From Agromyces ramosus (lineage in GTDB: Bacteria > Actinomycetota > Actinomycetes > Actinomycetales > Microbacteriaceae): DNA of 64,000 nucleotides. Positions within the stretch are counted from its first letter, which is position 1, and each line of letters starts with the position of its first letter. Where the stretch lies: positions 186,001-250,000 of the forward strand of contig NZ_JAUSYY010000001.1 of assembly GCF_030817175.1 (NCBI RefSeq), given 5' to 3'. The translations under genes were made by a program, and so were the position numbers. Below the pieces are notes generated by a model. That model did no database searches, was not told where the DNA came from, and saw nothing but the letters and a program-made list of their open reading frames with translations. Below are positions 1-64,000 of this stretch, one piece after another.

Positions 1-1
1 C

Positions 2-871
2 CTCATCGTGATGACGGGAGTCGGACTGCTCGTCGCCGCGTTGGTGCTCGCGGTCGTGCCGATCATCGTCGACCAGGTCGGCCAGCTCGTCGAGGAGCTC
101 CCCCGCATCATCGCCCGGGTGAACTCGGAAGACTGGATCGAAGCGCTCAAGCAGCAGTTCCCCCAAGTCCCGATCGACGAGATCAACGCCCAGGTCACGA
201 ACGGCATCAACGACTTCTTCACCAACCCCGACAAGCTCAGCGAGCTCGCGGGCGGGGTACTCCAAGTGGCTGTCGCCATCGGCGCGGGCGTCTTCGCCGT
301 GGTCATCGTCTTCATCCTGACGCTCTACTTCGCGGCCGCCCTGAACACCATGAAGCGGGCGACGTACCAGCTCGTGCCCGCGTCGAAGCGTGCCCGTTTC
401 GCCGACCTCACCGAGCAGATCACGCAATCGGTCGGTCGGTACGTGCTCGGGCAGGTCTCGCTCGCCGCCATCAACGGCGTCCTGAGCTTCGTGTTCCTGT
501 CGATCATCCAGGCACCGTTCCCCGCAGTGCTGGCGTTTCTCGCATTCTTCTTCTCGCTGATCCCGCTCGTCGGCACGCTCACGGGCTCGGTGCTGATCGT
601 CCTCGTCTGCCTGATCCCCGGCCTCGGCTCCCCGCTCACCGCACTGGTCGCGGCGATCTACTACGTCGTCTACATGCAGGTCGAGGCCTACATCCTGAGC
701 CCGCGCGTCATGAACCGCGCCGTGAAGGTGCCTGGCGCGCTCGTGGTGATCGCCGCCCTCGCGGGCGGTTCCCTCCTCGGGATCCTCGGCGCACTGATCG
801 CGATCCCCGTCGCCGCGGCGGCGCTGCTGATCATCAAGCAGGTCGTGATTCCGCGGCAGAACGAGCTGTAG
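2..871 (+). CDS. AI-2E family (PerM-like) membrane transporter, 5'-truncated by window edge
   Basis: C-terminal part of an AI-2E/PerM-family multi-spanning membrane protein. The frame is open to the left edge, so the real start is outside the window; about 289 residues are visible against the usual 350-400. Seen: a hydrophobic helix near the visible N-terminus, a soluble amphipathic stretch (about residues 25-75, rich in Glu, Gln, Asp and Asn), then at least five hydrophobic segments ending in a long Ala/Leu/Ile-rich helix pair. This is the usual family layout. The family is named after an E. coli autoinducer-2 exporter, but many members have other or unknown substrates, so none is assigned. 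It stops 6 bp before the convergent hydrolase gene. Confidence 0.85.
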   Translation, partial: LIVMTGVGLLVAALVLAVVPIIVDQVGQLVEELPRIIARVNSEDWIEALKQQFPQVPIDEINAQVTNGINDFFTNPDKLSELAGGVLQVAVAIGAGVFAVVIVFILTLYFAAALNTMKRATYQLVPASKRARFADLTEQITQSVGRYVLGQVSLAAINGVLSFVFLSIIQAPFPAVLAFLAFFFSLIPLVGTLTGSVLIVLVCLIPGLGSPLTALVAAIYYVVYMQVEAYILSPRVMNRAVKVPGALVVIAALAGGSLLGILGALIAIPVAAAALLIIKQVVIPRQNEL

Positions 872-877
872 CGGCCG

Positions 878-1624
878 TCAGCCCTGAACGGATGCCGCCG
901 GCCAACGCGTCGGCAAAGGAAGCGCAGCCGGATTCACCGTCGCCACGATCTCGTCGAGCACGCGGCGCGTCTGTGCCTCGCCGACCCAGAGGTGCTTGCC
1001 GCCCGCGACGTCGATGCGGCGTACGTGCGGCAGGCCGGCGAATCGCTCGGCGGCCTCTGCCGGCCGCAGGTAGTCGTCGTGCTCGGGGATGATCGCGACG
1101 AGCGACGGCGTGGCGCCCTGCCACCGGGCCAGCTCCTCGGCGCTCGTGCGATGCAGTGGAGGCGAGAGCAGGATCGCACCCTCGATTCGATGCTCGAGGC
1201 CGTACTTCAGGGCGAGCTCGGTGCCGAAGGACCAGCCCACGAGCCACGGATGCGGCAGGGCGCGGGCTTCGACGAAGGCCATCGCGGCCGCGACATCCGC
1301 TCGCTCCTCGATGCCCTCGCCGAAGGCGCCGTCGCTCGTACCGCGCGGAGACGCCGTGCCACGGGTGTTGAAACGCAGCACCGCGAGATCGGCGAGAGCC
1401 GGCAGGCGGGCGGCGGCCTTACGCAGGATGTGGGAGTCCATGAAGCCACCGGCCGTGGGCAGCGGATGCAACGTCACGAGCGTCGCCACCGGGTCGCGCT
1501 CGAGCGGCGTCGCCAGTTCGCCGACGAGCGTGAGCCCGTCGCCGGTGCGCAACTCGATCTCCTCACGGCGCGCAGGCAGTTCGATGCCCGCACGGATCTC
1601 GACCTCGTCGTGTTCGCTGCTCAC
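878..1624 (-). CDS. alpha/beta hydrolase
   Basis: A 248-residue cytosolic alpha/beta-hydrolase-fold protein. The nucleophile elbow is G-W-S-F-G-T-E (about residue 132), preceded by a strand and followed by a helix. A candidate acid is in EHDDYL and the catalytic His in GGKHLWVGE near the C-terminus. The N-terminal strand ends in the LHPLPTAGG oxyanion-type loop seen in dienelactone-hydrolase-like and small serine hydrolases. No signal peptide or lid domain is visible. Its start codon overlaps the stop of the upstream 102-residue Cys/His protein (4 bp), so the two are probably co-translated. Substrate unknown; esterase or acylpeptide-type hydrolase are both possible. Confidence 0.85.
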   Translation of the reverse strand: MSSEHDEVEIRAGIELPARREEIELRTGDGLTLVGELATPLERDPVATLVTLHPLPTAGGFMDSHILRKAAARLPALADLAVLRFNTRGTASPRGTSDGAFGEGIEERADVAAAMAFVEARALPHPWLVGWSFGTELALKYGLEHRIEGAILLSPPLHRTSAEELARWQGATPSLVAIIPEHDDYLRPAEAAERFAGLPHVRRIDVAGGKHLWVGEAQTRRVLDEIVATVNPAALPLPTRWPAASVQG

Positions 1625-1929
1625 CGTGCTCCGATCCTCCAGCAGTGCGTGTGCCAGTGCCGGCGTGCGGCGAGGTCCGCCGCGTCGCCGAGGACGCCGT
1701 CAGCCCGCCAGGCGACGAGATGCGCCGTGCCCGGCTCGACGTCGAGTCCGCAGCCCGGGCAGAGGTAGGCCTTCACGGCCTGGACCTCGGAGACCGGCTG
1801 CACGTTCCATTCACGGCCGGCGCGCTGCTCGGTGCGGCGCCATCCGGTGGTGAGCCGCTCGACATCGAGGTCGGGATGCCCCTCGCGTGCACGGGCCGCT
1901 CGACCCTTGGATCGGTTCGAGCGCACCAT
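1621..1929 (-). CDS. small Cys/His-rich conserved protein, possible zinc-binding
   Basis: A 102-residue protein beginning MVRSNRSKGRAAR. The first 45 residues are strongly basic. The C-terminal half holds CPGCG (about residues 58-62) and HWHTHCW (about 91-97), a spacing that could form one Cys2His/Cys zinc site; that fold is inferred from residues only. I do not recognise a named family with certainty, though similar short proteins beside a hydrolase gene are common in Microbacteriaceae. The ATG at 1929 was chosen because upstream sequence in the same frame is an Arg-rich shadow of the next gene. It overlaps the downstream hydrolase start by 4 bp. Confidence 0.7.
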   Translation of the reverse strand: MVRSNRSKGRAARAREGHPDLDVERLTTGWRRTEQRAGREWNVQPVSEVQAVKAYLCPGCGLDVEPGTAHLVAWRADGVLGDAADLAARRHWHTHCWRIGAR

Positions 1930-1997
1930 GCTTCCAGTGTAGGCGCGCCTGACGCGCGCCTTGGTCGCCCGAGCGCGTCTGCCGGGCGACGGATGCC

Positions 1998-2663
1998 TCA
2001 GTACCAGCCGACGTCTTGCGAGTGGGCCCAGGCGCCGCAGGGCGTGCCGTACCGCCCTGACACGTAGCCGAGGCCCCATTCGACCTGGGTGGCGGCGTTC
2101 GTCTCCCAGTCGGCGCCTGCGGTGGCCATCTTCGAGCCGGGCAGCGCCTGCGGGATGCCGTACGCTCCGCTCGAGGCGTTGTAGGCGTTCACACGCCAGC
2201 CCGATTCCTTGCTCCAGAGTGCGACGAGGCAATCGAACTCGCTCGAGGACCAGCCTCTCGCGGCGACGGCGCCGGCAGCGTACGCCTGCGCCGAACCGGG
2301 GTCGGGGGTGATCGCCGGCGGCGCCCAGCCGCTCGCGGAGCTCGTGGACGCCGGGGCAAGCCGCACCGGCTCGGGCTTCTTCTCGACGACGTACTCCTCG
2401 CGGCCGACCGCGATCGTGTACTCGCCGTCGACCGTCACGTCTTGGACCTGCTCTCCGCCGAACCGTTCGCGGTCGAAGGCGAAATCGGGCGATGCCGTCG
2501 CGCCGGAGAACGGGTCGACGACGTTGACGAGCAGGAAGCTCACGGATGCGACGAACGCGAAGACGACGGTTGCCGCCTGCTTCACGCCACCGGGCTTGCG
2601 TGCGGCGCTCACGACGACACGGCGCGGTTCAGCCGCCTCATCGATGCCATTGTGCCTACCCAC
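1998..2663 (-). CDS. membrane-anchored lytic transglycosylase-like (SLT) protein
   Basis: A 221-residue protein with a GTG start, one N-terminal membrane segment (about residues 27-48, VVFAFVASVSFLLVNVV), a linker rich in charged residues and then Pro/Ser/Ala, and a C-terminal SLT-type domain (about 125-221). The domain shows the catalytic-Glu motif in SKESGWR followed by the G-AYGIPQ element used in substrate binding by Slt/Rpf-related muramidases. It is expected to act outside the membrane on peptidoglycan glycan strands. The domain is minimal and close to the C-terminus, as in aggregation-promoting-factor-like actinobacterial proteins. It sits next to the DivIVA-repeat gene, which fits a cell-envelope role. 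Confidence 0.85.
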   Translation of the reverse strand: MGRHNGIDEAAEPRRVVVSAARKPGGVKQAATVVFAFVASVSFLLVNVVDPFSGATASPDFAFDRERFGGEQVQDVTVDGEYTIAVGREEYVVEKKPEPVRLAPASTSSASGWAPPAITPDPGSAQAYAAGAVAARGWSSSEFDCLVALWSKESGWRVNAYNASSGAYGIPQALPGSKMATAGADWETNAATQVEWGLGYVSGRYGTPCGAWAHSQDVGWY

Positions 2664-2717
2664 GATTCGTCGAGTGTATCGGAGCCGCCGAGACGGTGAC
2701 GAACCGGGCTCGGGATG

Positions 2718-3272
2718 TCATCGCACCGCCAGCATGACGTCGACGACCGCGTCGAGCAGCAGGTCGACCTGGGCCTCTCGGTAGCCGCCACGCTGGGTCT
2801 TGAACACGACCGTACGCACGTCGTCGACGGAGATCGGCCAGCCGTCGCGGAAGTAGCGCGTCAGCTTGTCGGCGAACCGGTCGACCTCGCGAGTGCTGTA
2901 GCCGCGGACGAGGGGGTTCACCCGGTCGAAGCGGTGCCCCTCCGGCCGAGCGAGCCGGTTGGAGACGACCTGAGCGGTCGTGCGTGCCTCGTGCAGCCAC
3001 GCCTCGTTGCCGCGCAGGCGCGCCGCCACCTGGCGTTCCTGTGCCGCGAAGGCGTCTTCGAGCCGCTCGAGAGCTGCATCGACGTGCGAAGTGGAGTAGC
3101 CGCCCTTCTGCATCGCGAAGGCGGTGAGTCGGATGCGATCGGAGGTCAGCGGCGGGTCGTCCGGCCTCGCGGTGCCGTCATAGGCACGGCGCGCCAGCTG
3201 GAGGAACTCCTCGACTTGGATCGTGTTGTAGCCGAGCCGGGGCTTGCGCGCGCGAGGGAAGGTGGAATCCAC
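2718..3272 (-). CDS. DivIVA-like protein made of four GYxxxxVD repeats
   Basis: A 184-residue protein; the GTG at 3272 gives MDSTFPRARKPRLGYN. It contains four copies of a short DivIVA N-terminal-type motif: GYNTIQVEEFL (about 14), GGYSTSHVDAAL (about 52), RGYSTREVDRFA (about 115) and GGYREAQVDLLL (about 161). In DivIVA/Wag31 this motif is the membrane-curvature-sensing crossed loop, and normally one copy is followed by a long coiled coil. Here the coiled coil is missing and the motif is reiterated. The gene lies directly downstream of cdsA (20 bp), suggesting co-expression with phospholipid synthesis. A polar-growth or septum role is inferred, not shown. Confidence 0.8.
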   Translation of the reverse strand: MDSTFPRARKPRLGYNTIQVEEFLQLARRAYDGTARPDDPPLTSDRIRLTAFAMQKGGYSTSHVDAALERLEDAFAAQERQVAARLRGNEAWLHEARTTAQVVSNRLARPEGHRFDRVNPLVRGYSTREVDRFADKLTRYFRDGWPISVDDVRTVVFKTQRGGYREAQVDLLLDAVVDVMLAVR

Positions 3273-3292
3273 CGCCCCATTATCGCGGACGT

Positions 3293-4276
3293 TCACCCGA
3301 AGATCCGGAACGCCACGAACGCCACGGCGGCCGAGGGCAGGATCGAGTCGAGGCGATCGAGGAAGCCGCCGTGGCCCGGCAGCCAGGAGCTCATGTCCTT
3401 GATGCCGATGTCGCGCTTGATGAGCGACTCGACGAGATCGCCGAGGGTGGCGCTGAGGAAGATCGCCGCGCCGAAGATGAGCCCGAACCACCAGGTGTTG
3501 CCCAGCATCAGCGTCGACAGCAGGACGCCGGCGACGAGGCTCGCCGCAGCACCCCCGGCGAATCCCTCCCACGTCTTCTTCGGGCTGATGATCGGCGCCA
3601 TCTTGTGCTTGCCGAACGCCAGCCCGAACGCGTATGCGCCGGTGTCGGCCGCGACCGCGACGATGATGAACGCGAGGGTCCACCATTGGCCGCCCTCGGC
3701 GGCGGTCAGCACGACGGCGAACGTCGCGAGGAACGTCACGTATCCCTGCACGAACGCACCCGCGGCGAGGTCGCGCGCAAGCGAGGCTCCTGAGCGGCGG
3801 AGCGCGGGTACGGCCTGCTCGCCGAGGCGCCACAGCGTGACGACGAGGATGCCGCCGAGCACCGCCAGGAGCTGGCCGCCTGCGCCGCCGTAGTACGCGA
3901 TCGGCACCGCGAGGACCGCCACGACCACGGTCGGGATCCTCGGCACGAGGTAGCCGCCCTTGCGCAGGGCCTGGGTCAGCTCATAGCTCGCGAAGCCCGC
4001 GATGAGCACCGCGAACACGAGGAACAGTTCCTTGATGACCAGGAGGCTCAACAGCACTGCCGCGCCGAAGGCGAGGCCGATCAGGATCGCGACGATGAGG
4101 TTGCGACCGGTGCGCGCCTTGATCTTCTCCTGTGCCTCGTCGAACTGCGCCTTGGAGGCCCCGAACTGCCGCTCGAGGTCCGCCTTGCGGGCGTGCACCT
4201 GTGCGCGGAACTCATCGCGCGAGGTTCGTTCATGCCCCCCGGCGTCCGACTGGTCCTCTTCTGGGACGCCCGACAT
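3293..4276 (-). CDS. cdsA: phosphatidate cytidylyltransferase
   Basis: CdsA makes CDP-diacylglycerol from phosphatidic acid and CTP at the membrane, the branch point to the anionic phospholipids and PI. The 327-residue protein has a charged, helical N-terminal extension (about residues 1-58), about eight hydrophobic helices, and near the C-terminus the complete CDP-alcohol cytidylyltransferase signature S-x-I-K-R-x4-K-D...PGHGGFLDRLD. The extension is longer than in E. coli, as is usual in Actinobacteria. It follows frr by 11 bp in the pyrH-frr-cdsA order conserved across bacteria. Confidence 0.97.
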   Translation of the reverse strand: MSGVPEEDQSDAGGHERTSRDEFRAQVHARKADLERQFGASKAQFDEAQEKIKARTGRNLIVAILIGLAFGAAVLLSLLVIKELFLVFAVLIAGFASYELTQALRKGGYLVPRIPTVVVAVLAVPIAYYGGAGGQLLAVLGGILVVTLWRLGEQAVPALRRSGASLARDLAAGAFVQGYVTFLATFAVVLTAAEGGQWWTLAFIIVAVAADTGAYAFGLAFGKHKMAPIISPKKTWEGFAGGAAASLVAGVLLSTLMLGNTWWFGLIFGAAIFLSATLGDLVESLIKRDIGIKDMSSWLPGHGGFLDRLDSILPSAAVAFVAFRIFG

Positions 4277-4287
4277 GATCGCTTCCC

Positions 4288-4842
4288 TCAGACCTCGAGG
4301 AGTTCGGCTTCCTTGCGCTTCAGCGCGTCGTCGATCGCATCGACGTTCGACTTCGTGATCTGCTCGAGTTCCTTCTCACCCCGCGAGACCTCGTCGTCGC
4401 CGACCTCGCCCTTCAGGGCGTCGAGGTCGTCTTTCGCCTTGCGCCGGATGTTGCGCACCGACACCTTCGCGTCTTCGGCCTTGCCCCGGACGATCTTGAC
4501 GTACTCCTTGCGCCGCTCCTCGGTGAGCTCGGGCAGCGTGACCCGGATGATGTTGCCGTCGTTCGACGGGTTCGCACCGAGGTTCGGCGTGTCGCGGATA
4601 GCCTGCTCGATGTCGCGGAGCGCGCCCTTGTCGTAGGGCGTGACGAGCAGCGTGCGAGCCTCGGGGTTCTGCAGCGACGCGAGCTGCGCGAGCGGAGTCG
4701 GCGTGCCGTAGTAGCTCACGAGGATCTTCTGGAAGAGCTGGGGGTTCGCCCGGCCGGTTCGCACGTTCGAGAAGTCGTCTTTGGCGACTTCGACGGCCTT
4801 GTGCATGCGTGCGGTGGCATCGGAAAGTACATCCGCGATCAC
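4288..4842 (-). CDS. frr: ribosome recycling factor
   Basis: RRF splits post-termination ribosomes together with EF-G. The protein is 184 residues, the normal length. It has the N-terminal VRTGRANP motif of the long three-helix bundle, the hinge [13 protein letters not shown], and the C-terminal helical region rich in [15 protein letters not shown] start at 4842, with AGGAG 6 bp upstream on the minus strand. It lies between pyrH and cdsA. Confidence 0.98.
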
Positions 4843-4875
4843 GGGAACTCCTTCTGGTTCGCTACTCGGGACAGT

Positions 4876-5607
4876 CTATCGAGTGGAGGGCTGCTCGCCG
4901 TTGCTCACGATCGTGCCGAGGTCGGCTCCGAGGATCGCGGCGGTCACGTTGCCGGCGGGCGCCATGCCGAAGACCTGCATCGGCATGCCGTTGTCCATGC
5001 AGAGGCTGAACGCGGTCGAGTCGACGACCTTGAGGCCGCGCTGCAGCGCCTCCTGGTAGCTGATCCGGTCGATCTTGTGGGCATCGGGATTGGTTCGGGG
5101 GTCGTCGGAGTAGACGCCGTCGACGCCGTTCTTCGCGACGAGCACGACCTCGGCGTCGATCTCGAGCGCACGCTGCGCGGCGACGGTATCGGTCGAGAAG
5201 TACGGGAGTCCTGCGCCCGCGCCGAAGATCACGACCCGGCCCTTCTCGAGGTGCCGCTCGGCGCGACGCGGGATGTAGGGCTCGGCGACCTGCGTCATCG
5301 AGATCGCCGACTGCACGCGCGTCTCCGCGCCGGCCTGCTCGAGGAAGTCCTGCAGCGCCAGCGAGTTCATCACGGTGCCGAGCATGCCCATGTAGTCGGC
5401 ACGGCCGCGGTCCATCCCGCGCTGCGAGAGCTCGGCGCCGCGGAAGAAGTTGCCACCGCCGACCACGATCGCGACCTCCACGGTGCGCGCGGCATCGGCG
5501 ATCTCCTTCGCGAGCGCGCCGACGACGTCGGGATTCACGCCGAGCGCACCTCCGCCGAATGCCTCGCCCGACAGTTTGAGCATCACCCTGCGCTTGCGTT
5601 CAGTCAT
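4876..5607 (-). CDS. pyrH: UMP kinase
   Basis: Hexameric bacterial uridylate kinase of the amino-acid-kinase fold; it phosphorylates UMP to UDP and is typically activated by GTP and inhibited by UTP. Motifs: LKLSGEA at the N-terminus, [10 protein letters not shown] (phosphate loop), [16 protein letters not shown], and [13 protein letters not shown] / [12 protein letters not shown] in the C-terminal half. 243 residues from the ATG at 5607. A GTG three bases earlier is also in frame, and both are within range of the AAGGA at about 5618. It is followed by frr and separated from tsf by 160 bp carrying a strong terminator. Confidence 0.98.
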
Positions 5608-5728
5608 CACGACCGTCCTTCCCGTCTGGTCAAAGCTACTGGTTCACCGGGGCCGGCGCGCAGCCGGTTCCGGGGCGAGGTCCCGCGCATGCGCGGCGGG
5701 GTCCGGGAGCCAGTCCGGACATGGCAAA

Positions 5729-5761
5729 GGGAGTCCGGATCGCGGTGCGATCCGGACTCCC
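5729..5761 (-). terminator. intrinsic terminator after tsf
   Basis: A perfect 15-bp GC-rich stem: left arm 5729-5743, right arm 5747-5761, three-base loop. On the minus strand it begins 10 bp after the tsf stop codon and is followed by a short CTTTG rather than a long U tract. It separates the rpsB-tsf unit from pyrH. Confidence 0.8.
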
Positions 5762-5770
5762 CTGCGGTGA

Positions 5771-6601
5771 CTAAGCGCCGACCTTGAAGCGAGCGAAGTC
5801 GCTCACCGTGAGGCCCGCGTCGGAGAGGACCTTGGCGACGGACAGCTTGTTGTCCTTCGCGTAGTCCTGCTCGAGCAGTGCGACCTGCTTGAAGAACGCG
5901 CCGAGGCGGCCTTCGATGATCTTCGGAAGGGCGGCCTCAGGCTTGCCCTCCTCGCGCGAGATCTGCTCGACGATGCCGCGCTCCTTCTCGACCGCGTCAG
6001 CCGGGACGTCCTCGCGGGCGAGGTACTCGGGGTTCGCGAACGAGATGTGCTGTGCAACGGAACGAGCGGTCTCACCGTCGGCACCGGCGTACCCGAGCAC
6101 GACGCCGACCTGCGGCGGGAGGTCCTTCGACGTCTTGTGCAGGTAGATCGAGAAGTGCTCGCCCTTGACGAGGCGGATGCGCCGCAGTTCGACCTTCTCG
6201 CCGAGGATTGCCGCCTCGTCGCCGATCACGTCGGCGACGGTCTTGCCGTCGGCGGGTGCAGCGAGCGCGGACTCGACCGAGTCGGCGCGAGCCGCCGCGA
6301 CGGCCGCGAGCACGCGGTCGGCGAGGCCGACGAACTTGTCGCCCTTGGCGACGAAGTCGGTCTCGCAGGCGAGCTCGATGAGTGTCGCGGTGCCGTCGCC
6401 GTTGTCGACGGCGGCCACGAGGCCCTCGGCGGTGGAGCGGTCGGCACGCTTGGCATTGCCCTTCGCGCCCTTCAGGCGGAGGATCTCGACCGCCTTCTCG
6501 ACGTCACCGTCGGCCTCCACGAGTGCGTTCTTCGTGTCGACCATGCCGGTGCCGAGGCGCTCGCGCAGGTTCTTGACGTCTTCCAGAGTGAAGTTGGCCA
6601 T
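5771..6601 (-). CDS. tsf: translation elongation factor Ts
   Basis: EF-Ts is the nucleotide-exchange factor for EF-Tu. 276 residues. The N-terminal UBA-like domain contains VKNLRERLGTGMVDTKNAL with the TGMMDCK-type motif, followed by the core dimerisation region (ELACETDFVAK...) and C-terminal module. ATG at 6601 with a purine-rich SD upstream. It is 27 bp downstream of rpsB, the near-universal rpsB-tsf operon, and ends at a strong hairpin. Confidence 0.98.
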   Translation of the reverse strand: MANFTLEDVKNLRERLGTGMVDTKNALVEADGDVEKAVEILRLKGAKGNAKRADRSTAEGLVAAVDNGDGTATLIELACETDFVAKGDKFVGLADRVLAAVAAARADSVESALAAPADGKTVADVIGDEAAILGEKVELRRIRLVKGEHFSIYLHKTSKDLPPQVGVVLGYAGADGETARSVAQHISFANPEYLAREDVPADAVEKERGIVEQISREEGKPEAALPKIIEGRLGAFFKQVALLEQDYAKDNKLSVAKVLSDAGLTVSDFARFKVGA

Positions 6602-6628
6602 ATCTTGCAGTCTCCTGGACTCGGGGGC

Positions 6629-7630
6629 TTACTTGGACTCGGCAGCGGGCTCGGTCTCGACGACCGGCTCGGCCTCGACTGCGGCGTCGGCCTCAGCCTC
6701 GACGACCGGCTCAGCCTCGACAGCGGCCTCGGCGTCGGCGGGCGACTCGGTCGCAGCCTCTGCGGTGGCATCCGCCGACACGGCCTCGACGACCTCGGCG
6801 AGCTCTTCGGCCTCAGCGGTCTCGCCATCGACCTTGGCGGTCTCGGGCGAGGACTGCTCGGGGGTCTGCACCTGGAGGAGCTCCTGCTCCCACTCGGCGA
6901 GCGGCTCGACGGCGGAGACGTTGCCTTCGGCCTCGGGCTTCTGGTGACGCTCGATGAGGCCCTCAGCTGCAGCATCCGCGATGATGCGGGTCAGCAGGCT
7001 GACGGAACGGATCGCGTCGTCGTTACCCGGGATCGGGTACTGGACCTCGTCGGGGTCGCAGTTCGTGTCGAGGATGCCGATGACGGGGATGCCGAGCTTC
7101 TTGGCCTCGTCGATCGCGAGGTGCTCCTTCTTGGTGTCGACCACCCAGAGGGCCGACGGCGTCTTCGACAGGTTGCGGATGCCGCCGAGCGACTTGTGCA
7201 GCTTGTCGAGCTCGCGCTTCTTGATGAGGAGTTCCTTCTTGGTGAAGCCACTCGTGGTGCCTTCGAAGTCGAGCTCCTCGAGCTCCTTCATGCGCGCGAG
7301 GCGCTTGGAGACCGTCTGGAAGTTGGTGAGGAGGCCACCGAGCCAGCGCTGGTTGACGTAGGGCTGGCCGACGCGCGTCGCCTGCTCGGCGATGGACTCC
7401 TGGGCCTGCTTCTTCGTGCCGACGAAGAGGATGGTGCCGCCGTGGGCGACGGTGTCCTTGACGAAGTCGTAGGCCTTGTCGATGTAGCCGAGCGACTGCT
7501 GCAGGTCGATGATGTAGATGCCGGAACGCTCCGTGAAGATGAACCGCTTCATCTTCGGGTTCCAACGGCGGGTCTGGTGCCCGAAGTGCACGCCGCTGTC
7601 GAGCAGCTGGCGAATGGTGACGACGGCCAT
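6629..7630 (-). CDS. rpsB: 30S ribosomal protein S2 with acidic C-terminal extension
   Basis: Ribosomal protein S2 of the small subunit. The ATG at 7630 gives [20 protein letters not shown], preceded by a GGAG SD. Residues 1-235 are a standard S2, with [20 protein letters not shown] and [13 protein letters not shown] motifs. The C-terminal about 95 residues are a low-complexity, acidic Glu/Ala/Val tail with a duplicated (A)EAEPVVE(A/T)E unit. Total 333 residues against about 240-290 in most bacteria. Tails of this type occur in other Actinobacteria; the repeat probably expands by slippage. First gene of the rpsB-tsf operon. Confidence 0.98.
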
Positions 7631-7675
7631 GAGCCGTTCTCCTTTGTTCTCAGTTGTCGCCCCGGCCGGCGGCCT

Positions 7676-7701
7676 GGAGCCCTGGTGCCCGGCACGGCTC
7701 C
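7676..7701 (-). other. hairpin in the rpsB 5' leader
   Basis: The outer stem GGAGCC/GGCTCC and the inner stem GTGC/GCAC, with a three-base loop and a three-base bulge, lie about 45 bp upstream of the rpsB start in its transcribed leader. It could be an S2 or EF-Ts feedback element or just GC-rich structure; there is no covariation evidence here. Confidence 0.35.
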
Positions 7702-7785
7702 GCCCGCTCCGAAGAGTGGGACTGAGTGGAGTCGTCGGCCGAAATGGCACGCGTAGTCACCCCGGAAGGCCGAGGTGCTCCCGAC

Positions 7786-7814
7786 ACTCTATCATCGGGA
7801 CCGGTCCTCCCCAA
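7786..7814 (-). promoter_or_regulatory. probable rpsB promoter
   Basis: On the minus strand, a TTGGGG -35 (7809-7814), a 17-bp spacer and a TAGAGT -10 (7786-7791). This would start transcription near 7779 and give a leader of about 150 nt before rpsB. Confidence 0.5.
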
Positions 7815-7890
7815 CCGCAGCCGCGCGCCGTTCCTGCACATCGCGCGACTGGGTCGGCGACGGATGCCGCGAGCCGCCGATCATCGCAGG

Positions 7891-8508
7891 ATGACCGCCA
7901 CTCCCCCGAACATCGCCGGCCCCGCCGGCCCCGCCGCCCGAGCCCGTCATCGACGCAACGGCGCCGGCATCGCTGCAGCATCTGTGCTCGTCGTCGGGAC
8001 GTTCGCCGCATTCGCGTCGATCTCGCCGGCAGCGGCCGGAGCCCTCGCGCTCGGCATCGACGAGCCGGCCCGCTCCTCGCCTCCGCTCGAGTACGCGTTG
8101 CCGTGGCACTGGCCGGTGCCCGCGCCCATCCGCGTGATCGAGCCGTTCCGCGCACCGGCCACGCCGTATGCGGCGGGACACCGGGGCGTCGACCTCGCGG
8201 CGGAGCCGGGTGCCGCAGTCGTCGCTCCCGACGGGGGCGTGGTGAGCTTCGCGGGATCGGTCGCGGGGCGGGGCGTCGTCGCGATCGACCACGGCGACGG
8301 CGTCGTCAGCGCGATCGAGCCGGTCTCTGCCGCCGTGGCCGCCGGCACGGTGGTGATCGCCGGAGATGTGATCGGCACGGTTTCCGCCGGCGGTCACTGC
8401 GATGCGCGATGTGTCCACTTCGGCGTGCGCGTGCACGGCGAGTACGTGTCGCCGTTCCTCTTCCTCGGCGGCTTGCCGCGTGCGGTGCTGCTCCCCACTG
8501 CGGAGTGA
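7891..8508 (+). CDS. secreted M23-like (LytM fold) peptidase homologue
   Basis: Divergent from rpsB, as in mycobacteria and other Actinobacteria. 205 residues from ATG 7891; an upstream in-frame start is possible. There is a membrane/signal segment at about 28-53, ending in an Ala-rich stretch, then an M23 domain. Seen: the first zinc-ligand motif H-R-G-V-D, a typical beta core (DGGVVSFAGSVAGRGVVAIDHGDG), and a C-terminal C-V-H-F-G-V-R where canonical M23 enzymes have H-L-H. The YAHL-type catalytic His is also absent (SAIEPV). I recall CxHxG in actinobacterial rpsB-linked homologues too, so this may be a family trait: a binding domain, or chemistry altered by the Cys. Confidence 0.8.
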   Translation: MTATPPNIAGPAGPAARARHRRNGAGIAAASVLVVGTFAAFASISPAAAGALALGIDEPARSSPPLEYALPWHWPVPAPIRVIEPFRAPATPYAAGHRGVDLAAEPGAAVVAPDGGVVSFAGSVAGRGVVAIDHGDGVVSAIEPVSAAVAAGTVVIAGDVIGTVSAGGHCDARCVHFGVRVHGEYVSPFLFLGGLPRAVLLPTAE

Positions 8509-8514
8509 GTCGCG

Positions 8515-8536
8515 GCGCACCGCGTTCGCGGTAGCG
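8515..8536. terminator. small hairpin between convergent M23-like gene and xerC
   Basis: ACCGC-GTTC-GCGGT (8519-8532) within the 36-bp gap between two convergent genes. It is short, with no T tract; a weak bidirectional terminator at most. Confidence 0.3.
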
Positions 8537-8544
8537 ATCGCGGG

Positions 8545-9519
8545 TCACGCGCGCGGATGCGCCGTGCGGTAGCTCTGCTTGAGTCGTTCGGCCGAGACGT
8601 GCGTGTAGATCTGCGTGGTGCCGAGACTCGCGTGGCCGAGGAACTCCTGCACCGCGCGCAGGTCGGCGCCGCCGTCGAGCAGGTGCGTCGCGGCACTGTG
8701 GCGGAGCGCGTGCGGGCCGCTCGGCCCGGTGCCTGGAATCGACTCGAGCAGCGACGCCACGAACCGGTGCACGCTGCGGACTCCCATCCGGGCACCACGT
8801 GAACCAAGGAAGACCGCGTCGATCTGGGGTGACGCAATTGGAGACGGGCCGGCGGCGGTCTCGCGGCGGGCCGCCTGGGCCGCCTGGGCCGCCTGCGCTG
8901 CGGCGATCATCGCGGGGCGCGCCTCGTCGAGATAGCGGTCGAGCGCTCGGGCCGCCGGCGCACCGTAGGGCACGACGCGCTCCTTGGATCCCTTGCCGGT
9001 GACGCGCACCGTGCGCCGTCGACGATCGACGTCGCCGAGGTCGAGGCCGACGAGTTCCGACACACGAAGCGCCGAGGCATAGAGGAGCTCGGCGATGGCG
9101 GCGTCCCGCACCGCCACAGGGTCACCGCCCGCGGCCCGCGCGTGCAGGCCGGCGAGGGCTTCATCGAGCGCGGGGGCCGCCACGACCCGTGGCAGCGTCC
9201 GTTGCGCGCGGGGCGCCTTGAGGCGCACGCCCGGATCGTTGGCGAGGTGTCCGCTGCGTGCGAGCCACGCGGTGAAGCCCCGTGCCGATGCCGCGCGGCG
9301 GGCGATGCTCGCACGGGCGAGGCCTCGCTCGGTGGCGCTCCACAGCCAGTCGCGGAGCAGGGGGAGATCGATCGCCTCGGGCTCTGCGCCGCCCCGTTCC
9401 TCGGCGAAGGTGAGCAGGTCGGCGAGGTCTCCCCCATACGCGGCGACCGTGTGCTCGGAGTAGCCACGCTCGAGGCGCACGTGCGCGAGATAGTCGTCGA
9501 GGAGTCGGTCGAGGCTCAC
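8545..9519 (-). CDS. xerC: tyrosine recombinase XerC (dif resolution)
   Basis: Site-specific tyrosine recombinase that resolves chromosome dimers at dif together with XerD. It has an N-terminal SAM-like core-binding domain (about 1-95) and a catalytic domain with Arg in ASALRVSEL, Lys in GKGSKER, HALRH, and His...Tyr in GHASLGTTQIYTHV. GTG at 9519 gives MSLDRLLDDYL, about 324 residues; an ATG nine codons upstream is also in frame. An Ala/Gln tract (AAQAAQAAQAA) encoded by a 9-bp tandem repeat lies in a loop between the Lys and the HxLRH motif. The neighbours phosphoesterase-dprA-comM match the actinobacterial order, so this is not a phage integrase. Confidence 0.93.
   Translation of the reverse strand: MSLDRLLDDYLAHVRLERGYSEHTVAAYGGDLADLLTFAEERGGAEPEAIDLPLLRDWLWSATERGLARASIARRAASARGFTAWLARSGHLANDPGVRLKAPRAQRTLPRVVAAPALDEALAGLHARAAGGDPVAVRDAAIAELLYASALRVSELVGLDLGDVDRRRRTVRVTGKGSKERVVPYGAPAARALDRYLDEARPAMIAAAQAAQAAQAARRETAAGPSPIASPQIDAVFLGSRGARMGVRSVHRFVASLLESIPGTGPSGPHALRHSAATHLLDGGADLRAVQEFLGHASLGTTQIYTHVSAERLKQSYRTAHPRA
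8868..8894. repeat. 9-bp tandem repeat (x3) inside xerC
   Basis: Three perfect copies of GGGCCGCCT, encoding the Ala-Ala-Gln iterations of XerC on the minus strand. In-frame unit length means copy-number change would not break the protein. Confidence 0.85.
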
Positions 9520-9585
9520 GCTTCCAGCCTGCACCCACCGGAGCACGTGAGCCTGCGGACTCGCCCGCCCGTGGCGGACTGGACC

Positions 9586-10494
9586 TCAGCGCTGAGGCGG
9601 CTTGCGCGAGAACCGCTCGAGGCGCTGTTCGGGGGTGAGCGTCTCGATCTCGGCGAGGAAATCGGCGCTGAAGCTCGTGACCACCGGGAAGGGGCCGACC
9701 GGCACCACCGAGGTGGTGATGTCGTCGTCGAAGAGGTGCACGAGTGTGAACGAGCGGCCGCCGTCGACACCGACGAGCTCGCGCGGAGGCGCCGACAGGT
9801 CCATCGTGTAGGCGGTGGCGCCGGCGACCGAGACGGGGACGCCGGCGAAGGACCCGTTCGTCGCGTAGTGCAGGTGTCCGCCGAGGATCAACCGTACGTT
9901 TCGCCCGCGCACGACGCCGGCCAGCTCGTCTTGGCCGCGAAGCTCGAGGATGTCCATCAGGGCGAGTGGACTCGCGATCGGCGCGTGATGCATGGCGAGG
10001 ATCGTGCCCTCGGGCGCCGCCTCGGCGAGTGCGGCATCGAGCCAGTCGAGCGCGGCCGTATCGACGGCCCCGTGGTGGTAGCCGGCCACGCTCGTGTCGA
10101 GGACGATGACGCGGAGCCCCTCGATCATGGCGACGTGGTGCACCGGCTCGTCGCTCGGCGGCTCGTCGAGGAGTTCGGAGCGGAAGGCCGACCGTTCGTC
10201 ATGGTTGCCCATCACCCAGATGAGCCTCGCCCCGGTCGCCTCGGCGAGGGGTTCGAGCGCGGTGCGCACGAGGCGGTAGGCATCGGGCTCGCCGAGGTCG
10301 GCGACGTCACCCGTCACGATGACCGCATCGAGGCGGTGCCCGAGTCGAGCGAGTTGCGCAGCGGATCGCTCGAGCGCGTCGACCGTGTCGGCCACGCCGC
10401 CGAGTGGTGCACCTCCGTGGAGCAGGTGCGTGTCGCTCACGTGCGCGATCACGCGCCGCGCCGCCGGGTACCTGCCGAGTTGCACTGCCGTCAT
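9586..10494 (-). CDS. calcineurin-type metallophosphoesterase (CpdA-like)
   Basis: Dinuclear metal phosphoesterase. Motifs in order: D-T-H (AHVSDTHLL, about 19-25), GDVADLG (about 64), GNHDE (about 96), the MHHAPI His, and GGHLHY (about 205). This is the class III cyclic-nucleotide phosphodiesterase/Icc layout. About 302 residues. ATG 10494 was chosen because a GAGGGGG Shine-Dalgarno sits 7 bp upstream, whereas the earlier in-frame GTG abuts it. A cAMP, 2',3'-cNMP or phospholipid head-group substrate cannot be told apart from sequence. It lies between dprA (80-bp gap) and xerC in a same-strand run. Confidence 0.85.
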   Translation of the reverse strand: MTAVQLGRYPAARRVIAHVSDTHLLHGGAPLGGVADTVDALERSAAQLARLGHRLDAVIVTGDVADLGEPDAYRLVRTALEPLAEATGARLIWVMGNHDERSAFRSELLDEPPSDEPVHHVAMIEGLRVIVLDTSVAGYHHGAVDTAALDWLDAALAEAAPEGTILAMHHAPIASPLALMDILELRGQDELAGVVRGRNVRLILGGHLHYATNGSFAGVPVSVAGATAYTMDLSAPPRELVGVDGGRSFTLVHLFDDDITTSVVPVGPFPVVTSFSADFLAEIETLTPEQRLERFSRKPPQR

Positions 10495-10573
10495 GATCAC
10501 ACCCCCTCGCGACGTCAGCCTAAGGCGTACCCCCGATACTGCGGGCGTGCCGGCGTCGGCGTCGGCCGGCGTG

Positions 10574-11839
10574 TCAGCGTGAGCGAGGACGCAGCCACCC
10601 CTCAGCCCGCCTCACCGCCCCGCCGTCTGCCTCGAGCGGGCCGAGCACCGACATCAGCTCGGGCACCGACATCCCGGCCCGGCGCGCCACATCGGCCAAC
10701 GTCCGGGGGCTGCGAGTGCTGAGCGCGTCGATGACTCGCAACGCCTCGGGCGCAAGCGCCGACGAAACGACCCGCGCCACCGCCGGCGCGGCACCACCGC
10801 GCGCGCCCGCGCCGGCACGCTCACCACCGCGCGCACTCGCCTGGACAGCGCCGCCCACGAGTTCGGCCATCTGCTCGGCGTCGACGACGCAGGTGGCGTC
10901 GAACTCGCGCAGCAGCCGGTGGCATCCGCGCGACGCCGGACTCGTCACCGGCCCTGGGACCGCACCGATCGGACGGCCCAGTGCGGCGGCGTGGCCTGCG
11001 GTGTTGAGTGAGCCCGAGCGGATGCCCGCCTCGAGCACGACCGTCGCGTCGCTTGCCGCGGCGATGAGGCGATTGCGCTGCAGGAAGCGCCACTTGGTGG
11101 GCGCCGCGCCGCAGGGCAGCTCGGAGGCGACGGCACCAGTGGCGGCGATGCGCGAGAGCAGCGCCTCGTGTCCGAGCGGATAGAACCGGTCGACGCCGCC
11201 GGCGAGGAAGGCCACTGTGGCCCCATCGCTCGCGAGCGCCGCGCGGTGGGCCATGCCGTCGATGCCGTAGGCACCGCCCGAGATGATCGTGAACCCGCGG
11301 TCGACGAGACCGGCGGAGGCCTCCATGGCCACGTGCTCGCCGTAGGCCGTGGCGGCACGCGCGCCGACGAGTGCGATCGGGGCGGAGGAACTCGACAGCA
11401 CCCCGAGGTGTCCGCGGACCCAGAGGCCGATGGGCGCGTGGGCTCCCAGGTCGTCGACGCCGGTCGGCCAGCTGGCATCGCCGGGCACGATGAACCGCGC
11501 ACCGACCCGCGCCGCCTGGGTGAGCGTGCGAGCGAACGCAGCCGGGTCGAGGCGGGGCAGCCAGCGCTCGAGGCCGGCAGCGGCCTCGCGCTCGTCGAAC
11601 GGGTCACCCGACTCGGCGACGAGAGCCGCCAGCTGCTCCGCCGAGCGGCGTTCGATGAGGGCCTCGGCGGTGCGAACCGCGCCGATCGCCGCGATCGCGC
11701 GCCCGAGCACGCCATCGCCGGGCTCGCCCACATGGCCGAGCACCGCCCGTGCGACCGTCTCGACCTGAGGCCCGGTGTCGGCACGGACGGCCGCGAACTC
11801 GCGGCTCCATTGCGCTGCCGACCGTTCGACGACGTTCAT
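10574..11839 (-). CDS. dprA: DNA-processing protein DprA
   Basis: DprA/Smf binds single-stranded DNA and loads RecA during transformation. 421 residues. An N-terminal helical region (about 1-120) precedes the Rossmann-like domain with VGARAATAYGEHVA, FTIISGGAYGIDGMAHRAAL, AGGVDRFYPLGHEALL and a terminal RNRLIAAASDATVVLEAG motif. The C-terminal about 60 residues form the winged helix (LADVARRAGMSVPELMSVLGPLE). Its ATG overlaps the comM stop by 4 bp (ATGA), implying coupled translation. Together with comM this is a natural-transformation pair, though many Actinobacteria keep both without known competence. Confidence 0.95.
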   Translation of the reverse strand: MNVVERSAAQWSREFAAVRADTGPQVETVARAVLGHVGEPGDGVLGRAIAAIGAVRTAEALIERRSAEQLAALVAESGDPFDEREAAAGLERWLPRLDPAAFARTLTQAARVGARFIVPGDASWPTGVDDLGAHAPIGLWVRGHLGVLSSSSAPIALVGARAATAYGEHVAMEASAGLVDRGFTIISGGAYGIDGMAHRAALASDGATVAFLAGGVDRFYPLGHEALLSRIAATGAVASELPCGAAPTKWRFLQRNRLIAAASDATVVLEAGIRSGSLNTAGHAAALGRPIGAVPGPVTSPASRGCHRLLREFDATCVVDAEQMAELVGGAVQASARGGERAGAGARGGAAPAVARVVSSALAPEALRVIDALSTRSPRTLADVARRAGMSVPELMSVLGPLEADGGAVRRAEGWLRPRSR

Positions 11840-13380
11840 ACGGGGATCCCCTGCCTGAGGAAGAGTGCGCGCCCGACGTGCTCGGCGCGTGGCGAAACGG
11901 CACCCGCGAGGTCGGCGAGCGTCCACGCGGTCTTCAGCACGCGGTCGTAGCCGCGCATGGTCACGCTGCCGCGCTCGAGCGAGCGGTCGAGCTCGCGCGT
12001 GGCCTGCCCTCCGGGATGCAGGCCACCCGCACCGCGCAGCCACGGCCCGGGCATCTCGGCGTTCGTACGCCACGGCGTTCCGCGGAGCCGCTCGCCGGCC
12101 ACCGCGCGAGCCTCCGTGACCTTGACGCGGGCCTCGGCACTCGAGAGCCCCGGCGTCTCTGCGGCCACCCGGAGTCCGGCGGCGGTGATGCGCGGAACCC
12201 AGATCTGAAGGTCGATGCGGTCGAGGAGCGGACCGGAGATGCGTGCGAGATAGCGCCGGCGCATGACCGGCGTGCAGGTGCAGTTGGATTCCTTGACTCC
12301 GTGATGTCCGCACGGGCACGGGTTCGCCGCGATCACGAGCTGGAACTTCGCGGGGAACGAAGCGACGGCACTGGCTCGGTGGATGTCGATCGTGCCCGAC
12401 TCGAGGGGCTGCCGCAGCACGTCGAGCACGGTCGACGGGAACTCGGGCGCCTCGTCGAGGAACAGCACCCCGTGCGACGCCCGAACCGCGGCACCCGGCC
12501 GAATGAGCCGGCTGCCACCGCCCACGATCGCGGCGGCACTCGCCGTGTGGTGCGGTGACTCGAACGGCGGGCGGTGCGAGAGGCCGGAGCCGAGGTGGCG
12601 GCCGGAGAGCGACTTGATCGAGGCGACCTCGAGCGCGGCATCGGCCTCGAGGTCGGGCAGGATGCCCGGAAGGCGGGAGGCGAGCATCGTCTTGCCCGCC
12701 CCGGGGGGCCCGAGCAGGTAGAGGTGGTGACCGCCGGCGGCGGCCGCCACGAGGGCCTCGACCGCCTCGTCGTTGCCCGCGACGTCGGCGAGGTCGCCGC
12801 CGGTGGCAGGCTCGCCGAGGTCGGTGCGCGGCGCGATGGGCACCGGGTCGACGACGCGCTGCTCGTATTCGCCGCCATGCCGGATCGCGGCCTCGAGGAG
12901 CGACGACACGCCGATCACCTCGACGCCGGGCACGAGGCCCGCTTCGGCGGCGTTCGCCTCGGGCACCATGACGGTGTCGTGCCCGGCGCGCACTGCAGCG
13001 AGCACCGCGGGCAGGATGCCGTCGATCGGCCGCAGCCTGCCGTCGAGTCCGAGCTCGCCGAGGTGCACAACGCGATCGATCGACTCGATCGAGACCTCAC
13101 CGGATGCTGCGAGGCAGGCGAGCGCGATCGCGAGGTCGAACCCGGAGCCGTGCTTGGGAAGGGCCGCAGGCGAGAGGTTGACCGTGAGCTTACGTTGCGG
13201 AAGCGGACAGCCGGCGTTGACGGCGGCCGACCGCACGCGTTCGCGCGCCTCGCCGAGGGCGGCATCGGGCAGGCCGATGATGACGAAGCCCGGCAGTTGC
13301 GCGGAGAGGTCGGCCTCGACCTCGACGACCGAGCCGGTGAGCCCGAGCAGCGCGACCGAGCGGGTGCGAGCGACGGCCAT
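11836..13380 (-). CDS. comM: ComM/YifB family Mg-chelatase-like AAA+ ATPase
   Basis: 514 residues. N-terminal ChlI/Lon-S5-like domain (about 1-165, GFVIIGLPDAALGEARERVRS), then the AAA+ core: Walker A GPPGAGKTML (about 225), Walker B GVLFLDEAPEF (about 310), and a Cys-rich CPCGHHGVKESNCTC segment typical of YifB that may bind metal. The C-terminal Mg-chelatase helix bundle closes the protein. ComM is a hexameric helicase that drives branch migration of transformation intermediates. The ATG at 13380 overlaps the yraN stop by one base and its stop overlaps dprA by four, so yraN-comM-dprA is one transcription unit. Confidence 0.95.
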   Translation of the reverse strand: MAVARTRSVALLGLTGSVVEVEADLSAQLPGFVIIGLPDAALGEARERVRSAAVNAGCPLPQRKLTVNLSPAALPKHGSGFDLAIALACLAASGEVSIESIDRVVHLGELGLDGRLRPIDGILPAVLAAVRAGHDTVMVPEANAAEAGLVPGVEVIGVSSLLEAAIRHGGEYEQRVVDPVPIAPRTDLGEPATGGDLADVAGNDEAVEALVAAAAGGHHLYLLGPPGAGKTMLASRLPGILPDLEADAALEVASIKSLSGRHLGSGLSHRPPFESPHHTASAAAIVGGGSRLIRPGAAVRASHGVLFLDEAPEFPSTVLDVLRQPLESGTIDIHRASAVASFPAKFQLVIAANPCPCGHHGVKESNCTCTPVMRRRYLARISGPLLDRIDLQIWVPRITAAGLRVAAETPGLSSAEARVKVTEARAVAGERLRGTPWRTNAEMPGPWLRGAGGLHPGGQATRELDRSLERGSVTMRGYDRVLKTAWTLADLAGAVSPRAEHVGRALFLRQGIPV

Positions 13381-13736
13381 CAGCTGATGCCCTCGAGGTG
13401 CTCGATGAGCGCCGGCGCCTCGGTTGGGGCGAGCACGGCGACGGCGTCGATGCGGATGCGTGAGATCGGGGCATCCGTCGCCTCGCACCAGGCGATCGCG
13501 AGACGCCGCATGCGCGCGAGCTTCACCGGCGTGATCGCCTCGAACGGGTGGCCGAAGTCACTCGTCGTGCGCGTCTTCACCTCGATGAACACCGTCTCGG
13601 CACCGTCGCGCGCGACGATGTCGATCTCACCGAGCCGGCACCGCCAGTTGCGGTCGAGCACCGCCATGCCGCGCCCGACCACATGGTCGACCGCGAGCTG
13701 TTCGCCGCGCCGACCGAGTTCTGCATTGTGCGCCAT
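13380..13736 (-). CDS. yraN: YraN/UPF0102 family endonuclease-like protein
   Basis: 118-residue protein of the Holliday-junction-resolvase-like PD-(D/E)xK fold. Seen: RRGEQLAVDHV, NWRCRLGEIDIVARDG (the E-D pair of the active site), VFIEVKTR (E-x-K), and the C-terminal RIDAVAV. The function is not firmly known; context with comM and dprA suggests DNA processing. ATG 13736 was chosen for the GGAGGT Shine-Dalgarno 7 bp upstream; longer in-frame starts have none. Confidence 0.92.
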   Translation of the reverse strand: MAHNAELGRRGEQLAVDHVVGRGMAVLDRNWRCRLGEIDIVARDGAETVFIEVKTRTTSDFGHPFEAITPVKLARMRRLAIAWCEATDAPISRIRIDAVAVLAPTEAPALIEHLEGIS

Positions 13737-13842
13737 CCGCACCACCTCCGCGCCAAGCGTGGCGTGGTGCGGCGACGGCATCGGTGGCGTGCGGGCTCAG
13801 CGGTGAACATCCGCCGGGAACGGCGGATGGGGAGGACGAGTG

Positions 13843-14166
13843 CTACTCGTCGAGCGCGAGCTCTTTCGGCAGTTCGAAGTCGCGAGTCGCGAGTTCTTCG
13901 ACGTTCACGTCTTTGAACGTGAGCACGCGCACCGACTTCACGAAGCGGTCGGCACGGTAGACGTCCCAGACCCAGACGTCTTTCATGGTCAGCTCGAAGT
14001 AGAAGTCGTGCTCGGTGTCGCGGCGCACGAGCTCCACCTCATTGGCGAGGTAGAAGCGCCGTTCTGTTTCGACCACGTACTTGAACTGCGACACGATGTC
14101 GCGGTACTCGCGGTACAGGGCAAGCTCGACCTCTCGGTCGTAGTCTTCGAACTCGTCTTCATCCAT
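13843..14166 (-). CDS. DUF2469 domain protein
   Basis: 107-residue, very acidic, conserved actinobacterial protein. It has the MDEDEFEDYDREVELALYRE N-terminus and YVVETERRFYLANEVEL core that define DUF2469 (mycobacterial Rv2901c relatives). No catalytic motif or membrane segment is visible. It is conserved between rnhB and yraN; here it is 6 bp downstream of rnhB. Function unknown. Confidence 0.93.
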   Translation of the reverse strand: MDEDEFEDYDREVELALYREYRDIVSQFKYVVETERRFYLANEVELVRRDTEHDFYFELTMKDVWVWDVYRADRFVKSVRVLTFKDVNVEELATRDFELPKELALDE

Positions 14167-14172
14167 CGTGGT

Positions 14173-14856
14173 TCATCCTACGCCGAGCTCGAACAGCGCC
14201 GGCGCGGGCTCCGAGCGATCGTGGAGCCACGTGGCGCGGTGCAGCTCGCTCGGACCGTGCTCGTCGATGGCCGCGAAATGGGCCGCACTGGAATAGCCCT
14301 TGTTCTCGTTCCATGCGTAGAGGGGCGTTGCGTCGTGGGCACGGCGCATGCCGCCGTCGCGGTGCACCTTCGCGATCACGGATGCCGCAGCGACCGAGGC
14401 GCAGTCGCGGTCGGCCTTGATTCGAGTCACGACGCGCGCGCGGTGCTCGATCGAGCGGCTCAGCCAGTCGTAGTTGCCATCGAGGATGAGCGGGGCACCG
14501 TCGAGCTCGTGTTCGGCGGCGGCGAGTGCGGCGAACGCCCTCGCACCGGCGAGGCCCAGGCACGCCATGATGCCGAGTTCGTCGATCTCGGCAGCGGATG
14601 CCTCGCCCACCGCCCAGCCGCGCACCCACGCCGTGGCCCTCGGCGCCATCGCCTCGCGTCGCGGCTCGCTCATGAGCTTCGAGTCGCGCAGCCCTGCGGG
14701 CATGCGCCGCACGCTCGCGTCGATGAGCACGAGTCCGACGCTCACCGGTCCGGCGAGCGCGCCCCGACCGACCTCGTCGCAGGCGAGCACGATGGGTGCC
14801 CCGCCGTCGAACAGCTCGCGCTCGGCGCGGAGTGAGGGAACAGGGACCGGAACCAT
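14173..14856 (-). CDS. rnhB: ribonuclease HII
   Basis: RNase HII cleaves RNA in RNA-DNA hybrids and starts removal of single ribonucleotides from DNA. 227 residues. Active-site acids in ACDEVGRGALAGPV (Asp-Glu), LILDGNYD (Asp) and IKADRDCASVAAASVIAKVHRD (Asp). The ATG at 14856 overlaps the lepB stop by one base (TGATG). A Ser/Pro/Ala tail of about 10 residues extends past the core. Confidence 0.96.
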   Translation of the reverse strand: MVPVPVPSLRAERELFDGGAPIVLACDEVGRGALAGPVSVGLVLIDASVRRMPAGLRDSKLMSEPRREAMAPRATAWVRGWAVGEASAAEIDELGIMACLGLAGARAFAALAAAEHELDGAPLILDGNYDWLSRSIEHRARVVTRIKADRDCASVAAASVIAKVHRDGGMRRAHDATPLYAWNENKGYSSAAHFAAIDEHGPSELHRATWLHDRSEPAPALFELGVG

Positions 14857-15599
14857 CACCCGTTGCCCTCCGCGACGCCGTCGAACACCTGCGGGTAGTT
14901 GTCGAGCCAGATCCAGTGCGAGACGGGCCAGCTGACGACGAACGCACGACCGACGACATTGTCGATCGGCACGAAGCCCTCGAGCGGAGTGTCGGTGTTG
15001 TAGCGCGAGTCCTTCGAGTTGTAGCGGTTGTCGCCCATGACCCAGAGCGAGTCGTCGCGCACGACGACGTCGAAGTCGTCGCGCGAGACCTTGCTCTCGC
15101 CGGGCGGCAGCGCGACGTACGGTTCGTCGAGCGGCACGCCGTTGACGCTCATCTGGCCGAGTGCGTTGCAGCAGACGATGTGGTCGCCGGGCAGGCCGAT
15201 GACCCGTTTCACGAGGTGGTCGTTCGAGTCGGGTGCCGAGAGGCCGACGAAGGCGAGGAACCAGTCGACGGCGGCCACGAGCGGTGGCTGCGGCGTCTCG
15301 ACTCGTGCCGGGAGCCATCCGCCCGGATCTTTGAACACGACGACGTCGCCGCGCTCGATCGGGGTGACCTCGGGAACGAGCTGGTTGACGATGATGCGAT
15401 CGTCTTTCACGAGCGTCTCCTCCATCGACTGCGATGGGATGAAGAACGACCTGATGAGGAACGTCTTGATGAGGAACGAGACCAGTACCGCCACCACGAA
15501 GATGACGAGCAGGTCTCGCAGGAAGAGGAGAATTCCTCGTTTCCTACGTGCCGATTCCGAGCTCGCGCGATCTGTTCGCGTGCTTGTGTCTTGTGTCAT
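14856..15599 (-). CDS. lepB: signal peptidase I
   Basis: Type I signal peptidase, 247 residues. N-terminal cytosolic segment, a transmembrane helix (about 24-46, LLVIFVVAVLVSFLIKTFLI), catalytic Ser in FFIPSQSMEETL, catalytic Lys in KRVIGLPGDHI, and the C-terminal box MGDNRYNSKDSRY. It releases exported proteins at the outer face of the membrane. It sits in the rplS-lepB-rnhB cluster. An inverted repeat lies immediately upstream and overlaps the likely ribosome-binding region. Confidence 0.97.
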   Translation of the reverse strand: MTQDTSTRTDRASSESARRKRGILLFLRDLLVIFVVAVLVSFLIKTFLIRSFFIPSQSMEETLVKDDRIIVNQLVPEVTPIERGDVVVFKDPGGWLPARVETPQPPLVAAVDWFLAFVGLSAPDSNDHLVKRVIGLPGDHIVCCNALGQMSVNGVPLDEPYVALPPGESKVSRDDFDVVVRDDSLWVMGDNRYNSKDSRYNTDTPLEGFVPIDNVVGRAFVVSWPVSHWIWLDNYPQVFDGVAEGNG

Positions 15600-15606
15600 T
15601 TAACCG

Positions 15607-15645
15607 CCCGAGCTCCCCACCCAGTCTAGGGGTGGAGAGCTCGGG
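15607..15645 (-). terminator. hairpin between rplS and lepB
   Basis: Left arm 15607-15622 and right arm 15630-15645: 9 bp, one mismatch and 6 bp, with a 7-base loop. On the minus strand it lies 38 bp after rplS and ends 7 bp before the lepB ATG. It could terminate rplS transcription, although no T tract follows, or fold in the lepB leader and mask its GGGGAG ribosome-binding sequence. Confidence 0.55.
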
Positions 15646-15683
15646 GTCGAGTCTCGCTCGACGGGTGATCCGGGTGTGTCGGA

Positions 15684-16031
15684 TCAGCTGTCGCGCTTCT
15701 CCTTGATCTTCGCCTTCTTGCCGCGGAGCTTGCGCAGGTAGTAGAGCTTCGCGCGACGGACGTCACCGCGGGTGACGACCTCGATGTGGTCGATGACCGG
15801 CGAGTGCACGGGGAACTTGCGCTCGACACCGACCTGGAAGCTGACCTTGCGGACCGTGAACGTCTCGCGAACGCCCTCGCCCTGACGGCCGATGACGACG
15901 CCCTGGAAGACCTGGATGCGCGAACGCGAGCCTTCGACGATGTTGACGTGCACCTTGACGGTGTCGCCGGGGCGGAAGTCGGGGATGTCCGACCTCAGGC
16001 TCGCGGCGTCGACGTGGTCGAGGATATGCAT
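15684..16031 (-). CDS. rplS: 50S ribosomal protein L19
   Basis: 115-residue L19, located at the 30S/50S interface. Typical core: [36 protein letters not shown] and [17 protein letters not shown], with the basic C-terminus [23 protein letters not shown] at 16031. It normally sits right after trmD; here trmD is about 15 kb away because the nitrate island intervenes, and rplS has its own promoter. Confidence 0.98.
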
Positions 16032-16172
16032 GATGGTTCGCTCTCTGCGCCCGCAACCGGTCGAACGCTGATCTCTGGATGGAAGTGTCTGGTGCCGCCC
16101 GTGCGATCGATCGTGATCATTCGCACTGTGCATGCTCCCCGGAGGCAGAGACTCGCGGCGGCACAATCCTCT

Positions 16173-16202
16173 ATTGTGCCATGCCGGACGCCTGTCGGGC
16201 AA
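16173..16202 (-). promoter_or_regulatory. probable rplS promoter with overlapping inverted repeat
   Basis: Minus strand: -35 TTGCCC (16197-16202), 18-bp spacer, -10 CACAAT (16173-16178). A perfect 8-bp inverted repeat GGCACAAT-n5-ATTGTGCC (16160-16180) spans the -10 and the expected start site. It may be an operator or form a hairpin at the very 5' end of the transcript. The leader would be about 130 nt. Confidence 0.5.
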
Positions 16203-16241
16203 AGCGGAGGTCATGTCACGGAGCTCAGCACGTGGATGAGT

Positions 16242-16751
16242 TCAGTCGCGCACCTCGTGCACGATGATGACGTCGTCATCGCCGTCATCGGGCGAGCGGC
16301 GTGCGGGCCCGGCATCCGCCCGCGAACCGGGCACCTGCTGCTGCGCGGCGAGCCGTTCGAACTCCGCCATCGAAGCCTGCACCCGCCGCGCGCCGTCGCC
16401 CACGAGCTGCCAGATGGCGACCCAGAAGGCGGCGATCGCGAGCAGGATGGCGAGCACGCCGAAGGTCGTGGCGGATGCCCCGTAGAACCCGATGCCGATG
16501 ATCGCGGCGTGCCACGCCCCGATCACGCCGACATCGATCCACGACACCGCGCGCTCTTCGCGCACGGTCGGGCGGACATTCACCAGGAGCGCGACCACGC
16601 CGAGCGAGACGAAGGCGATGGGCACGGCGAACACGAGCCCGAGCGTGCCCCAGCCGCCGCCGCCGAAGATCGCCCAGCCCACGGCGAGCCAGACCGGCAG
16701 CACGACGATGGCGAGGTACTGCCAACGGCGGAAGAGGCGGCGGATCAGCAT
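16242..16751 (-). CDS. small integral membrane protein, unknown function
   Basis: 169 residues from the ATG at 16751. Four hydrophobic segments: YLAIVVLPVWLAVGWAIF (about 11-28), LGLVFAVPIAFVSLGVVALL, a third around WHAAIIGIGFYGA, and a fourth FGVLAILLAIAAFWVAIWQLV. They are followed by a soluble tail of about 50 residues ending in an acidic SPDDGDDDVIIVHEVRD. No motif is recognised. It is divergent from map and upstream of rplS on the same strand. Confidence 0.7.
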   Translation of the reverse strand: MLIRRLFRRWQYLAIVVLPVWLAVGWAIFGGGGWGTLGLVFAVPIAFVSLGVVALLVNVRPTVREERAVSWIDVGVIGAWHAAIIGIGFYGASATTFGVLAILLAIAAFWVAIWQLVGDGARRVQASMAEFERLAAQQQVPGSRADAGPARRSPDDGDDDVIIVHEVRD

Positions 16752-16836
16752 GCCCACAGCGTAACTCCGGACGCTCCACGTGCGCCGGGTGTTCACTCAG
16801 GGCGGAGCCGACAGAATAGACGCGGAGAGGATGAGC

Positions 16837-17604
16837 GTGATTGAACTGAGGACCCCGGCCGAGATCGAGCAGATGCGGCCCGCCGGCCGCTTCGTGGCAA
16901 GCGTGCTCGAGGCCACGTCGAAGGCCGCGGCCGTCGGCGTGAACCTGCTCGAGCTCGATGCGCTCGCGCACGAGATGATCCGCGCTGCCGGCGCCGAGAG
17001 CTGCTACATCGACTACCACCCCTCGTTCGGCGCGAGCCCGTTCGGCAAGGTCATCTGCACCTCGGTCAACGACGCCGTGCTGCACGGCCTCCCCCACGAC
17101 TACCGGCTGCGCGACGGCGACCTGCTGAGCCTCGACTTCGCGGCATCCGTCGACGGATGGGTCGCCGACTCGGCGATCTCGATGGTCGTCGGCACTCCCC
17201 GCACCGAAGACCTGCGGCTCATCGACACCACGCGTCGCGCCCTCGACGCCGGCATCGCCGCCGCGCGCGTGGGCAACCGCATCGGCGACATCTCCCGGGC
17301 CATCGCCGACGTCGCGAAGTCCGAGGGGTACGCCATCAACACCGACTTCGGCGGCCACGGCGTCGGCCGCACCATGCACGGCGACCCGCACATCCCCAAC
17401 AACGGGCGTCCCGGCCGTGGGCTGCCCCTGAAGGCGGGCCTCGTCGTCGCGATCGAGCCGTGGTTCCTCGAGACGACCGATCGCATCTTCACCGACGCCG
17501 ACGGATGGACCCTGCGCAGCGCCGACGGCTCCCGTGGTGCGCACTCGGAGCACACGATCGCCATCACCGAGGGCGACCCGATCGTGCTCACGCAGCGCGC
17601 GTGA
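16837..17604 (+). CDS. map: methionine aminopeptidase, type I
   Basis: Removes the N-terminal Met from nascent proteins. Type Ia, 255 residues. Metal ligands are visible in LSLDFAASVDGWVADSAISM (Asp...Asp), GGHGVGRTMHGDPHI (His), VVAIEPWF (Glu) and AHSEHTIAI (Glu). The GTG at 16837 was chosen because GGAGAGG lies 6 bp upstream; the ATG at 16831 would touch that SD. It has no translation-operon neighbour here. Its last codons overlap, tail to tail, the chelatase remnant, and both stop codons lie inside one hairpin. Confidence 0.96.
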   Translation: MIELRTPAEIEQMRPAGRFVASVLEATSKAAAVGVNLLELDALAHEMIRAAGAESCYIDYHPSFGASPFGKVICTSVNDAVLHGLPHDYRLRDGDLLSLDFAASVDGWVADSAISMVVGTPRTEDLRLIDTTRRALDAGIAAARVGNRIGDISRAIADVAKSEGYAINTDFGGHGVGRTMHGDPHIPNNGRPGRGLPLKAGLVVAIEPWFLETTDRIFTDADGWTLRSADGSRGAHSEHTIAITEGDPIVLTQRA

Positions 17605-17606
17605 GC
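17586..17606. terminator. hairpin over the convergent stops of map and the chelatase remnant
   Basis: GCTCACGC (17586-17593), 5-base loop, GCGTGAGC (17599-17606): a perfect 8-bp stem that contains the map stop (plus) and the remnant's stop (minus). It probably ends transcription from both sides. Confidence 0.5.
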
Positions 17607-17731
17607 GCGGCGGCCTCGAAGTAGCGGTCGAGCACGAGCTCGACGAGCGGCTCGGGCGGCGAGGCATCCGTGCGGCCCTCGGGCGACGACGTGCCGTGCG
17701 AGGCGGCCACGAGCGCCGGCGGCCGGGTCAT
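17588..17731 (-). pseudogene. internally deleted CbiX-type chelatase remnant coupled to nirD
   Basis: A 47-codon frame whose ATG overlaps the nirD stop (ATGA). Its first half, ALVAASHGTSSPEGR, matches the N-terminal metal-binding His segment of sirohydrochlorin chelatases (compare LVAVTHGSPSPANR in the intact gene at 30237-31004). Its second half, PLVELVLDRYFEAAAL, matches that protein's extreme C-terminus (ALVELVLDRYSAIELV). Roughly 200 middle residues are missing without a frameshift. It therefore looks like the ends of a nirD-cbiX operon left after a deletion. A small functional peptide cannot be excluded, but with only one His motif it could not chelate by itself. Confidence 0.75.
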
Positions 17732-18078
17732 CGGTCGAGCTCGACCTCGATCATCCCGCCCACGATGCGCGTGCGATAGGTGCGCAGGGCGAGGCCGGGG
17801 TCGGTGAAGCACTCGCCCGTCCCGAGGTCGTAGACCTCCTTGTGCAGCGGCGAGGCGATCGTCGGCCGATCGCCGCGCGAGCCGACGATTCCGCGGGCCA
17901 TCACGGGCGCACCCGTGTGCGGGTCGTGGTGGGTCACGGCATACACCTCCTCATCGGTGATTCGAACGAGCGCGACCTGGTGGGTGCCGAGCAGCGCGAC
18001 CTCACCCCATCCCGGCTCGAGGTCCGCGACCTCGCACGTGCGCTCCCAGGTGGTCGTCATCTCGATCGTCGGCGGCAT
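17728..18078 (-). CDS. nirD: assimilatory nitrite reductase small subunit
   Basis: NirD, the Rieske-fold partner of NirB. 116 residues from ATG 18078, which has AGGAG 5 bp upstream. Core: WGEVALLGTHQVALVRI, YAVTHHDPHTGAPVMARGIV, PTIASPLHKEVYDLGTGEC. The usual [2Fe-2S] Cys/His ligands of Rieske proteins are absent, as is normal in NirD. It is transcribed away from nirB from its own half-site-array promoter. Separate divergent nirD and nirB is unusual, since nirBD is generally one operon. Confidence 0.93.
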   Translation of the reverse strand: MPPTIEMTTTWERTCEVADLEPGWGEVALLGTHQVALVRITDEEVYAVTHHDPHTGAPVMARGIVGSRGDRPTIASPLHKEVYDLGTGECFTDPGLALRTYRTRIVGGMIEVELDR

Positions 18079-18103
18079 CGGGGCTCCTCTCATCCTGGCA
18101 CCG

Positions 18104-18168
18104 ACGCTACGTTCCGGGTGTTTCCCCTGCGGCCTCCGAGTGTTTCACCGAGGTGAAACCGCCCTCAC
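18104..18168 (-). promoter_or_regulatory. GlnR/NnaR-like half-site array and -10 box of nirD
   Basis: Read on the minus strand: GTGAG (18164-18168), TTCAC (18153-18157), GAAAC (18142-18146), a degenerate AGGCC (18131-18135), GAAAC (18120-18124), all at 11-bp steps, then n10 and TAGCGT (18104-18109). The steps match the known actinobacterial GlnR box GTnAC-n6-GAAAC. The TAGCGT is 25 bp upstream of the nirD ATG. Confidence 0.65.
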
Positions 18169-18206
18169 ATCGACGACGAGCGCGCGTGCGTTCGAGGTTG
18201 GTCGCG

Positions 18207-18249
18207 GTTACCTCGACGTAACAGGGCGGAAACGGCCCGGCCCTACGCT
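18207..18249 (+). promoter_or_regulatory. GlnR box and -10 of the nirB operon
   Basis: GTTAC (18207-18211) n6 GTAAC (18218-18222) n6 GAAAC (18229-18233) n10 TACGCT (18244-18249). Three consecutive half-sites at 11-bp steps fit the GlnR consensus closely. The -10-like box is 27 bp before the nirB ATG, which has a GGAGG SD. Confidence 0.7.
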
Positions 18250-18276
18250 CGCCTCATTCGAGACCCGGAGGCAGCC

Positions 18277-20890
18277 ATGACCGAGAGCACCCACGCCGCG
18301 CCCGGCGTGCGCGACGTCGTCATCGTCGGCGGCGGGCCTGCGGCGCACCGACTCGCCGACAGCCTGCACGCCCGCGACGCCGACCGCACGCTGCGGGTGA
18401 CCGTCGTCGGCGAGGAGCTCCACGAGCCCTACGACCGCGTGGCGCTGAGCACGAGGCTCGCGGATGCCGCAGCCGACCTCACCCTGCAGCCGTCGTCGAT
18501 GTGGGACGACGAGCACATCCGCCTCGTGACCGGCGAGCGTGTCGTCGCCGTCGATCCCGTCGCTCACACGGCGACGACCTCCGGCGGTCTGGCCCTGCAC
18601 TGGGACGAGCTCGTGCTCGCCACCGGGTCGAGCGCTCCCGTGCCCGAGATCCCGGGCCACCAGCACGCGCGGGTGTACCGCACCATCGACGACGTCGACT
18701 CCCTGGTCGCCGAGACCCGCACGCTCGCCCAGCGTCACGGCCGACCCGCTCGCGTCGTGGTCGCGGGCGGCGGCCTCCTCGGACTGGAGGCCGCCGGCGG
18801 CCTCGCCAAGCTCGGTGCCCACGCCGCGGTCGTGCACTCGGGCGGCTGGCTCATGTCGGCTCAGCTCGATGAGGGCGCCGGCCGCGCCCTCGGCCGCATC
18901 ATCGCGGGCCAGGGCATCGGACTGCACCTGGGCACCAGGCCGGCAGCCGTGCTCGTGGAGGACGACGCGGTCGTCGGCGTGGAGCTCACGAACGGGCGGA
19001 CCAATCGAGATCGACCTCGTGGTCTTCGCCATCGGCATCAGCCCGCGCGATGAGCTCGCCCGCGGACTCGGGCTCGAGCTCGGCCCGCGCGGCGGCGTCG
19101 CGATCAGCACGGCGTGCGCGGCATCCGCCCCCCACATCTGGGCGATCGGCGAGGTCGCGAGCTTCGAGGGTCGTTGCACCGGCCTCGTCGCGCCGGCGAA
19201 CGCCATGGCCGAGGTCGTCGCCGACCGGCTGCTCGGCGGTGCCGCGGAGTTCACGAGCGTCGACGACGCGACGAAGCTGAAGCTCTCGGGCGTCGACGTG
19301 GCGAGCTTCGGCGACGCTCTCGCCCGCACCGAGCAGGCGCTCGAGATCGTCTACGCCGACCCGGCGCGCGGGCTCTACCAGAAGCTCGTGATGACCGACG
19401 ACGCGAAGACGCTGCTCGGTGGAATCTTCGTCGGCGACGCCTCGCCCTACGCGTCGTTGCGGCCACTGCTCGGCACGCAGCTCTCGAGCGAGCCTGCCGC
19501 GTACCTCTCGGCTTCGGGCATGGAGGCGCCCGCGGGCGACGAGCTACCCGCCGCGGCGCTCGTCTGCGCGTGCAACAACGTCAGCGCCGGCACGATTCGC
19601 GACGCCGTCGCCGGCGGTCACGCCGACCACGCCGACGGCTGCACCGAGCTCGGCGCCCTCAAGACGTGCACGCGTGCCGGAACGCAGTGCGGCTCGTGCG
19701 TGCCGCTCGTGAAGAAGCTGCTCGAATCGGAGCTGAAGAAGTCGGGCATCACGCCCTCCCGGGCGCTGTGCGAGCACTTCGAGCTCTCGCGTCAGGAGCT
19801 CTTCGAGTCGATCCGGGTGCTCGAGCTCGCCTCGTTCGACGAGATCATCGCCCGCCTCGGCACCGGGCGCGGTTGCGACGTGTGCAAGCCCGTCGTCGGC
19901 TCGATCCTCGCCACCCAGCACGGCTCGTACATCCTCGACGGCGGCCGTGGCGGACTCCAGGACACCAACGACCGGGCCATGGCGAACATGCAGAAGGACG
20001 GCACCTACTCGGTCGTGCCGCGCATCCCCGCCGGCGAGATCACGCCGCAGAAGCTCGCCGTGATCGCGCAGGTCGCCACCGACTTCGGGCTCTACACGAA
20101 GATCACGGGCGGGCAGCGCATCGACCTCTTCGGCGCCCGGCTCGACCAGCTGCCCGAGATCTGGAAGCAGCTCGTCGACGCGGGATTCGAGTCGGGCCAG
20201 GCCTACGGCAAGGCCCTCCGCAACGTGAAGAGCTGCGTCGGCTCGACGTGGTGCCGCTACGGCGTGCAGGACTCGGTCGCGATGGCCGTGCAACTGGAAC
20301 TGCGCTACCGCGGCCTCCGTTCACCGCACAAGTTGAAGTTCGGGGTCTCGGGATGCGCCCGCGAGTGCGCCGAGGCCCGCGGCAAGGACGTCGGCGTGAT
20401 CGCCACCGACCAGGGCTGGAACATGTACGTCGGCGGCAATGGCGGCTTCCAGCCCGCCCATGCGCAACTGCTCGCGAGCGACCTCGACGATGAGACGCTC
20501 CTGCGCTACATCGACCGATACATCATGTACTACATCCGCACCGCCGACCGGCTGCAGCGCACCGCCCGGTGGATCGAAGACCTCGAAGGCGGCGTCGACC
20601 ACGTGCGCGACGTGGTCGTGAACGACTCCCTCGGCCTCGCCGACGAGCTCGAGCAAGCCATGGCCAGGCACGTCGACACCTATGAGGACGAATGGGCGGC
20701 GACCCTCGCCGACCCCGAGCGGCTCCGCCGGTTCCGCTCGTTCGTGAACGCGCCGAACGTGCCCGACCCCTCGATCGCCCGCGTCTCCGAGCGCGGGCAG
20801 TTCCGCCCCGCCACCGACGAAGAGCGCGAACGCGGCGAGGCCGTGCTCGTCGCCGGTCCGACGATCCCCGTGCGGGGAGCCGGCGCATGA
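18277..20890 (+). pseudogene. nirB: assimilatory nitrite reductase large subunit, single-base frameshift
   Basis: NirB reduces nitrite to ammonium with NAD(P)H. The first frame runs 18277-19053. The family match leaves it at about 18995 and resumes one base on, running to 20890; dropping one G from the GGG at 18994-18996 restores V-E-L-T-N-G-G-P-I-E-I-D and an about 870-residue protein, the normal length. Domains: FAD/NAD(P)-binding (VIVGGGPAAHRLA; VVVAGGGLLGLEAAG), a BFD-type [2Fe-2S] module (CACNN...GTQCGSC), then the sulfite/nitrite reductase repeats with siroheme-[4Fe-4S] ligands C-x5-C (SCVGSTWC) and C-x3-C (GCARECAE). All other motifs are intact, so the lesion is recent or a sequencing error. 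The 3' end overlaps cobA by 4 bp. Confidence 0.85.
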
Positions 20891-21663
20891 CCGGCCGGGT
20901 GACCCTCGTGGGAGGCGGCCCGGGCACCGACGACCTCCTCACCGTCGCCGCCGTGCGAGCGCTCGCCGCGGCCGACGTCGTGCTCTACGACCGGCTCGCG
21001 CCGCACGCCCGGCTCGCCGAGCACGCGCCGAACGCCGAGCTCATCGACGTCGGCAAGCGGCCCGGCCACCACGCCATTCCGCAATCCGAGATCGAGGCGC
21101 TCATCGTGGGGCACGCCGAGGCGGGCGCGCGGGTCGTGCGGCTGAAGGGCGGCGACCCGTATGTGCTCGGTCGCGGCAGCGAGGAGGTGCTCGCGTGCCA
21201 TCGCGCCGGCATCCCGGTCGAGGTCGTCCCGGGTGTCACGAGCGCCGTCGCCGTTCCCGCCGCCGCGGGGATCCCGCTCACGCACCGCGGCGTGAGCCAC
21301 CTCTTCACGGTGGTCTCGGGTCACGCCCCGCTCACCGAGGCCGAGCTCACCCACCTCGCGGGCCTCGGCGGGACCATCGTGGTGCTCATGGGCGTGAGCG
21401 CGCTGCCCTCGCTCACCGCGGGCCTCGCGCGCGCCGGACTCGACGCCGAGATGCCCGTCGCGATCATCGAACGCGGCTTCCAGGCCGGCCAGCGCACGAC
21501 GACCGGCACGCTCTCCGACATCGTCGGGGCGGCCGGCCGTGCGCAGGTCGCCTCACCCGCCGTCGTGGTGATCGGAGAGGTGGTGCGCCTCGCCCACGAC
21601 GGCGAGGCCGACTCGCTCGCACTCATCGACCGGGCGGCGCGCCTCGCCGCGGTGTTCCCGTGA
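20887..21663 (+). CDS. cobA: uroporphyrinogen-III C-methyltransferase
   Basis: SUMT makes precorrin-2 from uroporphyrinogen III with two SAM, the first committed siroheme step. 258 residues, a stand-alone methyltransferase without the CysG dehydrogenase/chelatase part. Motifs: LVGGGPGTDDLLTVAA, VLYDRL, VVRLKGGDPYVLGRGSEE, VVPGVTSAVAVPAAAGIPLTHR and GTIVVLMGV. Start and stop overlap nirB and nnaR by 4 bp each (ATGA, GTGA), so expression is tied to nitrite reductase. The chelatase step is supplied by the cbiX gene at 30237; no precorrin-2 dehydrogenase is in the window. Confidence 0.96.
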   Translation: MTGRVTLVGGGPGTDDLLTVAAVRALAAADVVLYDRLAPHARLAEHAPNAELIDVGKRPGHHAIPQSEIEALIVGHAEAGARVVRLKGGDPYVLGRGSEEVLACHRAGIPVEVVPGVTSAVAVPAAAGIPLTHRGVSHLFTVVSGHAPLTEAELTHLAGLGGTIVVLMGVSALPSLTAGLARAGLDAEMPVAIIERGFQAGQRTTTGTLSDIVGAAGRAQVASPAVVVIGEVVRLAHDGEADSLALIDRAARLAAVFP

Positions 21664-22793
21664 CCGACACGATCGACGAGCGAGCCCTCGGCTTCCGCCC
21701 CGACCAGCTCGAGGGATTCCGCATCGGGGTCACGAGCGATCGGCGCTCCGGCGACCTCATCGACGCGCTCGAACGTCGTGGGGCGCAAGTGGTGCACGCG
21801 CCGACGCTCCGCATCGCGAACTCGCAGTCCGACGAGCCGGTGATCGCCGACACCCGGCGCATCATCGAGGCCCGCCCCGACGTGCTCCTCGCGACCACCG
21901 CCTACGGGGTCCGGCGCTGGTTCGAGGTGGCGGATGCCGCGGGCCTCGGCGAGGAGCTCGTCGACGCGCTCGCCGAGACGGCGATCCTCGTGCGGGGCCC
22001 CAAGGCTCGTGGGGGCATCCGCGCCGCCGGCCTCAACGACGTCGGCATGAGCCCGGAGGAGACGACGGGCTCGCTCATCGACACGGTGCTCGCCGACTAC
22101 CCGTCGGGCCTGACGGTCGCGGTGCAGATGCACGGGTTCCTCGCGTCCGAGGAGCTCGACCGGCTGCGCGCGGCGCACACGCGGGTGCTCACGGTGGAGC
22201 CGTACCGCTGGATCCAGCCCGATTCCTCCGATGAGCGGGTGAGCCGGCTGATCGAGGCGGCCTGCGGCGGCGGCCTCGACTGCATCATGTTCACGAGCGC
22301 TCCGGCGGTGCACGCGTTGTTCAGTGCCGCCGAATCGCTCGGCCGGCTCGACGACCTCATCGACGCGATGTACGGCGCGGTGGTCACTGCCGCGGTCGGC
22401 CCGGTGACCGCCGCCCCGCTCATCGCGCTGGGCATCGAGCCGATCCAGCCCGAGCGCTACCGCATGGGCGCCCTCATCCGGCTCGTGTGCGAGCACCTCG
22501 AGCAGGATCGCGTCGCCCGCCTCGAGACCCGTCACGGACCGCTCGGGCTGCGCGGCACGGTCGTCGAGCTGGAGGGGCGCAGGATCTCACTCGCGCCGAC
22601 CGCCCACACCATCATGCGCACGCTCGTGCGTGCGGGCGGCTCCGTCGTCGGCCGCGATCGGCTCGCCGCATGCCTGCCCGGCACCGACGACGACCACGCG
22701 CTCGAGGTCGCCGTGAGCCGGCTGCGACGCACGCTCGGCGTGCCCGGCCTCATCGCGACGGTCGTCAAGCGCGGGTATCGGATCGACGTATGA
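21660..22793 (+). CDS. nnaR: NnaR-type regulator: uroporphyrinogen-III synthase-like domain fused to winged-helix DNA-binding domain
   Basis: 377 residues, GTG start inside the cobA stop. Residues about 15-275 resemble HemD (uroporphyrinogen-III synthase: FRIGVTSDRRSGDLIDALERRGAQVVHAP, FTSAPAVHALF). About 290-377 form an OmpR/PhoB-type winged helix (SLAPTAHTIMRTLVRAGG, ALEVAVSRLRRTLGVPGLIATVVKRGYRI). This is the architecture of NnaR, reported in Streptomyces and Mycobacterium as a co-activator of nitrate/nitrite assimilation genes together with GlnR. The HemD domain may sense a tetrapyrrole or have lost catalysis; not decidable here. OmpR-type domains bind tandem half-sites, which matches the 11-bp-phased arrays in this island. 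Confidence 0.88.
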   Translation: MTDTIDERALGFRPDQLEGFRIGVTSDRRSGDLIDALERRGAQVVHAPTLRIANSQSDEPVIADTRRIIEARPDVLLATTAYGVRRWFEVADAAGLGEELVDALAETAILVRGPKARGGIRAAGLNDVGMSPEETTGSLIDTVLADYPSGLTVAVQMHGFLASEELDRLRAAHTRVLTVEPYRWIQPDSSDERVSRLIEAACGGGLDCIMFTSAPAVHALFSAAESLGRLDDLIDAMYGAVVTAAVGPVTAAPLIALGIEPIQPERYRMGALIRLVCEHLEQDRVARLETRHGPLGLRGTVVELEGRRISLAPTAHTIMRTLVRAGGSVVGRDRLAACLPGTDDDHALEVAVSRLRRTLGVPGLIATVVKRGYRIDV

Positions 22794-22855
22794 GCGCGCG
22801 GCGCGTGCGGCGTGGCCTGATTGCGTCGACGACCTCACGCGGCGTGATCCGCGAG

Positions 22856-22920
22856 GTGAGCAACACGAGACAGAGCGTTCACCGTGCGCGCGAACCGCGG
22901 AAATACCAGCTGGATAGCTT
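22856..22920 (+). promoter_or_regulatory. GlnR/NnaR-like half-site array and -10 box of narK
   Basis: Sites at 11-bp steps: GTGAG (22856-22860), GAGAC (22867-22871), TTCAC (22878-22882), degenerate CGCGA (22889-22893), GAAAT (22900-22904), then n10 and TAGCTT (22915-22920), 45 bp before the narK ATG. This is the same geometry as the nirD and cbiX promoters, with weaker half-sites. Confidence 0.6.
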
Positions 22921-22965
22921 CGGTGGCACGAGCTTCACCCACCTCTCCCCTCACCGGAGGCTGCG

Positions 22966-24366
22966 ATGACCGACACCACGACATCCACCACGACCACCAC
23001 GACCACCGGATCCGAATTCACCGAGACGACGGCCGGCACCCTCACCCATCGGCCGGGTCGCTGGATCGACGGCTGGAACCCCGAAGACGATGCGCAGTGG
23101 TCGTCGGCGGGTCGTGCCATCGCGCGCCGGAACCTGGTCTGGTCGATCTTCGCCGAGTTCCTCGGATTCGTCGTCTGGCAGCTCTGGAGCGTCGTGGCGG
23201 TGAAGCTGCCCGACGCCGGATTCGCGTTCGGATCGAACGAGATCTTCTGGCTCATCTCCATTCCGAGCCTCGTCGGCGCGACGCTGCGAGTGCCCTACTC
23301 GTTCCTCGTCCCCCGCTTCGGCGGCCGCAACTGGACGATCATCTCCGCTGGACTCCTCCTCATCCCGACCATCGCCCTCGCGGTGTGCGTCGGCAATCCC
23401 GAGACGCCGTTCGGCGTGATGCTGGCGGTCGCGGCCCTCGCCGGGTTCGGCGGCGGCAACTTCGCGAGCTCCATGTCGAACATCACGTTCTTCTACCCGA
23501 AGCGCGAGAAGGGCTGGGCGCTCGGGCTGAACGCCGCAGGCGGCAACCTCGGGGCATCCGTCGCCCAGTTCATCGTGCCGATCGTCATCACCATCGGCGC
23601 GAGCGCCACCCTGAACCTGCCCATCGCCGGCTGGATCTGGGTGCCGTTTATCCTCCTCGCCATGATCGGCGCCGCACGGTACATGAACAACCTGTCGTCG
23701 GCGAAGGCCGACTTCGCGGGCTCGGCGGCAGCGTTGCGCGAGCCGCACCTCTGGATCCTGTCGCTGCTGTACATCGGCACCTTCGGCTCGTTCATCGGCT
23801 TCGCGAGCGTGTTCCCGAAGCTCATCGCCGACCAGTTCCCCGAGTTCTCGAGCATCGCCGTCGGCGGGGCATCCATCTCGCTCGCCTTCCTCGGGGCCCT
23901 CGTCGGCTCGCTGGCCCGCCCGTACGGCGGACGCCTCTCCGACCGGTTCGGCGGTGCCCGCATCACGATGCTGGTCTTCGCATCGATGGCCGTGATCACC
24001 ATCGCCGTGATCTGGACGCTGCCGCTCGGCAACTTCTGGCTGTTCCTCGGCTGCTTCCTGCTGTTGTTCGCGGCCGCCGGCATGGGCAACGGCTCGACCT
24101 ACCGGATGGTGCCGATCGTCTTCGCCATCCGGGCATCGGGCGACGACGGGGCGCGGGCACGCAAGGCCGCGGCCGCGCTCGGGCTGATCTCCGCGATCGG
24201 CGCGTACGGCGGCTTCCTCATCCCGCAGGCGCTGAACGTCTCGTTCCAGGCCTCGGGCGGCTACCAGGCGGCATTCCTCGCATTCGTCGCCTTCTACGTC
24301 GTGCTCCTCGCCGTCACGTACCTCGTGTACGTCCGGTCGGGCCAGCTGCGCGAGCACCGGGTCTGA
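22966..24366 (+). CDS. narK: NarK-type nitrate/nitrite transporter (MFS)
   Basis: Major-facilitator nitrate importer or nitrate/nitrite antiporter, 466 residues with 12 predicted helices. The nitrate-signature regions are visible: GFGGGNFASSMSNITFFYPK followed by LGLNAAGGNLGAS in TM5, and AAAGMGNGSTYRMVPIVF in the second half. The N-terminus is an unusual cytosolic Thr-rich tail (residues 2-15 nearly all Thr/Ser, from ACC/ACG repeats). The GGAGG SD precedes the ATG. First gene of narK-nasA-nasB-like; nasA starts 5 bp downstream. Import versus exchange mode cannot be decided by eye. Confidence 0.94.
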   Translation: MTDTTTSTTTTTTTGSEFTETTAGTLTHRPGRWIDGWNPEDDAQWSSAGRAIARRNLVWSIFAEFLGFVVWQLWSVVAVKLPDAGFAFGSNEIFWLISIPSLVGATLRVPYSFLVPRFGGRNWTIISAGLLLIPTIALAVCVGNPETPFGVMLAVAALAGFGGGNFASSMSNITFFYPKREKGWALGLNAAGGNLGASVAQFIVPIVITIGASATLNLPIAGWIWVPFILLAMIGAARYMNNLSSAKADFAGSAAALREPHLWILSLLYIGTFGSFIGFASVFPKLIADQFPEFSSIAVGGASISLAFLGALVGSLARPYGGRLSDRFGGARITMLVFASMAVITIAVIWTLPLGNFWLFLGCFLLLFAAAGMGNGSTYRMVPIVFAIRASGDDGARARKAAAALGLISAIGAYGGFLIPQALNVSFQASGGYQAAFLAFVAFYVVLLAVTYLVYVRSGQLREHRV

Positions 24367-24371
24367 ACCAC

Positions 24372-26498
24372 ATGACCGGCGCCTCGACCCCCACCCACTG
24401 CCCCTATTGCGCGCTGCAGTGCGCGATGTCGCTCACGGCGTCGCCCGCTGCGTCATCTGCAGGGTCGGCGGATGCCCCGAGCGCGCCGGTCACGGTCGCG
24501 GGCCGCGACTTCCCGACCAATCGCGGCGGACTCTGCAAGAAGGGCTGGACCTCGGCCGAGCTCCTCCGCGCGCCATCCCGCCTCCTCGCCCCGCTCGTGC
24601 GCGGCGAGGACGGCGAGCTCCACGAGAGCGGATGGGACGAGGCGCTCGATCTCGTGGCGGCGCGGCTCCGGGGCATCCGTGCCTCGCATGGCGCCGACGC
24701 GGTCGGCGTGTTCGGCGGCGGCGGCCTCACGAACGAGAAGGCGTACCAGCTCGGCAAGTTCGCGCGGCTCGCGCTCGGCACGAGCCGCATCGACTACAAC
24801 GGCCGGTTCTGCATGTCGTCGGCGGCGGCAGCCGGCAACCGGGCGTTCGGCGTCGACCGCGGACTGCCGTTCCCGCTGGAAGACCTCGACGGGGCGGCCA
24901 CCGTGCTCCTCCTCGGCAGCAATCCCGGCGAGACGATGCCACCGTTCATCGGGCACCTCGCGGGAGCGCAAGCGGCAGGCGGTCTCGTCGTCGTCGACCC
25001 GCGTCGCACCGCGACCGCCCGCCTCACCGACGACGGCAAGGGGATGCACGTGCAGCCCGCGCCCGGCACCGACCTCGTGCTGCTGCTCGGACTCATCCAC
25101 CTCGTGATCGCCGAAGGGCTCGTCGACGACGAGTACGTGGCGACGCGCACGACGGGATTCGACGGCCTGCGGCGAAGCGTGGCCGCGTGGTGGCCCGAAC
25201 GCGTGCAGTCGATCACCGGCGTGGCGGCACTGACGCTGCGCCGTCTCGCGCGGCGCCTCGCGTCGGGCGCGCCGACGTTCATCCTCACCGGCCGCGGCGT
25301 GGAGCAGCACGTCGACGGCACCGACACGGCGACCGCCGCCATCAACCTCGCGCTCCTGCTCGGACTCCCCGGACGACCGGGGTCGGGCTACGGCACGCTC
25401 ACCGGCCAGGGCAACGGGCAGGGCGGGCGGGAGCACGGGCAGAAGTGCGACCAGCTCCCGGGGTACCGGAAGATCACCGACCCCGACGCCCGTGCGCACG
25501 TCGCGCGCGTGTGGGGCGTCGCCCCCGACGTCATCCCGGGTCCCGGCATCCCCGCCGTGGAACTGCTGCAGTCGCTCGGGCGGCCCGGCGGACTCCGGGC
25601 ACTCATGGTGCACGGCTCGAACGTCGTCATCTCGTCGCCGAACGCCGGCGCCGTGCGGCACGGACTCGAGTCGCTCGACTTCCTCGTCGTGTGCGACTTC
25701 TTCCGCTCGGAGACGGCCGACCTCGCCGACGTCGTGCTCCCCGTTGCCCAGTGGGCCGAGGAGGAGGGCACGATGACCTCGCTCGAGGGGCGGGTCATCC
25801 GTCGACTGCCTGCCCTCGACCCGCCCGAAGGGGTGCGTGACGAGCTCTGGATCCTCCATGAGCTCGCGCGTCGGCTCGACGCACCCTCGGTGTTCCACGT
25901 GCGACCGGAAGACGTGTTCGAGGAACTGCGACTCGCCTCGGAGGGCGGCATCGCCGACTACTCCGGCATCGACTACGCCATGCTCGACGCCGGCGAGGCC
26001 GCCTACTGGCCGTATCCGCGCGGGAGCCGCGGCACGCCGCGCCTGTTCGCCGACCGGTTCGCGCACGCCGACGGGCTCGCGAGGCTCGTGTCGGTGAGGG
26101 TGCGCGCCGAGGTGGAGCATCCGTCGCCCGCCGACGTGCTCACGCTCGTCACCGGCCGCCTGCTCGAGCACTACCAGAGCGGTGCGCAGACGCGACGGGT
26201 CCCCGAGCTCGCCGACGCCCAGCCCGAGGCGCTCGCGACGGTGCATCCGGCGACCGCGGCCCGGTTCGACATCCGCGACGGCGACACCGTCGAGCTCGTC
26301 AACTCCCGTGGCGTGGTGCGATGCCGCGCACGACTCTCGACCGACATCCGACCCGATGCCGTGTTCGTGCCGTTCCACTTCGCGGGCCTCCAGACCGCGA
26401 ACCTGCTCACCTCCGACGCCGTCGACCCGGTGTCGGCCATGCCCGAGTTCAAGACCAACCTGGTCTCGATCCGGCCGATCTCCGAGGCGGTGGCCTGA
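24372..26498 (+). CDS. nasA: assimilatory nitrate reductase catalytic subunit (molybdopterin oxidoreductase)
   Basis: Cytosolic Mo-bis-MGD enzyme reducing nitrate to nitrite; 708 residues. N-terminal [4Fe-4S] ligands C-x2-C-x3-C (HCPYCALQC, residues about 9-16) and a fourth Cys in RGGLCKKGW. Then the molybdopterin domains (RFCMSSAAAAGNRAFG, LLGSNPGETMPPFI, VVDPRRTATARL, HGSNVVISSPNA) and a C-terminal molydopterin-dinucleotide-binding domain (ATVHPATAARFDIRDGDTVELV...VFVPFHF). No Tat signal, as expected of an assimilatory enzyme. The C-terminal BFD domain found in some NasA is lacking here and present instead on the downstream flavoprotein. The stop overlaps the next start by one base. Confidence 0.94.
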   Translation: MTGASTPTHCPYCALQCAMSLTASPAASSAGSADAPSAPVTVAGRDFPTNRGGLCKKGWTSAELLRAPSRLLAPLVRGEDGELHESGWDEALDLVAARLRGIRASHGADAVGVFGGGGLTNEKAYQLGKFARLALGTSRIDYNGRFCMSSAAAAGNRAFGVDRGLPFPLEDLDGAATVLLLGSNPGETMPPFIGHLAGAQAAGGLVVVDPRRTATARLTDDGKGMHVQPAPGTDLVLLLGLIHLVIAEGLVDDEYVATRTTGFDGLRRSVAAWWPERVQSITGVAALTLRRLARRLASGAPTFILTGRGVEQHVDGTDTATAAINLALLLGLPGRPGSGYGTLTGQGNGQGGREHGQKCDQLPGYRKITDPDARAHVARVWGVAPDVIPGPGIPAVELLQSLGRPGGLRALMVHGSNVVISSPNAGAVRHGLESLDFLVVCDFFRSETADLADVVLPVAQWAEEEGTMTSLEGRVIRRLPALDPPEGVRDELWILHELARRLDAPSVFHVRPEDVFEELRLASEGGIADYSGIDYAMLDAGEAAYWPYPRGSRGTPRLFADRFAHADGLARLVSVRVRAEVEHPSPADVLTLVTGRLLEHYQSGAQTRRVPELADAQPEALATVHPATAARFDIRDGDTVELVNSRGVVRCRARLSTDIRPDAVFVPFHFAGLQTANLLTSDAVDPVSAMPEFKTNLVSIRPISEAVA

Positions 26499-28132
26499 TG
26501 ACCCGACCGATCGTCCCGAATGGATCGACCCCGTTCCGGGTCGTGCTCGTCGGCTTCGGCCCGGTGGGAGCGCGCCTCGTCGAGGAGCTGCTGCCCGCCG
26601 TGCGCTCCGGCGAGATCGGCCTCACGGTCGTGGGCGTCGAATCCGCCCACGCGTACAACCGCGTGCTCGTCGCCGAGTACGCCGTCGGTGGCACGTCGCT
26701 CGACGCGATGAGCCTCGCCGACCGCGACGAGATGGAGCTCGCCGGTGTTCGACTGCTCACCGGCGTGCAGGTGGCGTCGATCGAGCGTGAGGCGCACACC
26801 GTCACGCTCGACGACGGTGAGCTCCTCCCCTACGACCGGCTCGTGCTCGCCACTGGCGCTCGCGCGAACGTGCCGACCCTCGACGGCGTCGAGCGGCATC
26901 GCCGCGACCGGATGTCGCTCGAGAAATACGGCGCCGCACTCATCGGGCGCGACGACGCACTGCCGGCGGGCATCACCTCGCTCCGCGACCTCGACGACGC
27001 GGAACGCGTGCTCGAGGCGGTGCGCGACCGCCGTCGCATCGTCGTGCTCGGCGCCGGCGTGCTCGGACTGGAGATCGCGCTCGCCGCCGCGCACGCGGGC
27101 GCCCAGGTGTGCGTCGTGCATCACGGGCCGCACCCGATGCCCCGCAACCTCGACCGAGGCGGCGGGCAGGTGCTGCGCACGGCGCTGCGCCGCACCGGGG
27201 TCTCGGTGATCGCGCACAGCCGCGCCGAGGCCGTCGGGTTCCGCACCGACGACGACGGCACCCGGCGCTTCGACTTCCTCGTCACGGCCGACGGCAAGAC
27301 GTTGCACGGCGACCTGCTGCTCCTCTCCTGCGGCGTGACGCCGCGCACCGACCTCGCCGTGCTGGCGGGCCTCCGCACCGCGACGGGCATCGTCGTTGAC
27401 GCCGACCTCCGCAGCTGGACCGACCCCGACATCTCGGCCATCGGCGACTGCGCACAGGTCGTCGAACGCACCGAGGAGACCGCGGGCCGCCGGGACCTCC
27501 CCGGCGCGCCGTCAGGGCTCATCGGTCCCGGCTGGCGGCAGGCGGCGTGGCTCGCCCGGCAACTCGTGGCGGTGGCGCGCGGCCAGGAGCCCGAGACGTC
27601 GGCGCCGGCCGAGCGTGACGCCATCGTCGCCCTCAAGGCAGAGCACGTCGACGTCGTGGCGGTCGGCCAGGTGACCGCCGACCCGTGGGAGGACGATGCA
27701 CTCGTGCCGAGCCGCGGCATCGCCCAGTGGGCCGACGCCGAGCACGGCCGGTACGTGAAGATGATCACCGACGGCGGCGTGCTCACGGGGTTCGTGAGCA
27801 TCGGCATGCCGAGGACCGCCGCCGAGCTCACGTTGCTGTTCGAGCGCCGCGCGGAGCTTCCGGCCGATCGATCGATGCTGCTGCGCTTCGACGGCCCCGA
27901 CTACGACCCGCGCGATGACGCCGACGCGTTCGCGCCGACCTCGACGGTGTGCTGGTGCAACGCGGTCACCGTCGAGGGCATCGAGACGTCAGCCTCGTGC
28001 GGCAACACCACGGTCGACGGGGTCGGCCGCGACACCCGTGCTGGCACCGGCTGCGGCGGCTGCAAGGGTCGCATCGCCGAGGTGCTCGCGCGCTACGCCG
28101 ACAACGAAGAGGCGACGAGGCTGACCGGCTGA
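26498..28132 (+). CDS. NasB-like FAD-dependent electron-transfer subunit of nitrate reductase
   Basis: 544-residue NAD(P)H-dependent flavoprotein related to the first half of NirB. FAD motif VLVGFGPVGARLVEELL (about 14-30), the ATGARANVP motif, the NAD(P) motif IVVLGAGVLGLEIALAAAHAG (about 180), the second FAD motif DPDISAIGDCA, and a C-terminal BFD-like [2Fe-2S] domain CWCNAVTVEGI...GTGCGGCKGR. It is expected to pass electrons from NAD(P)H to NasA. ATG in a TGATG overlap with nasA. Its last 40 bp overlap the 3' end of moeA on the other strand, so both C-termini share DNA. Confidence 0.88.
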   Translation: MTRPIVPNGSTPFRVVLVGFGPVGARLVEELLPAVRSGEIGLTVVGVESAHAYNRVLVAEYAVGGTSLDAMSLADRDEMELAGVRLLTGVQVASIEREAHTVTLDDGELLPYDRLVLATGARANVPTLDGVERHRRDRMSLEKYGAALIGRDDALPAGITSLRDLDDAERVLEAVRDRRRIVVLGAGVLGLEIALAAAHAGAQVCVVHHGPHPMPRNLDRGGGQVLRTALRRTGVSVIAHSRAEAVGFRTDDDGTRRFDFLVTADGKTLHGDLLLLSCGVTPRTDLAVLAGLRTATGIVVDADLRSWTDPDISAIGDCAQVVERTEETAGRRDLPGAPSGLIGPGWRQAAWLARQLVAVARGQEPETSAPAERDAIVALKAEHVDVVAVGQVTADPWEDDALVPSRGIAQWADAEHGRYVKMITDGGVLTGFVSIGMPRTAAELTLLFERRAELPADRSMLLRFDGPDYDPRDDADAFAPTSTVCWCNAVTVEGIETSASCGNTTVDGVGRDTRAGTGCGGCKGRIAEVLARYADNEEATRLTG

Positions 28133-29313
28133 GCCGCGCCGTCGGCGCCCGGCATCGGCAGGAGCAGCGGCACGCCGTCGGGCGGCACGACCACGAACCC
28201 GTCGGAGCCCGCGAGGCCCATGAGCATCGCCGAGCCGTCTCGACCGGTGAGCTCGGGCACGCCGTCCACGAGTCGCACGGGCCGGAGGAGTGTGCGGCGC
28301 GCGTCTCGCGTGACGCCGGCGTCGGCGGATGGCGCCGGCTCCGACATCGGCACCCCGGCCATGCCCTCGAGGAGCGGCGGGGCGAAGCTCAGGAGGCACG
28401 CGAAGGCCGCGAGGGGGTTGCCGGGGAGCCCGAGGATCGGGACGCCGGCACCGGTTCGGCCGAACAGCACCGGATGCCCCGGCCGCATCGCGACCCCGGC
28501 GACGACGAGCTCGCCACCACCGGATCGGACGGCTCGCTGCACGTGGTCGGAACGCCCGGCCGCGGTGCCGCCGGTCGTCACGATGAGCTGCGCCGAGGTC
28601 GTGGCGATCGCCTCGGCGAGCCGGTCCGCCTCGTCGGCGCCGCGTCGTGCCCGTACGTCACCCGCACCGAGCCGACGCAGCAGGGACGGCAGTGCCGGCC
28701 CGAAGGCGTCTCGCACCCGGCCCGGCTGCGGAACGCCGCGGTCGATGACCTCGTCGCCGGTCACGACGACGTCGACGTCGGCTGCGGCGGTGACCTCGAC
28801 CGTGTCGACTCCCGCGGCTGCCGCGAGCGCGATCAGCGCTGGATGCACCCGGCGGCCGGCCTCGGCGAGGAGGGTGCCCGCGCCGAGCTCCTCGCCGCGG
28901 CGTCGGAGGTCGGCGCCGCGCTCTGGCACTGGACGCCCGTCACGCATCGCGAGCAGCCCGCGTGGACCGTCGAGAATCGTGGCGTGTTCCTGCCGCACGA
29001 TCGCGGTGGTGCCGGGGGGCACCGCTCCCCCCGTCGTGATGGCGCGCGCGCGACCGGGCCGGAGCGGCGCCCCGGGTGCCGAGCCGATGCGGATGGTCGC
29101 GCCGATGGCCCACGGACCACCGCCCGCGACAGCCCACCCGTCCATCGCGCTCGCGTCGGCGGTGGGGAGGTCGACGAGCGCCCGGACCGCCCGCGCGAGC
29201 ATGAGCCCGTCGGCGTCGGCGAGCTCGACGATGCGCGCCGTGGTCGGCGCGAGGCCGCCGACCCTCCATGCGAGCCGGCGAGCGGCGCGCCAGCTCGGCG
29301 CGGCGTCGCTCAT
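28093..29313 (-). CDS. moeA: molybdopterin molybdotransferase MoeA
   Basis: MoeA inserts molybdate into adenylylated molybdopterin. 406 residues. N-terminal MoeA segment with SAMDGWAV, MoCF-binding domain with VVVTGDEV...GRVRDAFGPALPSLLRRLGA, the TTGGTAAGRSDHV loop, PGHPVLFGR and LGLPGNPLAAF, and the C-terminal domain IV. Last gene of cbiX-mobA-DUF6457-moeA; its ATG overlaps DUF6457 by 4 bp. The cofactor serves NasA encoded convergently. Some active-site loop residues (TTGGTAAGRSD for the common TTGGVSVGDYD) are divergent, typical of actinobacterial nitrate-linked MoeA paralogues. Confidence 0.92.
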   Translation of the reverse strand: MSDAAPSWRAARRLAWRVGGLAPTTARIVELADADGLMLARAVRALVDLPTADASAMDGWAVAGGGPWAIGATIRIGSAPGAPLRPGRARAITTGGAVPPGTTAIVRQEHATILDGPRGLLAMRDGRPVPERGADLRRRGEELGAGTLLAEAGRRVHPALIALAAAAGVDTVEVTAAADVDVVVTGDEVIDRGVPQPGRVRDAFGPALPSLLRRLGAGDVRARRGADEADRLAEAIATTSAQLIVTTGGTAAGRSDHVQRAVRSGGGELVVAGVAMRPGHPVLFGRTGAGVPILGLPGNPLAAFACLLSFAPPLLEGMAGVPMSEPAPSADAGVTRDARRTLLRPVRLVDGVPELTGRDGSAMLMGLAGSDGFVVVPPDGVPLLLPMPGADGAAQPVSLVASSLSA

Positions 29314-29600
29314 CGCGGTTCCGCACCGGCGTCGGCGTGGGCATCGGCATCGGCATCAGCGCCCCGCGCGAGCCGTGTGACGATGTCGGCCACCTGCTCG
29401 AGCGTCGCCCCTCTGGCGAGCGCGAATCCCGCGAGGAACGTGGTCACGGGCGCTGCCGGCCTGGCCACCCGGTGCGCAGCGAGCCTGGCGAGGTCGAGCA
29501 CGCCGGCGATGTCGACGGCGCGGTCGAGACCGCGTGCGTCGAGGCCGAGGGCCGCCACGAGGTCGGTGGTCCACTGCTCGAGGTCACGTGGCTCAGCCAT
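29310..29600 (-). CDS. DUF6457 domain protein
   Basis: 96-residue helical protein from ATG 29600 (GGAG 8 bp upstream): LEQWTTDLVAALGLDARGLDR, VLDLARLAAHRVARPAAPVTTFLAGFALARGA, ending in an Ala/Asp tail. Small proteins of this family sit next to mobA/moeA in many Actinobacteria, often fused to MobA; a Moco-assembly accessory role is inferred from that. It overlaps mobA's end and moeA's start. Confidence 0.8.
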   Translation of the reverse strand: MAEPRDLEQWTTDLVAALGLDARGLDRAVDIAGVLDLARLAAHRVARPAAPVTTFLAGFALARGATLEQVADIVTRLARGADADADAHADAGAEPR

Positions 29601-30240
29601 CGTCGGTGCTCCCATCGGGAGTGGCGTGCGCGGGAAGCGTCACACCGAAGTGCGCCGCGTCGTCCGGAGTGTCGAGATCGCGACACCACTCCTCGGGCAT
29701 CACGGCCTCGAGCAGTGGCATCCGCTCGAGCACCGCGCGCATGGAGGCCCCTCGGCCGTCGCGCCGCGCCGCGGATTCGACGACGGCGGCCACCGCGGCG
29801 CGCAGCCGGTCGCTGCGGTACACGGCGAGCAGGGGCTGGCGGATGCCACCGCCGGCGACGGCGACGACGCCCTCGGCATGGGACCCGTGGGCGGTTGCGT
29901 CGCCCGCCAGGCCGAGCAGACGCTCGACGGCCGGCGACGCAGACGGGAGGTCCGCCGCGAGCACGATCGTGAAGGGCGAGCTCGACTCGATCGCGGTGAG
30001 CCCGGCCGCGAGCGCTGCCACCGGACCAGACCATCGCGGCGTCTCCTCGGCGAGGCTCACGCGCGAGTCGGACGATGACGTCACCCGGTGTCCCACGAGC
30101 ACGACCCGACGGGCGCCGGCGACCGACGCGACCGCACGATCGGCGAGACTCACGCCGCGCACGACGAGCGACGGCTTGTCGACCCCGCCGAGCCGCGAGC
30201 CGCGGCCGCCGGCGGGAATCACCGCGTCGTACTCGATCAC
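29593..30240 (-). CDS. mobA: molybdenum cofactor guanylyltransferase MobA
   Basis: Adds GMP to Mo-molybdopterin to give the MGD form used by NasA. 215 residues. Nucleotidyltransferase signature IPAGGRGSRLGGVDKPSL at the N-terminus, the VVLVGHRV strand, LAADLPSASP (metal Asp) and QPLLAVYRSD. GTG start at 30240 overlapping the cbiX stop (GTGA). Second gene of the cbiX-mobA-DUF6457-moeA operon. Confidence 0.9.
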   Translation of the reverse strand: MIEYDAVIPAGGRGSRLGGVDKPSLVVRGVSLADRAVASVAGARRVVLVGHRVTSSSDSRVSLAEETPRWSGPVAALAAGLTAIESSSPFTIVLAADLPSASPAVERLLGLAGDATAHGSHAEGVVAVAGGGIRQPLLAVYRSDRLRAAVAAVVESAARRDGRGASMRAVLERMPLLEAVMPEEWCRDLDTPDDAAHFGVTLPAHATPDGSTDDG

Positions 30241-31004
30241 GACGCCCCGCCGTGCACGAGCTCGATGGCCGAATACCGGTCGAGCACCAGTTCGACGAGC
30301 GCTGAGGGAGCTTCCCGGTCGGGAAGCAGCAACGGCTCGGCGATCACGTCGCCGCCGAGCGTGGCTGCGGTGTCGTAGAAGGCGCCCGGCGCGAGCAGGT
30401 AGGCGCCGACGACGATGCGGGCGCCGGGATGCACCTCGCGCACCATCTCGATGGCGTCGGGAAGCCGTGGAAGCCCGGCGGCGATGAACCCGACGGTCAC
30501 GGGCCGGCTCAGGCGCTGCGCAAGCAGGCGCGCCGTCTCGAAGCATTCGCGCACGGCGCGCGGGTCGTTCGACCCGGCGGCGGCGAGCAGCACGGCGTCG
30601 CGGTCGGTGAGGTCGAGTGCTTCGAGTCGTTCGGCGAGCACGTCGGCGATGCGCGCGTCGGGGCCGAGCTCGGGGGCGAGGCTGCTCGACCCGCCGATGC
30701 GGTCGAGTCCGAGCCCGAGGCCCGTGCGCACGTGGAACCCGGCCGACAGCACGAGGGGCACGATGACGGCGCCGGGCGACGCCGCGTCGCCAGCGACGGC
30801 GGCCGCGACATCCGTCGACCGCGCATCGACGAAGCTGATCGAGACGTCGAGCTCGGGGCGCACGGTGGCGACCGCGTCGACGAGCCGGATGACGGCGGCA
30901 CGATTCGCCGGTGACGGCGAACCGTGCGTGACCGCCACGAGTCGGAGTGGCGATGGTGCCGTTTCATCGCGAGTGGCCGTTGCGGCTTCGCTCGACCCGA
31001 CCAT
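30237..31004 (-). CDS. sirohydrochlorin chelatase-like protein (CbiX/SirB family), intact copy
   Basis: Class II chelatase expected to insert Fe2+ into sirohydrochlorin for siroheme. 255 residues with two chelatase half-domains. The N-terminal active His is in LVAVTHGSPSPANR, the second His in VLSAGFHVRTGLGLGL, and the second half starts at DAVLLAAAGSNDPRAV. The C-terminus PSALVELVLDRYSAIELV is the stretch also kept in the remnant at 17588-17731. It leads the operon with mobA, DUF6457 and moeA, an uncommon mix of siroheme and Moco genes that makes sense for nitrate/nitrite reduction. Expressed from a half-site-array promoter abutting the end of trmD. Confidence 0.88.
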   Translation of the reverse strand: MVGSSEAATATRDETAPSPLRLVAVTHGSPSPANRAAVIRLVDAVATVRPELDVSISFVDARSTDVAAAVAGDAASPGAVIVPLVLSAGFHVRTGLGLGLDRIGGSSSLAPELGPDARIADVLAERLEALDLTDRDAVLLAAAGSNDPRAVRECFETARLLAQRLSRPVTVGFIAAGLPRLPDAIEMVREVHPGARIVVGAYLLAPGAFYDTAATLGGDVIAEPLLLPDREAPSALVELVLDRYSAIELVHGGAS

Positions 31005-31049
31005 GCATGCACCCGCTCTCCGGCGGGTGGAGCTCAGCCGCCGGTTTCG

Positions 31050-31114
31050 ACGCTATGCACGGCGTGTTTCGCGGCGGGCACTCACGTGTTTCGGGCAGGT
31101 GAATCCCTGCTCAC
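31050..31114 (-). promoter_or_regulatory. GlnR/NnaR-like half-site array and -10 box of cbiX-mobA-moeA
   Basis: Minus strand: GTGAG (31110-31114), TTCAC (31099-31103), GAAAC (31088-31092), degenerate GTGCC (31077-31081), GAAAC (31066-31070), n10, TAGCGT (31050-31055), 45 bp before the cbiX ATG. Order and spacing equal those of nirD. The distal half-site overlaps the trmD stop codon (31111-31113). Confidence 0.65.
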
Positions 31115-31809
31115 GGCGAGGCGTCGCCGAGCAGCTCGGGTCGCACGCGTCGCGTGCGGTCGAGCTGCTGTTCGCGGCGCCACGCCGCGATGGCCCCGTG
31201 ATGTCCCGACAGGAGCACCGGGGGCACCTCGAGGTCGCGCCAGACCGCCGGCTTGGTGTAGCTCGGGTACTCGAGCAGGCCGTCTTCGTGCGATTCCTCG
31301 ACGAGGCTCTCGGGGTTGCCGACGACGCCGGGCACGAGTCGTCCGGCCGCCTCGATCATGGCCATGACCGCGACCTCGCCGCCGTTCAGCACGTAGTCGC
31401 CGAGGCTGATGAGGCGCACACGCATTCGCGCGGCGTAGTGGTCGACGACCCGCTGGTCGATGCCCTCGTAGCGGCCGCACGCGAACACGAGATGCGACTC
31501 GGCGGCCAGTTCGCGGGCGATCGCCTGCGTGAACGGCTCGCCGGCAGGCGACGGCACGATGAGCAGGGCGTCGGATGTCCCGTCGCCGACGATCGCGTCG
31601 AGCGCCTCGCCCCACGGCTCGGGCTTCATGACCATGCCGGCTCCCCCGCCGTAGGGGGTGTCGTCGACGGTGCGGTGCCGGTCGTGCGTGAAGTCGCGGA
31701 GGTCGTGGGCGACGACGTCGATCAGCCCCGTCTGCCGGGCCTTGCCGAGCAGCGAGAGGTCGAGCACCGAGAAGAACTCGGGGAAGATCGTGACGATGTC
31801 GATCCGCAT
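31111..31809 (-). CDS. trmD: tRNA (guanine-N1-)-methyltransferase
   Basis: SPOUT methyltransferase making m1G37 in tRNA, preventing +1 frameshifts. 232 residues, starting [13 protein letters not shown], with the SAM-binding trefoil-knot motifs [27 protein letters not shown] and [14 protein letters not shown] and the C-terminal [22 protein letters not shown]. Last gene of rpsP-khpA-rimM-trmD; rplS does not follow. Confidence 0.98.
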
Positions 31810-31818
31810 GCGGCGACC

Positions 31819-32433
31819 CTACTCGGTGGGTGCGTCGCTCGGGCCCGATGCACCGTCGCTCGGGCCGGATGCACCCGGCTCGGCGTCATCGGGCTCGACC
31901 AGTTCCTCGAAGAGTCCCGGCGGCGGCGTCACGGTGAGGGTGCCGGCGGCGAGGTCGACCTCGGGCACGATCGCCGAGACGAAGGGCACCATGACCTCGC
32001 GCCCCTTCGTCTTCACGATGAGCAGGTCTTGGGCCGGGAAGTGGTCGACGTGGGTGACCTCGCCGACCTTCTCGCCGTCGCGCAGGACCGTGAGCCCGAT
32101 GAGCTGGTGGTCGTACCAGGCGTCGGGTTCCGGCGTCTCCTGTTCGGAGTGCTCGACCCAGAGGATCGCCTTGGCGAGTGTCTCGGCCGCCGAACGATCG
32201 TCGACGCCCTCGAAGAACCCGACCGGGTGGCCGTTGTACCAGCGAAGCTCGCGGAGCTTGAGGCGCTTGCCGTGCCACGGCGACGTGTCGGGCACCTGGA
32301 GCGAGAACTCGGCGCCCGGCACGAAGCGCCGCTCGGGGTCGTCGGTGTAGAGCTCGAGCTTGATGGCGCCCTTCAGGCCGTGCGCCTTCGTGAGGCGGCC
32401 GACGCGGAGCTGTGATCCGGGTGCGTCGGACAC
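31819..32433 (-). CDS. rimM: ribosome maturation factor RimM
   Basis: 16S rRNA processing factor that binds S19 during 30S assembly. 204 residues. N-terminal RimM domain (LRVGRLTKAHGLKGAIKLEL), PRC-barrel domain (WYDHQLIGLTVLRDGEKVGEV...DLLIVKTKGREVMVPFV), and a C-terminal tail with a duplicated GASGPSD motif from a 21-bp tandem repeat. GTG start at 32433, one base downstream of khpA. Confidence 0.96.
   Translation of the reverse strand: MSDAPGSQLRVGRLTKAHGLKGAIKLELYTDDPERRFVPGAEFSLQVPDTSPWHGKRLKLRELRWYNGHPVGFFEGVDDRSAAETLAKAILWVEHSEQETPEPDAWYDHQLIGLTVLRDGEKVGEVTHVDHFPAQDLLIVKTKGREVMVPFVSAIVPEVDLAAGTLTVTPPPGLFEELVEPDDAEPGASGPSDGASGPSDAPTE
31833..31874. repeat. 21-bp tandem duplication in rimM 3' end
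   Basis: Two adjacent copies (31833-31853, 31854-31874) differing at one base, encoding the repeated GPSD-GAS of the RimM tail; in frame and at the dispensable C-terminus. Confidence 0.85.
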
Positions 32434-32434
32434 G

Positions 32435-32671
32435 TCAGTCGTCGGTGTCGACGACGTCGACGCGAACGCGACGGCCGTCGGCGAGCGCGGTCACGAGCGT
32501 GCGGAGCGCCTTCGCGGTGCGCCCGGCACGGCCGATCACGCGACCGAGGTCCTCGGGGTTCACGTGAACCTCGAGGACCTCGCCGCGTGCGCTCGACGCG
32601 GAGACGACCTTGACCTCGTCAGGGTGATCGACGATCCCCTTGACGAGGTGTTCGAGCGCGGACTGGAGCAA
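32435..32671 (-). CDS. khpA: KH-domain RNA-binding protein KhpA
   Basis: 78-residue single type-II KH domain protein (LEHLVKGIVDHPDEVKV, VHVNPEDLGRVIGRAGRTAKALRTL with the GxxG loop GRAG). KhpA, with KhpB, binds many RNAs and affects cell size and division in Gram-positives. The start must be the TTG at 32671, because the frame begins just after the rpsP stop and no ATG or GTG is available at the N-terminus. Confidence 0.94.
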   Translation of the reverse strand: MLQSALEHLVKGIVDHPDEVKVVSASSARGEVLEVHVNPEDLGRVIGRAGRTAKALRTLVTALADGRRVRVDVVDTDD

Positions 32672-32674
32672 GGC

Positions 32675-33082
32675 TTACGCCTCGTCCGTCGCGGTCTCGG
32701 CGGGGGCCTCTTCGACCTTCGCCGCAGGCTTCTCGGCCTTGGGCTTGAGGACCGGCTTCTTCTTCTCATCGACGACGAAGGCGGGCTTCGGCTCGGCGAC
32801 CTGCACGGTCGAGACGGCGTTCTTGTCGCCCTTGAACTTGCCCCAGTCGCCGGTGAGCTTGAGGATCGCCGCGACCTGCTCGGTCGGCTGCGCGCCGACG
32901 GAGAGCCAGTACTGGGCACGCTCGGAGTCGACCTCGATGAACGAGGGGTTCTGGGTGGGGTGGTACTTGCCGATCTCTTCGATGACGCGACCGTCGCGCT
33001 TGGTGCGCGAGTCGGCGACGACGATGCGGTAGTACGGCGCACGGATCTTGCCGAGGCGCTTGAGACGGATCTTGACAGCCAC
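32675..33082 (-). CDS. rpsP: 30S ribosomal protein S16
   Basis: S16, 135 residues. Conserved first 80 residues ([24 protein letters not shown] is the hallmark region; [14 protein letters not shown]) and a Lys/Ala/Glu-rich C-terminal extension of about 45 residues common in Actinobacteria. GTG start with AGGAG upstream. First gene of the rpsP-khpA-rimM-trmD operon. The 280 bp upstream, up to ybdK, hold its leader and presumably promoters for both directions; I could not pick a convincing -35/-10 pair there. Confidence 0.97.
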
Positions 33083-33362
33083 AATTCTCCTGAAATGTTA
33101 TGAGGTGGGCGAACTGACAGCCGTGAGCGTGGGGTGCACACTCGGCGGAAGCTCAATAGATTCTGCGCGCCGGATAGAGGGTCGGGCGTTACAGAACTCG
33201 ACTGACCATTCTTGCAGATTCCGCGCCGAAACGAGAATCGCCCGGGTGCGGTCCGCGCCAGCGCGCCAGAGGACGCCGCATGACGCACCGCACGCCGATG
33301 CAAGAACCGCCGTGTCATGATGTCCCCACGTCGGCGCTCGCAGGCTGGAAGGGGGTCCGGAC

Positions 33363-34529
33363 ATGGCGATCGAGTTCGCGCAATCGCCGCGGTCGACCAT
33401 CGGGCTGGAGTGGGAGATCGCGATCGTCGATCGCGCGACGGGTGAGCTCGCGTCGGTCGCCGACCGGGTGCTCGAGGTGCTCGATGCGCGCAGCGCCGGG
33501 GGGCGGCATCCGTTCATCACCTCCGAGCTCCTCACGAACACCGTCGAGCTCGTGACCGGCGTGCACACGACCGTCGCCGGCGCCGTCGCCGACCTCGAGG
33601 GCCAGATCGCCGAGGTGCGAGCGGTCATCGACGAGCTCGGCGAGTACGAGCTCGTGTGCAGCGGCTCCCATCCGTTCAGCCAGTGGTACGACCAGCACCT
33701 CACCGACAAGCCCCGCTACCACAAGCTCATCGATCGCACGCGGTGGTGGGGCCGCAACATGATGATCTGGGGCATCCACGTGCACGTGGGCATCGACGAG
33801 CGCGACAAGGCCCTGCCGATCCTCGACGGACTGCTCGCCTACCTCCCCCACTTGCAGGCCCTCTCCGCGTCGAGCCCGTTCTGGGCGGGGGTCGACACGG
33901 GGTACGCCTCCAACCGGGCGCTCATGTTCCAACAGCTGCCGACGGCTGGGCTGCCGTACCCCCTCGCCGACTGGGCAGCGTACGAGCGCTACGTCGACGA
34001 CCTCGTGCGCACCGGCGTCATCGAGGACCACAGCGAGGTGCGCTGGGACATCCGGCCGTCGCCGAAGTGGGGCACCGTCGAGGTGCGCGTGTGCGACGGG
34101 GTGTCGACGGCCGCCGAGATCGCCGCGATCGGCGCCCTGGTGCAATGCCTCGTCGAATGGATGAGCACCCGCCTCGACGAGGGCGAGACGCTCCCCGTGC
34201 TGCAGCCGTGGTACGTGCGCGAGAACAAGTGGCGCGCCGCCCGCTACGGGCTCGAAGCCGAGGTCATCACGGATGTCGCGGGCACCGAGCGGCTCGTCAC
34301 CGACGACCTCCGCGACCTCCTCACCACGCTCGCACCGGTGGCCGACCGCCTCGGCTGCGCCGTCGAGCTGCAACAGGTTCGCCAGACGCTCGACGGCGGC
34401 GCGAGCTACCAGCGGCAGCTGAGGGTCGCCGAGGCGGCCGGAAACGACCTGCGCGCGGTGGTTGCGCACCTCGCGCGCGAGCTGCGCGACGGCGTCGACG
34501 AGACGCCGCCCGGGGCATCCGCTCGCTAG
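33363..34529 (+). CDS. ybdK: YbdK-type carboxylate-amine ligase (glutamate-cysteine ligase 2 family)
   Basis: 388 residues of the GCS2/YbdK family. Motifs: [13 protein letters not shown] (metal-binding Glu), [28 protein letters not shown], and [16 protein letters not shown]. Family members have weak glutamate-cysteine ligase activity in vitro; in Actinobacteria relatives make ergothioneine or other gamma-glutamyl compounds, but no egt genes are nearby. Divergent from rpsP. Its stop overlaps the GH1 stop (CTAG at 34526-34529) inside a hairpin. Confidence 0.9.
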
Positions 34530-34552
34530 TTCGAACCCCCGGGGATGCTTCG
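34511..34552. terminator. hairpin at convergent ybdK/GH1 stops
   Basis: A 10-bp stem (34511-34520 with 34543-34552, two G-T pairs) built from GCATCC and GGATGC; the 22-base loop carries both stop codons. It could terminate both transcripts. Confidence 0.4.
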
Positions 34553-35968
34553 GGTGCGGATGAGCTCGGAGTACCAGCGCGCGCTGTCCTTCGGCACGCG
34601 CTCGAGCGTCTCGTAGTCGACGTACACGATGCCGAAGCGCTTCGAGTAGCCGTAGCCCCATTCGAAGTTGTCCATGAGCGACCACACCTGGTAGCCGCGG
34701 AGATCGACGCCGCGCTGCATGGCGCGGTGCGCGGCGGTGAAATGCCGGCGCAGGTAGTCGATTCGCTCGGTGTCGTGCACGGCCCGGCCGCCGGCCTCCT
34801 CGATGACGACGTCGTCGAAGGCGGCGCCGTTCTCGGTGACCATGAGCGGCAGCGACGGGTAGGCCTCGTGCAGGGCGACCAGGAGGTCTTCGAGCCCCGA
34901 GGGGTCGATGTTCCAACCCATCTCGGTGTACGGGCCGGGCTGCACGAGGAACTCGACGTGCTCGGATCCGGGCCACGCGGTGCCGCCCATGTCCTTGTGC
35001 CCGTCGGCCTTCACGCGCGGTGACACGCCGTCCCACATCTCGACGGTGACGGTCGAGTAGTAGTTCACGCCGAGCAGATCGATGGGCTGGCGGATGAGCT
35101 CGGCGTCGCCCGGCTTGACGAACGACCAATCGGTCACGTCGCTCGTGTCGGCGATCACGTCGGCGGGGTACTCCCCGTCGAGGAGGGGGCCCAGGAACAC
35201 GCGGTTCGCGAGCCCGTCGATGCGGCGGGCCGCCTCGGCGCCGGTCGCACCCGAGGGGCGGATGACGTGCAGGTTCAGCGTGATCGAGTAGCCGGGGTCG
35301 TTCGTCACGACCTCGCGGAGCGCGGCGACCGCGAGACCGTGCGCGAGGTTCAGGTGGTGCACCGCCGCGAGCGCCTTCGCGCCGTCCATGAGTCCCGGCG
35401 CGTGGGCACCGGAGCCGTAGCCGAGGTACGCGCTGCACCAGGGCTCGTTGAGGGTCGTCCACACCGTCACGCGGTCGCCGAGCCGCTCGCCCATGATGCG
35501 CGCGTAGTCGGCGAAGGCCTCGGCGGTGGCGCGGTTCGTCCAGCCGCCCTCGTCTTCGAGCGCCTGCGGCAGGTCCCAGTGGTAGAGGGTCGCGATCGGC
35601 CGGATGCCGCGGGCGATGAGCCCGTCGACGAGGCGCTCGTAGAACGCCAGGCCGGCCTCGTTCGCGGGCCCGCGGCCGATGGGCTGGATGCGCGGCCACG
35701 CGATCGAGAATCGGTACGCCTCGAGGCCGAGCTCGGCCATCAGGTCGAGGTCGGCGTCGAGCCGGTGGTAGTGATCGTCGGCGACGTCGCCGGTGTCGCC
35801 GTTCCATACCTTGCCGGGAGTGTGGCTGAACGTGTCCCAGATCGACGGCCCGCGGCCGTCTTCCTGCGCGGCGCCCTCGATCTGGTACGCGGCCGTCGCC
35901 GAGCCGAACAGGAAGTCGTCGGGGAAAGCCAGTCCCGCGTCGCGGTAGTCGGCGTTGCCGGTCGTCAT
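34526..35968 (-). CDS. GH1 beta-glucosidase
   Basis: Cytosolic family-1 glycosidase, 480 residues. [19 protein letters not shown] (substrate-binding Gln/Glu region) at the N-terminus, acid/base Glu in [16 protein letters not shown] (about 165), DLLGVNYYS, nucleophile Glu in MVTENGAAF (about 375), and [23 protein letters not shown] at the C-terminus. Likely beta-glucosidase or related beta-glycosidase on short oligosaccharides. ATG 35968 with GGAG 8 bp upstream. No transporter or regulator gene is adjacent, so substrate and control are unknown. Confidence 0.95.
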
Positions 35969-36037
35969 CGTGGGTTCTCCAGTCGTCGGAAAGCGGCATC
36001 CGCACCGCCCGCAATACTGTAGCGCGCCCGTGCGTGC

Positions 36038-36066
36038 TGGCTCCCGGATGTGACGCCGCCTAGGGT
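36038..36066 (+). promoter_or_regulatory. leaderless-type promoter of the first spermidine-synthase-like gene
   Basis: TGGCTC, 17-bp spacer, TAGGGT (36061-36066), then 7 bp to the ATG. A -10 this close to the start implies a leaderless or nearly leaderless mRNA. Confidence 0.55.
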
Positions 36067-36073
36067 GGAGGGC

Positions 36074-36886
36074 ATGGGCGACCCCCGACTCGAACTCGAC
36101 GGCGAGCACGTGAACGCCAGGCTCCTCCCCGATCGAGGCACGAAGGGCGGATACACGCTCGTGGTCGAGGGCACCACGCAATCGCACGTGAATCCACGCG
36201 ATCCCCTCGACCTGCAGCTCGAGTACACGCGGTTCGTCGCCGCCATCATCGACGGATGGCGCGAAGCGGGCCGCCCCCTGAGGGTCTTGCACCTCGGCGC
36301 CGGTGCACTCACCATCGCGCGGTACGTGGCCGCCACGCGGCCCGGCTCCGTGCAGCACGTCGTGGAGCTGCACCGCGAGTTGCTCGAGTTCGTGCTCGAC
36401 GTGCTCCCCCTCGATCCCGACGCCGAGCTGACCGTCGAGTTCGACGACGCCCGTGCGGCCGTCGAGCGGTCCGTGCGCACGGCGGGCGGCTACGACCTCG
36501 CGATCGTCGACGTGTTCTCCGGCAGCAGCTCACCCGAACACCTCACGACGCTCGAGTTCTTCGACCATCTCGGTCATCTGCTCGCCCCCGACGGCCTCAT
36601 CGTGGTCAACACCATCGCGAGCCCCGGTCTCGGCCGGAGCCGGGAGGTCGGCGCGACCCTCGCCGCGCTGCGGTCCGACGTCGTGGTCGTGTCGGCGCCA
36701 GAGGTCGTGGCGGGGAAGAGCCTCGGCAACCTCGTGTTCGCCGCCGCCGACGTACCATTGCCGACCGGGGAGTTCACGCGTCGCGCCGACGGCGGACCGC
36801 GCCGGATCGAGATCCTGAGCGGTGCGAAGTTCCTGGCCTTCGTCGGCGACGCTCCGGTGCGGCGCGACACCGGCCGCGGCGACTGA
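36074..36886 (+). CDS. spermidine synthase-like methyltransferase-fold protein (copy 1)
   Basis: 270-residue Rossmann-fold protein resembling SpeE: glycine motif [20 protein letters not shown] (about 79-98), acidic residue [20 protein letters not shown], and [18 protein letters not shown] where spermidine synthases have the DxxD catalytic loop. The N-terminal beta domain is shortened. In Actinobacteria such proteins are annotated as spermidine synthase or fused-like proteins without proof. About 65% identical by eye to the gene at 38201-39013 and of exactly equal length; the two flank a FemAB-like gene on the opposite strand. Confidence 0.8.
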
Positions 36887-36946
36887 CGCCGCCGCGCCAG
36901 GCGCTCGCCGTCGGGCGGCATGGCGTTCGCACCGGAGCCATCGCGG

Positions 36947-38098
36947 TCAATACCAGTAGTCGCCGGTTCGCCGATGGTAGTCCGCGAGGAAGTCTCGCTC
37001 GCCGCGGCGCCAGTCGTCGGCTCCGGGCTCATGGGCAAGGAAGAACGCCGGCATGTACTCGACGACCTCACTCGCGAAGGCCCGCTTGAAGATCAGCAGG
37101 CCGCGGCCCGGCGCCTCGGGCTCGCTCGGCGAGGGCACGTGCCCGAGATCGTAGCGCTCGATCCCGGTGGCGGCGAGGTCGCACATGATGCTCCACTGCA
37201 GCAGCCGCGACGCCATGAGCTGCGGCTGGTCGCGCAACGAGCCGCCGTCCTTGTACCAGGCGGTGGGCCCGAAGCGCGCAACGAACGCCCCAGCGACCAC
37301 GCGCCCCTCATGCGTGGCGAAGTACAGATGCCCGCGGTCATCGTCGGCGAATGCGGTCCACACTCGCTCCGCGTAGTCGCCCGTCCGGAAGAACGCTCCC
37401 GAGCGCTCCTCCGTCTCCCGCATGAGGTCGAGCATCCGCGAGCGGTTCTCCTCGCTGAGCTCGACCCGGCCGGCGACGACGCCGTTCCGCTCGGCCGCGC
37501 GGATCTCGGCCCGGGCCCGACTCTTCATCGCGGCGAGCAGTCGCTCCTCGCCCACGGCGGGCTCGACGACGACCGCGTGACGATACTGCGACGCCCGCGT
37601 CGGCAGCCAGCCGGCCGCGGCGAACGCGGCGATCAGGGCCTCATCCCGCGGCTGGTACACCTCCACCTTGGATGCGAAGGCCACACCTCGCTCGGCTCGG
37701 ACGCGGTCCGTGAACGCCTCGACGTCACCGGGGCCGAGGCCGCTCAGCCTCGGCACGTGCTCGAGGACACCGACCCCCTCGACGTGCCGCTCGAAGACGA
37801 GCGCCGGATGCTCGCGCCCGCTGCCGAACTCTCGACGGACCACGTGCCATGGTCCCGCGGTGCGCACGCGTTCCCAGGTGCTGCTCTGCATGAAGTGCGG
37901 GCGACTGTGGGACGAGAGCACGCGATCGTCCCACTCGGCCGCGACGCCCTGGCGGCGCGGTGCCGGCGTCGGCGGGGTCGGCTTGGTCGGCGTGGTCGCC
38001 GCGACCGACTGGACCGACCGCACCGCTCGCACCGCGCCTCCAGCCCGACCACGTGCGCCGGCACCCCATCCGCGTCGATCCGGTGGCCTCTGGCGCAC
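36947..38098 (-). CDS. FemAB/FemX-like peptidyltransferase (GNAT fold)
   Basis: About 383 residues. The first 50 are Arg/Thr/Pro-rich and probably not all translated; the recognised part starts near WDDRVLSSHSRPHFMQSSTWERVR. Then come the FemAB hallmarks: KVEVYQPRDEALIAAFAAAGW, MKSRARAEIRAAERNGVV, HLYFATHEGRVVAGAFVARFG, LLQWSIMCDLAATGIERYDLG and LLIFKRAFASEVVEY. Family members add amino acids to the peptidoglycan stem peptide from aminoacyl-tRNA. The exact GTG start is uncertain; several in-frame GTGs lie in the first 30 codons. The amino acid transferred is unknown. Confidence 0.82.
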   Translation of the reverse strand: MRQRPPDRRGWGAGARGRAGGAVRAVRSVQSVAATTPTKPTPPTPAPRRQGVAAEWDDRVLSSHSRPHFMQSSTWERVRTAGPWHVVRREFGSGREHPALVFERHVEGVGVLEHVPRLSGLGPGDVEAFTDRVRAERGVAFASKVEVYQPRDEALIAAFAAAGWLPTRASQYRHAVVVEPAVGEERLLAAMKSRARAEIRAAERNGVVAGRVELSEENRSRMLDLMRETEERSGAFFRTGDYAERVWTAFADDDRGHLYFATHEGRVVAGAFVARFGPTAWYKDGGSLRDQPQLMASRLLQWSIMCDLAATGIERYDLGHVPSPSEPEAPGRGLLIFKRAFASEVVEYMPAFFLAHEPGADDWRRGERDFLADYHRRTGDYWY

Positions 38099-38164
38099 AG
38101 TCTAGACACCCACCTGCGTCGTCGCCCCGAGCAACCCCGGGGATGACGAAATCGCCGAGTCATC

Positions 38165-38193
38165 TGGCCCGCCACTTCGAGCCGACCTAGGGT
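38165..38193 (+). promoter_or_regulatory. leaderless-type promoter of the second spermidine-synthase-like gene
   Basis: TGGCCC, 17-bp spacer, TAGGGT (38188-38193), then 7 bp to the ATG. Geometry is identical to the promoter of copy 1. Confidence 0.55.
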
Positions 38194-38200
38194 GGGACGC

Positions 38201-39013
38201 ATGAGCGACCCCCGACTGGAACTCGACGGCGAGTCTGTCAGTGCGCGGCTCCTCCCCGGGCGCGGCACCAACGGCGGCTACTCCCTTGTCATCGAGGGGG
38301 CGACGCAGTCGCACGTGAATCCGGCCGACCCCCGCGACCTCCAACTCGAGTACACCCGGCTGGTCGCCAGTTTCATCGACGGTTGCAGTGATGCCGGCCG
38401 GCCGATCCGCATCCTGCACCTCGGCGCGGGTGCCCTCACCATCCCCCGCTACGTGGCGGCCACGCGACCGGGCTCGGTCCAGCACGTCGTCGAGTTGCAC
38501 CGCGAGGTTTTCGATTTCGTGCTCGAGGTGCTCCCCCTCGATGACGGCGTGGAACTCACCGTCGAGTTCGACGACGGGCGCGCCGCCGTCGAACGCGCGG
38601 CTCGAGTGGGGGGCGGCTACGATCTGGCCGTCGTCGACGTGTTCTCCGGCAGCGTCTCCCCGAGGCACCTGTCGACGGTCGAGTTCTTCGAGCACCTCCG
38701 CCTGCTGCTCGCTCCCTCTGCCCTGATCGTCGTGAACACGCTCGCATCCGCCGGGCTCACGATGAGCCGGGAGGTCGCCGCGACCCTCGAGTCCGTCATG
38801 CCGGAGGTCGTCGCTCTCGCCGCGTCCGCGGTCGTGGCAGGCACGAGCCTCGGCAATGTCGTGTTCGCGGCATCCGAATCGCCGCTCCCCGCGGAGTTCC
38901 TCGTCGACCGGGCGAATGCCGACGGTCGGCCCATCGCGCTGCTCCACGACGCGAGTCTCGCCGACTTCGTCGACGGGGCGTCGGCCCGGCGCGACGACGA
39001 CCGCTTGGACTGA
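38201..39013 (+). CDS. spermidine synthase-like methyltransferase-fold protein (copy 2)
   Basis: 270 residues, paralogue of 36074-36886: [79 protein letters not shown]. The catalytic-loop region and the glycine motif are kept in both copies; the C-terminal 40 residues differ most. The stop is 3 bp before the LVIVD gene, so copy 2 is the first gene of an operon with the LVIVD and DUF305 genes, unlike copy 1 which stands alone. Confidence 0.8.
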   Translation: MSDPRLELDGESVSARLLPGRGTNGGYSLVIEGATQSHVNPADPRDLQLEYTRLVASFIDGCSDAGRPIRILHLGAGALTIPRYVAATRPGSVQHVVELHREVFDFVLEVLPLDDGVELTVEFDDGRAAVERAARVGGGYDLAVVDVFSGSVSPRHLSTVEFFEHLRLLLAPSALIVVNTLASAGLTMSREVAATLESVMPEVVALAASAVVAGTSLGNVVFAASESPLPAEFLVDRANADGRPIALLHDASLADFVDGASARRDDDRLD

Positions 39014-39016
39014 TCG

Positions 39017-40903
39017 ATGCGCGCCGGTCGTGTCGCCGCCATAGCGAGGCCGGTCGCCGCGGCGGCGCTGCTCGTCACGCTCGTCGCGTCGGTGGCCGCG
39101 GGAGCGCCCGTCCCCGCCGGCGCGCGAGAACCCGCCCGCGACCCATCCATCGGGCCCGGGCTCGAATGGGTTGCCCACCGCGAGAACCCGTTCCGGCGGG
39201 GCGACGACGCCGACTTCATCAATTCCGACCTCGCCTTCACGGGTGACCACCTCATCCAGGGCAACTTCGGGGGATTCTCGGTGTGGGACATCGCCGATCC
39301 GGCAGTGCCCACGCTGGTGAGCACGGTCTCCTGCCCCGGCGGCCAGGGCGACGTCAGCGCCGTCGGCAACCTCGTGTTCGTCTCGGTCGACGAGACGATG
39401 TCCGACGACTCCTGCCAGGCCGAGCGCGTGCCGGAGACCGACGAGAACTGGGAGGGCGTGCGCATCTTCGACGTCAGCGATCCCGCGTCGCCGCAGTACG
39501 TCGCGGCGGTCCGCACGCGCTGCGGGTCGCACACCCACACCGTCGTGCCCGACCCGGCGAGCGCGGATCGCGTGTTCGTCTACGTGAGCGCGTACAGCAG
39601 GGGCGCCTCCCGGAACTGCACCGGCCGCAATCCGCTGCAGATCATCGAGGTGCCGCTCGCCGCACCGGAGGGAGCGAGCGTCATCGGTGAGCTCGAACTC
39701 TTCGACGACGAGTCGGCGTTCGGCCCCGAGGACCGCGTCGCGGGTGGAGCGGAGACCCGGTCCACGACCGGATGCCACGACATCACGGCCTACCCGGCGA
39801 AGGCGCTCGCCGTCGCGGCGTGCCGTGGCGACGGGCTCCTCCTCTCGATCGCCGACCCACTCGCCCCGGTCGTGCTGCAGCGGGTCCGCGATCCCGCGGT
39901 CGCCTTCTGGCACTCGGGGATCTTCGACCATGCCGCGTCGACGGTCGTCTTCCAGGACGAGCTCGGCGACGGGTTCATCAACACGTGCTCCCCCGCGTTC
40001 GGGGCCGATCGGGGCGCGGATGCCGCGTGGCGGATCCAGCCCGACGGGCTCGTGAAGGCCGGCACCTTCAAGCTCCCTCGTGTCCAATCCGACCTGGAGA
40101 AGTGCGTCGCCCACTCCGGCGGACTGGTGCCGGTGCCGGATCGATTCGTGATCGCGCAGGCCTGGCTCGAGGGCGGGGTCTCCGTGATCGATTTCACCGA
40201 ACCTGCCGCCCCGGTCGAGCTCACGTGGTTCGACCGACCCGACTACGGGTACTCCATGGACTACACCGCGGGCATCTGGTCGGTCTACCCGTACCGGGGC
40301 CACCTCTACGCGAGCGACATGTACGAGGGGCTCGAGGTGCTACGACTCACCGATCCCGCGTTCGCCGATGCAGCCCGGTACGACGACACCGGCCTCAATC
40401 CGCAGACGCAACCCGAGTACGCGTGGGTGTGGCGGGATGCACCGGTGGTGCCGAGTTCTGCGGCCGAGCGAACCCCCATGGAGATTCTGTCGGTGCACCC
40501 AGCGACGCTCGAGCCGTCCCCCGTCGCGGAGATCACCGTGTCACTGCCGGCGGGATCCCTGGCCGCCGGCGAGACCGCCGACATCTGGTGGATGCCGACG
40601 CAGAGCGTGCTGGCGACCGTCACCGCCGCGTCCGACGGATCGATGGCCGCAACCACGGTGACCCTCCCCGGGCCACTCGGGCCGGGGAGCTACGACGTGG
40701 TGGTGCGCGGCGACGTGTCGGCACCGCGGCTGGCGCTTGCGACCGTGGTCGTCGCGGCGCCGGCGCCGAGTCTCGCTCCGGATGCCGCGCCGGCGACCAG
40801 CGACGCGAGCGCGTGGTGGCTCGTCGTACTCCTGTCGTTCGCGGCCGTGCTCGTCTCTCACTCGGCACTCGCGAAGCGACGACGACGGCGGAGCCGGCCG
40901 TGA
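39017..40903 (+). CDS. LVIVD-repeat cell-surface protein with C-terminal membrane anchor
   Basis: 628 residues. Signal peptide (about 1-36, VAAAALLVTLVASVAAGAPVPAGA), then a beta-propeller-like region of LVIVD-type repeats (e.g. GGFSVWDIADPAVPTLVSTV, VRIFDVSDPASPQYVAAV, GVSVIDFTEPAAPVELTWF), a stalk-like region (about 490-590), one C-terminal transmembrane helix (WWLVVLLSFAAVLVSHSAL) and a basic RRRRRSRP tail. The cysteines of the exported domain probably pair in disulfides. An extracytoplasmic, membrane-tethered propeller; ligand unknown. The DUF305 lipoprotein is translationally coupled (GTGA). Confidence 0.85.
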   Translation: MRAGRVAAIARPVAAAALLVTLVASVAAGAPVPAGAREPARDPSIGPGLEWVAHRENPFRRGDDADFINSDLAFTGDHLIQGNFGGFSVWDIADPAVPTLVSTVSCPGGQGDVSAVGNLVFVSVDETMSDDSCQAERVPETDENWEGVRIFDVSDPASPQYVAAVRTRCGSHTHTVVPDPASADRVFVYVSAYSRGASRNCTGRNPLQIIEVPLAAPEGASVIGELELFDDESAFGPEDRVAGGAETRSTTGCHDITAYPAKALAVAACRGDGLLLSIADPLAPVVLQRVRDPAVAFWHSGIFDHAASTVVFQDELGDGFINTCSPAFGADRGADAAWRIQPDGLVKAGTFKLPRVQSDLEKCVAHSGGLVPVPDRFVIAQAWLEGGVSVIDFTEPAAPVELTWFDRPDYGYSMDYTAGIWSVYPYRGHLYASDMYEGLEVLRLTDPAFADAARYDDTGLNPQTQPEYAWVWRDAPVVPSSAAERTPMEILSVHPATLEPSPVAEITVSLPAGSLAAGETADIWWMPTQSVLATVTAASDGSMAATTVTLPGPLGPGSYDVVVRGDVSAPRLALATVVVAAPAPSLAPDAAPATSDASAWWLVVLLSFAAVLVSHSALAKRRRRRSRP

Positions 40904-41547
40904 GGACTGTGCGACGACGACCCACCGCCGCGACGGCTGCGCTCATCGCGATGGTCGGCCTGTCGATCACCGCGTGCACCGCCGTCCCCGACCCCGCGCC
41001 GCCGACCGCCGCCCTCGTGACGCCGTCGGCGCCACCGGGAGCGGAGTCGGCACGCAGTCCGGCTTCTGGTCGTGCGTACACCCAGGAGGCGATCGCGGCG
41101 GACTTCGCGTTCGTCGCGGCCATGGTCGTGCATCACGAGCAAGCGGTCGAACTGGCCGAACTGGCGGTCGGTCGAGCGGCGGACCCCGAGATCGTCTCGC
41201 TTGCGGAGCGGATGTCACTGGCGCAGGCGGCCGAGGCGAGCACGATGCGCTCGTGGCTCGAGCGGCGTCAGGCGACGGGCGAATCCCACGAGCACGGGGC
41301 TGCCATGGAGGGCGAGATCAGCCGCGCCACTCTCGATCGCGCCGCCCAGGTGCGCGGTGCCACGTTCGATCGCCTGTTCATCGCCGCGATGGTGCCGCAC
41401 CATCTCGGCGCAGTGCGGATGGCCGAGGATCGGCTTGCGGAACCCGGCGACCCGGCGGTCGCCCGCTGGGCGAGGGCGATGGCAGAGGGGCAATCGCTCG
41501 AGGTCGACCGCCTCCGCGAGATCGAGGCGCGGCTGCCGCGTGCCTGA
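40900..41547 (+). CDS. DUF305 lipoprotein
   Basis: 215 residues from a GTG overlapping the previous stop. Lipoprotein signal with lipobox ending L-S-I-T-A-C (Cys about residue 25), a Pro/Ala/Ser linker, then DUF305: FAFVAAMVVHHEQAVELAELA and a second copy FIAAMVPHHLGAVRMAEDRL, i.e. two ferritin-like-looking helix pairs each with a HH motif that could bind metal (copper has been suggested for the family). Coupled to the LVIVD gene, a pairing I recall from many Actinobacteria. Confidence 0.88.
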   Translation: MRTVRRRPTAATAALIAMVGLSITACTAVPDPAPPTAALVTPSAPPGAESARSPASGRAYTQEAIAADFAFVAAMVVHHEQAVELAELAVGRAADPEIVSLAERMSLAQAAEASTMRSWLERRQATGESHEHGAAMEGEISRATLDRAAQVRGATFDRLFIAAMVPHHLGAVRMAEDRLAEPGDPAVARWARAMAEGQSLEVDRLREIEARLPRA

Positions 41548-41556
41548 TCGCGACGT

Positions 41557-41579
41557 GGCCCCGGGGTCGGGTCGGGGCC
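41557..41579. terminator. hairpin between convergent DUF305 gene and ffh
   Basis: GGCCCCG (41557-41563) and CGGGGCC (41573-41579) around a 9-base loop, in the 35-bp gap between the two convergent stops. It lacks a T tract on either side. Confidence 0.5.
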
Positions 41580-41582
41580 CGG

Positions 41583-43166
41583 TTACCTGCCGAGGAGCTT
41601 CTGCAGCGCGGCGAGGTCCGCTTCGCTCGGTGCTTCTGTTGCGCTGCCGCCGCCGCCGAGGCCGAATCCTGATCCGGCGGGCGCCGCGCCCTGGCCGGCA
41701 GGTGCCGCCCCCGACTCGATCGCCGCGTTCTCGGCGGCGCGCTTGGCGGGGTTGCCCGAGCGCGATCCCGATGACTTCTTGCCCTTGGGCTTGCGGGACG
41801 CGCCGCCGCCGCCGAATCCGGCGCCCGGAATCGGCCCCATGCCCGGGATCTGCGGCATTCCGCCGCGGGCCACGGTCTTCATCATCTTCGCCGCCTGCTC
41901 GAACCGCTGCACGAGCTGGTTGACGTCGGTGACGGTCATGCCGGAGCCCTTCGCGATGCGCAGTCGCCGCGAGCCGTTCAGGAGCTTCGTGTTCTTGCGT
42001 TCGGCCGGCGTCATCGACTGGATGATCGCCTCGGTGCGCACGATCTCACGCTCGTCGAAGTTCTCGAGCTGCTGCTTCATGCCGCCGGCGCCCGGGAGCA
42101 TGCCGAGCATCTTCTTGATGGACCCGGCGCCGCGGAGCTGCTGCATCTGCGCGAGGAAGTCGTCGAGGGTGAACTGGTCGGTCGCGAACTTCTCGGCGAC
42201 CTTCATCGCCTCTTCCTCATCGAAGGCCGACTGCGCCTGCTCGATGAGGGTCAGGATGTCGCCGAGGTCGAGGATGCGGCTCGCCATGCGGTCGGGGTGG
42301 AACGGCTCGAAGTCGTCGAGCCCCTCACCCGTGGACGCGAAGATGATGGGGCGCCCGGTGACGGATGCCACGGACAGCGCCGCGCCACCGCGCGCGTCGC
42401 CGTCGAGCTTGGTCAGCACGACTCCCGTGAAGTCGACGCCGTCTTGGAAGGCCTTCGCGGTCATGACGGCGTCCTGGCCGATCATGGCGTCGATGACGAA
42501 GAGCACCTCGTCGGGGTTCGTGGCCTTTCGGATGTTCGCGGCCTGCTTCATGAGCTCGGCGTCGACGCCGAGTCGACCGGCAGTGTCGATGATCACGACG
42601 TCGTGCAGGGCGCGCTCGGCGTGCTTGACGGCGTCTTTGGCAACCCTGACGGGGTCGCCGACGCCGTTGCCCGGCTCGGGGGCGAAGACCGGCACGCCCG
42701 CCTGGCCGCCCACGACCTGCAGCTGGTTGACCGCATTCGGACGCTGGAGGTCGGCCGCGACGAGGATCGGGGTGTGGCCGTCTTTCACGAGCCACTTCGC
42801 GAGCTTGCCCGCGAGCGTCGTCTTTCCGGCGCCCTGGAGGCCGGCGAGCATGATGATCGTCGGCGGGTTCTTCGCGAACTGGAGGCGGCGCTGCTCTCCG
42901 CCGAGGATGCCGACGAGCTCTTCATTGACGATCTGCACGACCTGCTGCGCCGGGTTCAGCGCGCGATTCACCTCGTCGCCGAGGGCGCGTTCACGCACCT
43001 TCGCGGTGAACTGCTTGACCACGTCGAAGGCGACGTCGGCGTCGAGCAGCGCACGACGGATCTCGCGCACGGTGCCGTCGACGTCGGACGCCGAGAGCTT
43101 GCCCTTGGTGCGGAGGTTCTTGAAGGTCTCTGCGAGGCGGTCAGACAGGGTTCCGAAGGTAGCCAT
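41583..43166 (-). CDS. ffh: signal recognition particle protein Ffh (SRP54)
   Basis: GTPase subunit of SRP, 527 residues. N domain, then G domain with GLQGAGKTTLAGKLAKWL (about 105), DTAGRLGVDAELM and TKLDGDARGGAALS, then the Met-rich M domain (MLGMLPGAGGMKQQ, RLRIAKGSGMTVTDVNQLV). The C-terminal Gly/Ala/Ser-rich low-complexity extension with lysines is about 90 residues long, longer than in E. coli. It works with FtsY, encoded just upstream, to bring membrane proteins to SecYEG. Confidence 0.98.
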   Translation of the reverse strand: MATFGTLSDRLAETFKNLRTKGKLSASDVDGTVREIRRALLDADVAFDVVKQFTAKVRERALGDEVNRALNPAQQVVQIVNEELVGILGGEQRRLQFAKNPPTIIMLAGLQGAGKTTLAGKLAKWLVKDGHTPILVAADLQRPNAVNQLQVVGGQAGVPVFAPEPGNGVGDPVRVAKDAVKHAERALHDVVIIDTAGRLGVDAELMKQAANIRKATNPDEVLFVIDAMIGQDAVMTAKAFQDGVDFTGVVLTKLDGDARGGAALSVASVTGRPIIFASTGEGLDDFEPFHPDRMASRILDLGDILTLIEQAQSAFDEEEAMKVAEKFATDQFTLDDFLAQMQQLRGAGSIKKMLGMLPGAGGMKQQLENFDEREIVRTEAIIQSMTPAERKNTKLLNGSRRLRIAKGSGMTVTDVNQLVQRFEQAAKMMKTVARGGMPQIPGMGPIPGAGFGGGGASRKPKGKKSSGSRSGNPAKRAAENAAIESGAAPAGQGAAPAGSGFGLGGGGSATEAPSEADLAALQKLLGR

Positions 43167-43216
43167 GGTGCTGACAATTCTAGGCGAGCGTCGAAGCGCC
43201 CCCGGTCAGCTGTCGC

Positions 43217-43696
43217 TCAGGCGTCGAAGCGCACGTCGACGACCGCGCGGCCGATGTCGATCGACGCCACGAGACGCGCGTCGATCTCGTCGGGCGCGAG
43301 TCCGTACTCGAACTCGGCGAAGATCTCGCCGTCGCCGTCGGCATCGGGGCGGAGGTCGACGCGCACGAGGCTGAGCGAGCGCAGTGCGTCGATCTGCCGG
43401 TCGCCGGACTCCCTGGTGATCATGGCGCCTGCCGCCTCGGCGTCGTCGCCGTCGAGCACCGCGGTGAGGAAGCTCACGACCGAACCGTTGCCGTCGAGTT
43501 CCCCGACGAAGGCGTTGCGGAGCTCGTCGTCGATGAGTTCGAGTTCGCCCACCATGGTGGCGGCCGCGTCGAGCGAGGCGGTCGACACGGTGTCGGAGTC
43601 GGCGTCGAGCACGACCTCGACCTCCTGGTCGCCGTATTCCTTGCGCTCCGACCAGTAGTCGCCGATGAGCCCGAAGTAGTCGTGTTCGATGGCCAT
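43217..43696 (-). CDS. DUF2004 domain protein
   Basis: 159-residue acidic protein (HDYFGLIGDYWSERKEYGDQEVEVVLD ... ARLVASIDIGRAVVDVRFDA) matching DUF2004. No active-site motif is visible. It lies between ftsY (16 bp) and ffh (50 bp) on the same strand; function unknown. Confidence 0.8.
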   Translation of the reverse strand: MAIEHDYFGLIGDYWSERKEYGDQEVEVVLDADSDTVSTASLDAAATMVGELELIDDELRNAFVGELDGNGSVVSFLTAVLDGDDAEAAGAMITRESGDRQIDALRSLSLVRVDLRPDADGDGEIFAEFEYGLAPDEIDARLVASIDIGRAVVDVRFDA

Positions 43697-43712
43697 GTCT
43701 GTTCTCTCCTTC

Positions 43713-44588
43713 TCAGCCGACGAGCTTCTGGGCGAACACGTGGGGCGTGAAGCCCGTGAGGTCCCCGATCGCCTCGCCCTGGCCGATGAGCTTGATCGGC
43801 AGCCCCGTCTTCTCCTGCACGGCGATCACGAAGCCGCCCTTGGCGGAGCCGTCGAGCTTCGTGAGCACGAGGCCGGTGACCCCGCCGTGCTCGATGAACG
43901 CCTCGGCCTGCGCGAGGCCGTTCTGCCCCGTGGTCGCGTCGAGCACGAGCAGCACCTCGCTGATCGGAGCCTGCTTCTCGAGGACGCGCTTGATCTTGGC
44001 GAGCTCGTCCATGAGCCCGCCCTTGGTGTGCAGGCGTCCGGCGGTGTCGATGATGACGATCTCGGTGCCGTCGCGCTTGGCCTGCTCGACGGTCTGGAAG
44101 GCGACGGATGCCGGGTCTTGACCTTCGCGCTCTGGGCGGACGATGCTCGCCCCCGCGCGTTCGGCCCACGTGGCGAGCTGGTCGACGGCCGCGGCGCGGA
44201 AGGTATCGGCGGCGCCGACGACGACCGTGCGGTCGTAGTTGCGGAGGAATCGTGCGAACTTGCCGATCGTCGTGGTCTTGCCCACGCCGTTGACGCCGAC
44301 GACGAGCACGACCGCCGGGCGCTCGGTGAGCTTCAGCGTCGGGTCGTACTTCGAGAGGCGCTCCTCGATGAGCTCGCGGAGCATCCGCTGCACGTCACGC
44401 GGGTCGGTGGTCTTGTAGCGGTCGACCTGCGCCTTGATCGCCTCGACGATCTCTTCCGTGACCGACGGGCCGAAGTCGGCGCGGATGAGCGCGGACTCGA
44501 GGTCGTCCCACGTGTCGTCGTCGATCGTCTTCGCGCCGAAGACCCCGCGGAGGGCCGCGCCGAGCGACCACGATGCACGTTCTGCCAT
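43713..44588 (-). CDS. ftsY: SRP receptor FtsY
   Basis: 291-residue NG-domain SRP receptor GTPase with no long acidic A domain, as in other short actinobacterial FtsY. G motifs: GVNGVGKTTTIGKFARFL (about 102), DTFRAAAVDQLATWAERAG, IDTAGRLHTKGGLMDEL, LVLTKLDGSAKGG. ATG 44588; divergent from the LLM gene. The normal order smc-ftsY-ffh is interrupted here by two carbohydrate/redox genes on the other strand. Confidence 0.97.
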   Translation of the reverse strand: MAERASWSLGAALRGVFGAKTIDDDTWDDLESALIRADFGPSVTEEIVEAIKAQVDRYKTTDPRDVQRMLRELIEERLSKYDPTLKLTERPAVVLVVGVNGVGKTTTIGKFARFLRNYDRTVVVGAADTFRAAAVDQLATWAERAGASIVRPEREGQDPASVAFQTVEQAKRDGTEIVIIDTAGRLHTKGGLMDELAKIKRVLEKQAPISEVLLVLDATTGQNGLAQAEAFIEHGGVTGLVLTKLDGSAKGGFVIAVQEKTGLPIKLIGQGEAIGDLTGFTPHVFAQKLVG

Positions 44589-44695
44589 GCCTCCAGCCTA
44601 GGGCGCGCACCCGGTACACCGATGCCGCGTCCACCCGCAAGGGGTTGCCCGCCGTGCACGGCGACCGAGAGCCTCGGTACGACGGAAGGACCGGT

Positions 44696-45664
44696 ATGAC
44701 GATCGTGGGATTCCATGCCTCGCACGAACAACTCCCCCCGAGTCGCCTGCTCGCCGCCGTGAAGGACGCCGAGCAGGCCGGCTTCGACGCCGCGATGTGC
44801 AGCGATCATCTCGAGCCGTGGAGCGCGCGGCAGGGCCACTCCGGCTACGCGTGGAGCTGGCTCGGCGCCGCCCTCGAGGCCACGCGATTCTCGCTCGGCG
44901 TCGTCACGGCACCCGGGCAGCGGTATCACCCGGCGGTCGCGGCGCAGAAGCTGGCGACCCTCGCCGAGATGTACCCCGGGCGGTTCTGGGCCGCCATCGG
45001 CAGCGGTGAGGCCATCAACGAGCACGTCACCGGAGACCCGTGGCCCGAGAAGGACGAACGCGACGCACGGCTCGCCGAGACCGTCGACGTGATCCGCCGG
45101 CTGCTCGCCGGCGAGGAGGTCTCGGCCGATGGCCTGGTCCGAGTCGACCGGGCGCGCGTCTGGAGTCTGCCGGAGGTGCCGCCACCACTCTTCGCGGCCG
45201 CCGTGAGCACCGAGACGGCGCGCGAGGTCGCGGCATGGGCCGACGGGGTGATCACGGTCGACCAGCCGACCGACGCGCTCCGCGAGTTCATGGGCGCCTA
45301 CCGCGATGCCGGCGGACGCGGACCGATCGCCGTGCAGGTGCACCTGAGCTGGGCGCCGACCGACGAGGAGGCGATCGCGATCGCCCACGACCAATGGCGC
45401 CAGAGCCTCGTGCCCGCGCACCTCGCGTGGGAGCTCGACCGCCCCCAGGACTTCGACGAACGCACCGCCGAGGTCACGCCCGAGCAGGTGGCCGAGACCC
45501 TGCTGTGCTCCGCCGACCCGGCACGGCACCTCGAGCACCTCGCCGGCATTGCCGCGCTGGGGATCGATCGCATCTACCTGCACCACGTCGGAACCGAGCA
45601 GACCGCGTTCATCGACACGTTCGGCGAGCATGTGCTGCCCGAATTGAAGGAGGCCGGCCGATGA
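44696..45664 (+). CDS. LLM-class flavin oxidoreductase (probable non-F420 type)
   Basis: 322-residue TIM-barrel bacterial-luciferase-like protein. IVGFHASHEQLPPSRLLAAVKDAEQAGF at the N-terminus, AMCSDHLEPWSARQGHSGYAWSWLGAAL, VTAPGQRYHPAVAAQKLATLAEMYPGRFWAAIGSGEAINEH. This matches the subgroup described as non-F420 flavin oxidoreductases (TIGR03885-like), which I recall next to amylase/trehalose-synthase-like genes, as here (ATGA overlap with the next ORF). Substrate unknown. Confidence 0.85.
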   Translation: MTIVGFHASHEQLPPSRLLAAVKDAEQAGFDAAMCSDHLEPWSARQGHSGYAWSWLGAALEATRFSLGVVTAPGQRYHPAVAAQKLATLAEMYPGRFWAAIGSGEAINEHVTGDPWPEKDERDARLAETVDVIRRLLAGEEVSADGLVRVDRARVWSLPEVPPPLFAAAVSTETAREVAAWADGVITVDQPTDALREFMGAYRDAGGRGPIAVQVHLSWAPTDEEAIAIAHDQWRQSLVPAHLAWELDRPQDFDERTAEVTPEQVAETLLCSADPARHLEHLAGIAALGIDRIYLHHVGTEQTAFIDTFGEHVLPELKEAGR

Positions 45665-47325
45665 AGATCACCGATCGCAGCGACCTGTGGTGGAAGACCG
45701 CCGTCGTGTACTGCCTCGACGTCGAGACCTACATGGACTGGAACGACGACGGGTTCGGCGACTTCGAGGGACTCGCGCACCGGCTCGACCACCTCGCCGA
45801 GCTCGGCGTGACGTGCATCTGGCTCATGCCGTTCCAGCCCACCCCCGACCGCGACGACGGGTACGACATCACCGACTTCACGGGCGTCGACCCCCGCCTC
45901 GGGACTCTCGGCGACGTGGCGGAGCTCACCCGCACCGCGCGCGACCGTGGCATGCGCGTGATCATCGACTTCGTCATGAACCACACCTCGGACAAGCATC
46001 CGTGGTTCAAGTCGGCCCGCCGGAGCCGCACGGCGCCGTACCGCGACTACTACGTGTGGCGCGACGAGCCGCCGAAGAAGCAGGCGCAGACCGTCTTCCC
46101 CGGTGAGGAGGACAGCGTCTGGGAGCTCGACGAGCGCACCGGGCAGTACTACCTGCACAGCTTCTACCGACACCAGCCCGACCTGAACATCGCGAACCCG
46201 GCAGTGCGCGACGAGATCGCGAAGACGATCGGGTACTGGCTGGAGCTCGGCATCTCGGGGTTCCGGGTCGACGCGGTGCCGTTCCTCATCGAGCCGCCCG
46301 AGGGCGTCGATATCGGCGACCCGCACGAGTTCCTCCGCGACATCCGCCGCTTCCTGCAGCGCCGCTCGAGCGAGGCTGTGCTCCTGGGCGAGGTGAACCT
46401 CCCATTCGACCAGCAGCTCGGATTCTTCGGTCCCGCGGGGGCCCAGCCCGAGCTGACGATGCAGTTCGACTTCCTCAGCATGCAGGCGCTCTACCTCTCG
46501 CTCGCTCGCGAGGACGCGAGGCCGCTCGCGGCGTCGCTCGCGAAGCGGCCCGAGATCGAACCCGAGGCGCAATGGGCGAACTTCGTGCGCAACCACGACG
46601 AGCTCACCCTCGACAAGCTCAGCGACAGCGAACGCCAGGAGGTGTTCGATGCCTTCGCGCCCGAGGAGTGGATGCGCGTCTACGGGCGCGGCATCGCCCG
46701 CCGGCTGCCGACGATGCTCGACGGCGACCCGCGGCGGATCAAGATGGTCTACAGCCTGCTCTTCTCGCTCCCGGGAACCCCCGTGCTCTTCTACGGTGAG
46801 GAGATCGGCATGGGCGAGAACCGCGAAGAGGGCGGCCGCCTCACGGTGCGCACGCCGATGCAGTGGACCGGAGAGGCGAACGGCGGCTTCTCGAGGGCCG
46901 CACCGCGGAAGCTCACCGCCGCGCCGCCGAGCGACGGCTCCGCGCCCGAGCACGTCAACGTCGAGGCGCAGATGCACGACCCCGAGTCGCTGCTCAACGT
47001 GATCCGGAGCTTCGCGGTGCGGTACCGGAGCTCACCCGAGATCGGGTGGGGCCGCCTCGACGTGCTCGAGAGCGGACAGGACGCCGTGCTCGCCCACCGC
47101 ATCACCGCCGACGTGGGCCGGTTCGTCGCCGTGCACAACTTCGCGCCCACCCCGACGGTCGTCGACCTCGAGCTCGGGCCGGTGGCACCCGACTCGGTGC
47201 TCTCCGACCTGTTCACGGTCGACACGTTCGACCTCGACGAGCGGGGACGCATCGACGTGCACCTCGACGCCTTCGGCTACCGCTGGTTCCGCATCGTCGA
47301 GCCCGACGACCGACGGCTCACCTGA
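45661..47325 (+). CDS. GH13 alpha-amylase family protein (trehalose-synthase-like)
   Basis: 554 residues, GH13 catalytic domain with the four conserved regions: IIDFVMNHTSDKHPWF, GISGFRVDAVPFLI (nucleophile Asp), VLLGEVN (acid/base Glu) and VRNHDELT (transition-state Asp). The first strand CLDVETYMDWNDDGFGDFEGLAHRLDHL is typical of TreS-type maltose-acting enzymes. C-terminal beta domain (about 470-554). Cytosolic, so probably acts on maltose, trehalose or maltooligosyl metabolites. The coupled LLM gene suggests the pair is always made together. Confidence 0.88.
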   Translation: MKITDRSDLWWKTAVVYCLDVETYMDWNDDGFGDFEGLAHRLDHLAELGVTCIWLMPFQPTPDRDDGYDITDFTGVDPRLGTLGDVAELTRTARDRGMRVIIDFVMNHTSDKHPWFKSARRSRTAPYRDYYVWRDEPPKKQAQTVFPGEEDSVWELDERTGQYYLHSFYRHQPDLNIANPAVRDEIAKTIGYWLELGISGFRVDAVPFLIEPPEGVDIGDPHEFLRDIRRFLQRRSSEAVLLGEVNLPFDQQLGFFGPAGAQPELTMQFDFLSMQALYLSLAREDARPLAASLAKRPEIEPEAQWANFVRNHDELTLDKLSDSERQEVFDAFAPEEWMRVYGRGIARRLPTMLDGDPRRIKMVYSLLFSLPGTPVLFYGEEIGMGENREEGGRLTVRTPMQWTGEANGGFSRAAPRKLTAAPPSDGSAPEHVNVEAQMHDPESLLNVIRSFAVRYRSSPEIGWGRLDVLESGQDAVLAHRITADVGRFVAVHNFAPTPTVVDLELGPVAPDSVLSDLFTVDTFDLDERGRIDVHLDAFGYRWFRIVEPDDRRLT

Positions 47326-47342
47326 ACCGACGGCGTCGATGA

Positions 47343-47381
47343 CGGATGCCTCGGCGACGCGTGCCACCGTCGGGGCATCCG
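47343..47381. terminator. bidirectional terminator between amylase gene and smc
   Basis: 14-bp stem (47343-47356 with 47368-47381, two G-T pairs) and 11-base loop filling the gap between convergent genes. The outer eight bases of the arms are the recurrent CGGATGCC/GGCATCCG word. Confidence 0.65.
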
Positions 47382-47382
47382 C

Positions 47383-50300
47383 TCAGCTCGCCTTCGCCTC
47401 GCGCTCCTCGCGCTCCTCGCGAACCCGCTGCCCGACGACGGCGGAGACGCCGTCCTGGCGCATCGAGACGCCGTAGAGGGCGTCGGCGATCTCCATCGTG
47501 CGCTTCTGGTGGGTGATCACGATCAGCTGGCTCGACTCGCGGAGGTCTTCGAGGGTCGAGAGCAGGCGGCCGAGGTTGGCGTCGTCGAGGGCGGCCTCGA
47601 CCTCGTCCATGATGTAGAACGGGCTCGGCCGGGCCTTGAAGATCGCGATGAGCAGTGCCACCGCTGCGAGCGAGCGCTCACCGCCCGAGAGCAGGGAGAG
47701 GCGCTCGATCTTCTTGCCGGCCGGCTTCACGCTCACCTCGATGCCGGTCGTGAGCATGCTCTCGGGATCGGTGAGCGAGATGCTGCCCGCGCCGCCCGGG
47801 AAGAGCACCGGGAACACCTGGCTGAACGCCTCCCGCGTGTCCTCGAAGGCGCTGCGGAAGATCGACTCCATGCGCCCGTCGATCTCCTCGATGATCGTGA
47901 GCAGGTCCTTGCGGGTGTTCGCGAGGTCGGTGAGCTGCTCGGTGAGGAACTGGTGGCGCTGCTCGAGCGCCGCGAACTCCTCGAGCGCGAGCGGGTTCAC
48001 CCGGCCCAGCTGGGCGAGCTTGCGCTCGGCCCCCTGGAGCCGGCGCTGCTGCTCATCGCGGCGGAACGGGCGCGACTCGCCGCCGTGCTCCTCGGCCGGG
48101 ATCTCCTGGTCGGGACCGTACTCGGCGACGAGCACCTCCTCGGTGAGGCCGAGCTCCGACTCGGCGCGCTCCACGAGGCCGCCCACGTGGAGCTTCTTCT
48201 CGTAGATGCGCAGCTCGAGTCCGTGCACGTCTTCGGTCACGGCGTGGAGCCGCTCGCGCACCGACGCCTCGTCGCGTCGAACGGCCTGCAGCTCCTCGTT
48301 GCGGCTCGCCCGGTCGGCCTCAGCGCGGCCGAGGGCGACCCTGGCCTCGGCGACCGACCGGTCGACGGAGTCGAGTGCGGCGGGCACTGCCTCGGCCACG
48401 CGTGTCGCGGCCTCGAGCTGGGCACGGCGGATGACCGCGCGCCGTGCCGCTTCGGCCGCCGCCCGTCGCTCGGCCTCGAACTGCGACTCCATCGCCCGAA
48501 TGCGCGCCTCTTCGGCGCGAACCCGCTCCTTTGCCGTCTCGAGTCGCAGCTTCGACTCGACCTCCGCCTCGCGGGCGGCCTCGAGCGCGGCGAGCGCCGC
48601 GTCGCGAACCCCGGTCTCGAGCACCGGGCGCGGAGTCGCGCGGGCGGCCTCGAGTGCCGCCTTCGCCTCGGCGGTCGCGGCCTCCGCCTCGGCGACGCGA
48701 TGCTCGGCGTTCGCCGCGGCCTGCCGGAGGCGTTCGGAGTCGGCGTCGGCGGCCTCGGCCTGCACTCGCGCGCGGTTCAGCCGCTCGGTGCGCTGCGCGA
48801 GCTGGGCGTCGAACTCGCGAAGGGCGGCGAGTGCACGCTTGGCCTGCTCCTTCGACTGCTCCACGATCCGGCGCTGCTCGGTGAGCGCGAACCGGCTCCG
48901 CTCGATCTCGCCGCGGACCTCGTCGAGTCGCGCGGCGGCACGGTCGCGCTGGGCGATCAGCTCGATGCGGCTCTGCTGCCGCCCGGATCCGCCGCGCAGC
49001 ACGAAGCGTCCGATGACCGTGCCGTCCTTCGTGATGACGGTGACGGGAGCGGCGAGCTTCGCGAGCCCGGGCTCGGCGGCACGCGCCGCCGGGAGGTCGT
49101 CGGCGATCAGCACTTCGGAGAGAAGGCCGAGCACGCCCGGCGGGGCGGTGACGACGTCGGATGCCGCGACGAGTCCGTCGATCGCGGTTGCGCCCGTCGT
49201 CGCCCGGCCGGCGTCGGCGAGCGTGAGCGCCACCCGGCCGAGTTCGCCGGATTCCGCCCGTTCGAGCGCGCGGTACGCCGCGGCACGGTCGTCGACGAGC
49301 ACCGCGTCGCTCAGCGAGCCGAGCGCCGCGGCGATCGCCGGCTCGTAGCCGGGCTCGACCTGGAGCGCCTCCGCTAGGAGGCCGCGCACGCCCGGGACAC
49401 CCGCGGCGACGAGGGCCGATGAGCCGTCCTTCTGGTCGAGGGCGAGCGAGAGCGCCTCCGTACGGGCCGCGAGCGCGCCCTGTTCGCGCTCCTTGCCGTG
49501 CAGTTCTTCGCGGATGCGCTCGATCTCGGCCTCGGCCTCGAACACCGCGGCCTGCGCGAGCTCGTAGGCCTCGTCGAGGTCGGTCTCGGCCGTGTCACCG
49601 GTGTCGGCGTCGGCCTCGGCCTCGGCGAGGGCGGCGGCCGCCTTCGCACGGCGATCGGCGGATGCCTCGAGCGCGTTGGCGTGCCGCAGCACCTCGCCGC
49701 GCACCGCGGCGAGCTTCGAGGCGGCGGTGTCGGCCCGACCGGCGAGCTTGGAGATCTCGAGGTCGAAGGCGGCGACGAGGGCGCTCTGGCGGGCGATGCC
49801 CTCATCGACCGTGTCGAGCTCGGCACGGGCGATGACCGTCGCCTCGTGCGCGCCGTCGAGCGCTGCCGCGGCGGCGTCGACGCCGGAGCGGAGGTCGCCG
49901 AGCTCGGCCACGGCGTCGTCGATCATGGCGCGAGTGACGCTCGGCGCGGCATCCGCCTGCTCGGAGGAGGTGCCCAGCAGCGCGAGCCGCTGACGTGCAA
50001 GCGAGTCGAGGGAACGCAGGCTCGACTGCGCCTGCTCGAGGGCGAAGCTCGTCGACCGGGCGCGGTCGACGTCGTCGCCGAGATGGGCCTGCTCGAGTCG
50101 CGCCACCTTCGCCTGGTGCTGTTCGAGCTCGTCTTGGAGCACGAGTCGTTCGGCGTGCCGCTCGTGCTCGGTGCGGCCGTGCGCCTCGAGTGCGCGGCGG
50201 AGGCCGACGACCTCGTCGGCGAGCAGGCGGGCACGGGCGTCGCGTACGACGGCGGCGATGGTCGCGGCCTCTCGTGCGACCTCCGCCTGGCGGCCGAGCG

Positions 50301-50910
50301 GCTTGAGCTGGCGGCGGATCTCACCGGCGAGGTCGGAGAGCCGCGTGAGGTTCGCCTGCATCGCGTCGAGCTTGCGGAGCGTCTTCTCCTTGCGGCGTCG
50401 ATGCTTCAGGATGCCGGCTGCTTCCTCGATGAAGCCGCGACGGTCTTCGGGCGTGGCCCGCAGCACCTGGTCGAGCTGGCCCTGCCCGACGATGACGTGC
50501 ATCTCGCGGCCGAGTCCCGAATCACTGAGCAGCTCCTGCACGTCGAGGAGCCGGCACGTCTCGCCGTTGATGGCGTACTCGCTCGCGCCGTTGCGGAAGA
50601 GCGTGCGAGAGATCGTCACCTCGCTGTACTCGATCGGCAGCGCGCCGTCGGAGTTGTCGATCGTGAGGCTCACCTCCGCCCGACCGAGCGGGCCGCGCGT
50701 CGAGGTGCCGGCGAAGATGACGTCCTCCATCTTGCCGCCGCGGAGCGTCTTCGCACCCTGCTCGCCCATCACCCAGGCGAGTGCGTCGACGACGTTCGAC
50801 TTGCCCGAGCCGTTCGGGCCGACGATGCAGGTGACGCCCGGTTCGAACGCGAACGTCGTCGGCTGCGCGAAGGACTTGAAGCCCTTGAGCGTCAGGCTCT
50901 TCAGGTACAC
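47383..50910 (-). CDS. smc: chromosome segregation ATPase SMC
   Basis: 1175-residue SMC. GTG at 50910 (SD GAGAGG 5 bp upstream) gives YLKSLTLKGFKSFAQPTTF; Walker A GPNGSGKSN (about 32-40). Two coiled-coil arms rich in Ala/Arg/Glu flank the hinge (about 520-660, with PGVRGLLAEALQVEPGYEPAIAAALG and later LRGGSGRQQSR). The C-terminal ATPase half carries signature LLSGGERSLAAVALL and Walker B FYIMDEVEAALDD. It condenses and segregates the chromosome with ScpAB (not in the window). Next to ftsY, as usual, apart from the inserted LLM/amylase pair. Confidence 0.98.
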   Translation of the reverse strand: MYLKSLTLKGFKSFAQPTTFAFEPGVTCIVGPNGSGKSNVVDALAWVMGEQGAKTLRGGKMEDVIFAGTSTRGPLGRAEVSLTIDNSDGALPIEYSEVTISRTLFRNGASEYAINGETCRLLDVQELLSDSGLGREMHVIVGQGQLDQVLRATPEDRRGFIEEAAGILKHRRRKEKTLRKLDAMQANLTRLSDLAGEIRRQLKPLGRQAEVAREAATIAAVVRDARARLLADEVVGLRRALEAHGRTEHERHAERLVLQDELEQHQAKVARLEQAHLGDDVDRARSTSFALEQAQSSLRSLDSLARQRLALLGTSSEQADAAPSVTRAMIDDAVAELGDLRSGVDAAAAALDGAHEATVIARAELDTVDEGIARQSALVAAFDLEISKLAGRADTAASKLAAVRGEVLRHANALEASADRRAKAAAALAEAEADADTGDTAETDLDEAYELAQAAVFEAEAEIERIREELHGKEREQGALAARTEALSLALDQKDGSSALVAAGVPGVRGLLAEALQVEPGYEPAIAAALGSLSDAVLVDDRAAAYRALERAESGELGRVALTLADAGRATTGATAIDGLVAASDVVTAPPGVLGLLSEVLIADDLPAARAAEPGLAKLAAPVTVITKDGTVIGRFVLRGGSGRQQSRIELIAQRDRAAARLDEVRGEIERSRFALTEQRRIVEQSKEQAKRALAALREFDAQLAQRTERLNRARVQAEAADADSERLRQAAANAEHRVAEAEAATAEAKAALEAARATPRPVLETGVRDAALAALEAAREAEVESKLRLETAKERVRAEEARIRAMESQFEAERRAAAEAARRAVIRRAQLEAATRVAEAVPAALDSVDRSVAEARVALGRAEADRASRNEELQAVRRDEASVRERLHAVTEDVHGLELRIYEKKLHVGGLVERAESELGLTEEVLVAEYGPDQEIPAEEHGGESRPFRRDEQQRRLQGAERKLAQLGRVNPLALEEFAALEQRHQFLTEQLTDLANTRKDLLTIIEEIDGRMESIFRSAFEDTREAFSQVFPVLFPGGAGSISLTDPESMLTTGIEVSVKPAGKKIERLSLLSGGERSLAAVALLIAIFKARPSPFYIMDEVEAALDDANLGRLLSTLEDLRESSQLIVITHQKRTMEIADALYGVSMRQDGVSAVVGQRVREEREEREAKAS

Positions 50911-51006
50911 GTCCCACCTCTCCTGGTCGCGAGAACGCTGCGGACTACGGTATCCGAGGTTCGGCGCACTCCCGTGCACGCGCGCCGCCCTGCGGCCGAT
51001 CCGCCC

Positions 51007-51035
51007 TTGTCCCGTCGGGGCACCACCGATAGTCT
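51007..51035 (+). promoter_or_regulatory. probable promoter of the double-GNAT gene
   Basis: TTGTCC (51007-51012), 17-bp spacer, TAGTCT (51030-51035); predicted start about 51042, 30 bp before the GTG, leaving room for the AGGAGGT Shine-Dalgarno at 51061. Confidence 0.5.
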
Positions 51036-51073
51036 GGGCGGCTGCCCGCCCTGGGTGGCGAGGAGGTGCCCAC

Positions 51074-52198
51074 GTGCAATTCGACATCCGCCCGGTGACC
51101 GTTCCCGAGCGACTCGGCACTCCGGAGTCCGCCGACTTCGAGGCGTACACCGAGACCACGGCCGTCGTCGAGGAGTCGGTGTGGGGGCATCGCCGCTTCG
51201 CGTACGACGCCGCACAGCTCCTGCCGATGTTCCGCGACGACCGGTACACGGGCCGGCAGGCGTTGGCCGCGTGGGAGGGCGAACGCTGCATCGGTCGCGC
51301 CGACGTGCTGTGGGAGCAGGGCGACGGGGCCCGAACGGCGGAGATCACGGTCGGCGTCGTGCCCGATGCGCGTGGCCGGGGCCTCGGCAGCGAACTCCTC
51401 CGCCGCGCCGAGCGACACGCGCGTGACGCCGGCCGCGAGGTGTTCACGGGCTACTCCGACATCCCGCTCTCGAGCCTCGAGCTGCCCGGGCCGCGGCTCG
51501 AGGCCCCCGATGGCACGGGTTCGATGCCGACCGCGGCGCTCGGGGCATCCTTCGCCACCCGTCACGGCTACCGCCTGGCGCAGCTCGAACGCGTCAGCGG
51601 CCTGGCGGTGACCGGTCGGCTCGACGAGTTCCGGGCGCTGCTGGCCGAACGGCTCGCCGGACGGGGCGCCGCCGCTGCGGGGTACCGCCTGACCGGCTGG
51701 ACCGACCACGCGCCCGACGAGCTGCTCGATTCACTCGCCGTGGCGCACGCCTCCATGGCGACGGATGTCCCGGCCGGCGGCCTCACCGTCGACGAGGAGG
51801 TCTGGGATGCCGCTCGCGTGCGCGCCGGCGAGCTCCGCGCGGTCGACGGCGAGCGCACCACCCTCGTCCAGGCCGCGATCGCGCCCGACGGATCGGTCGC
51901 CGGCTACACCGAGTTGTCGCTGCCGTCGAACTCCGCCTCCGCGTTCCAGTGGGACACGATCGTGCTGGGCCCGCACCGCGGCCACGGCCTCGGCATGCTG
52001 CTGAAGCTCGGCAACCTCGTGCGCCTCGGCGAGACCGCCCCAGACCACACCGACGTCTTCACCTGGAACGCCGACGAGAACGAGCACATGCTCGCGATCA
52101 ACATCGCCCTCGGCTTCACGCTCCGGGGGATGTCTGCCGAATGGCAGCGCGACGGAGACGCTGGCAGCGCGGGCACCGGTGCGACGAGCGGTTCATGA
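51074..52198 (+). CDS. protein with two GNAT acetyltransferase domains
   Basis: 374 residues. First GNAT domain about 1-190 with motif [34 protein letters not shown]; second about 200-370 with [37 protein letters not shown] start preceded by a full AGGAGGT. Similar tandem-GNAT proteins occur next to smc or mutM in Actinobacteria; substrate unknown (amino-group acceptor such as an aminoglycoside or polyamine is possible). Its 3' end overlaps mutM's 3' end by 83 bp on the other strand. Confidence 0.85.
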
Positions 52199-53057
52199 AG
52201 GGCTCCCGAACGATCGGCGTGCCGCACCGGCTGCAGGGCAGGCCGGCGCGCCCGTAGGCGTTCAGTGAATGCTCGAAGTACCCGGATGCCCCGTTGACGT
52301 TCACGTACTGGGCGTCGAAGCTCGTGCCGCCCTCGGCGAGCGCACGGCCGAGCACATCGCGCACGGCGCCGAGGAGTTCGCGCGACCGCCGGGGAGCCAG
52401 TGCGGCGGCGGGCTGCTCGGGGTGGAGTCGAGACGCCCAGAGCGCCTCGTCGGCGTAGATGTTGCCCACGCCGCTCACGACGCCCTGATCGAGCAGCACG
52501 CGCTTCACCCCTGACGCACGTCGCGCGAGCGCGGCGACGAACGCGTCATCGGAGAACGCGGGGTCGAGCGGATCACGAGCGATGTGCGCGACCTGCGCGG
52601 GGATCGATCGCGCCCACTCCCCCGTGACGTCGCCCGAGTAGCCGGCGACCGCACCGTCGGCCGTGGGCACCAGCCGGTCGACCGCGAGCGACCCGAAGGT
52701 GCGCTGGTCGAGGAAGTCGACGCGGTACTCGCCGTGCTCGGGGTGCTCGAGGTGCATCCGTACCCGCGGATGGCGGTCGTCGCCGGGGTGATCGGGGGTG
52801 CGCAGCAGGAGCTGGCCGCTCATGCCGAGGTGGCCGACGATCGCCCGACCGCTCGCGATCGGGAGCCAGAGGAACTTGCCGCGCCGCACGGCCGCCTCGA
52901 TGCGGGCACCGGTGACGAGCGATTCGAAATCACCGGATGCCGCATCGTGCCGCGTCAGCGCGCGTGCGTCGAGCACCTCGACCGACGACACCGTGGCGCC
53001 GGTCACCGCGGGCGCGAGTCCGGCGCGAACGACCTCCACCTCGGGCAGCTCGGGCAT
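52116..53057 (-). CDS. mutM: formamidopyrimidine-DNA glycosylase MutM (Fpg)
   Basis: Repairs 8-oxoguanine and fapy lesions. 313 residues. N-terminal PELPEVE with catalytic Pro and Glu, GKFLWLPI Lys, [11 protein letters not shown], and the C-terminal four-Cys zinc finger [27 protein letters not shown] with the finger Arg kept. The last about 20 residues beyond the finger are extra. It normally follows rnc directly; here a nine-kilobase glycan operon sits between them. Confidence 0.97.
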
Positions 53058-53092
53058 TCCTCGAGCGTACTGCGACCCGCTCCCACCGAGGC

Positions 53093-56000
53093 TCAGCGGC
53101 GCGAGAAGCGCAGCGTGACCAGCTGGAACGGTCGAAGGCGAAGCTCGGCGGTCCCGCCCTGCGCTTCGACGAGGGACGCCGGGTCACGGGCCGGGCGCTC
53201 GAGCAGGTCGGTCTCGACGATGCCCGAGACCCGGCAGTCGACGCTCACCGTGCCCGACGCTCGCGCGCCGCGCGCCTCGTAGAGGCGCACGACGAGGTCG
53301 CCCGAGCGGTCGTCGGCGAGCTTCACCGACTCCACCACGATGCTCGGCGAGTCGCTCCGAACGAGCGGCGCCACGATGCTCGCGGCATCGACGGAGCGGA
53401 GGGGAAGGTTCAACCGATAGCCCTCCTGCGCGGCGTCGAGCACATCCGTGCCGATCGCGATCGACGTGCGCAGCCGGTGGCGACCCTGATCGCTGACGGG
53501 ATCGGGGAAGAGCGGGGCGCGCAGGAGGGACTGGCGAACGAGTGTCGTCGTCCCGCCCGCCGGCCCGCTCGTCCGCGTGATGTCGTGGCCGTAGGTCGAG
53601 TCGTTCGCGACGGTCACGCCGAACCCGGGCTCGGCGACGTGCACCCACCGGTGCGCGCAGGTCTCGAACCGGGCGGCGTCCCATGACGTGTTCACATGGG
53701 TCGGCCGGTGGACGTGACCGAACTGCACCTCCGACGCGGCTCGGTCGGCGTGCACGTCGAGCGGGAACGCGAGCTTGAGCAGCTTCTGCTTCTCGTGCCA
53801 GTCGACGGTCGTCTCGATCTCGAGCGCCGCCGCGTCGCCCGCGAGCGTGATCAGCTGCGACACCGCCGAGTCGCCGAACCGGCGTTCGACGCGCACCGAC
53901 GCACGCCCAGGGGCATCCGTCACCAGTTGCACCGACTCGGCGTCTCGCAGGTCGGTCCCGGAGCGCTGGTAGTGCTGATCGATGTCCCAGGCGTCCCACT
54001 GCGTCGGGGTGTCCCGGAACAGCTGGAGGAGGTTGCCCGGTTGCCCCGCCGGCACCGCATCACGGCCGGTCGTCACCTCGACCAGCGACGTGATGAGGCC
54101 GTGCGCGTCGATCGAGACCCGGAGCCGGTCGTTCTCGAGCACGAAGCCGTCGCCGTCACGCTCCGCCCGCACGGTCGGCGCCGTGTCGACGGGCCCGGCC
54201 GACATCGCGGCCACCCCCGACACCGGGAACGGCGAGGCATTGAACGCGACTGCCGCTCCGTCTCCCCCGTGGGCGTCGGCGCCGGCGCCGAGCGCCGCGA
54301 TCGCATCGGCGATGATGTCCTCGAGCTCAGCCGCGATCTGCCCGTACTTCTCCTCCGCCGAACGGTGCACCCAGGCGATCGAGGTGCCCGGCAGGATGTC
54401 GTGGAACTGCAACAGCAACACCGACTGCCAGAGCTCGGCGAGGCGCGCGTGCGGGTACTCGGCACCCGTTCGCACGGTCGCGGTCGCGGCCCAGAGCTCG
54501 GCTTCTCGCAGCAGGTGCTCGCTCCGCCGGTTGCCCGCCTTCGTCCTGGCCTGCGAAGTGTAGGTGCCGCGGTGGAACTCGAGGTAGAGCTCCCCCGACC
54601 AGACCGGCGGATTCGGGTAGTCCCGTTCGGCCTCCTCGAAGAACGCGAGGGGCGAAGCGATCGTCACAGTCGGCGAGCCCTCGAGCGATGCGGTGCGGGA
54701 TGCCGCCGCCAGCATCTCGCGCGTCGGGCCGCCGCCGCCGTCGCCGAATCCGAACGGGACGAGCGACACGTTCGACGCGCCCTTCTCGGCGTACTGGCGC
54801 TGTGCTCGCGCCAGCTCCTCGCCCGACAGCACCGAGTTGTACGTGTCGACGGGCGGGAAGTGCGTGAAGATGCGCGACCCGTCGATCCCCTCCCAGGAGA
54901 AGGTGTGGTGCGGCATCGTGTTGGTCTCGTTCCAGCTCGTCTTCTGGGTGAGGAAGTACCGCGAACCGGCCGCCACCGCGATCTGCGGAAAGGCGGCGGA
55001 GTATCCGAACGAGTCGGGGAGCCAGACCTCGAGCGGCTCGATGCCGAACTCCCGCATGAAGAACTCCTTGCCGGCGACGAGCTGCCTGACGAGCGCCTCG
55101 CCGCCCGGCATGTTCGTGTCGGACTCGACCCACATGCCCCCGACCGGCACGAATCGTCCTTCGGCGGCGCGCGCTCGGATCCGCTCGAACAGGTCGGGGT
55201 AGTGCTCCTTCATCCAGGCGTACTGCTGGGCTGACGAGGCGGCGAAGACGAAGCCGGGATCGCGCTCCATGAGGTCGAGCACGTTGGAGAAGGTGCGGGC
55301 GCACTTCCGGATGGTCTCCCGGAGCGGCCACAGCCACGCCGAGTCGATGTGGGCATGCCCCACGGCGATGACGCGGTGCGCGCTCGCGTACGCGGGTCGC
55401 GCCAGCACCGGAGCGAGGATCGACCGGCCGAGAGGGGCGGTGCCGCCGACATCGTCGGGGTCCATTCCGTCGACGACCGACTCGAGGGCGCGCAGGAGGT
55501 CGGCGGTCCGCGGCAGCTCGCTGCCGAGTTCGCCCATCAGGCCCGTGAGCGTCCAGATGTCCATCTGCAGTTCCCACACCTGCGTGTCGCGCAGTGCCAC
55601 GTCCACTTTCCGGAGCCGGTAGATCGGGTCGGTCCCCGCCGTCGCCTTGTCGCCGACGGGTGTCGGCCGGAAGCTCCAGTCGCTGCCGACATCCGGATTC
55701 GAGGCGGCCTCGATGTAGAGGTCGATGCGACCGCCCGGGCCGACGTCGAGGGGGACGTGGTTGTTGAACGGCTCGATGGCCTTCAGGATGCGCCCCGACG
55801 GGTCGAACACGAGTCCCTCCGCCTGGAAGCCCGCCTGGCCCGAGAGGAACCCGAGGTCGACGACGAGCTCCACCTCCCCGTCGAGACCCTCCCATTCCGC
55901 CGGAACCGACCCTGTGACGTGGAACCAGGTCGTGCCCCACGGCTTGCCCCACGCGGATCCGACCGCGAACGGCTCGAATCGCTGCGCCACGGCTTCGGCG

Positions 56001-56134
56001 AACGGCACCGGCTCGTCGGGTACCTCCCAGGCGGCGAGTGCCAGTGGCGTGGCGGCCCGGTAGAGCGCCGGCTTCACGCGCTCCTCCACGAAGCGGTCGA
56101 TCCGAGCGCGGACCAGGGCGGAATTGTCGTGCAT
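53093..56134 (-). CDS. GH38 alpha-mannosidase
   Basis: 1013 residues, the usual length. N-terminal domain (1-260) with [10 protein letters not shown], catalytic domain with [12 protein letters not shown] (zinc His/Asp), [32 protein letters not shown] (catalytic Asp in PDSFGYS) and [17 protein letters not shown], then beta-rich C-terminal domains (about 700-1013). No signal peptide, so cytosolic: it finishes mannosides brought in by the ABC importer. ATG 56134 with AGGAG upstream. Last gene of the GH76-SBP-permease-permease-GH38 operon. Confidence 0.93.
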
Positions 56135-56166
56135 GTGGATTGCTCCTATTGGGTGGTGGGCAGGTC

Positions 56167-57003
56167 TCAGCCCTTGACGGCTCCGGCGAGCGCGGACGGG
56201 CCGCCGAGGACTCGCGAGACGAGCACATAGAGGGTGATCACGGGAACGGAGTAGAGCAGGCTGAACGCGGCCAGCTGGCCGTAGGCGACGGAGCCGTACT
56301 GGCCGAAGAACGCGAAGATGCTGACGGCGGCGGGCAGCTTGTCGGGCGAGAGCAGCAGCACGAAGGGCACGAAGAAGTTCCCCCACGCGCCGATGAACAC
56401 GAAGATGAACACCACGGCGAGGCCGGGCCGCATCAGCGGCACGACGATGCGGGTGAGCGTCGCCATCATGGATGCCCCGTCCATCCACGCGGCTTCCTCG
56501 AGCGTGACGGGGACGCTGTCCATGAAGCTCTTCGTCATGTAGATCGCCATCGGCAGGCTGGTCGCGGCGAGGAAGAGAATGGTGCCCGCCATCGAGTCGA
56601 TGAGGTTGAACGCGACGAACAGGCTGTAGACCGGCACCATCATCGCCGTGATCGGCAGGCAGGTGCCGAAGAGCACGCCGTAGAGGAACGGCTTGTTGAT
56701 GCGCATGCGGTATCGCGACAGCGGGTACGCCGCCAGCACCGCGACGATGACGGTGATGATGGCGCATCCGGCCGAGAGGATCAGGCTGTTCAGCAGTGGG
56801 ATGAATGCCTTCTCGGGCGTCATGACGTCGACGAAGTTCTGGAGGGAGACCGCGTCGGGGAGCTTGATCGACAGGGTCGCGCGTTCGTCGACGGAAGCCA
56901 GGACCAGCCAGACGAGGGGCAGGCCGAACGCAACGCCGACCAGCAGCAGCACGCCGTTCGACACGGCCCGGAGGCTCCGCCGGCTGGGTGAGGTCATGCC
57001 CAT
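56167..57003 (-). CDS. carbohydrate ABC transporter permease (MalG type)
   Basis: 278 residues, six hydrophobic helices. The cytoplasmic EAA loop is TLEEAAWMDGASMMATLTRIVVPLMRPGL. MalG/UgpE-like second permease of a CUT1 sugar importer. ATG 57003 lies 2 bp after the first permease stop, with GGAGGT 9 bp upstream. Confidence 0.93.
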   Translation of the reverse strand: MGMTSPSRRSLRAVSNGVLLLVGVAFGLPLVWLVLASVDERATLSIKLPDAVSLQNFVDVMTPEKAFIPLLNSLILSAGCAIITVIVAVLAAYPLSRYRMRINKPFLYGVLFGTCLPITAMMVPVYSLFVAFNLIDSMAGTILFLAATSLPMAIYMTKSFMDSVPVTLEEAAWMDGASMMATLTRIVVPLMRPGLAVVFIFVFIGAWGNFFVPFVLLLSPDKLPAAVSIFAFFGQYGSVAYGQLAAFSLLYSVPVITLYVLVSRVLGGPSALAGAVKG

Positions 57004-57005
57004 GG

Positions 57006-57953
57006 TCAGTCCACCTCCGGCTTGAGGGCGCGAAGGTACACGACCGAGAAGAACGCGCCCACGAGCAGCAGGATGGTGGCGATCGCCGTGCCGAATCCGA
57101 GCTTGCCGAACTGGAACGCCTCTTGGTACGCGAGCACCGGCAGTGTCGAGCTGTCGGTTCCCGGCCCACCCCCGGTCATGACGAAGATGAGGGTGAACAC
57201 CGACAGTGTCTGCAGCGTCGTGAGCATCAGGTTGGTCGAGATGCTGCGCCTGATCATCGGGATCGTGATGAACATCAGCCGCTGCCAGCCGCGCGCACCG
57301 TCGACCTCGGCCGACTCGGTGATCTCGGGCGGCACGTCCTGCAGCGCGGCCGAGTACACGAGCATCGAGAACGCGGTCCCGCGCCAGATGTTCGCGAGGA
57401 TCACCGCGAGCATCGGGGTCGCATAGAGCCAGTTCGTCCCCTCGAGCCCGAGGAAGCCGAGCATCGTGTTCAGCGTGCCGGTGTCGTTGAAGAACGCGTA
57501 CGCCGCGAACGACGCGACGATCTCGGGGAGCACCCACGCGGTCACGACGAACGTGCCGACCATTCCACGGGCGAACGGGCTGGAGGAGCGCATCAGGATG
57601 GCGAGGCCGAGGCCGATCACGTTCTGGCCGACGATGGCGGAGGCTACCAGGAAGACCAGCGTGAGCATCACCGACTTCGGGAAGTCCGGGTCGGCGAAGA
57701 GCTCGGCATAGTTCCGGAAGCCGACGAACGACGCTCCCTGTGCGGCGGATCCGGTGAGCGATGCGTCGGTGAACGACCCGTAGAACGAGCTGATCACCGG
57801 GCCGAGCAGGAAGATCACGAGCAGCACGATGGCGGGCAGCAGCGGGATGCTGCGCACGAGCGATCGACGGGCGCCGGCCTTCGGCCGGCCGGGCCGGGGA
57901 TCGACTCCCCGGCCCGGCGCGGCGTCCGGTCGTACCTGTACGAGCGTGGACAT
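57006..57953 (-). CDS. carbohydrate ABC transporter permease (MalF type)
   Basis: 315 residues, N-terminal cytosolic tail of about 35, then six helices. EAA loop DVPPEITESAEVDGARGWQRLMFITIPMI. First permease of the CUT1 importer, 3 bp after the binding-protein gene. No ATPase gene lies in the operon; a shared MsiK-type ATPase elsewhere in the genome is expected. Confidence 0.93.
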   Translation of the reverse strand: MSTLVQVRPDAAPGRGVDPRPGRPKAGARRSLVRSIPLLPAIVLLVIFLLGPVISSFYGSFTDASLTGSAAQGASFVGFRNYAELFADPDFPKSVMLTLVFLVASAIVGQNVIGLGLAILMRSSSPFARGMVGTFVVTAWVLPEIVASFAAYAFFNDTGTLNTMLGFLGLEGTNWLYATPMLAVILANIWRGTAFSMLVYSAALQDVPPEITESAEVDGARGWQRLMFITIPMIRRSISTNLMLTTLQTLSVFTLIFVMTGGGPGTDSSTLPVLAYQEAFQFGKLGFGTAIATILLLVGAFFSVVYLRALKPEVD

Positions 57954-57956
57954 CGG

Positions 57957-59309
57957 CTACTTCGAGCTCGTCGTGTTCTCTTCGCCCACGATCCTGACGA
58001 CGGCCTCGTCGTACGCGGCGGCGGCCTCAGCCGGGCTCTGCTGGCCCGTCATGACCGCCTCCATCGCGATCGTGATCTCGCTCGAGATCTGGCCGTAGTC
58101 ACTCGTCGCGGGCCGGAAGTTCGTGACCGAGACGATCTCGGAGAAGAACCCGAAGGTCGGGTTCGCCGCCTGGTAGTCGGGATCCTCGGAGACGTCACTG
58201 CGTACCGCGATCTGGCTTGCGGCGATGTCGTACGCCTGCGAGTTGTCCTTGTCGAGCGCCAACGCGATGAAGTCCCAGGCCGCGTCCTTGTTCGTCGACT
58301 TCGACCCCATGGCAAGCGTCCAGCCGCCAGACATGCTCGTCGCGCCCGGCTCGTCGCCGTTCTGGGTCGGCATCGGCGCCTGGGCCATGACCTCGCTCCA
58401 CTCCGGCCACGGTGCGGTGCCCGTCTCGAGCCACGTGCCGCTCAGCCACGAGCCGTCGAGTCCGATGGCGAGCTTGCCCTGCGGGAACCACTCGCTGGAG
58501 ACGAGGTTCCCGACGTTCTTGTCGAGCGCCTGCTCAGGGGTCGGGCCGAGACCACCCTGGTAGAGGTCCTGGATGAACGTCAGGGAGTCCTCGAAGCCCT
58601 GCGATCCGGTCACCCACTTCTTCTCCTCGGTGTCGTACAGCGTGTCGCCGGTGCCGTAGAGCAGCATCTCGAAGCCCTGCATGGCCGCAGCCTCACCCTG
58701 CGCCTTCCCCGAATAGACGTTGAGCGGAACGACGTCCGGCAGCTCGGCCTTCACCTTCGCGGCCGTGTCGAGCACGTCCTGCCACGTCTTGGGCTCCCAC
58801 GGCACGGGCACGCCCGCCTGCTCGAACACGGCGGTGTTGTACCAGAGGGCGCGAGTGTCCGTGCCCATCGGGATGCCGTACGTCTTGCCATCTCCGCCGA
58901 GCCCGGCACTCTTCGCGTTGTCGTAGAACGCGTCCCAGTCGTCCCACGACTCGGTGTACTCGTCGAGCGGCGCGAGATATCCCGCGTCGGCGTCGGACTC
59001 GACCATGAAGGTGTCCTCGTACATCACGTCAGGGGCGGTGGACGCCGACTGGTTCATGAGCGCGAGCTTCGTGAAGTAGTCGTTCTGCTGCGCCTCGATC
59101 GGCACCAGCTCGACGGTGAGCCCCTCGTGTTCGGCCTCGAACGCCGCCTTCACCTGCTTCATGTGATCGTCGAGCTGGGTGAAGGTGCCGAACTTCTGGT
59201 AGGCGACCCTGATGGTGTCGGATGACTCGCCGCCGTCGGCCGTGCATCCCGACAGGGCCAGCAGCCCTGCTGCGGCGAGTGCCGTCGCCGCCGTGAGTGT
59301 GTGCTTCAT
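57957..59309 (-). CDS. sugar-binding lipoprotein of ABC importer (CUT1)
   Basis: 450 residues. Lipoprotein signal with lipobox L-S-G-C (Cys about 22), then a family-1 solute-binding fold: KQVKAAFEAEHEGLTVELVPIEAQQNDYFTKL, DVMYEDTFMVESDADAGYLAPLDEY, GTDTRALWYNTAVFEQAG, GKLAIGLDGSWLSG. ATG 59309 has AGGAG 5 bp upstream; a TTG one codon earlier is possible. Expected ligand, from neighbours, is a manno-oligosaccharide. Confidence 0.92.
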   Translation of the reverse strand: MKHTLTAATALAAAGLLALSGCTADGGESSDTIRVAYQKFGTFTQLDDHMKQVKAAFEAEHEGLTVELVPIEAQQNDYFTKLALMNQSASTAPDVMYEDTFMVESDADAGYLAPLDEYTESWDDWDAFYDNAKSAGLGGDGKTYGIPMGTDTRALWYNTAVFEQAGVPVPWEPKTWQDVLDTAAKVKAELPDVVPLNVYSGKAQGEAAAMQGFEMLLYGTGDTLYDTEEKKWVTGSQGFEDSLTFIQDLYQGGLGPTPEQALDKNVGNLVSSEWFPQGKLAIGLDGSWLSGTWLETGTAPWPEWSEVMAQAPMPTQNGDEPGATSMSGGWTLAMGSKSTNKDAAWDFIALALDKDNSQAYDIAASQIAVRSDVSEDPDYQAANPTFGFFSEIVSVTNFRPATSDYGQISSEITIAMEAVMTGQQSPAEAAAAYDEAVVRIVGEENTTSSK

Positions 59310-59336
59310 CAAATCTCCTTGTGGTGTGCGTTGGGG

Positions 59337-60545
59337 TCAGTAGACGTGGCGCCACTGGTTCGGCGTCCAGCTGAGCACCGCGAAGATCTGCACCACCGCG
59401 GCCTGCTCGAGCAGCTGGGTGTGCGTGCCGTCGAAGACGAACAGTCCGGTCGACGTGTCGCGGTTCTCCGACCAGACCTCATCGGCGTAGTCCTGCATGG
59501 CGTCGCGGTAGGTCGAGCCACCGGTCACCGACTCCAGCAGCAGCAGGTTCTTGAAGAAGATGGAGTTGAAGAATGCGGGCTGGCCGGCCAGGCGCCCTTC
59601 GTCGATGTAGTAGCGGTGAGCGGCCTCCGCGATCCGCGTGGCCTCGTCGAGGTACTGCTGCTCGCCGGTCACCTCGTAGAGCAGCACGTTCACTCCCACG
59701 GGCACGCCCTGGTTGTACGACCAGATCGTGCGTTCGATGTTGCCCGCCAGGTCGACGTGATCCCAGTAGAGCCCGTCGGGCCGCTGCAGGTTCTCGTTGG
59801 TCCACGTGTACATCCGCAGCGCCCAGTCGAGGTAGTGCTGCTCGCCCGTGATCTGGTGGAGCCGCAGTCCCAGCTGAGCGCCCGGCATGTTGGATACGGT
59901 GTTCCGGTCATTGCTCCAGGGCGCTTGCGTCCAGAACACGCCGCCGGGGTTCGGGTGGCTGGGGTCCGAGTCCCAGCCCGACACCACGAGGTCGAAGATC
60001 TGCTCGGCACGCTCCAGCGCCGCCTCGTCGCCGTCGGTCAGGTACCGCTGCACATCGAGGAGCCCGACCCACTGGTTGTCGTCGTAGAAGTAATCGCCTC
60101 CGGAGCCGTACTGGCCGACGGGGTACGAGGCGTAGCCGGGAAGTCCGGTCGACCCGCCGTCGGCATCCCAATAGTGCTCCTGTGCGGCCGCGGCCGTCGC
60201 GAGTGCCGCGTCGTACCGGCGACCGTTCACTCCGGGCTGGTTGGCGAGATCGGCGATCGCGATGTGGGCCTGCGAGAACGGCCACTCGAACGCGTACGGC
60301 CGGTCGCCCGACTCAGCGGGGATCTGCTCGCGGTAGAGACCGCTCCCGTCGGCGACCGCGAAGTGCTCCTGCATTGCGGTGAACGCCGCGTCGGCGCGTT
60401 CGGAGTTGTCGTGCCGGTTGGCTGCATGATGGCGCTCGGCGGAACGAGGCTCCTCCGCGGTGGCCGCCGCGGCAGGGGTGAGTGCGGAAAGCAGTAGTGC
60501 CGAGGTCGCTGCGACGGCGGCCGCGGCGGCAAGCGTGCTCTTCAT
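59337..60545 (-). CDS. secreted GH76 endo-alpha-1,6-mannanase-like protein
   Basis: 402 residues with signal peptide (about 1-28, AAAAAVAATSALLLSALTPAAAA). (alpha/alpha)6-barrel GH76 features: FEWPFSQAHIAIADLAN, catalytic Asp-Asp pair in DYFYDDNQWVGLLDVQRYL (about 153), GGVFWTQAPWSNDRNTVSNMPGAQLGLRL, ERTIWSYNQGVPVGVNVLLY. It cleaves the alpha-1,6-mannan backbone of yeast or actinobacterial mannan outside the cell. First gene of its operon, behind the ROK gene; the promoter lies in the AT-rich intergenic region. Confidence 0.9.
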   Translation of the reverse strand: MKSTLAAAAAVAATSALLLSALTPAAAATAEEPRSAERHHAANRHDNSERADAAFTAMQEHFAVADGSGLYREQIPAESGDRPYAFEWPFSQAHIAIADLANQPGVNGRRYDAALATAAAAQEHYWDADGGSTGLPGYASYPVGQYGSGGDYFYDDNQWVGLLDVQRYLTDGDEAALERAEQIFDLVVSGWDSDPSHPNPGGVFWTQAPWSNDRNTVSNMPGAQLGLRLHQITGEQHYLDWALRMYTWTNENLQRPDGLYWDHVDLAGNIERTIWSYNQGVPVGVNVLLYEVTGEQQYLDEATRIAEAAHRYYIDEGRLAGQPAFFNSIFFKNLLLLESVTGGSTYRDAMQDYADEVWSENRDTSTGLFVFDGTHTQLLEQAAVVQIFAVLSWTPNQWRHVY

Positions 60546-60607
60546 GGATCTCCCTTGATTCCAGTGATCTGCCGCAGCGGCATCGTTGCCGAGGGCCTGA
60601 CCGTATA

Positions 60608-60636
60608 ACTAAAACGCATGGACTAATTCTTGTCAA
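60608..60636 (-). promoter_or_regulatory. promoter of the GH76 operon with direct repeats
   Basis: Minus strand: TTGACA (60631-60636), 17-bp spacer, TTTAGT (60608-60613); the leader is about 55 nt. Two ACTAA copies (plus strand 60608-60612 and 60622-60626), 14 bp apart, lie in an unusually AT-rich patch (about 60601-60640), a good place for the ROK repressor to bind. Confidence 0.6.
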
Positions 60637-60697
60637 CAGTCGTCCGACTCCTGATCGGCGCTCGCCGGAGCTCGCTCGTGGCCCCTGCCCAGACGCC

Positions 60698-61927
60698 TCA
60701 GCCCGAGATCAGCAGCGCCGAGGGGCGCGGCGAGAGCGCGTCGTCGAGCACGAGACATGCGGCGCCGACCGCGGCGACATCGTCGCCGATGCTTGAGACG
60801 GCAACCCCGATGGGGTGCGTCGTGACGAGCGCGGGCGACGAGTTCACCAGTTCCGCGATGCGGCGCAGCAGGACGCGAGACACGCGATTCCAATAGGGTC
60901 CGCCGAAGACGACCGTATCGAGGTCGAGCAGGTTCGCGACCGTGACGACCGCGACCGAGATGCGACTCGCCGTCGCCTCGAGCAGGTCGGATGCCTCGGC
61001 GTCGCCGCCCTCGGCGAGCGCGGCGATCTGCGCGAGGCCCTCATCGACCTCGGTGGCGCCGAGGCGGCCCACCGGTCGCGCGATGAGGCCCGTTGCGATC
61101 GCTGAGGCGACCAATCGGCGCGGCATGATCGAGTCGCCGAGGCATCCGCGGCGGCCGCAACCGCAGACCGGCCCGTCGGGGTCGACGATGATGTGCCCCG
61201 CGTCGCCCGCGTTGTTCGTCGCACCCCGGACGGCCTCGTGCGCGATCGCCAAGCCCACGCCGACACCGGTGCCGTAGTAGAAGAACATGAAGTCATCGCG
61301 CTGATGCGGCGAACTCATCCAGAGCTCGGCGACCGTGGCGGCGGTCACGTCCTTCTCGAGCAGCACCGTCAGGCCGGTGGACTCCGCGAGAGCTTCCCTG
61401 AGGGCCACCCCGTGCCACCCCTCGAGGAGCGGCGGATCGAGGACGACACCTCGCTCGAGGTCGAGTGGGCCCGGCGCTGCGATTCCGACGCCGAGGACTC
61501 GTGAGCGCTCGACTCCCGCCTCGACGATGAGCGCCTCGATGGAATCCCGCATGCTCGCGATCACGCGATCGGGCGTGACATCCGAGGGGGTCCTCAGCGC
61601 CTGGTGCGCGACGACCCTCCCGTCGAGGTCCAGCACGACGTAGGTGATCACCGAGGGATCGAGATGCACGCCGATCGCATAGCCCCCGGATGGATCCAGC
61701 TCGAGGATGATGCGCGGCTTGCCGACACCGAGAATGCGCTGGCCCGCCTCACGGATGATTCCCTCATCGAGGAGACGGCGTGAGACGTTCGAGACGGTCT
61801 GCGCGCTCAGGCCGGTCTGCTCGGCGATCTCGACTCGGCTCAATCCGTCGCGGTTGCGCCGGATCGTGTCGAGGATCACGATCTGGTTGAATCCGCCCAG
61901 CGCATGAACGTTCGTGCCTCGTCGCAT
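60698..61927 (-). CDS. ROK family transcriptional regulator
   Basis: 409 residues. N-terminal winged helix (LSRVEIAEQTGLSAQTVSNVSRRLLDEGII), then a ROK sugar-kinase-like domain with VGIAAPGPLD, EKDVTAATVAELWM, GAGDAGH-type GDAGHIIVDPDGP and the zinc motif CGCGRRGC. The N-terminal phosphate-binding loop (GVHLDPSVITYVVLD) lacks the DxGxT of active sugar kinases, so it is a regulator only. Expected to repress the downstream GH76 operon until a mannose-derived sugar is bound. ATG 61927 with GGGGGG SD; 64 bp behind rnc. Confidence 0.92.
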   Translation of the reverse strand: MRRGTNVHALGGFNQIVILDTIRRNRDGLSRVEIAEQTGLSAQTVSNVSRRLLDEGIIREAGQRILGVGKPRIILELDPSGGYAIGVHLDPSVITYVVLDLDGRVVAHQALRTPSDVTPDRVIASMRDSIEALIVEAGVERSRVLGVGIAAPGPLDLERGVVLDPPLLEGWHGVALREALAESTGLTVLLEKDVTAATVAELWMSSPHQRDDFMFFYYGTGVGVGLAIAHEAVRGATNNAGDAGHIIVDPDGPVCGCGRRGCLGDSIMPRRLVASAIATGLIARPVGRLGATEVDEGLAQIAALAEGGDAEASDLLEATASRISVAVVTVANLLDLDTVVFGGPYWNRVSRVLLRRIAELVNSSPALVTTHPIGVAVSSIGDDVAAVGAACLVLDDALSPRPSALLISG

Positions 61928-61991
61928 GCAACCCCCCTCGAGCAGTCTGTCACCAGTATGCCGCTCGGGGGCCGGTGCGATCTCGGGCGCG

Positions 61992-62717
61992 TCAGCGTGA
62001 GTTGAGCAGGGTCCACGCCTCGAGCGCCGCGGCCATCTCGGCCTGCTTCTTGCTCGAACCCTCGCCGGAGGCGGCGACGAGCTCGCCGACCGTGACGGTG
62101 GCGATGAAGTGCTTGTTGTGATCAGGGCCGCTCTCGGCGACCGAGTAGGACGGCGCAGGAGCGCCGCGCCGCGCCGCGATCTCTTGCAGGCTCGTCTTCG
62201 GGTCCATGGAGGCGCCGAATCGCGCCGGGTCCTGCATCAGCGGTGCCACGAGGCGCAACACGAGCGCGGTGGCAGCGTCGCCGCCGGCGTCGAGGTACAC
62301 GGCGCCGATGATCGCCTCGACGGTGTCGGCGAGGATCGACGGCTTGTCGGCGCCACCCGTCATGGTCTCACCGCGGCCGAGGCGGATGAACCGGCCGATG
62401 CCGATTGAACGACCGACCTCGGCGAGCGCGACACTCGAAACGAGGCTCGCGCGACGCTTGGCCAGCTCGCCCTCGTCGAGATCGGGGTGGTCGTTGAAGA
62501 GCTTCACCGTCACGGCCTGCCCGAGGATCGAGTCGCCGAGGAACTCGAGGCGCTCGTTCGTCGGGATGCCGCCGTTCTCGTACGCGAATGACCGGTGCGT
62601 GAGCGCGAGGAGCAGCAGGGCAGGATCGATCTCGACGTGCAGCGTTCGCTGCAATTCGTCGAGCGTGCGATCCCGATGAGCGCTGGGCTCTGTTCCTGCG
62701 TGCTCCGTCGGCGTCAC
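61992..62717 (-). CDS. rnc: ribonuclease III
   Basis: 241 residues. RNase III domain with signature NERLEFLGDSIL (about 52), ADTVEAIIGAVYLDAGGDAA (catalytic acids), then a C-terminal dsRBD (DPKTSLQEIAARRG...SSKKQAEMAAALEAWTLL). GTG start at 62717. It cleaves double-stranded RNA in rRNA maturation. 28 bp after rpmF. Confidence 0.97.
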   Translation of the reverse strand: MTPTEHAGTEPSAHRDRTLDELQRTLHVEIDPALLLLALTHRSFAYENGGIPTNERLEFLGDSILGQAVTVKLFNDHPDLDEGELAKRRASLVSSVALAEVGRSIGIGRFIRLGRGETMTGGADKPSILADTVEAIIGAVYLDAGGDAATALVLRLVAPLMQDPARFGASMDPKTSLQEIAARRGAPAPSYSVAESGPDHNKHFIATVTVGELVAASGEGSSKKQAEMAAALEAWTLLNSR

Positions 62718-62745
62718 GACCGGTCGATCGGGAGTCTGCGGCCGA

Positions 62746-62949
62746 CTAGACGTCGGCGACCTTGCGGCCCTTGTACTCGAGGAAGAGCGGCGTGCCCGCT
62801 GAGTCCTCGACGACCTTCGCGCGGTGCGGGAGGCTGTAGGTGACCTTGCCGTTCTCGACGGTCTTGACGAGCGTGGGGACCTCTGCCTTCCACTGCGCGC
62901 GGCGCATGTGGGTTCGGGCGCGTGACTTCTTCCGCTTCGGAACAGCCAT
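62746..62949 (-). CDS. rpmF: 50S ribosomal protein L32
   Basis: 67 residues: MAVPKRKKSRARTHMRRAQW at the N-terminus is diagnostic. No CxxC zinc-ribbon cysteines, i.e. the zinc-free (C-minus) type common in Actinobacteria. 2 bp after the DUF177 gene. Confidence 0.97.
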   Translation of the reverse strand: MAVPKRKKSRARTHMRRAQWKAEVPTLVKTVENGKVTYSLPHRAKVVEDSAGTPLFLEYKGRKVADV

Positions 62950-62951
62950 GA

Positions 62952-63518
62952 CTATCTCTCTCTCTGCTGGTCGGCCCCGGATTCGGCATCCGGACCGCTG
63001 TCTTCGGAAGCCTGGAACCCGGTGAGCGCGGCCCAGCGAGGATCGCTGTGCTCAGGGGTGACGAGTTCCGGATGATCGGCCAGTCGGAGCCCGGTCTCGG
63101 GGTCGAGACCTGGGCAATCCGGTCGGCACACCGGCTGGAACGGCAGTGCCAGCACTACCGCATCGCGGATGAGCGATTCAAGATCCACGTGGTCGTCTTG
63201 AACCTCATACTCGATTGCTTCTCCAGAATGATACCCGAAGAGCTCTTGGAACTCGACTTCGACCGGCAGGGCGATGTCGATGAGGCATCGCCCGCACTCG
63301 CCTTCGGCGACGGCGTCGACCTCGGTGGTCACGAGGATGCCCTCGTGCACGGACTCCAGTCGGGCGTCGACATCGAGTGCTGCGCCGCTGCGCACCGCGA
63401 CGAGCCCCTCGCCCATCTGCTCGGCGACATCGACGGTGAACTGTTCCTCGCGCATCTCACCGGGACGGTTGATGAGATCGCGAACGTTCAGGTTGAGCGG
63501 TGAATGCTTCGTGGCCAC
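62952..63518 (-). CDS. DUF177/YceD family protein
   Basis: 188-residue DUF177 protein (23S rRNA accumulation protein YceD family). Seen: an N-terminal NLNVRDLINRPGEMREEQ, a core with the CGRC Cys pair (ECGRCLIDIALPVEVEFQELFGY) and a second CRPDCPGL pair, which could bind one zinc. GTG start 63518. Always linked to rpmF; suggested role in 23S rRNA or L32 biogenesis. Confidence 0.92.
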   Translation of the reverse strand: MATKHSPLNLNVRDLINRPGEMREEQFTVDVAEQMGEGLVAVRSGAALDVDARLESVHEGILVTTEVDAVAEGECGRCLIDIALPVEVEFQELFGYHSGEAIEYEVQDDHVDLESLIRDAVVLALPFQPVCRPDCPGLDPETGLRLADHPELVTPEHSDPRWAALTGFQASEDSGPDAESGADQQRER

Positions 63519-63529
63519 GATCGACGATT

Positions 63530-64000
63530 CTACGCGCCGACGCGTGAACGTTCGCCGAAGAGCGCGCGTGCCCGCTCCAACAGGGAATGCGGCATGAACG
63601 TCGCGCGCGCGCGCTCGACCGGAGTGGCGTCGTCGGCGAGCGCAGATCGCGCCAGCGCGAGCTCGTCGAGGAGCCTCGCGCCGCCCGGGCCCGTCACGGC
63701 CGGCCCGTACCGCTCGCGCTCCACGGCGTCGCGGAGCGCGACGAGCGCGTCGCGCTGCGGCCCGGCCGCGAACGCCGGCCGCTCGCCGAGATGCGCCGCG
63801 AGGGCGCGCGGGGTCTCGGCGACATCGCCGCCCGCGTCGAAGTCGCGCGCCGAGGCCATGAGCTCCTCCCATGCGGCATCCGCCGGCCGTTCACCTCGAC
63901 GCATGCGACCGTGACGGGTGATGCGCTGTCCCAGCCGCAACGCGGCCGGGAGGAGCAGGATGACGACGGCGAGGATCGCGAGCAGCGAGCCGCGCACCCA
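63530..64000 (-). CDS. C-terminal part of a membrane protein (transglutaminase/TgpA-like tail), 5'-truncated
   Basis: A frame open to the right window edge (the codon before the GTG at 63997 is Trp), so the start is outside. 156 residues are visible: a single hydrophobic helix (about 5-22, LLAILAVVILLLPAALRL), then a cytosolic helical Ala/Arg/Glu-rich tail (RADAAWEELMASARDFDAGGDVAETPRALAAHLGE, about 45-80). This helix-plus-tail resembles the C-terminus of actinobacterial transglutaminase-domain (TgpA/DUF4129-like) membrane proteins, but without the rest of the gene that is a guess. Confidence 0.5.
   Translation of the reverse strand, partial: WVRGSLLAILAVVILLLPAALRLGQRITRHGRMRRGERPADAAWEELMASARDFDAGGDVAETPRALAAHLGERPAFAAGPQRDALVALRDAVERERYGPAVTGPGGARLLDELALARSALADDATPVERARATFMPHSLLERARALFGERSRVGA

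Follow-up and report, generated by a model that had tools for sequence, protein, structure and literature searches.

Which regulators act on the nitrate assimilation genes of Agromyces ramosus, and do the promoters of these genes share a common plan? In a stretch of 64,000 nucleotides (the window) from a genome of 4.01 Mb, a first-pass annotation had described half-site arrays at the promoters of nirD, nirB, narK and cbiX, with sites at 11-bp steps and the last site 10 bp before a TANNNT box. All of these features are present in the sequence at the positions listed below. The arrays are very probably GlnR-activated promoters of the nitrate island with a site for a co-activator, NnaR, directly upstream; from the DNA sequence we infer binding, transcription starts, cooperation and signals.

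The nitrate island and its four arrays

The island carries nirD, moeA, a mobA-like gene, cbiX and trmD on the reverse strand and nirB, nnaR and narK on the forward strand. A tetrapyrrole methylase gene lies between nirB and nnaR, nnaR itself is sited between nirB and narK, and past narK follow a molybdopterin oxidoreductase and an NAD(P)H-type oxidoreductase. The genes considered here are:

17728..18075, reverse strand: nirD, nitrite reductase small subunit (TIGR02378, E 6.6e-25); the start may be 18093
18277..20890, forward strand: nirB, nitrite reductase large subunit (Pfam), in two frames here and in one frame in relatives
21660..22793, forward strand, start position approximate: nnaR, HemD (uroporphyrinogen-III synthase) domain joined to a DNA-binding domain of the OmpR type (PF02602, PF00486, NF005568)
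22966..24366, forward strand: narK, nitrate/nitrite transporter (MFS_1, NarU-type match)
30237..31004, reverse strand: cbiX, sirohydrochlorin chelatase family (PF01903, E 1.8e-17)

The narK product scores under the TIGR00886 cut-off (297.3 versus 311.7 bits), and its nearest relatives, among the best 80 of 130 loci in genome contigs, are mostly from Agromyces. The frame of nirB changes near 19000 (about 18990-19053 of the window, forward strand); both parts lie in one frame in 13 of 13 relatives checked, and the change is either a sequencing error or a recent mutation. The gene for GlnR is found at G000:C1:681272 (L004; best PDB match 8hih_O, E 4.4e-74), and a Trans_reg_C domain scores above the cut-off at nine loci of the genome, including those of NnaR and GlnR. 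A scan of the region upstream of nnaR revealed no convincing array. The arrays and their sites, with predicted assignments, are:

18104..18168, reverse strand: nirD array, read from the sequence and kept in relatives, GTGAG TTCAC GAAAC aggcc GAAAC, n10, TAGCGT; NnaR proximal half GTGAG 18164-18168, GlnR a1 TTCAC 18153-18157, b1 GAAAC 18142-18146, degenerate a2 AGGCC 18131-18135, b2 GAAAC 18120-18124, -10 TAGCGT 18104-18109
18207..18249, forward strand: nirB array, read from the sequence, GTTAC GTAAC GAAAC, n10, TACGCT; GTTAC 18207-18211, GTAAC 18218-18222, b2 GAAAC 18229-18233, -10 TACGCT 18244-18249
18164..18190, both strands: NnaR palindrome common to nirD and nirB, whose promoters diverge; it reads CTCAC-n17-GTGCG on the forward strand and CGCAC-n17-GTGAG on the reverse
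22834..22920, forward strand: narK array with NnaR box, kept in relatives, CTCAC-n17-GTGAG GAGAC TTCAC cgcga GAAAT, n10, TAGCTT; CTCAC 22834-22838, GTGAG 22856-22860, GAGAC 22867-22871, TTCAC 22878-22882, cgcga directly preceding b2 on the lattice, b2 GAAAT 22900-22904, -10 TAGCTT 22915-22920
31050..31114, reverse strand: cbiX array, read from the sequence, GTGAG TTCAC GAAAC gtgcc GAAAC, n10, TAGCGT; lone NnaR half-site GTGAG 31110-31114, a1 TTCAC 31099-31103, b1 GAAAC 31088-31092, a2 GTGCC 31077-31081, b2 GAAAC 31066-31070, -10 TAGCGT 31050-31055

The order of sites is identical at nirD and cbiX, as had been proposed. At narK the order differs, and the lattice of nirB itself comprises three sites, none of them GTGAG. 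The spacers of nirD and cbiX, said to match at 8 of 30 bases, in fact match at 13 of 34 (8 of 24 counting only the gaps between sites), with a chance identity of 0.29. The -10 box had been placed 25-45 bp before the start codon; from its end to the start we count 27 bp at nirB, 45 at narK and 45 at cbiX, but at nirD only 10 to the ATG at 18093. The next in-frame ATG of nirD, at 18075, is about 28 bp away and is preceded by AGAGGAG.

Predicted GlnR operators and the -10 box

The four arrays are predicted GlnR operators of the order a1-b1-a2-b2. Half-sites of the a- and b-type (gTnAc, GaAAc) separated by n6 are clear at nirD, nirB and cbiX and degenerate at narK, where GAGAC, TTCAC and GAAAT are loose matches. 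The GlnR identity proposed by the first-pass annotation fits the published operator, gTnAc-n6-GaAAc-n6-GtnAC-n6-GAAAc, as given in a review (PMC10704036). At nas of Amycolatopsis mediterranei, a1, b1 and b2 suffice (PMC10704036), and the a2 site of amtB in Streptomyces coelicolor is described as atypical, dispensable and located at the -35 position (PMC5826061). Because the published a2 is dispensable and occupies the -35 position, the degenerate site and the position of b2 in our arrays are what would be expected. The GAAACA of the Agromyces arrays also fits Gn2AC-n6-GnAACA, the GlnR motif of Mycobacterium smegmatis (PMC3662644).

In the same genome, the promoter of glnA (the gene being confirmed by Pfam) reads GTAAC-GAAAC-GTCAC-GAAAC-n10-TAGCGT. 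That of amt, likewise confirmed, reads GTAAC-GAAAC-n17-GAAAC, with GAAACT and no TANNNT 10 bp on. Across 120 genomes of the family we searched GAAAC-n17-GAAAC-N{4,16}-TANNNT; among the matches listed, 90 of 112 had n=10, and the other spacings from 4 to 16 together held 22. Thirty loci of these listed matches were inspected, 23 at n=10 and 7 at other spacings. The former comprised 19 before glnA, one before nirD and three without an assigned gene; none of the latter precedes the genes looked for. A longer pattern searched in 158 genomes of the class gave 42 matches in 38 genomes, with b2 10 bp from the -10 box in 39 and 11 bp in 3, and one control match. The 10-bp link is a general feature of GlnR promoters and is not specific to nitrate genes, although the amt promoter speaks against a strict rule. 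It had been put forward as undescribed: as a property it belongs to GlnR promoters at large, foremost glnA, while the exact 10-bp spacing is stated in no paper that we found among the openly licensed ones searched. Two GlnR boxes at nasA are reported to lie 1 bp apart (PMC10704036).

The arrays are rare in the genome. The search called for by the first-pass annotation, run with GTNAG-n6-TTCAC-n6-GAAAC, returned nirD and cbiX as the only two matches in 4.01 Mb, and none for the reversed control. GAAAC-n10-TANNNT matched 10 times versus once for the control; nirD, nirB, cbiX and glnA account for four of these, and at the remaining six, for which we make no claim, an upstream array is absent or partial. 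KTNAC-n6-GAAAC gave 16 matches versus 2.

Two further sites were noted in these searches. One is GAAAC-n10-TATCGT (G000:C1:149066-149086, L092), which has no clear array upstream and is followed directly by a gene for NAD synthase (Pfam NAD_synthase). GTAAC-n6-GAAAC-n10-TACGCT lies 6 bp before a short ORF (G000:C1:1329122-1329153; L097, L109), which we take to resemble an acetyltransferase; this is a possible single-box GlnR target.

The predicted NnaR box and its conservation

The extra GTGAG had been thought undescribed, yet it equals one half of the published NnaR motif CTCAC-n-GTGAG (PMC6277429, PMC11162112), given in one source as CTCAC[A/C][Cg]-13-16-GTGAG[CG][GA] (PMC11162112). NnaR had already been named as a second candidate regulator, and this stands: it is encoded within the island and GTGAG matches its half-site. 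We predict that the GTGAG of the arrays is the proximal half of this known box. The inverted partner had been overlooked: near the GlnR box, CTCAC lies 22 bp before GTGAG at narK (CTCAC-n17-GTGAG), and CGCAC, one letter off, 22 bp before GTGAG at nirD (CGCAC-n17-GTGAG, common to nirD and nirB). The n17 falls within the 15-18 of the PMC11162112 pattern; the M. smegmatis motif has 18. NnaR and GlnR motifs are reported to be similarly spaced in most transcripts (PMC6277429).

To follow the sites in relatives, promoters were passed through a filter that asked for at least four of the five b2 letters, a TANNNT box 10 bp further on and reasonable matches to a1 and b1; a 1-bp shift was tolerated, and GTGAG and CTCAC played no part. 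This filter passed 29 of 51 nirD, 56 of 78 narK, 14 of 30 cbiX and 17 of 69 nirB regions, and many of those dropped lie upstream of distant homologues. At the position 44 bp ahead of b2, GTGAG occurs in 24 of the 29 nirD promoters and in 0 of 20 glnA promoters, and it is the nitrate-specific part of the arrays. The other five nirD promoters have GAGAG, and the distal half is CGCAC in 15 and CTCAC in 11 of the 29. Among the narK promoters, GTGAG and CTCAC occur in 22 of 56 each, and together in 18. At the 29 loci with a filtered nirD promoter, the distance between the palindrome and b2 of nirB is 43 bp at 19 and 44 bp at 7; two loci lack a nirB b2 and in one the box is beyond the stretch examined. 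With 26 of 29 at these two distances, a single NnaR box would serve both of the divergent promoters, its distance to nirB b2 varying by 1 bp. The phase is not absolute: the nirB side measures 43 bp in 19 of 26, and at narK b2 is displaced against b1 by 1 bp in 29 of the 56 filtered rows.

The spacing was also searched directly. GTGAG-N{26,52}-GAAAY-n10-TANNNT in the 120 family genomes gave 108 listed matches. Gap 39, which puts GTGAG 44 bp from b2, accounts for 31 of them, and gaps 38 and 40 for 12 and 6; the other 24 gaps hold 59, a mean of 2.46 per gap, and a Poisson figure from these counts is only a guide, because the reversed control matched too and the genomes are related. Among the 29 of 30 loci that were classed, a relative of nirD, nirB or narK follows 5 of the 6 with gap 39, 4 of the 7 with gap 38 and none of the 16 with any other gap. 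In the 158 class genomes, CTCAC-N{14,20}-GTGAG-N{28,50}-GAAAC-n10-TANNNT matched 18 times in 17 genomes, with no control match, and GTGAG lay 43 bp from b2 in 10, 44 in 4, 45 in 3 and 46 in 1, out of an allowed 33-55. The A. ramosus genome is not among the 17 because its narK array ends in GAAAT and its nirD has CGCAC. The test with GTGAG-N{1,14}-KTNAC-n6-GAAAC was weaker: of 59 matches, 14 have a gap of 6 and 9 a gap of 1, and every remaining gap has 1-5. Taken together, genome-wide rarity, peaks at single spacings and sites kept among low-information spacers back the earlier proposal that site spacing is under selection.

At cbiX, GTGAG is kept in 11 of 14 filtered relatives, and a distal CTCAC or CGCAC 22 bp upstream of it occurs in 0 of these 14 and is absent from the window too, so that cbiX would have an NnaR half-site only. 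In A. ramosus this GTGAG (31110-31114, reverse strand) overlaps the trmD stop codon. The stop was rejected as the cause of its conservation, as it lies 21-53 bp upstream in 13 of 13 relatives with trmD. In Mycobacterium abscessus, sirB belongs to an NnaR-dependent operon (PMC11162112). We consider cbiX a likely additional GlnR/NnaR target gene; none of the openly licensed papers searched was found to mention a lone NnaR half-site or to name cbiX among the GlnR/NnaR targets of Microbacteriaceae.

NnaR was matched over nearly its full length in all 50 relatives' genomes given (of 80 loci), with an identity of 56-82% in 26 and 39-46% in 24. An NnaR box was found in 0 of 18 narK promoters examined from the low-identity (Microbacterium) group. 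CTCTC-n17-GTGAG/A is kept in narK promoters of the M. testaceum type (L037, L039, L043, L049, L054, L062, L070), which were dropped by the filter or lie outside the list of 18; we therefore claim neither that NnaR has changed its specificity in the Microbacterium group nor that NnaR and its box simply co-vary. Many Microbacterium-type narK regions (among L027-L091) have b2 one base beyond 22 bp from b1, and many have extra lattice sites further upstream.

A proposed composite promoter, its alternatives and known systems

TANNNT is conventionally taken as positions -12 to -7. On this numbering b2 would lie at -27 to -23, a2 at -38 to -34, b1 at -49 to -45 and a1 at -60 to -56, with the proximal NnaR half-site at -71 to -67 and the distal one at -93 to -89. 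Since b2 is 10 bp before the -10 box, a2 would stand in place of a -35 element. We propose that GlnR binds head to tail on the 11-bp direct repeats a1-b1-a2-b2, where it would substitute for the -35 element, contact RNA polymerase and help to recruit it. NnaR would bind CTCAC-n17-GTGAG on the same helix face as GlnR, its proximal half being 11 bp, or one turn, before the next lattice site, and would aid GlnR when nitrogen is limiting and nitrate or nitrite is present. Cooperative binding of NnaR and GlnR is reported for the nirB promoter of S. coelicolor (PMC10704036). At the lone half-site of cbiX, NnaR would need the help of GlnR.

A stricter version, which we rate somewhat below an even chance, is that NnaR site, GlnR site and -10 box form one rigid composite across actinomycetes (half-site to b2 43-46 bp, b2 to -10 10-11 bp) with a fixed NnaR-GlnR contact, that one palindrome drives two promoters and that a lone half-site recruits NnaR at cbiX. 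No published statement of such a ruler, kept within 1-2 bp, was found in the openly licensed papers searched.

GTGAG lies on the common 11-bp lattice, shares four of five letters with GTnAC and has no inverted partner at cbiX, and might thus be a further, degenerate GlnR half-site, NnaR not being involved. We consider this unlikely: at nirD and narK it is paired with an inverted CGCAC or CTCAC at a fixed distance, as in the published NnaR motif, it is absent 44 bp before b2 in every one of 20 glnA promoters, and all 29 filtered nirD promoters have G in the last place, where GTnAC ends in C. The GAAAC repeats could instead be used by MtrA or another OmpR-type regulator, since the motifs and DNA-binding domains of MtrA and GlnR are nearly identical (PMC6277429) and the genome has the nine Trans_reg_C loci, NnaR and GlnR among them. 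However, glnA, a classic GlnR target, has the same array and -10 link, and the island genes are nitrogen genes; replacement of GlnR is very improbable, while MtrA may compete for the GAAAC sites. The narK sites and the a2 positions are loose matches, as chance patterns in GC-rich sequence would be, but the rarity, the sharp peaks and the conservation of sites described above make chance scarcely credible.

A CRP-like palindrome, GTGA-n8-TCAC within GTGAG and TTCAC, was also considered and rejected. CRP palindromes have a spacing of n6, and the TTCAC position reads GTTAC in 10 of 29 nirD relatives.

The reading with GlnR as activator and NnaR beside it would supply a precise sequence ruler with which GlnR and GlnR-plus-NnaR promoters can be located in actinomycetes. 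It adds cbiX as a likely siroheme-supply target in Agromyces-like bacteria, and the cbiX promoter is a natural half-site case for testing NnaR-GlnR cooperation.

The literature already describes GlnR boxes, an a2 that can be dispensed with, and NnaR boxes situated next to those of GlnR. The Agromyces arrays resemble the GlnR operators of S. coelicolor glnA and amtB and A. mediterranei nas in half-sites, n6, 11-bp steps and a dispensable a2 at -35 (PMC10704036, PMC5826061); they differ in a1, which is TTCAC and not GTnAC at nirD and cbiX, and in nothing essential. The proposed assembly is like the GlnR transcription activation complex seen by cryo-EM, where a promoter of four sites carries RNA polymerase and four GlnR DNA-binding domains arranged head to tail (PMC10704036); as described there, that complex is without NnaR, unlike the proposed nitrate promoters. 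CTCAC-n-GTGAG precedes the GlnR box of narK and nir genes, as it does in S. coelicolor, M. smegmatis and M. abscessus (PMC6277429, PMC11162112). Unlike the NnaR boxes of those species, one palindrome here lies between divergent promoters, and a lone half-site precedes cbiX.
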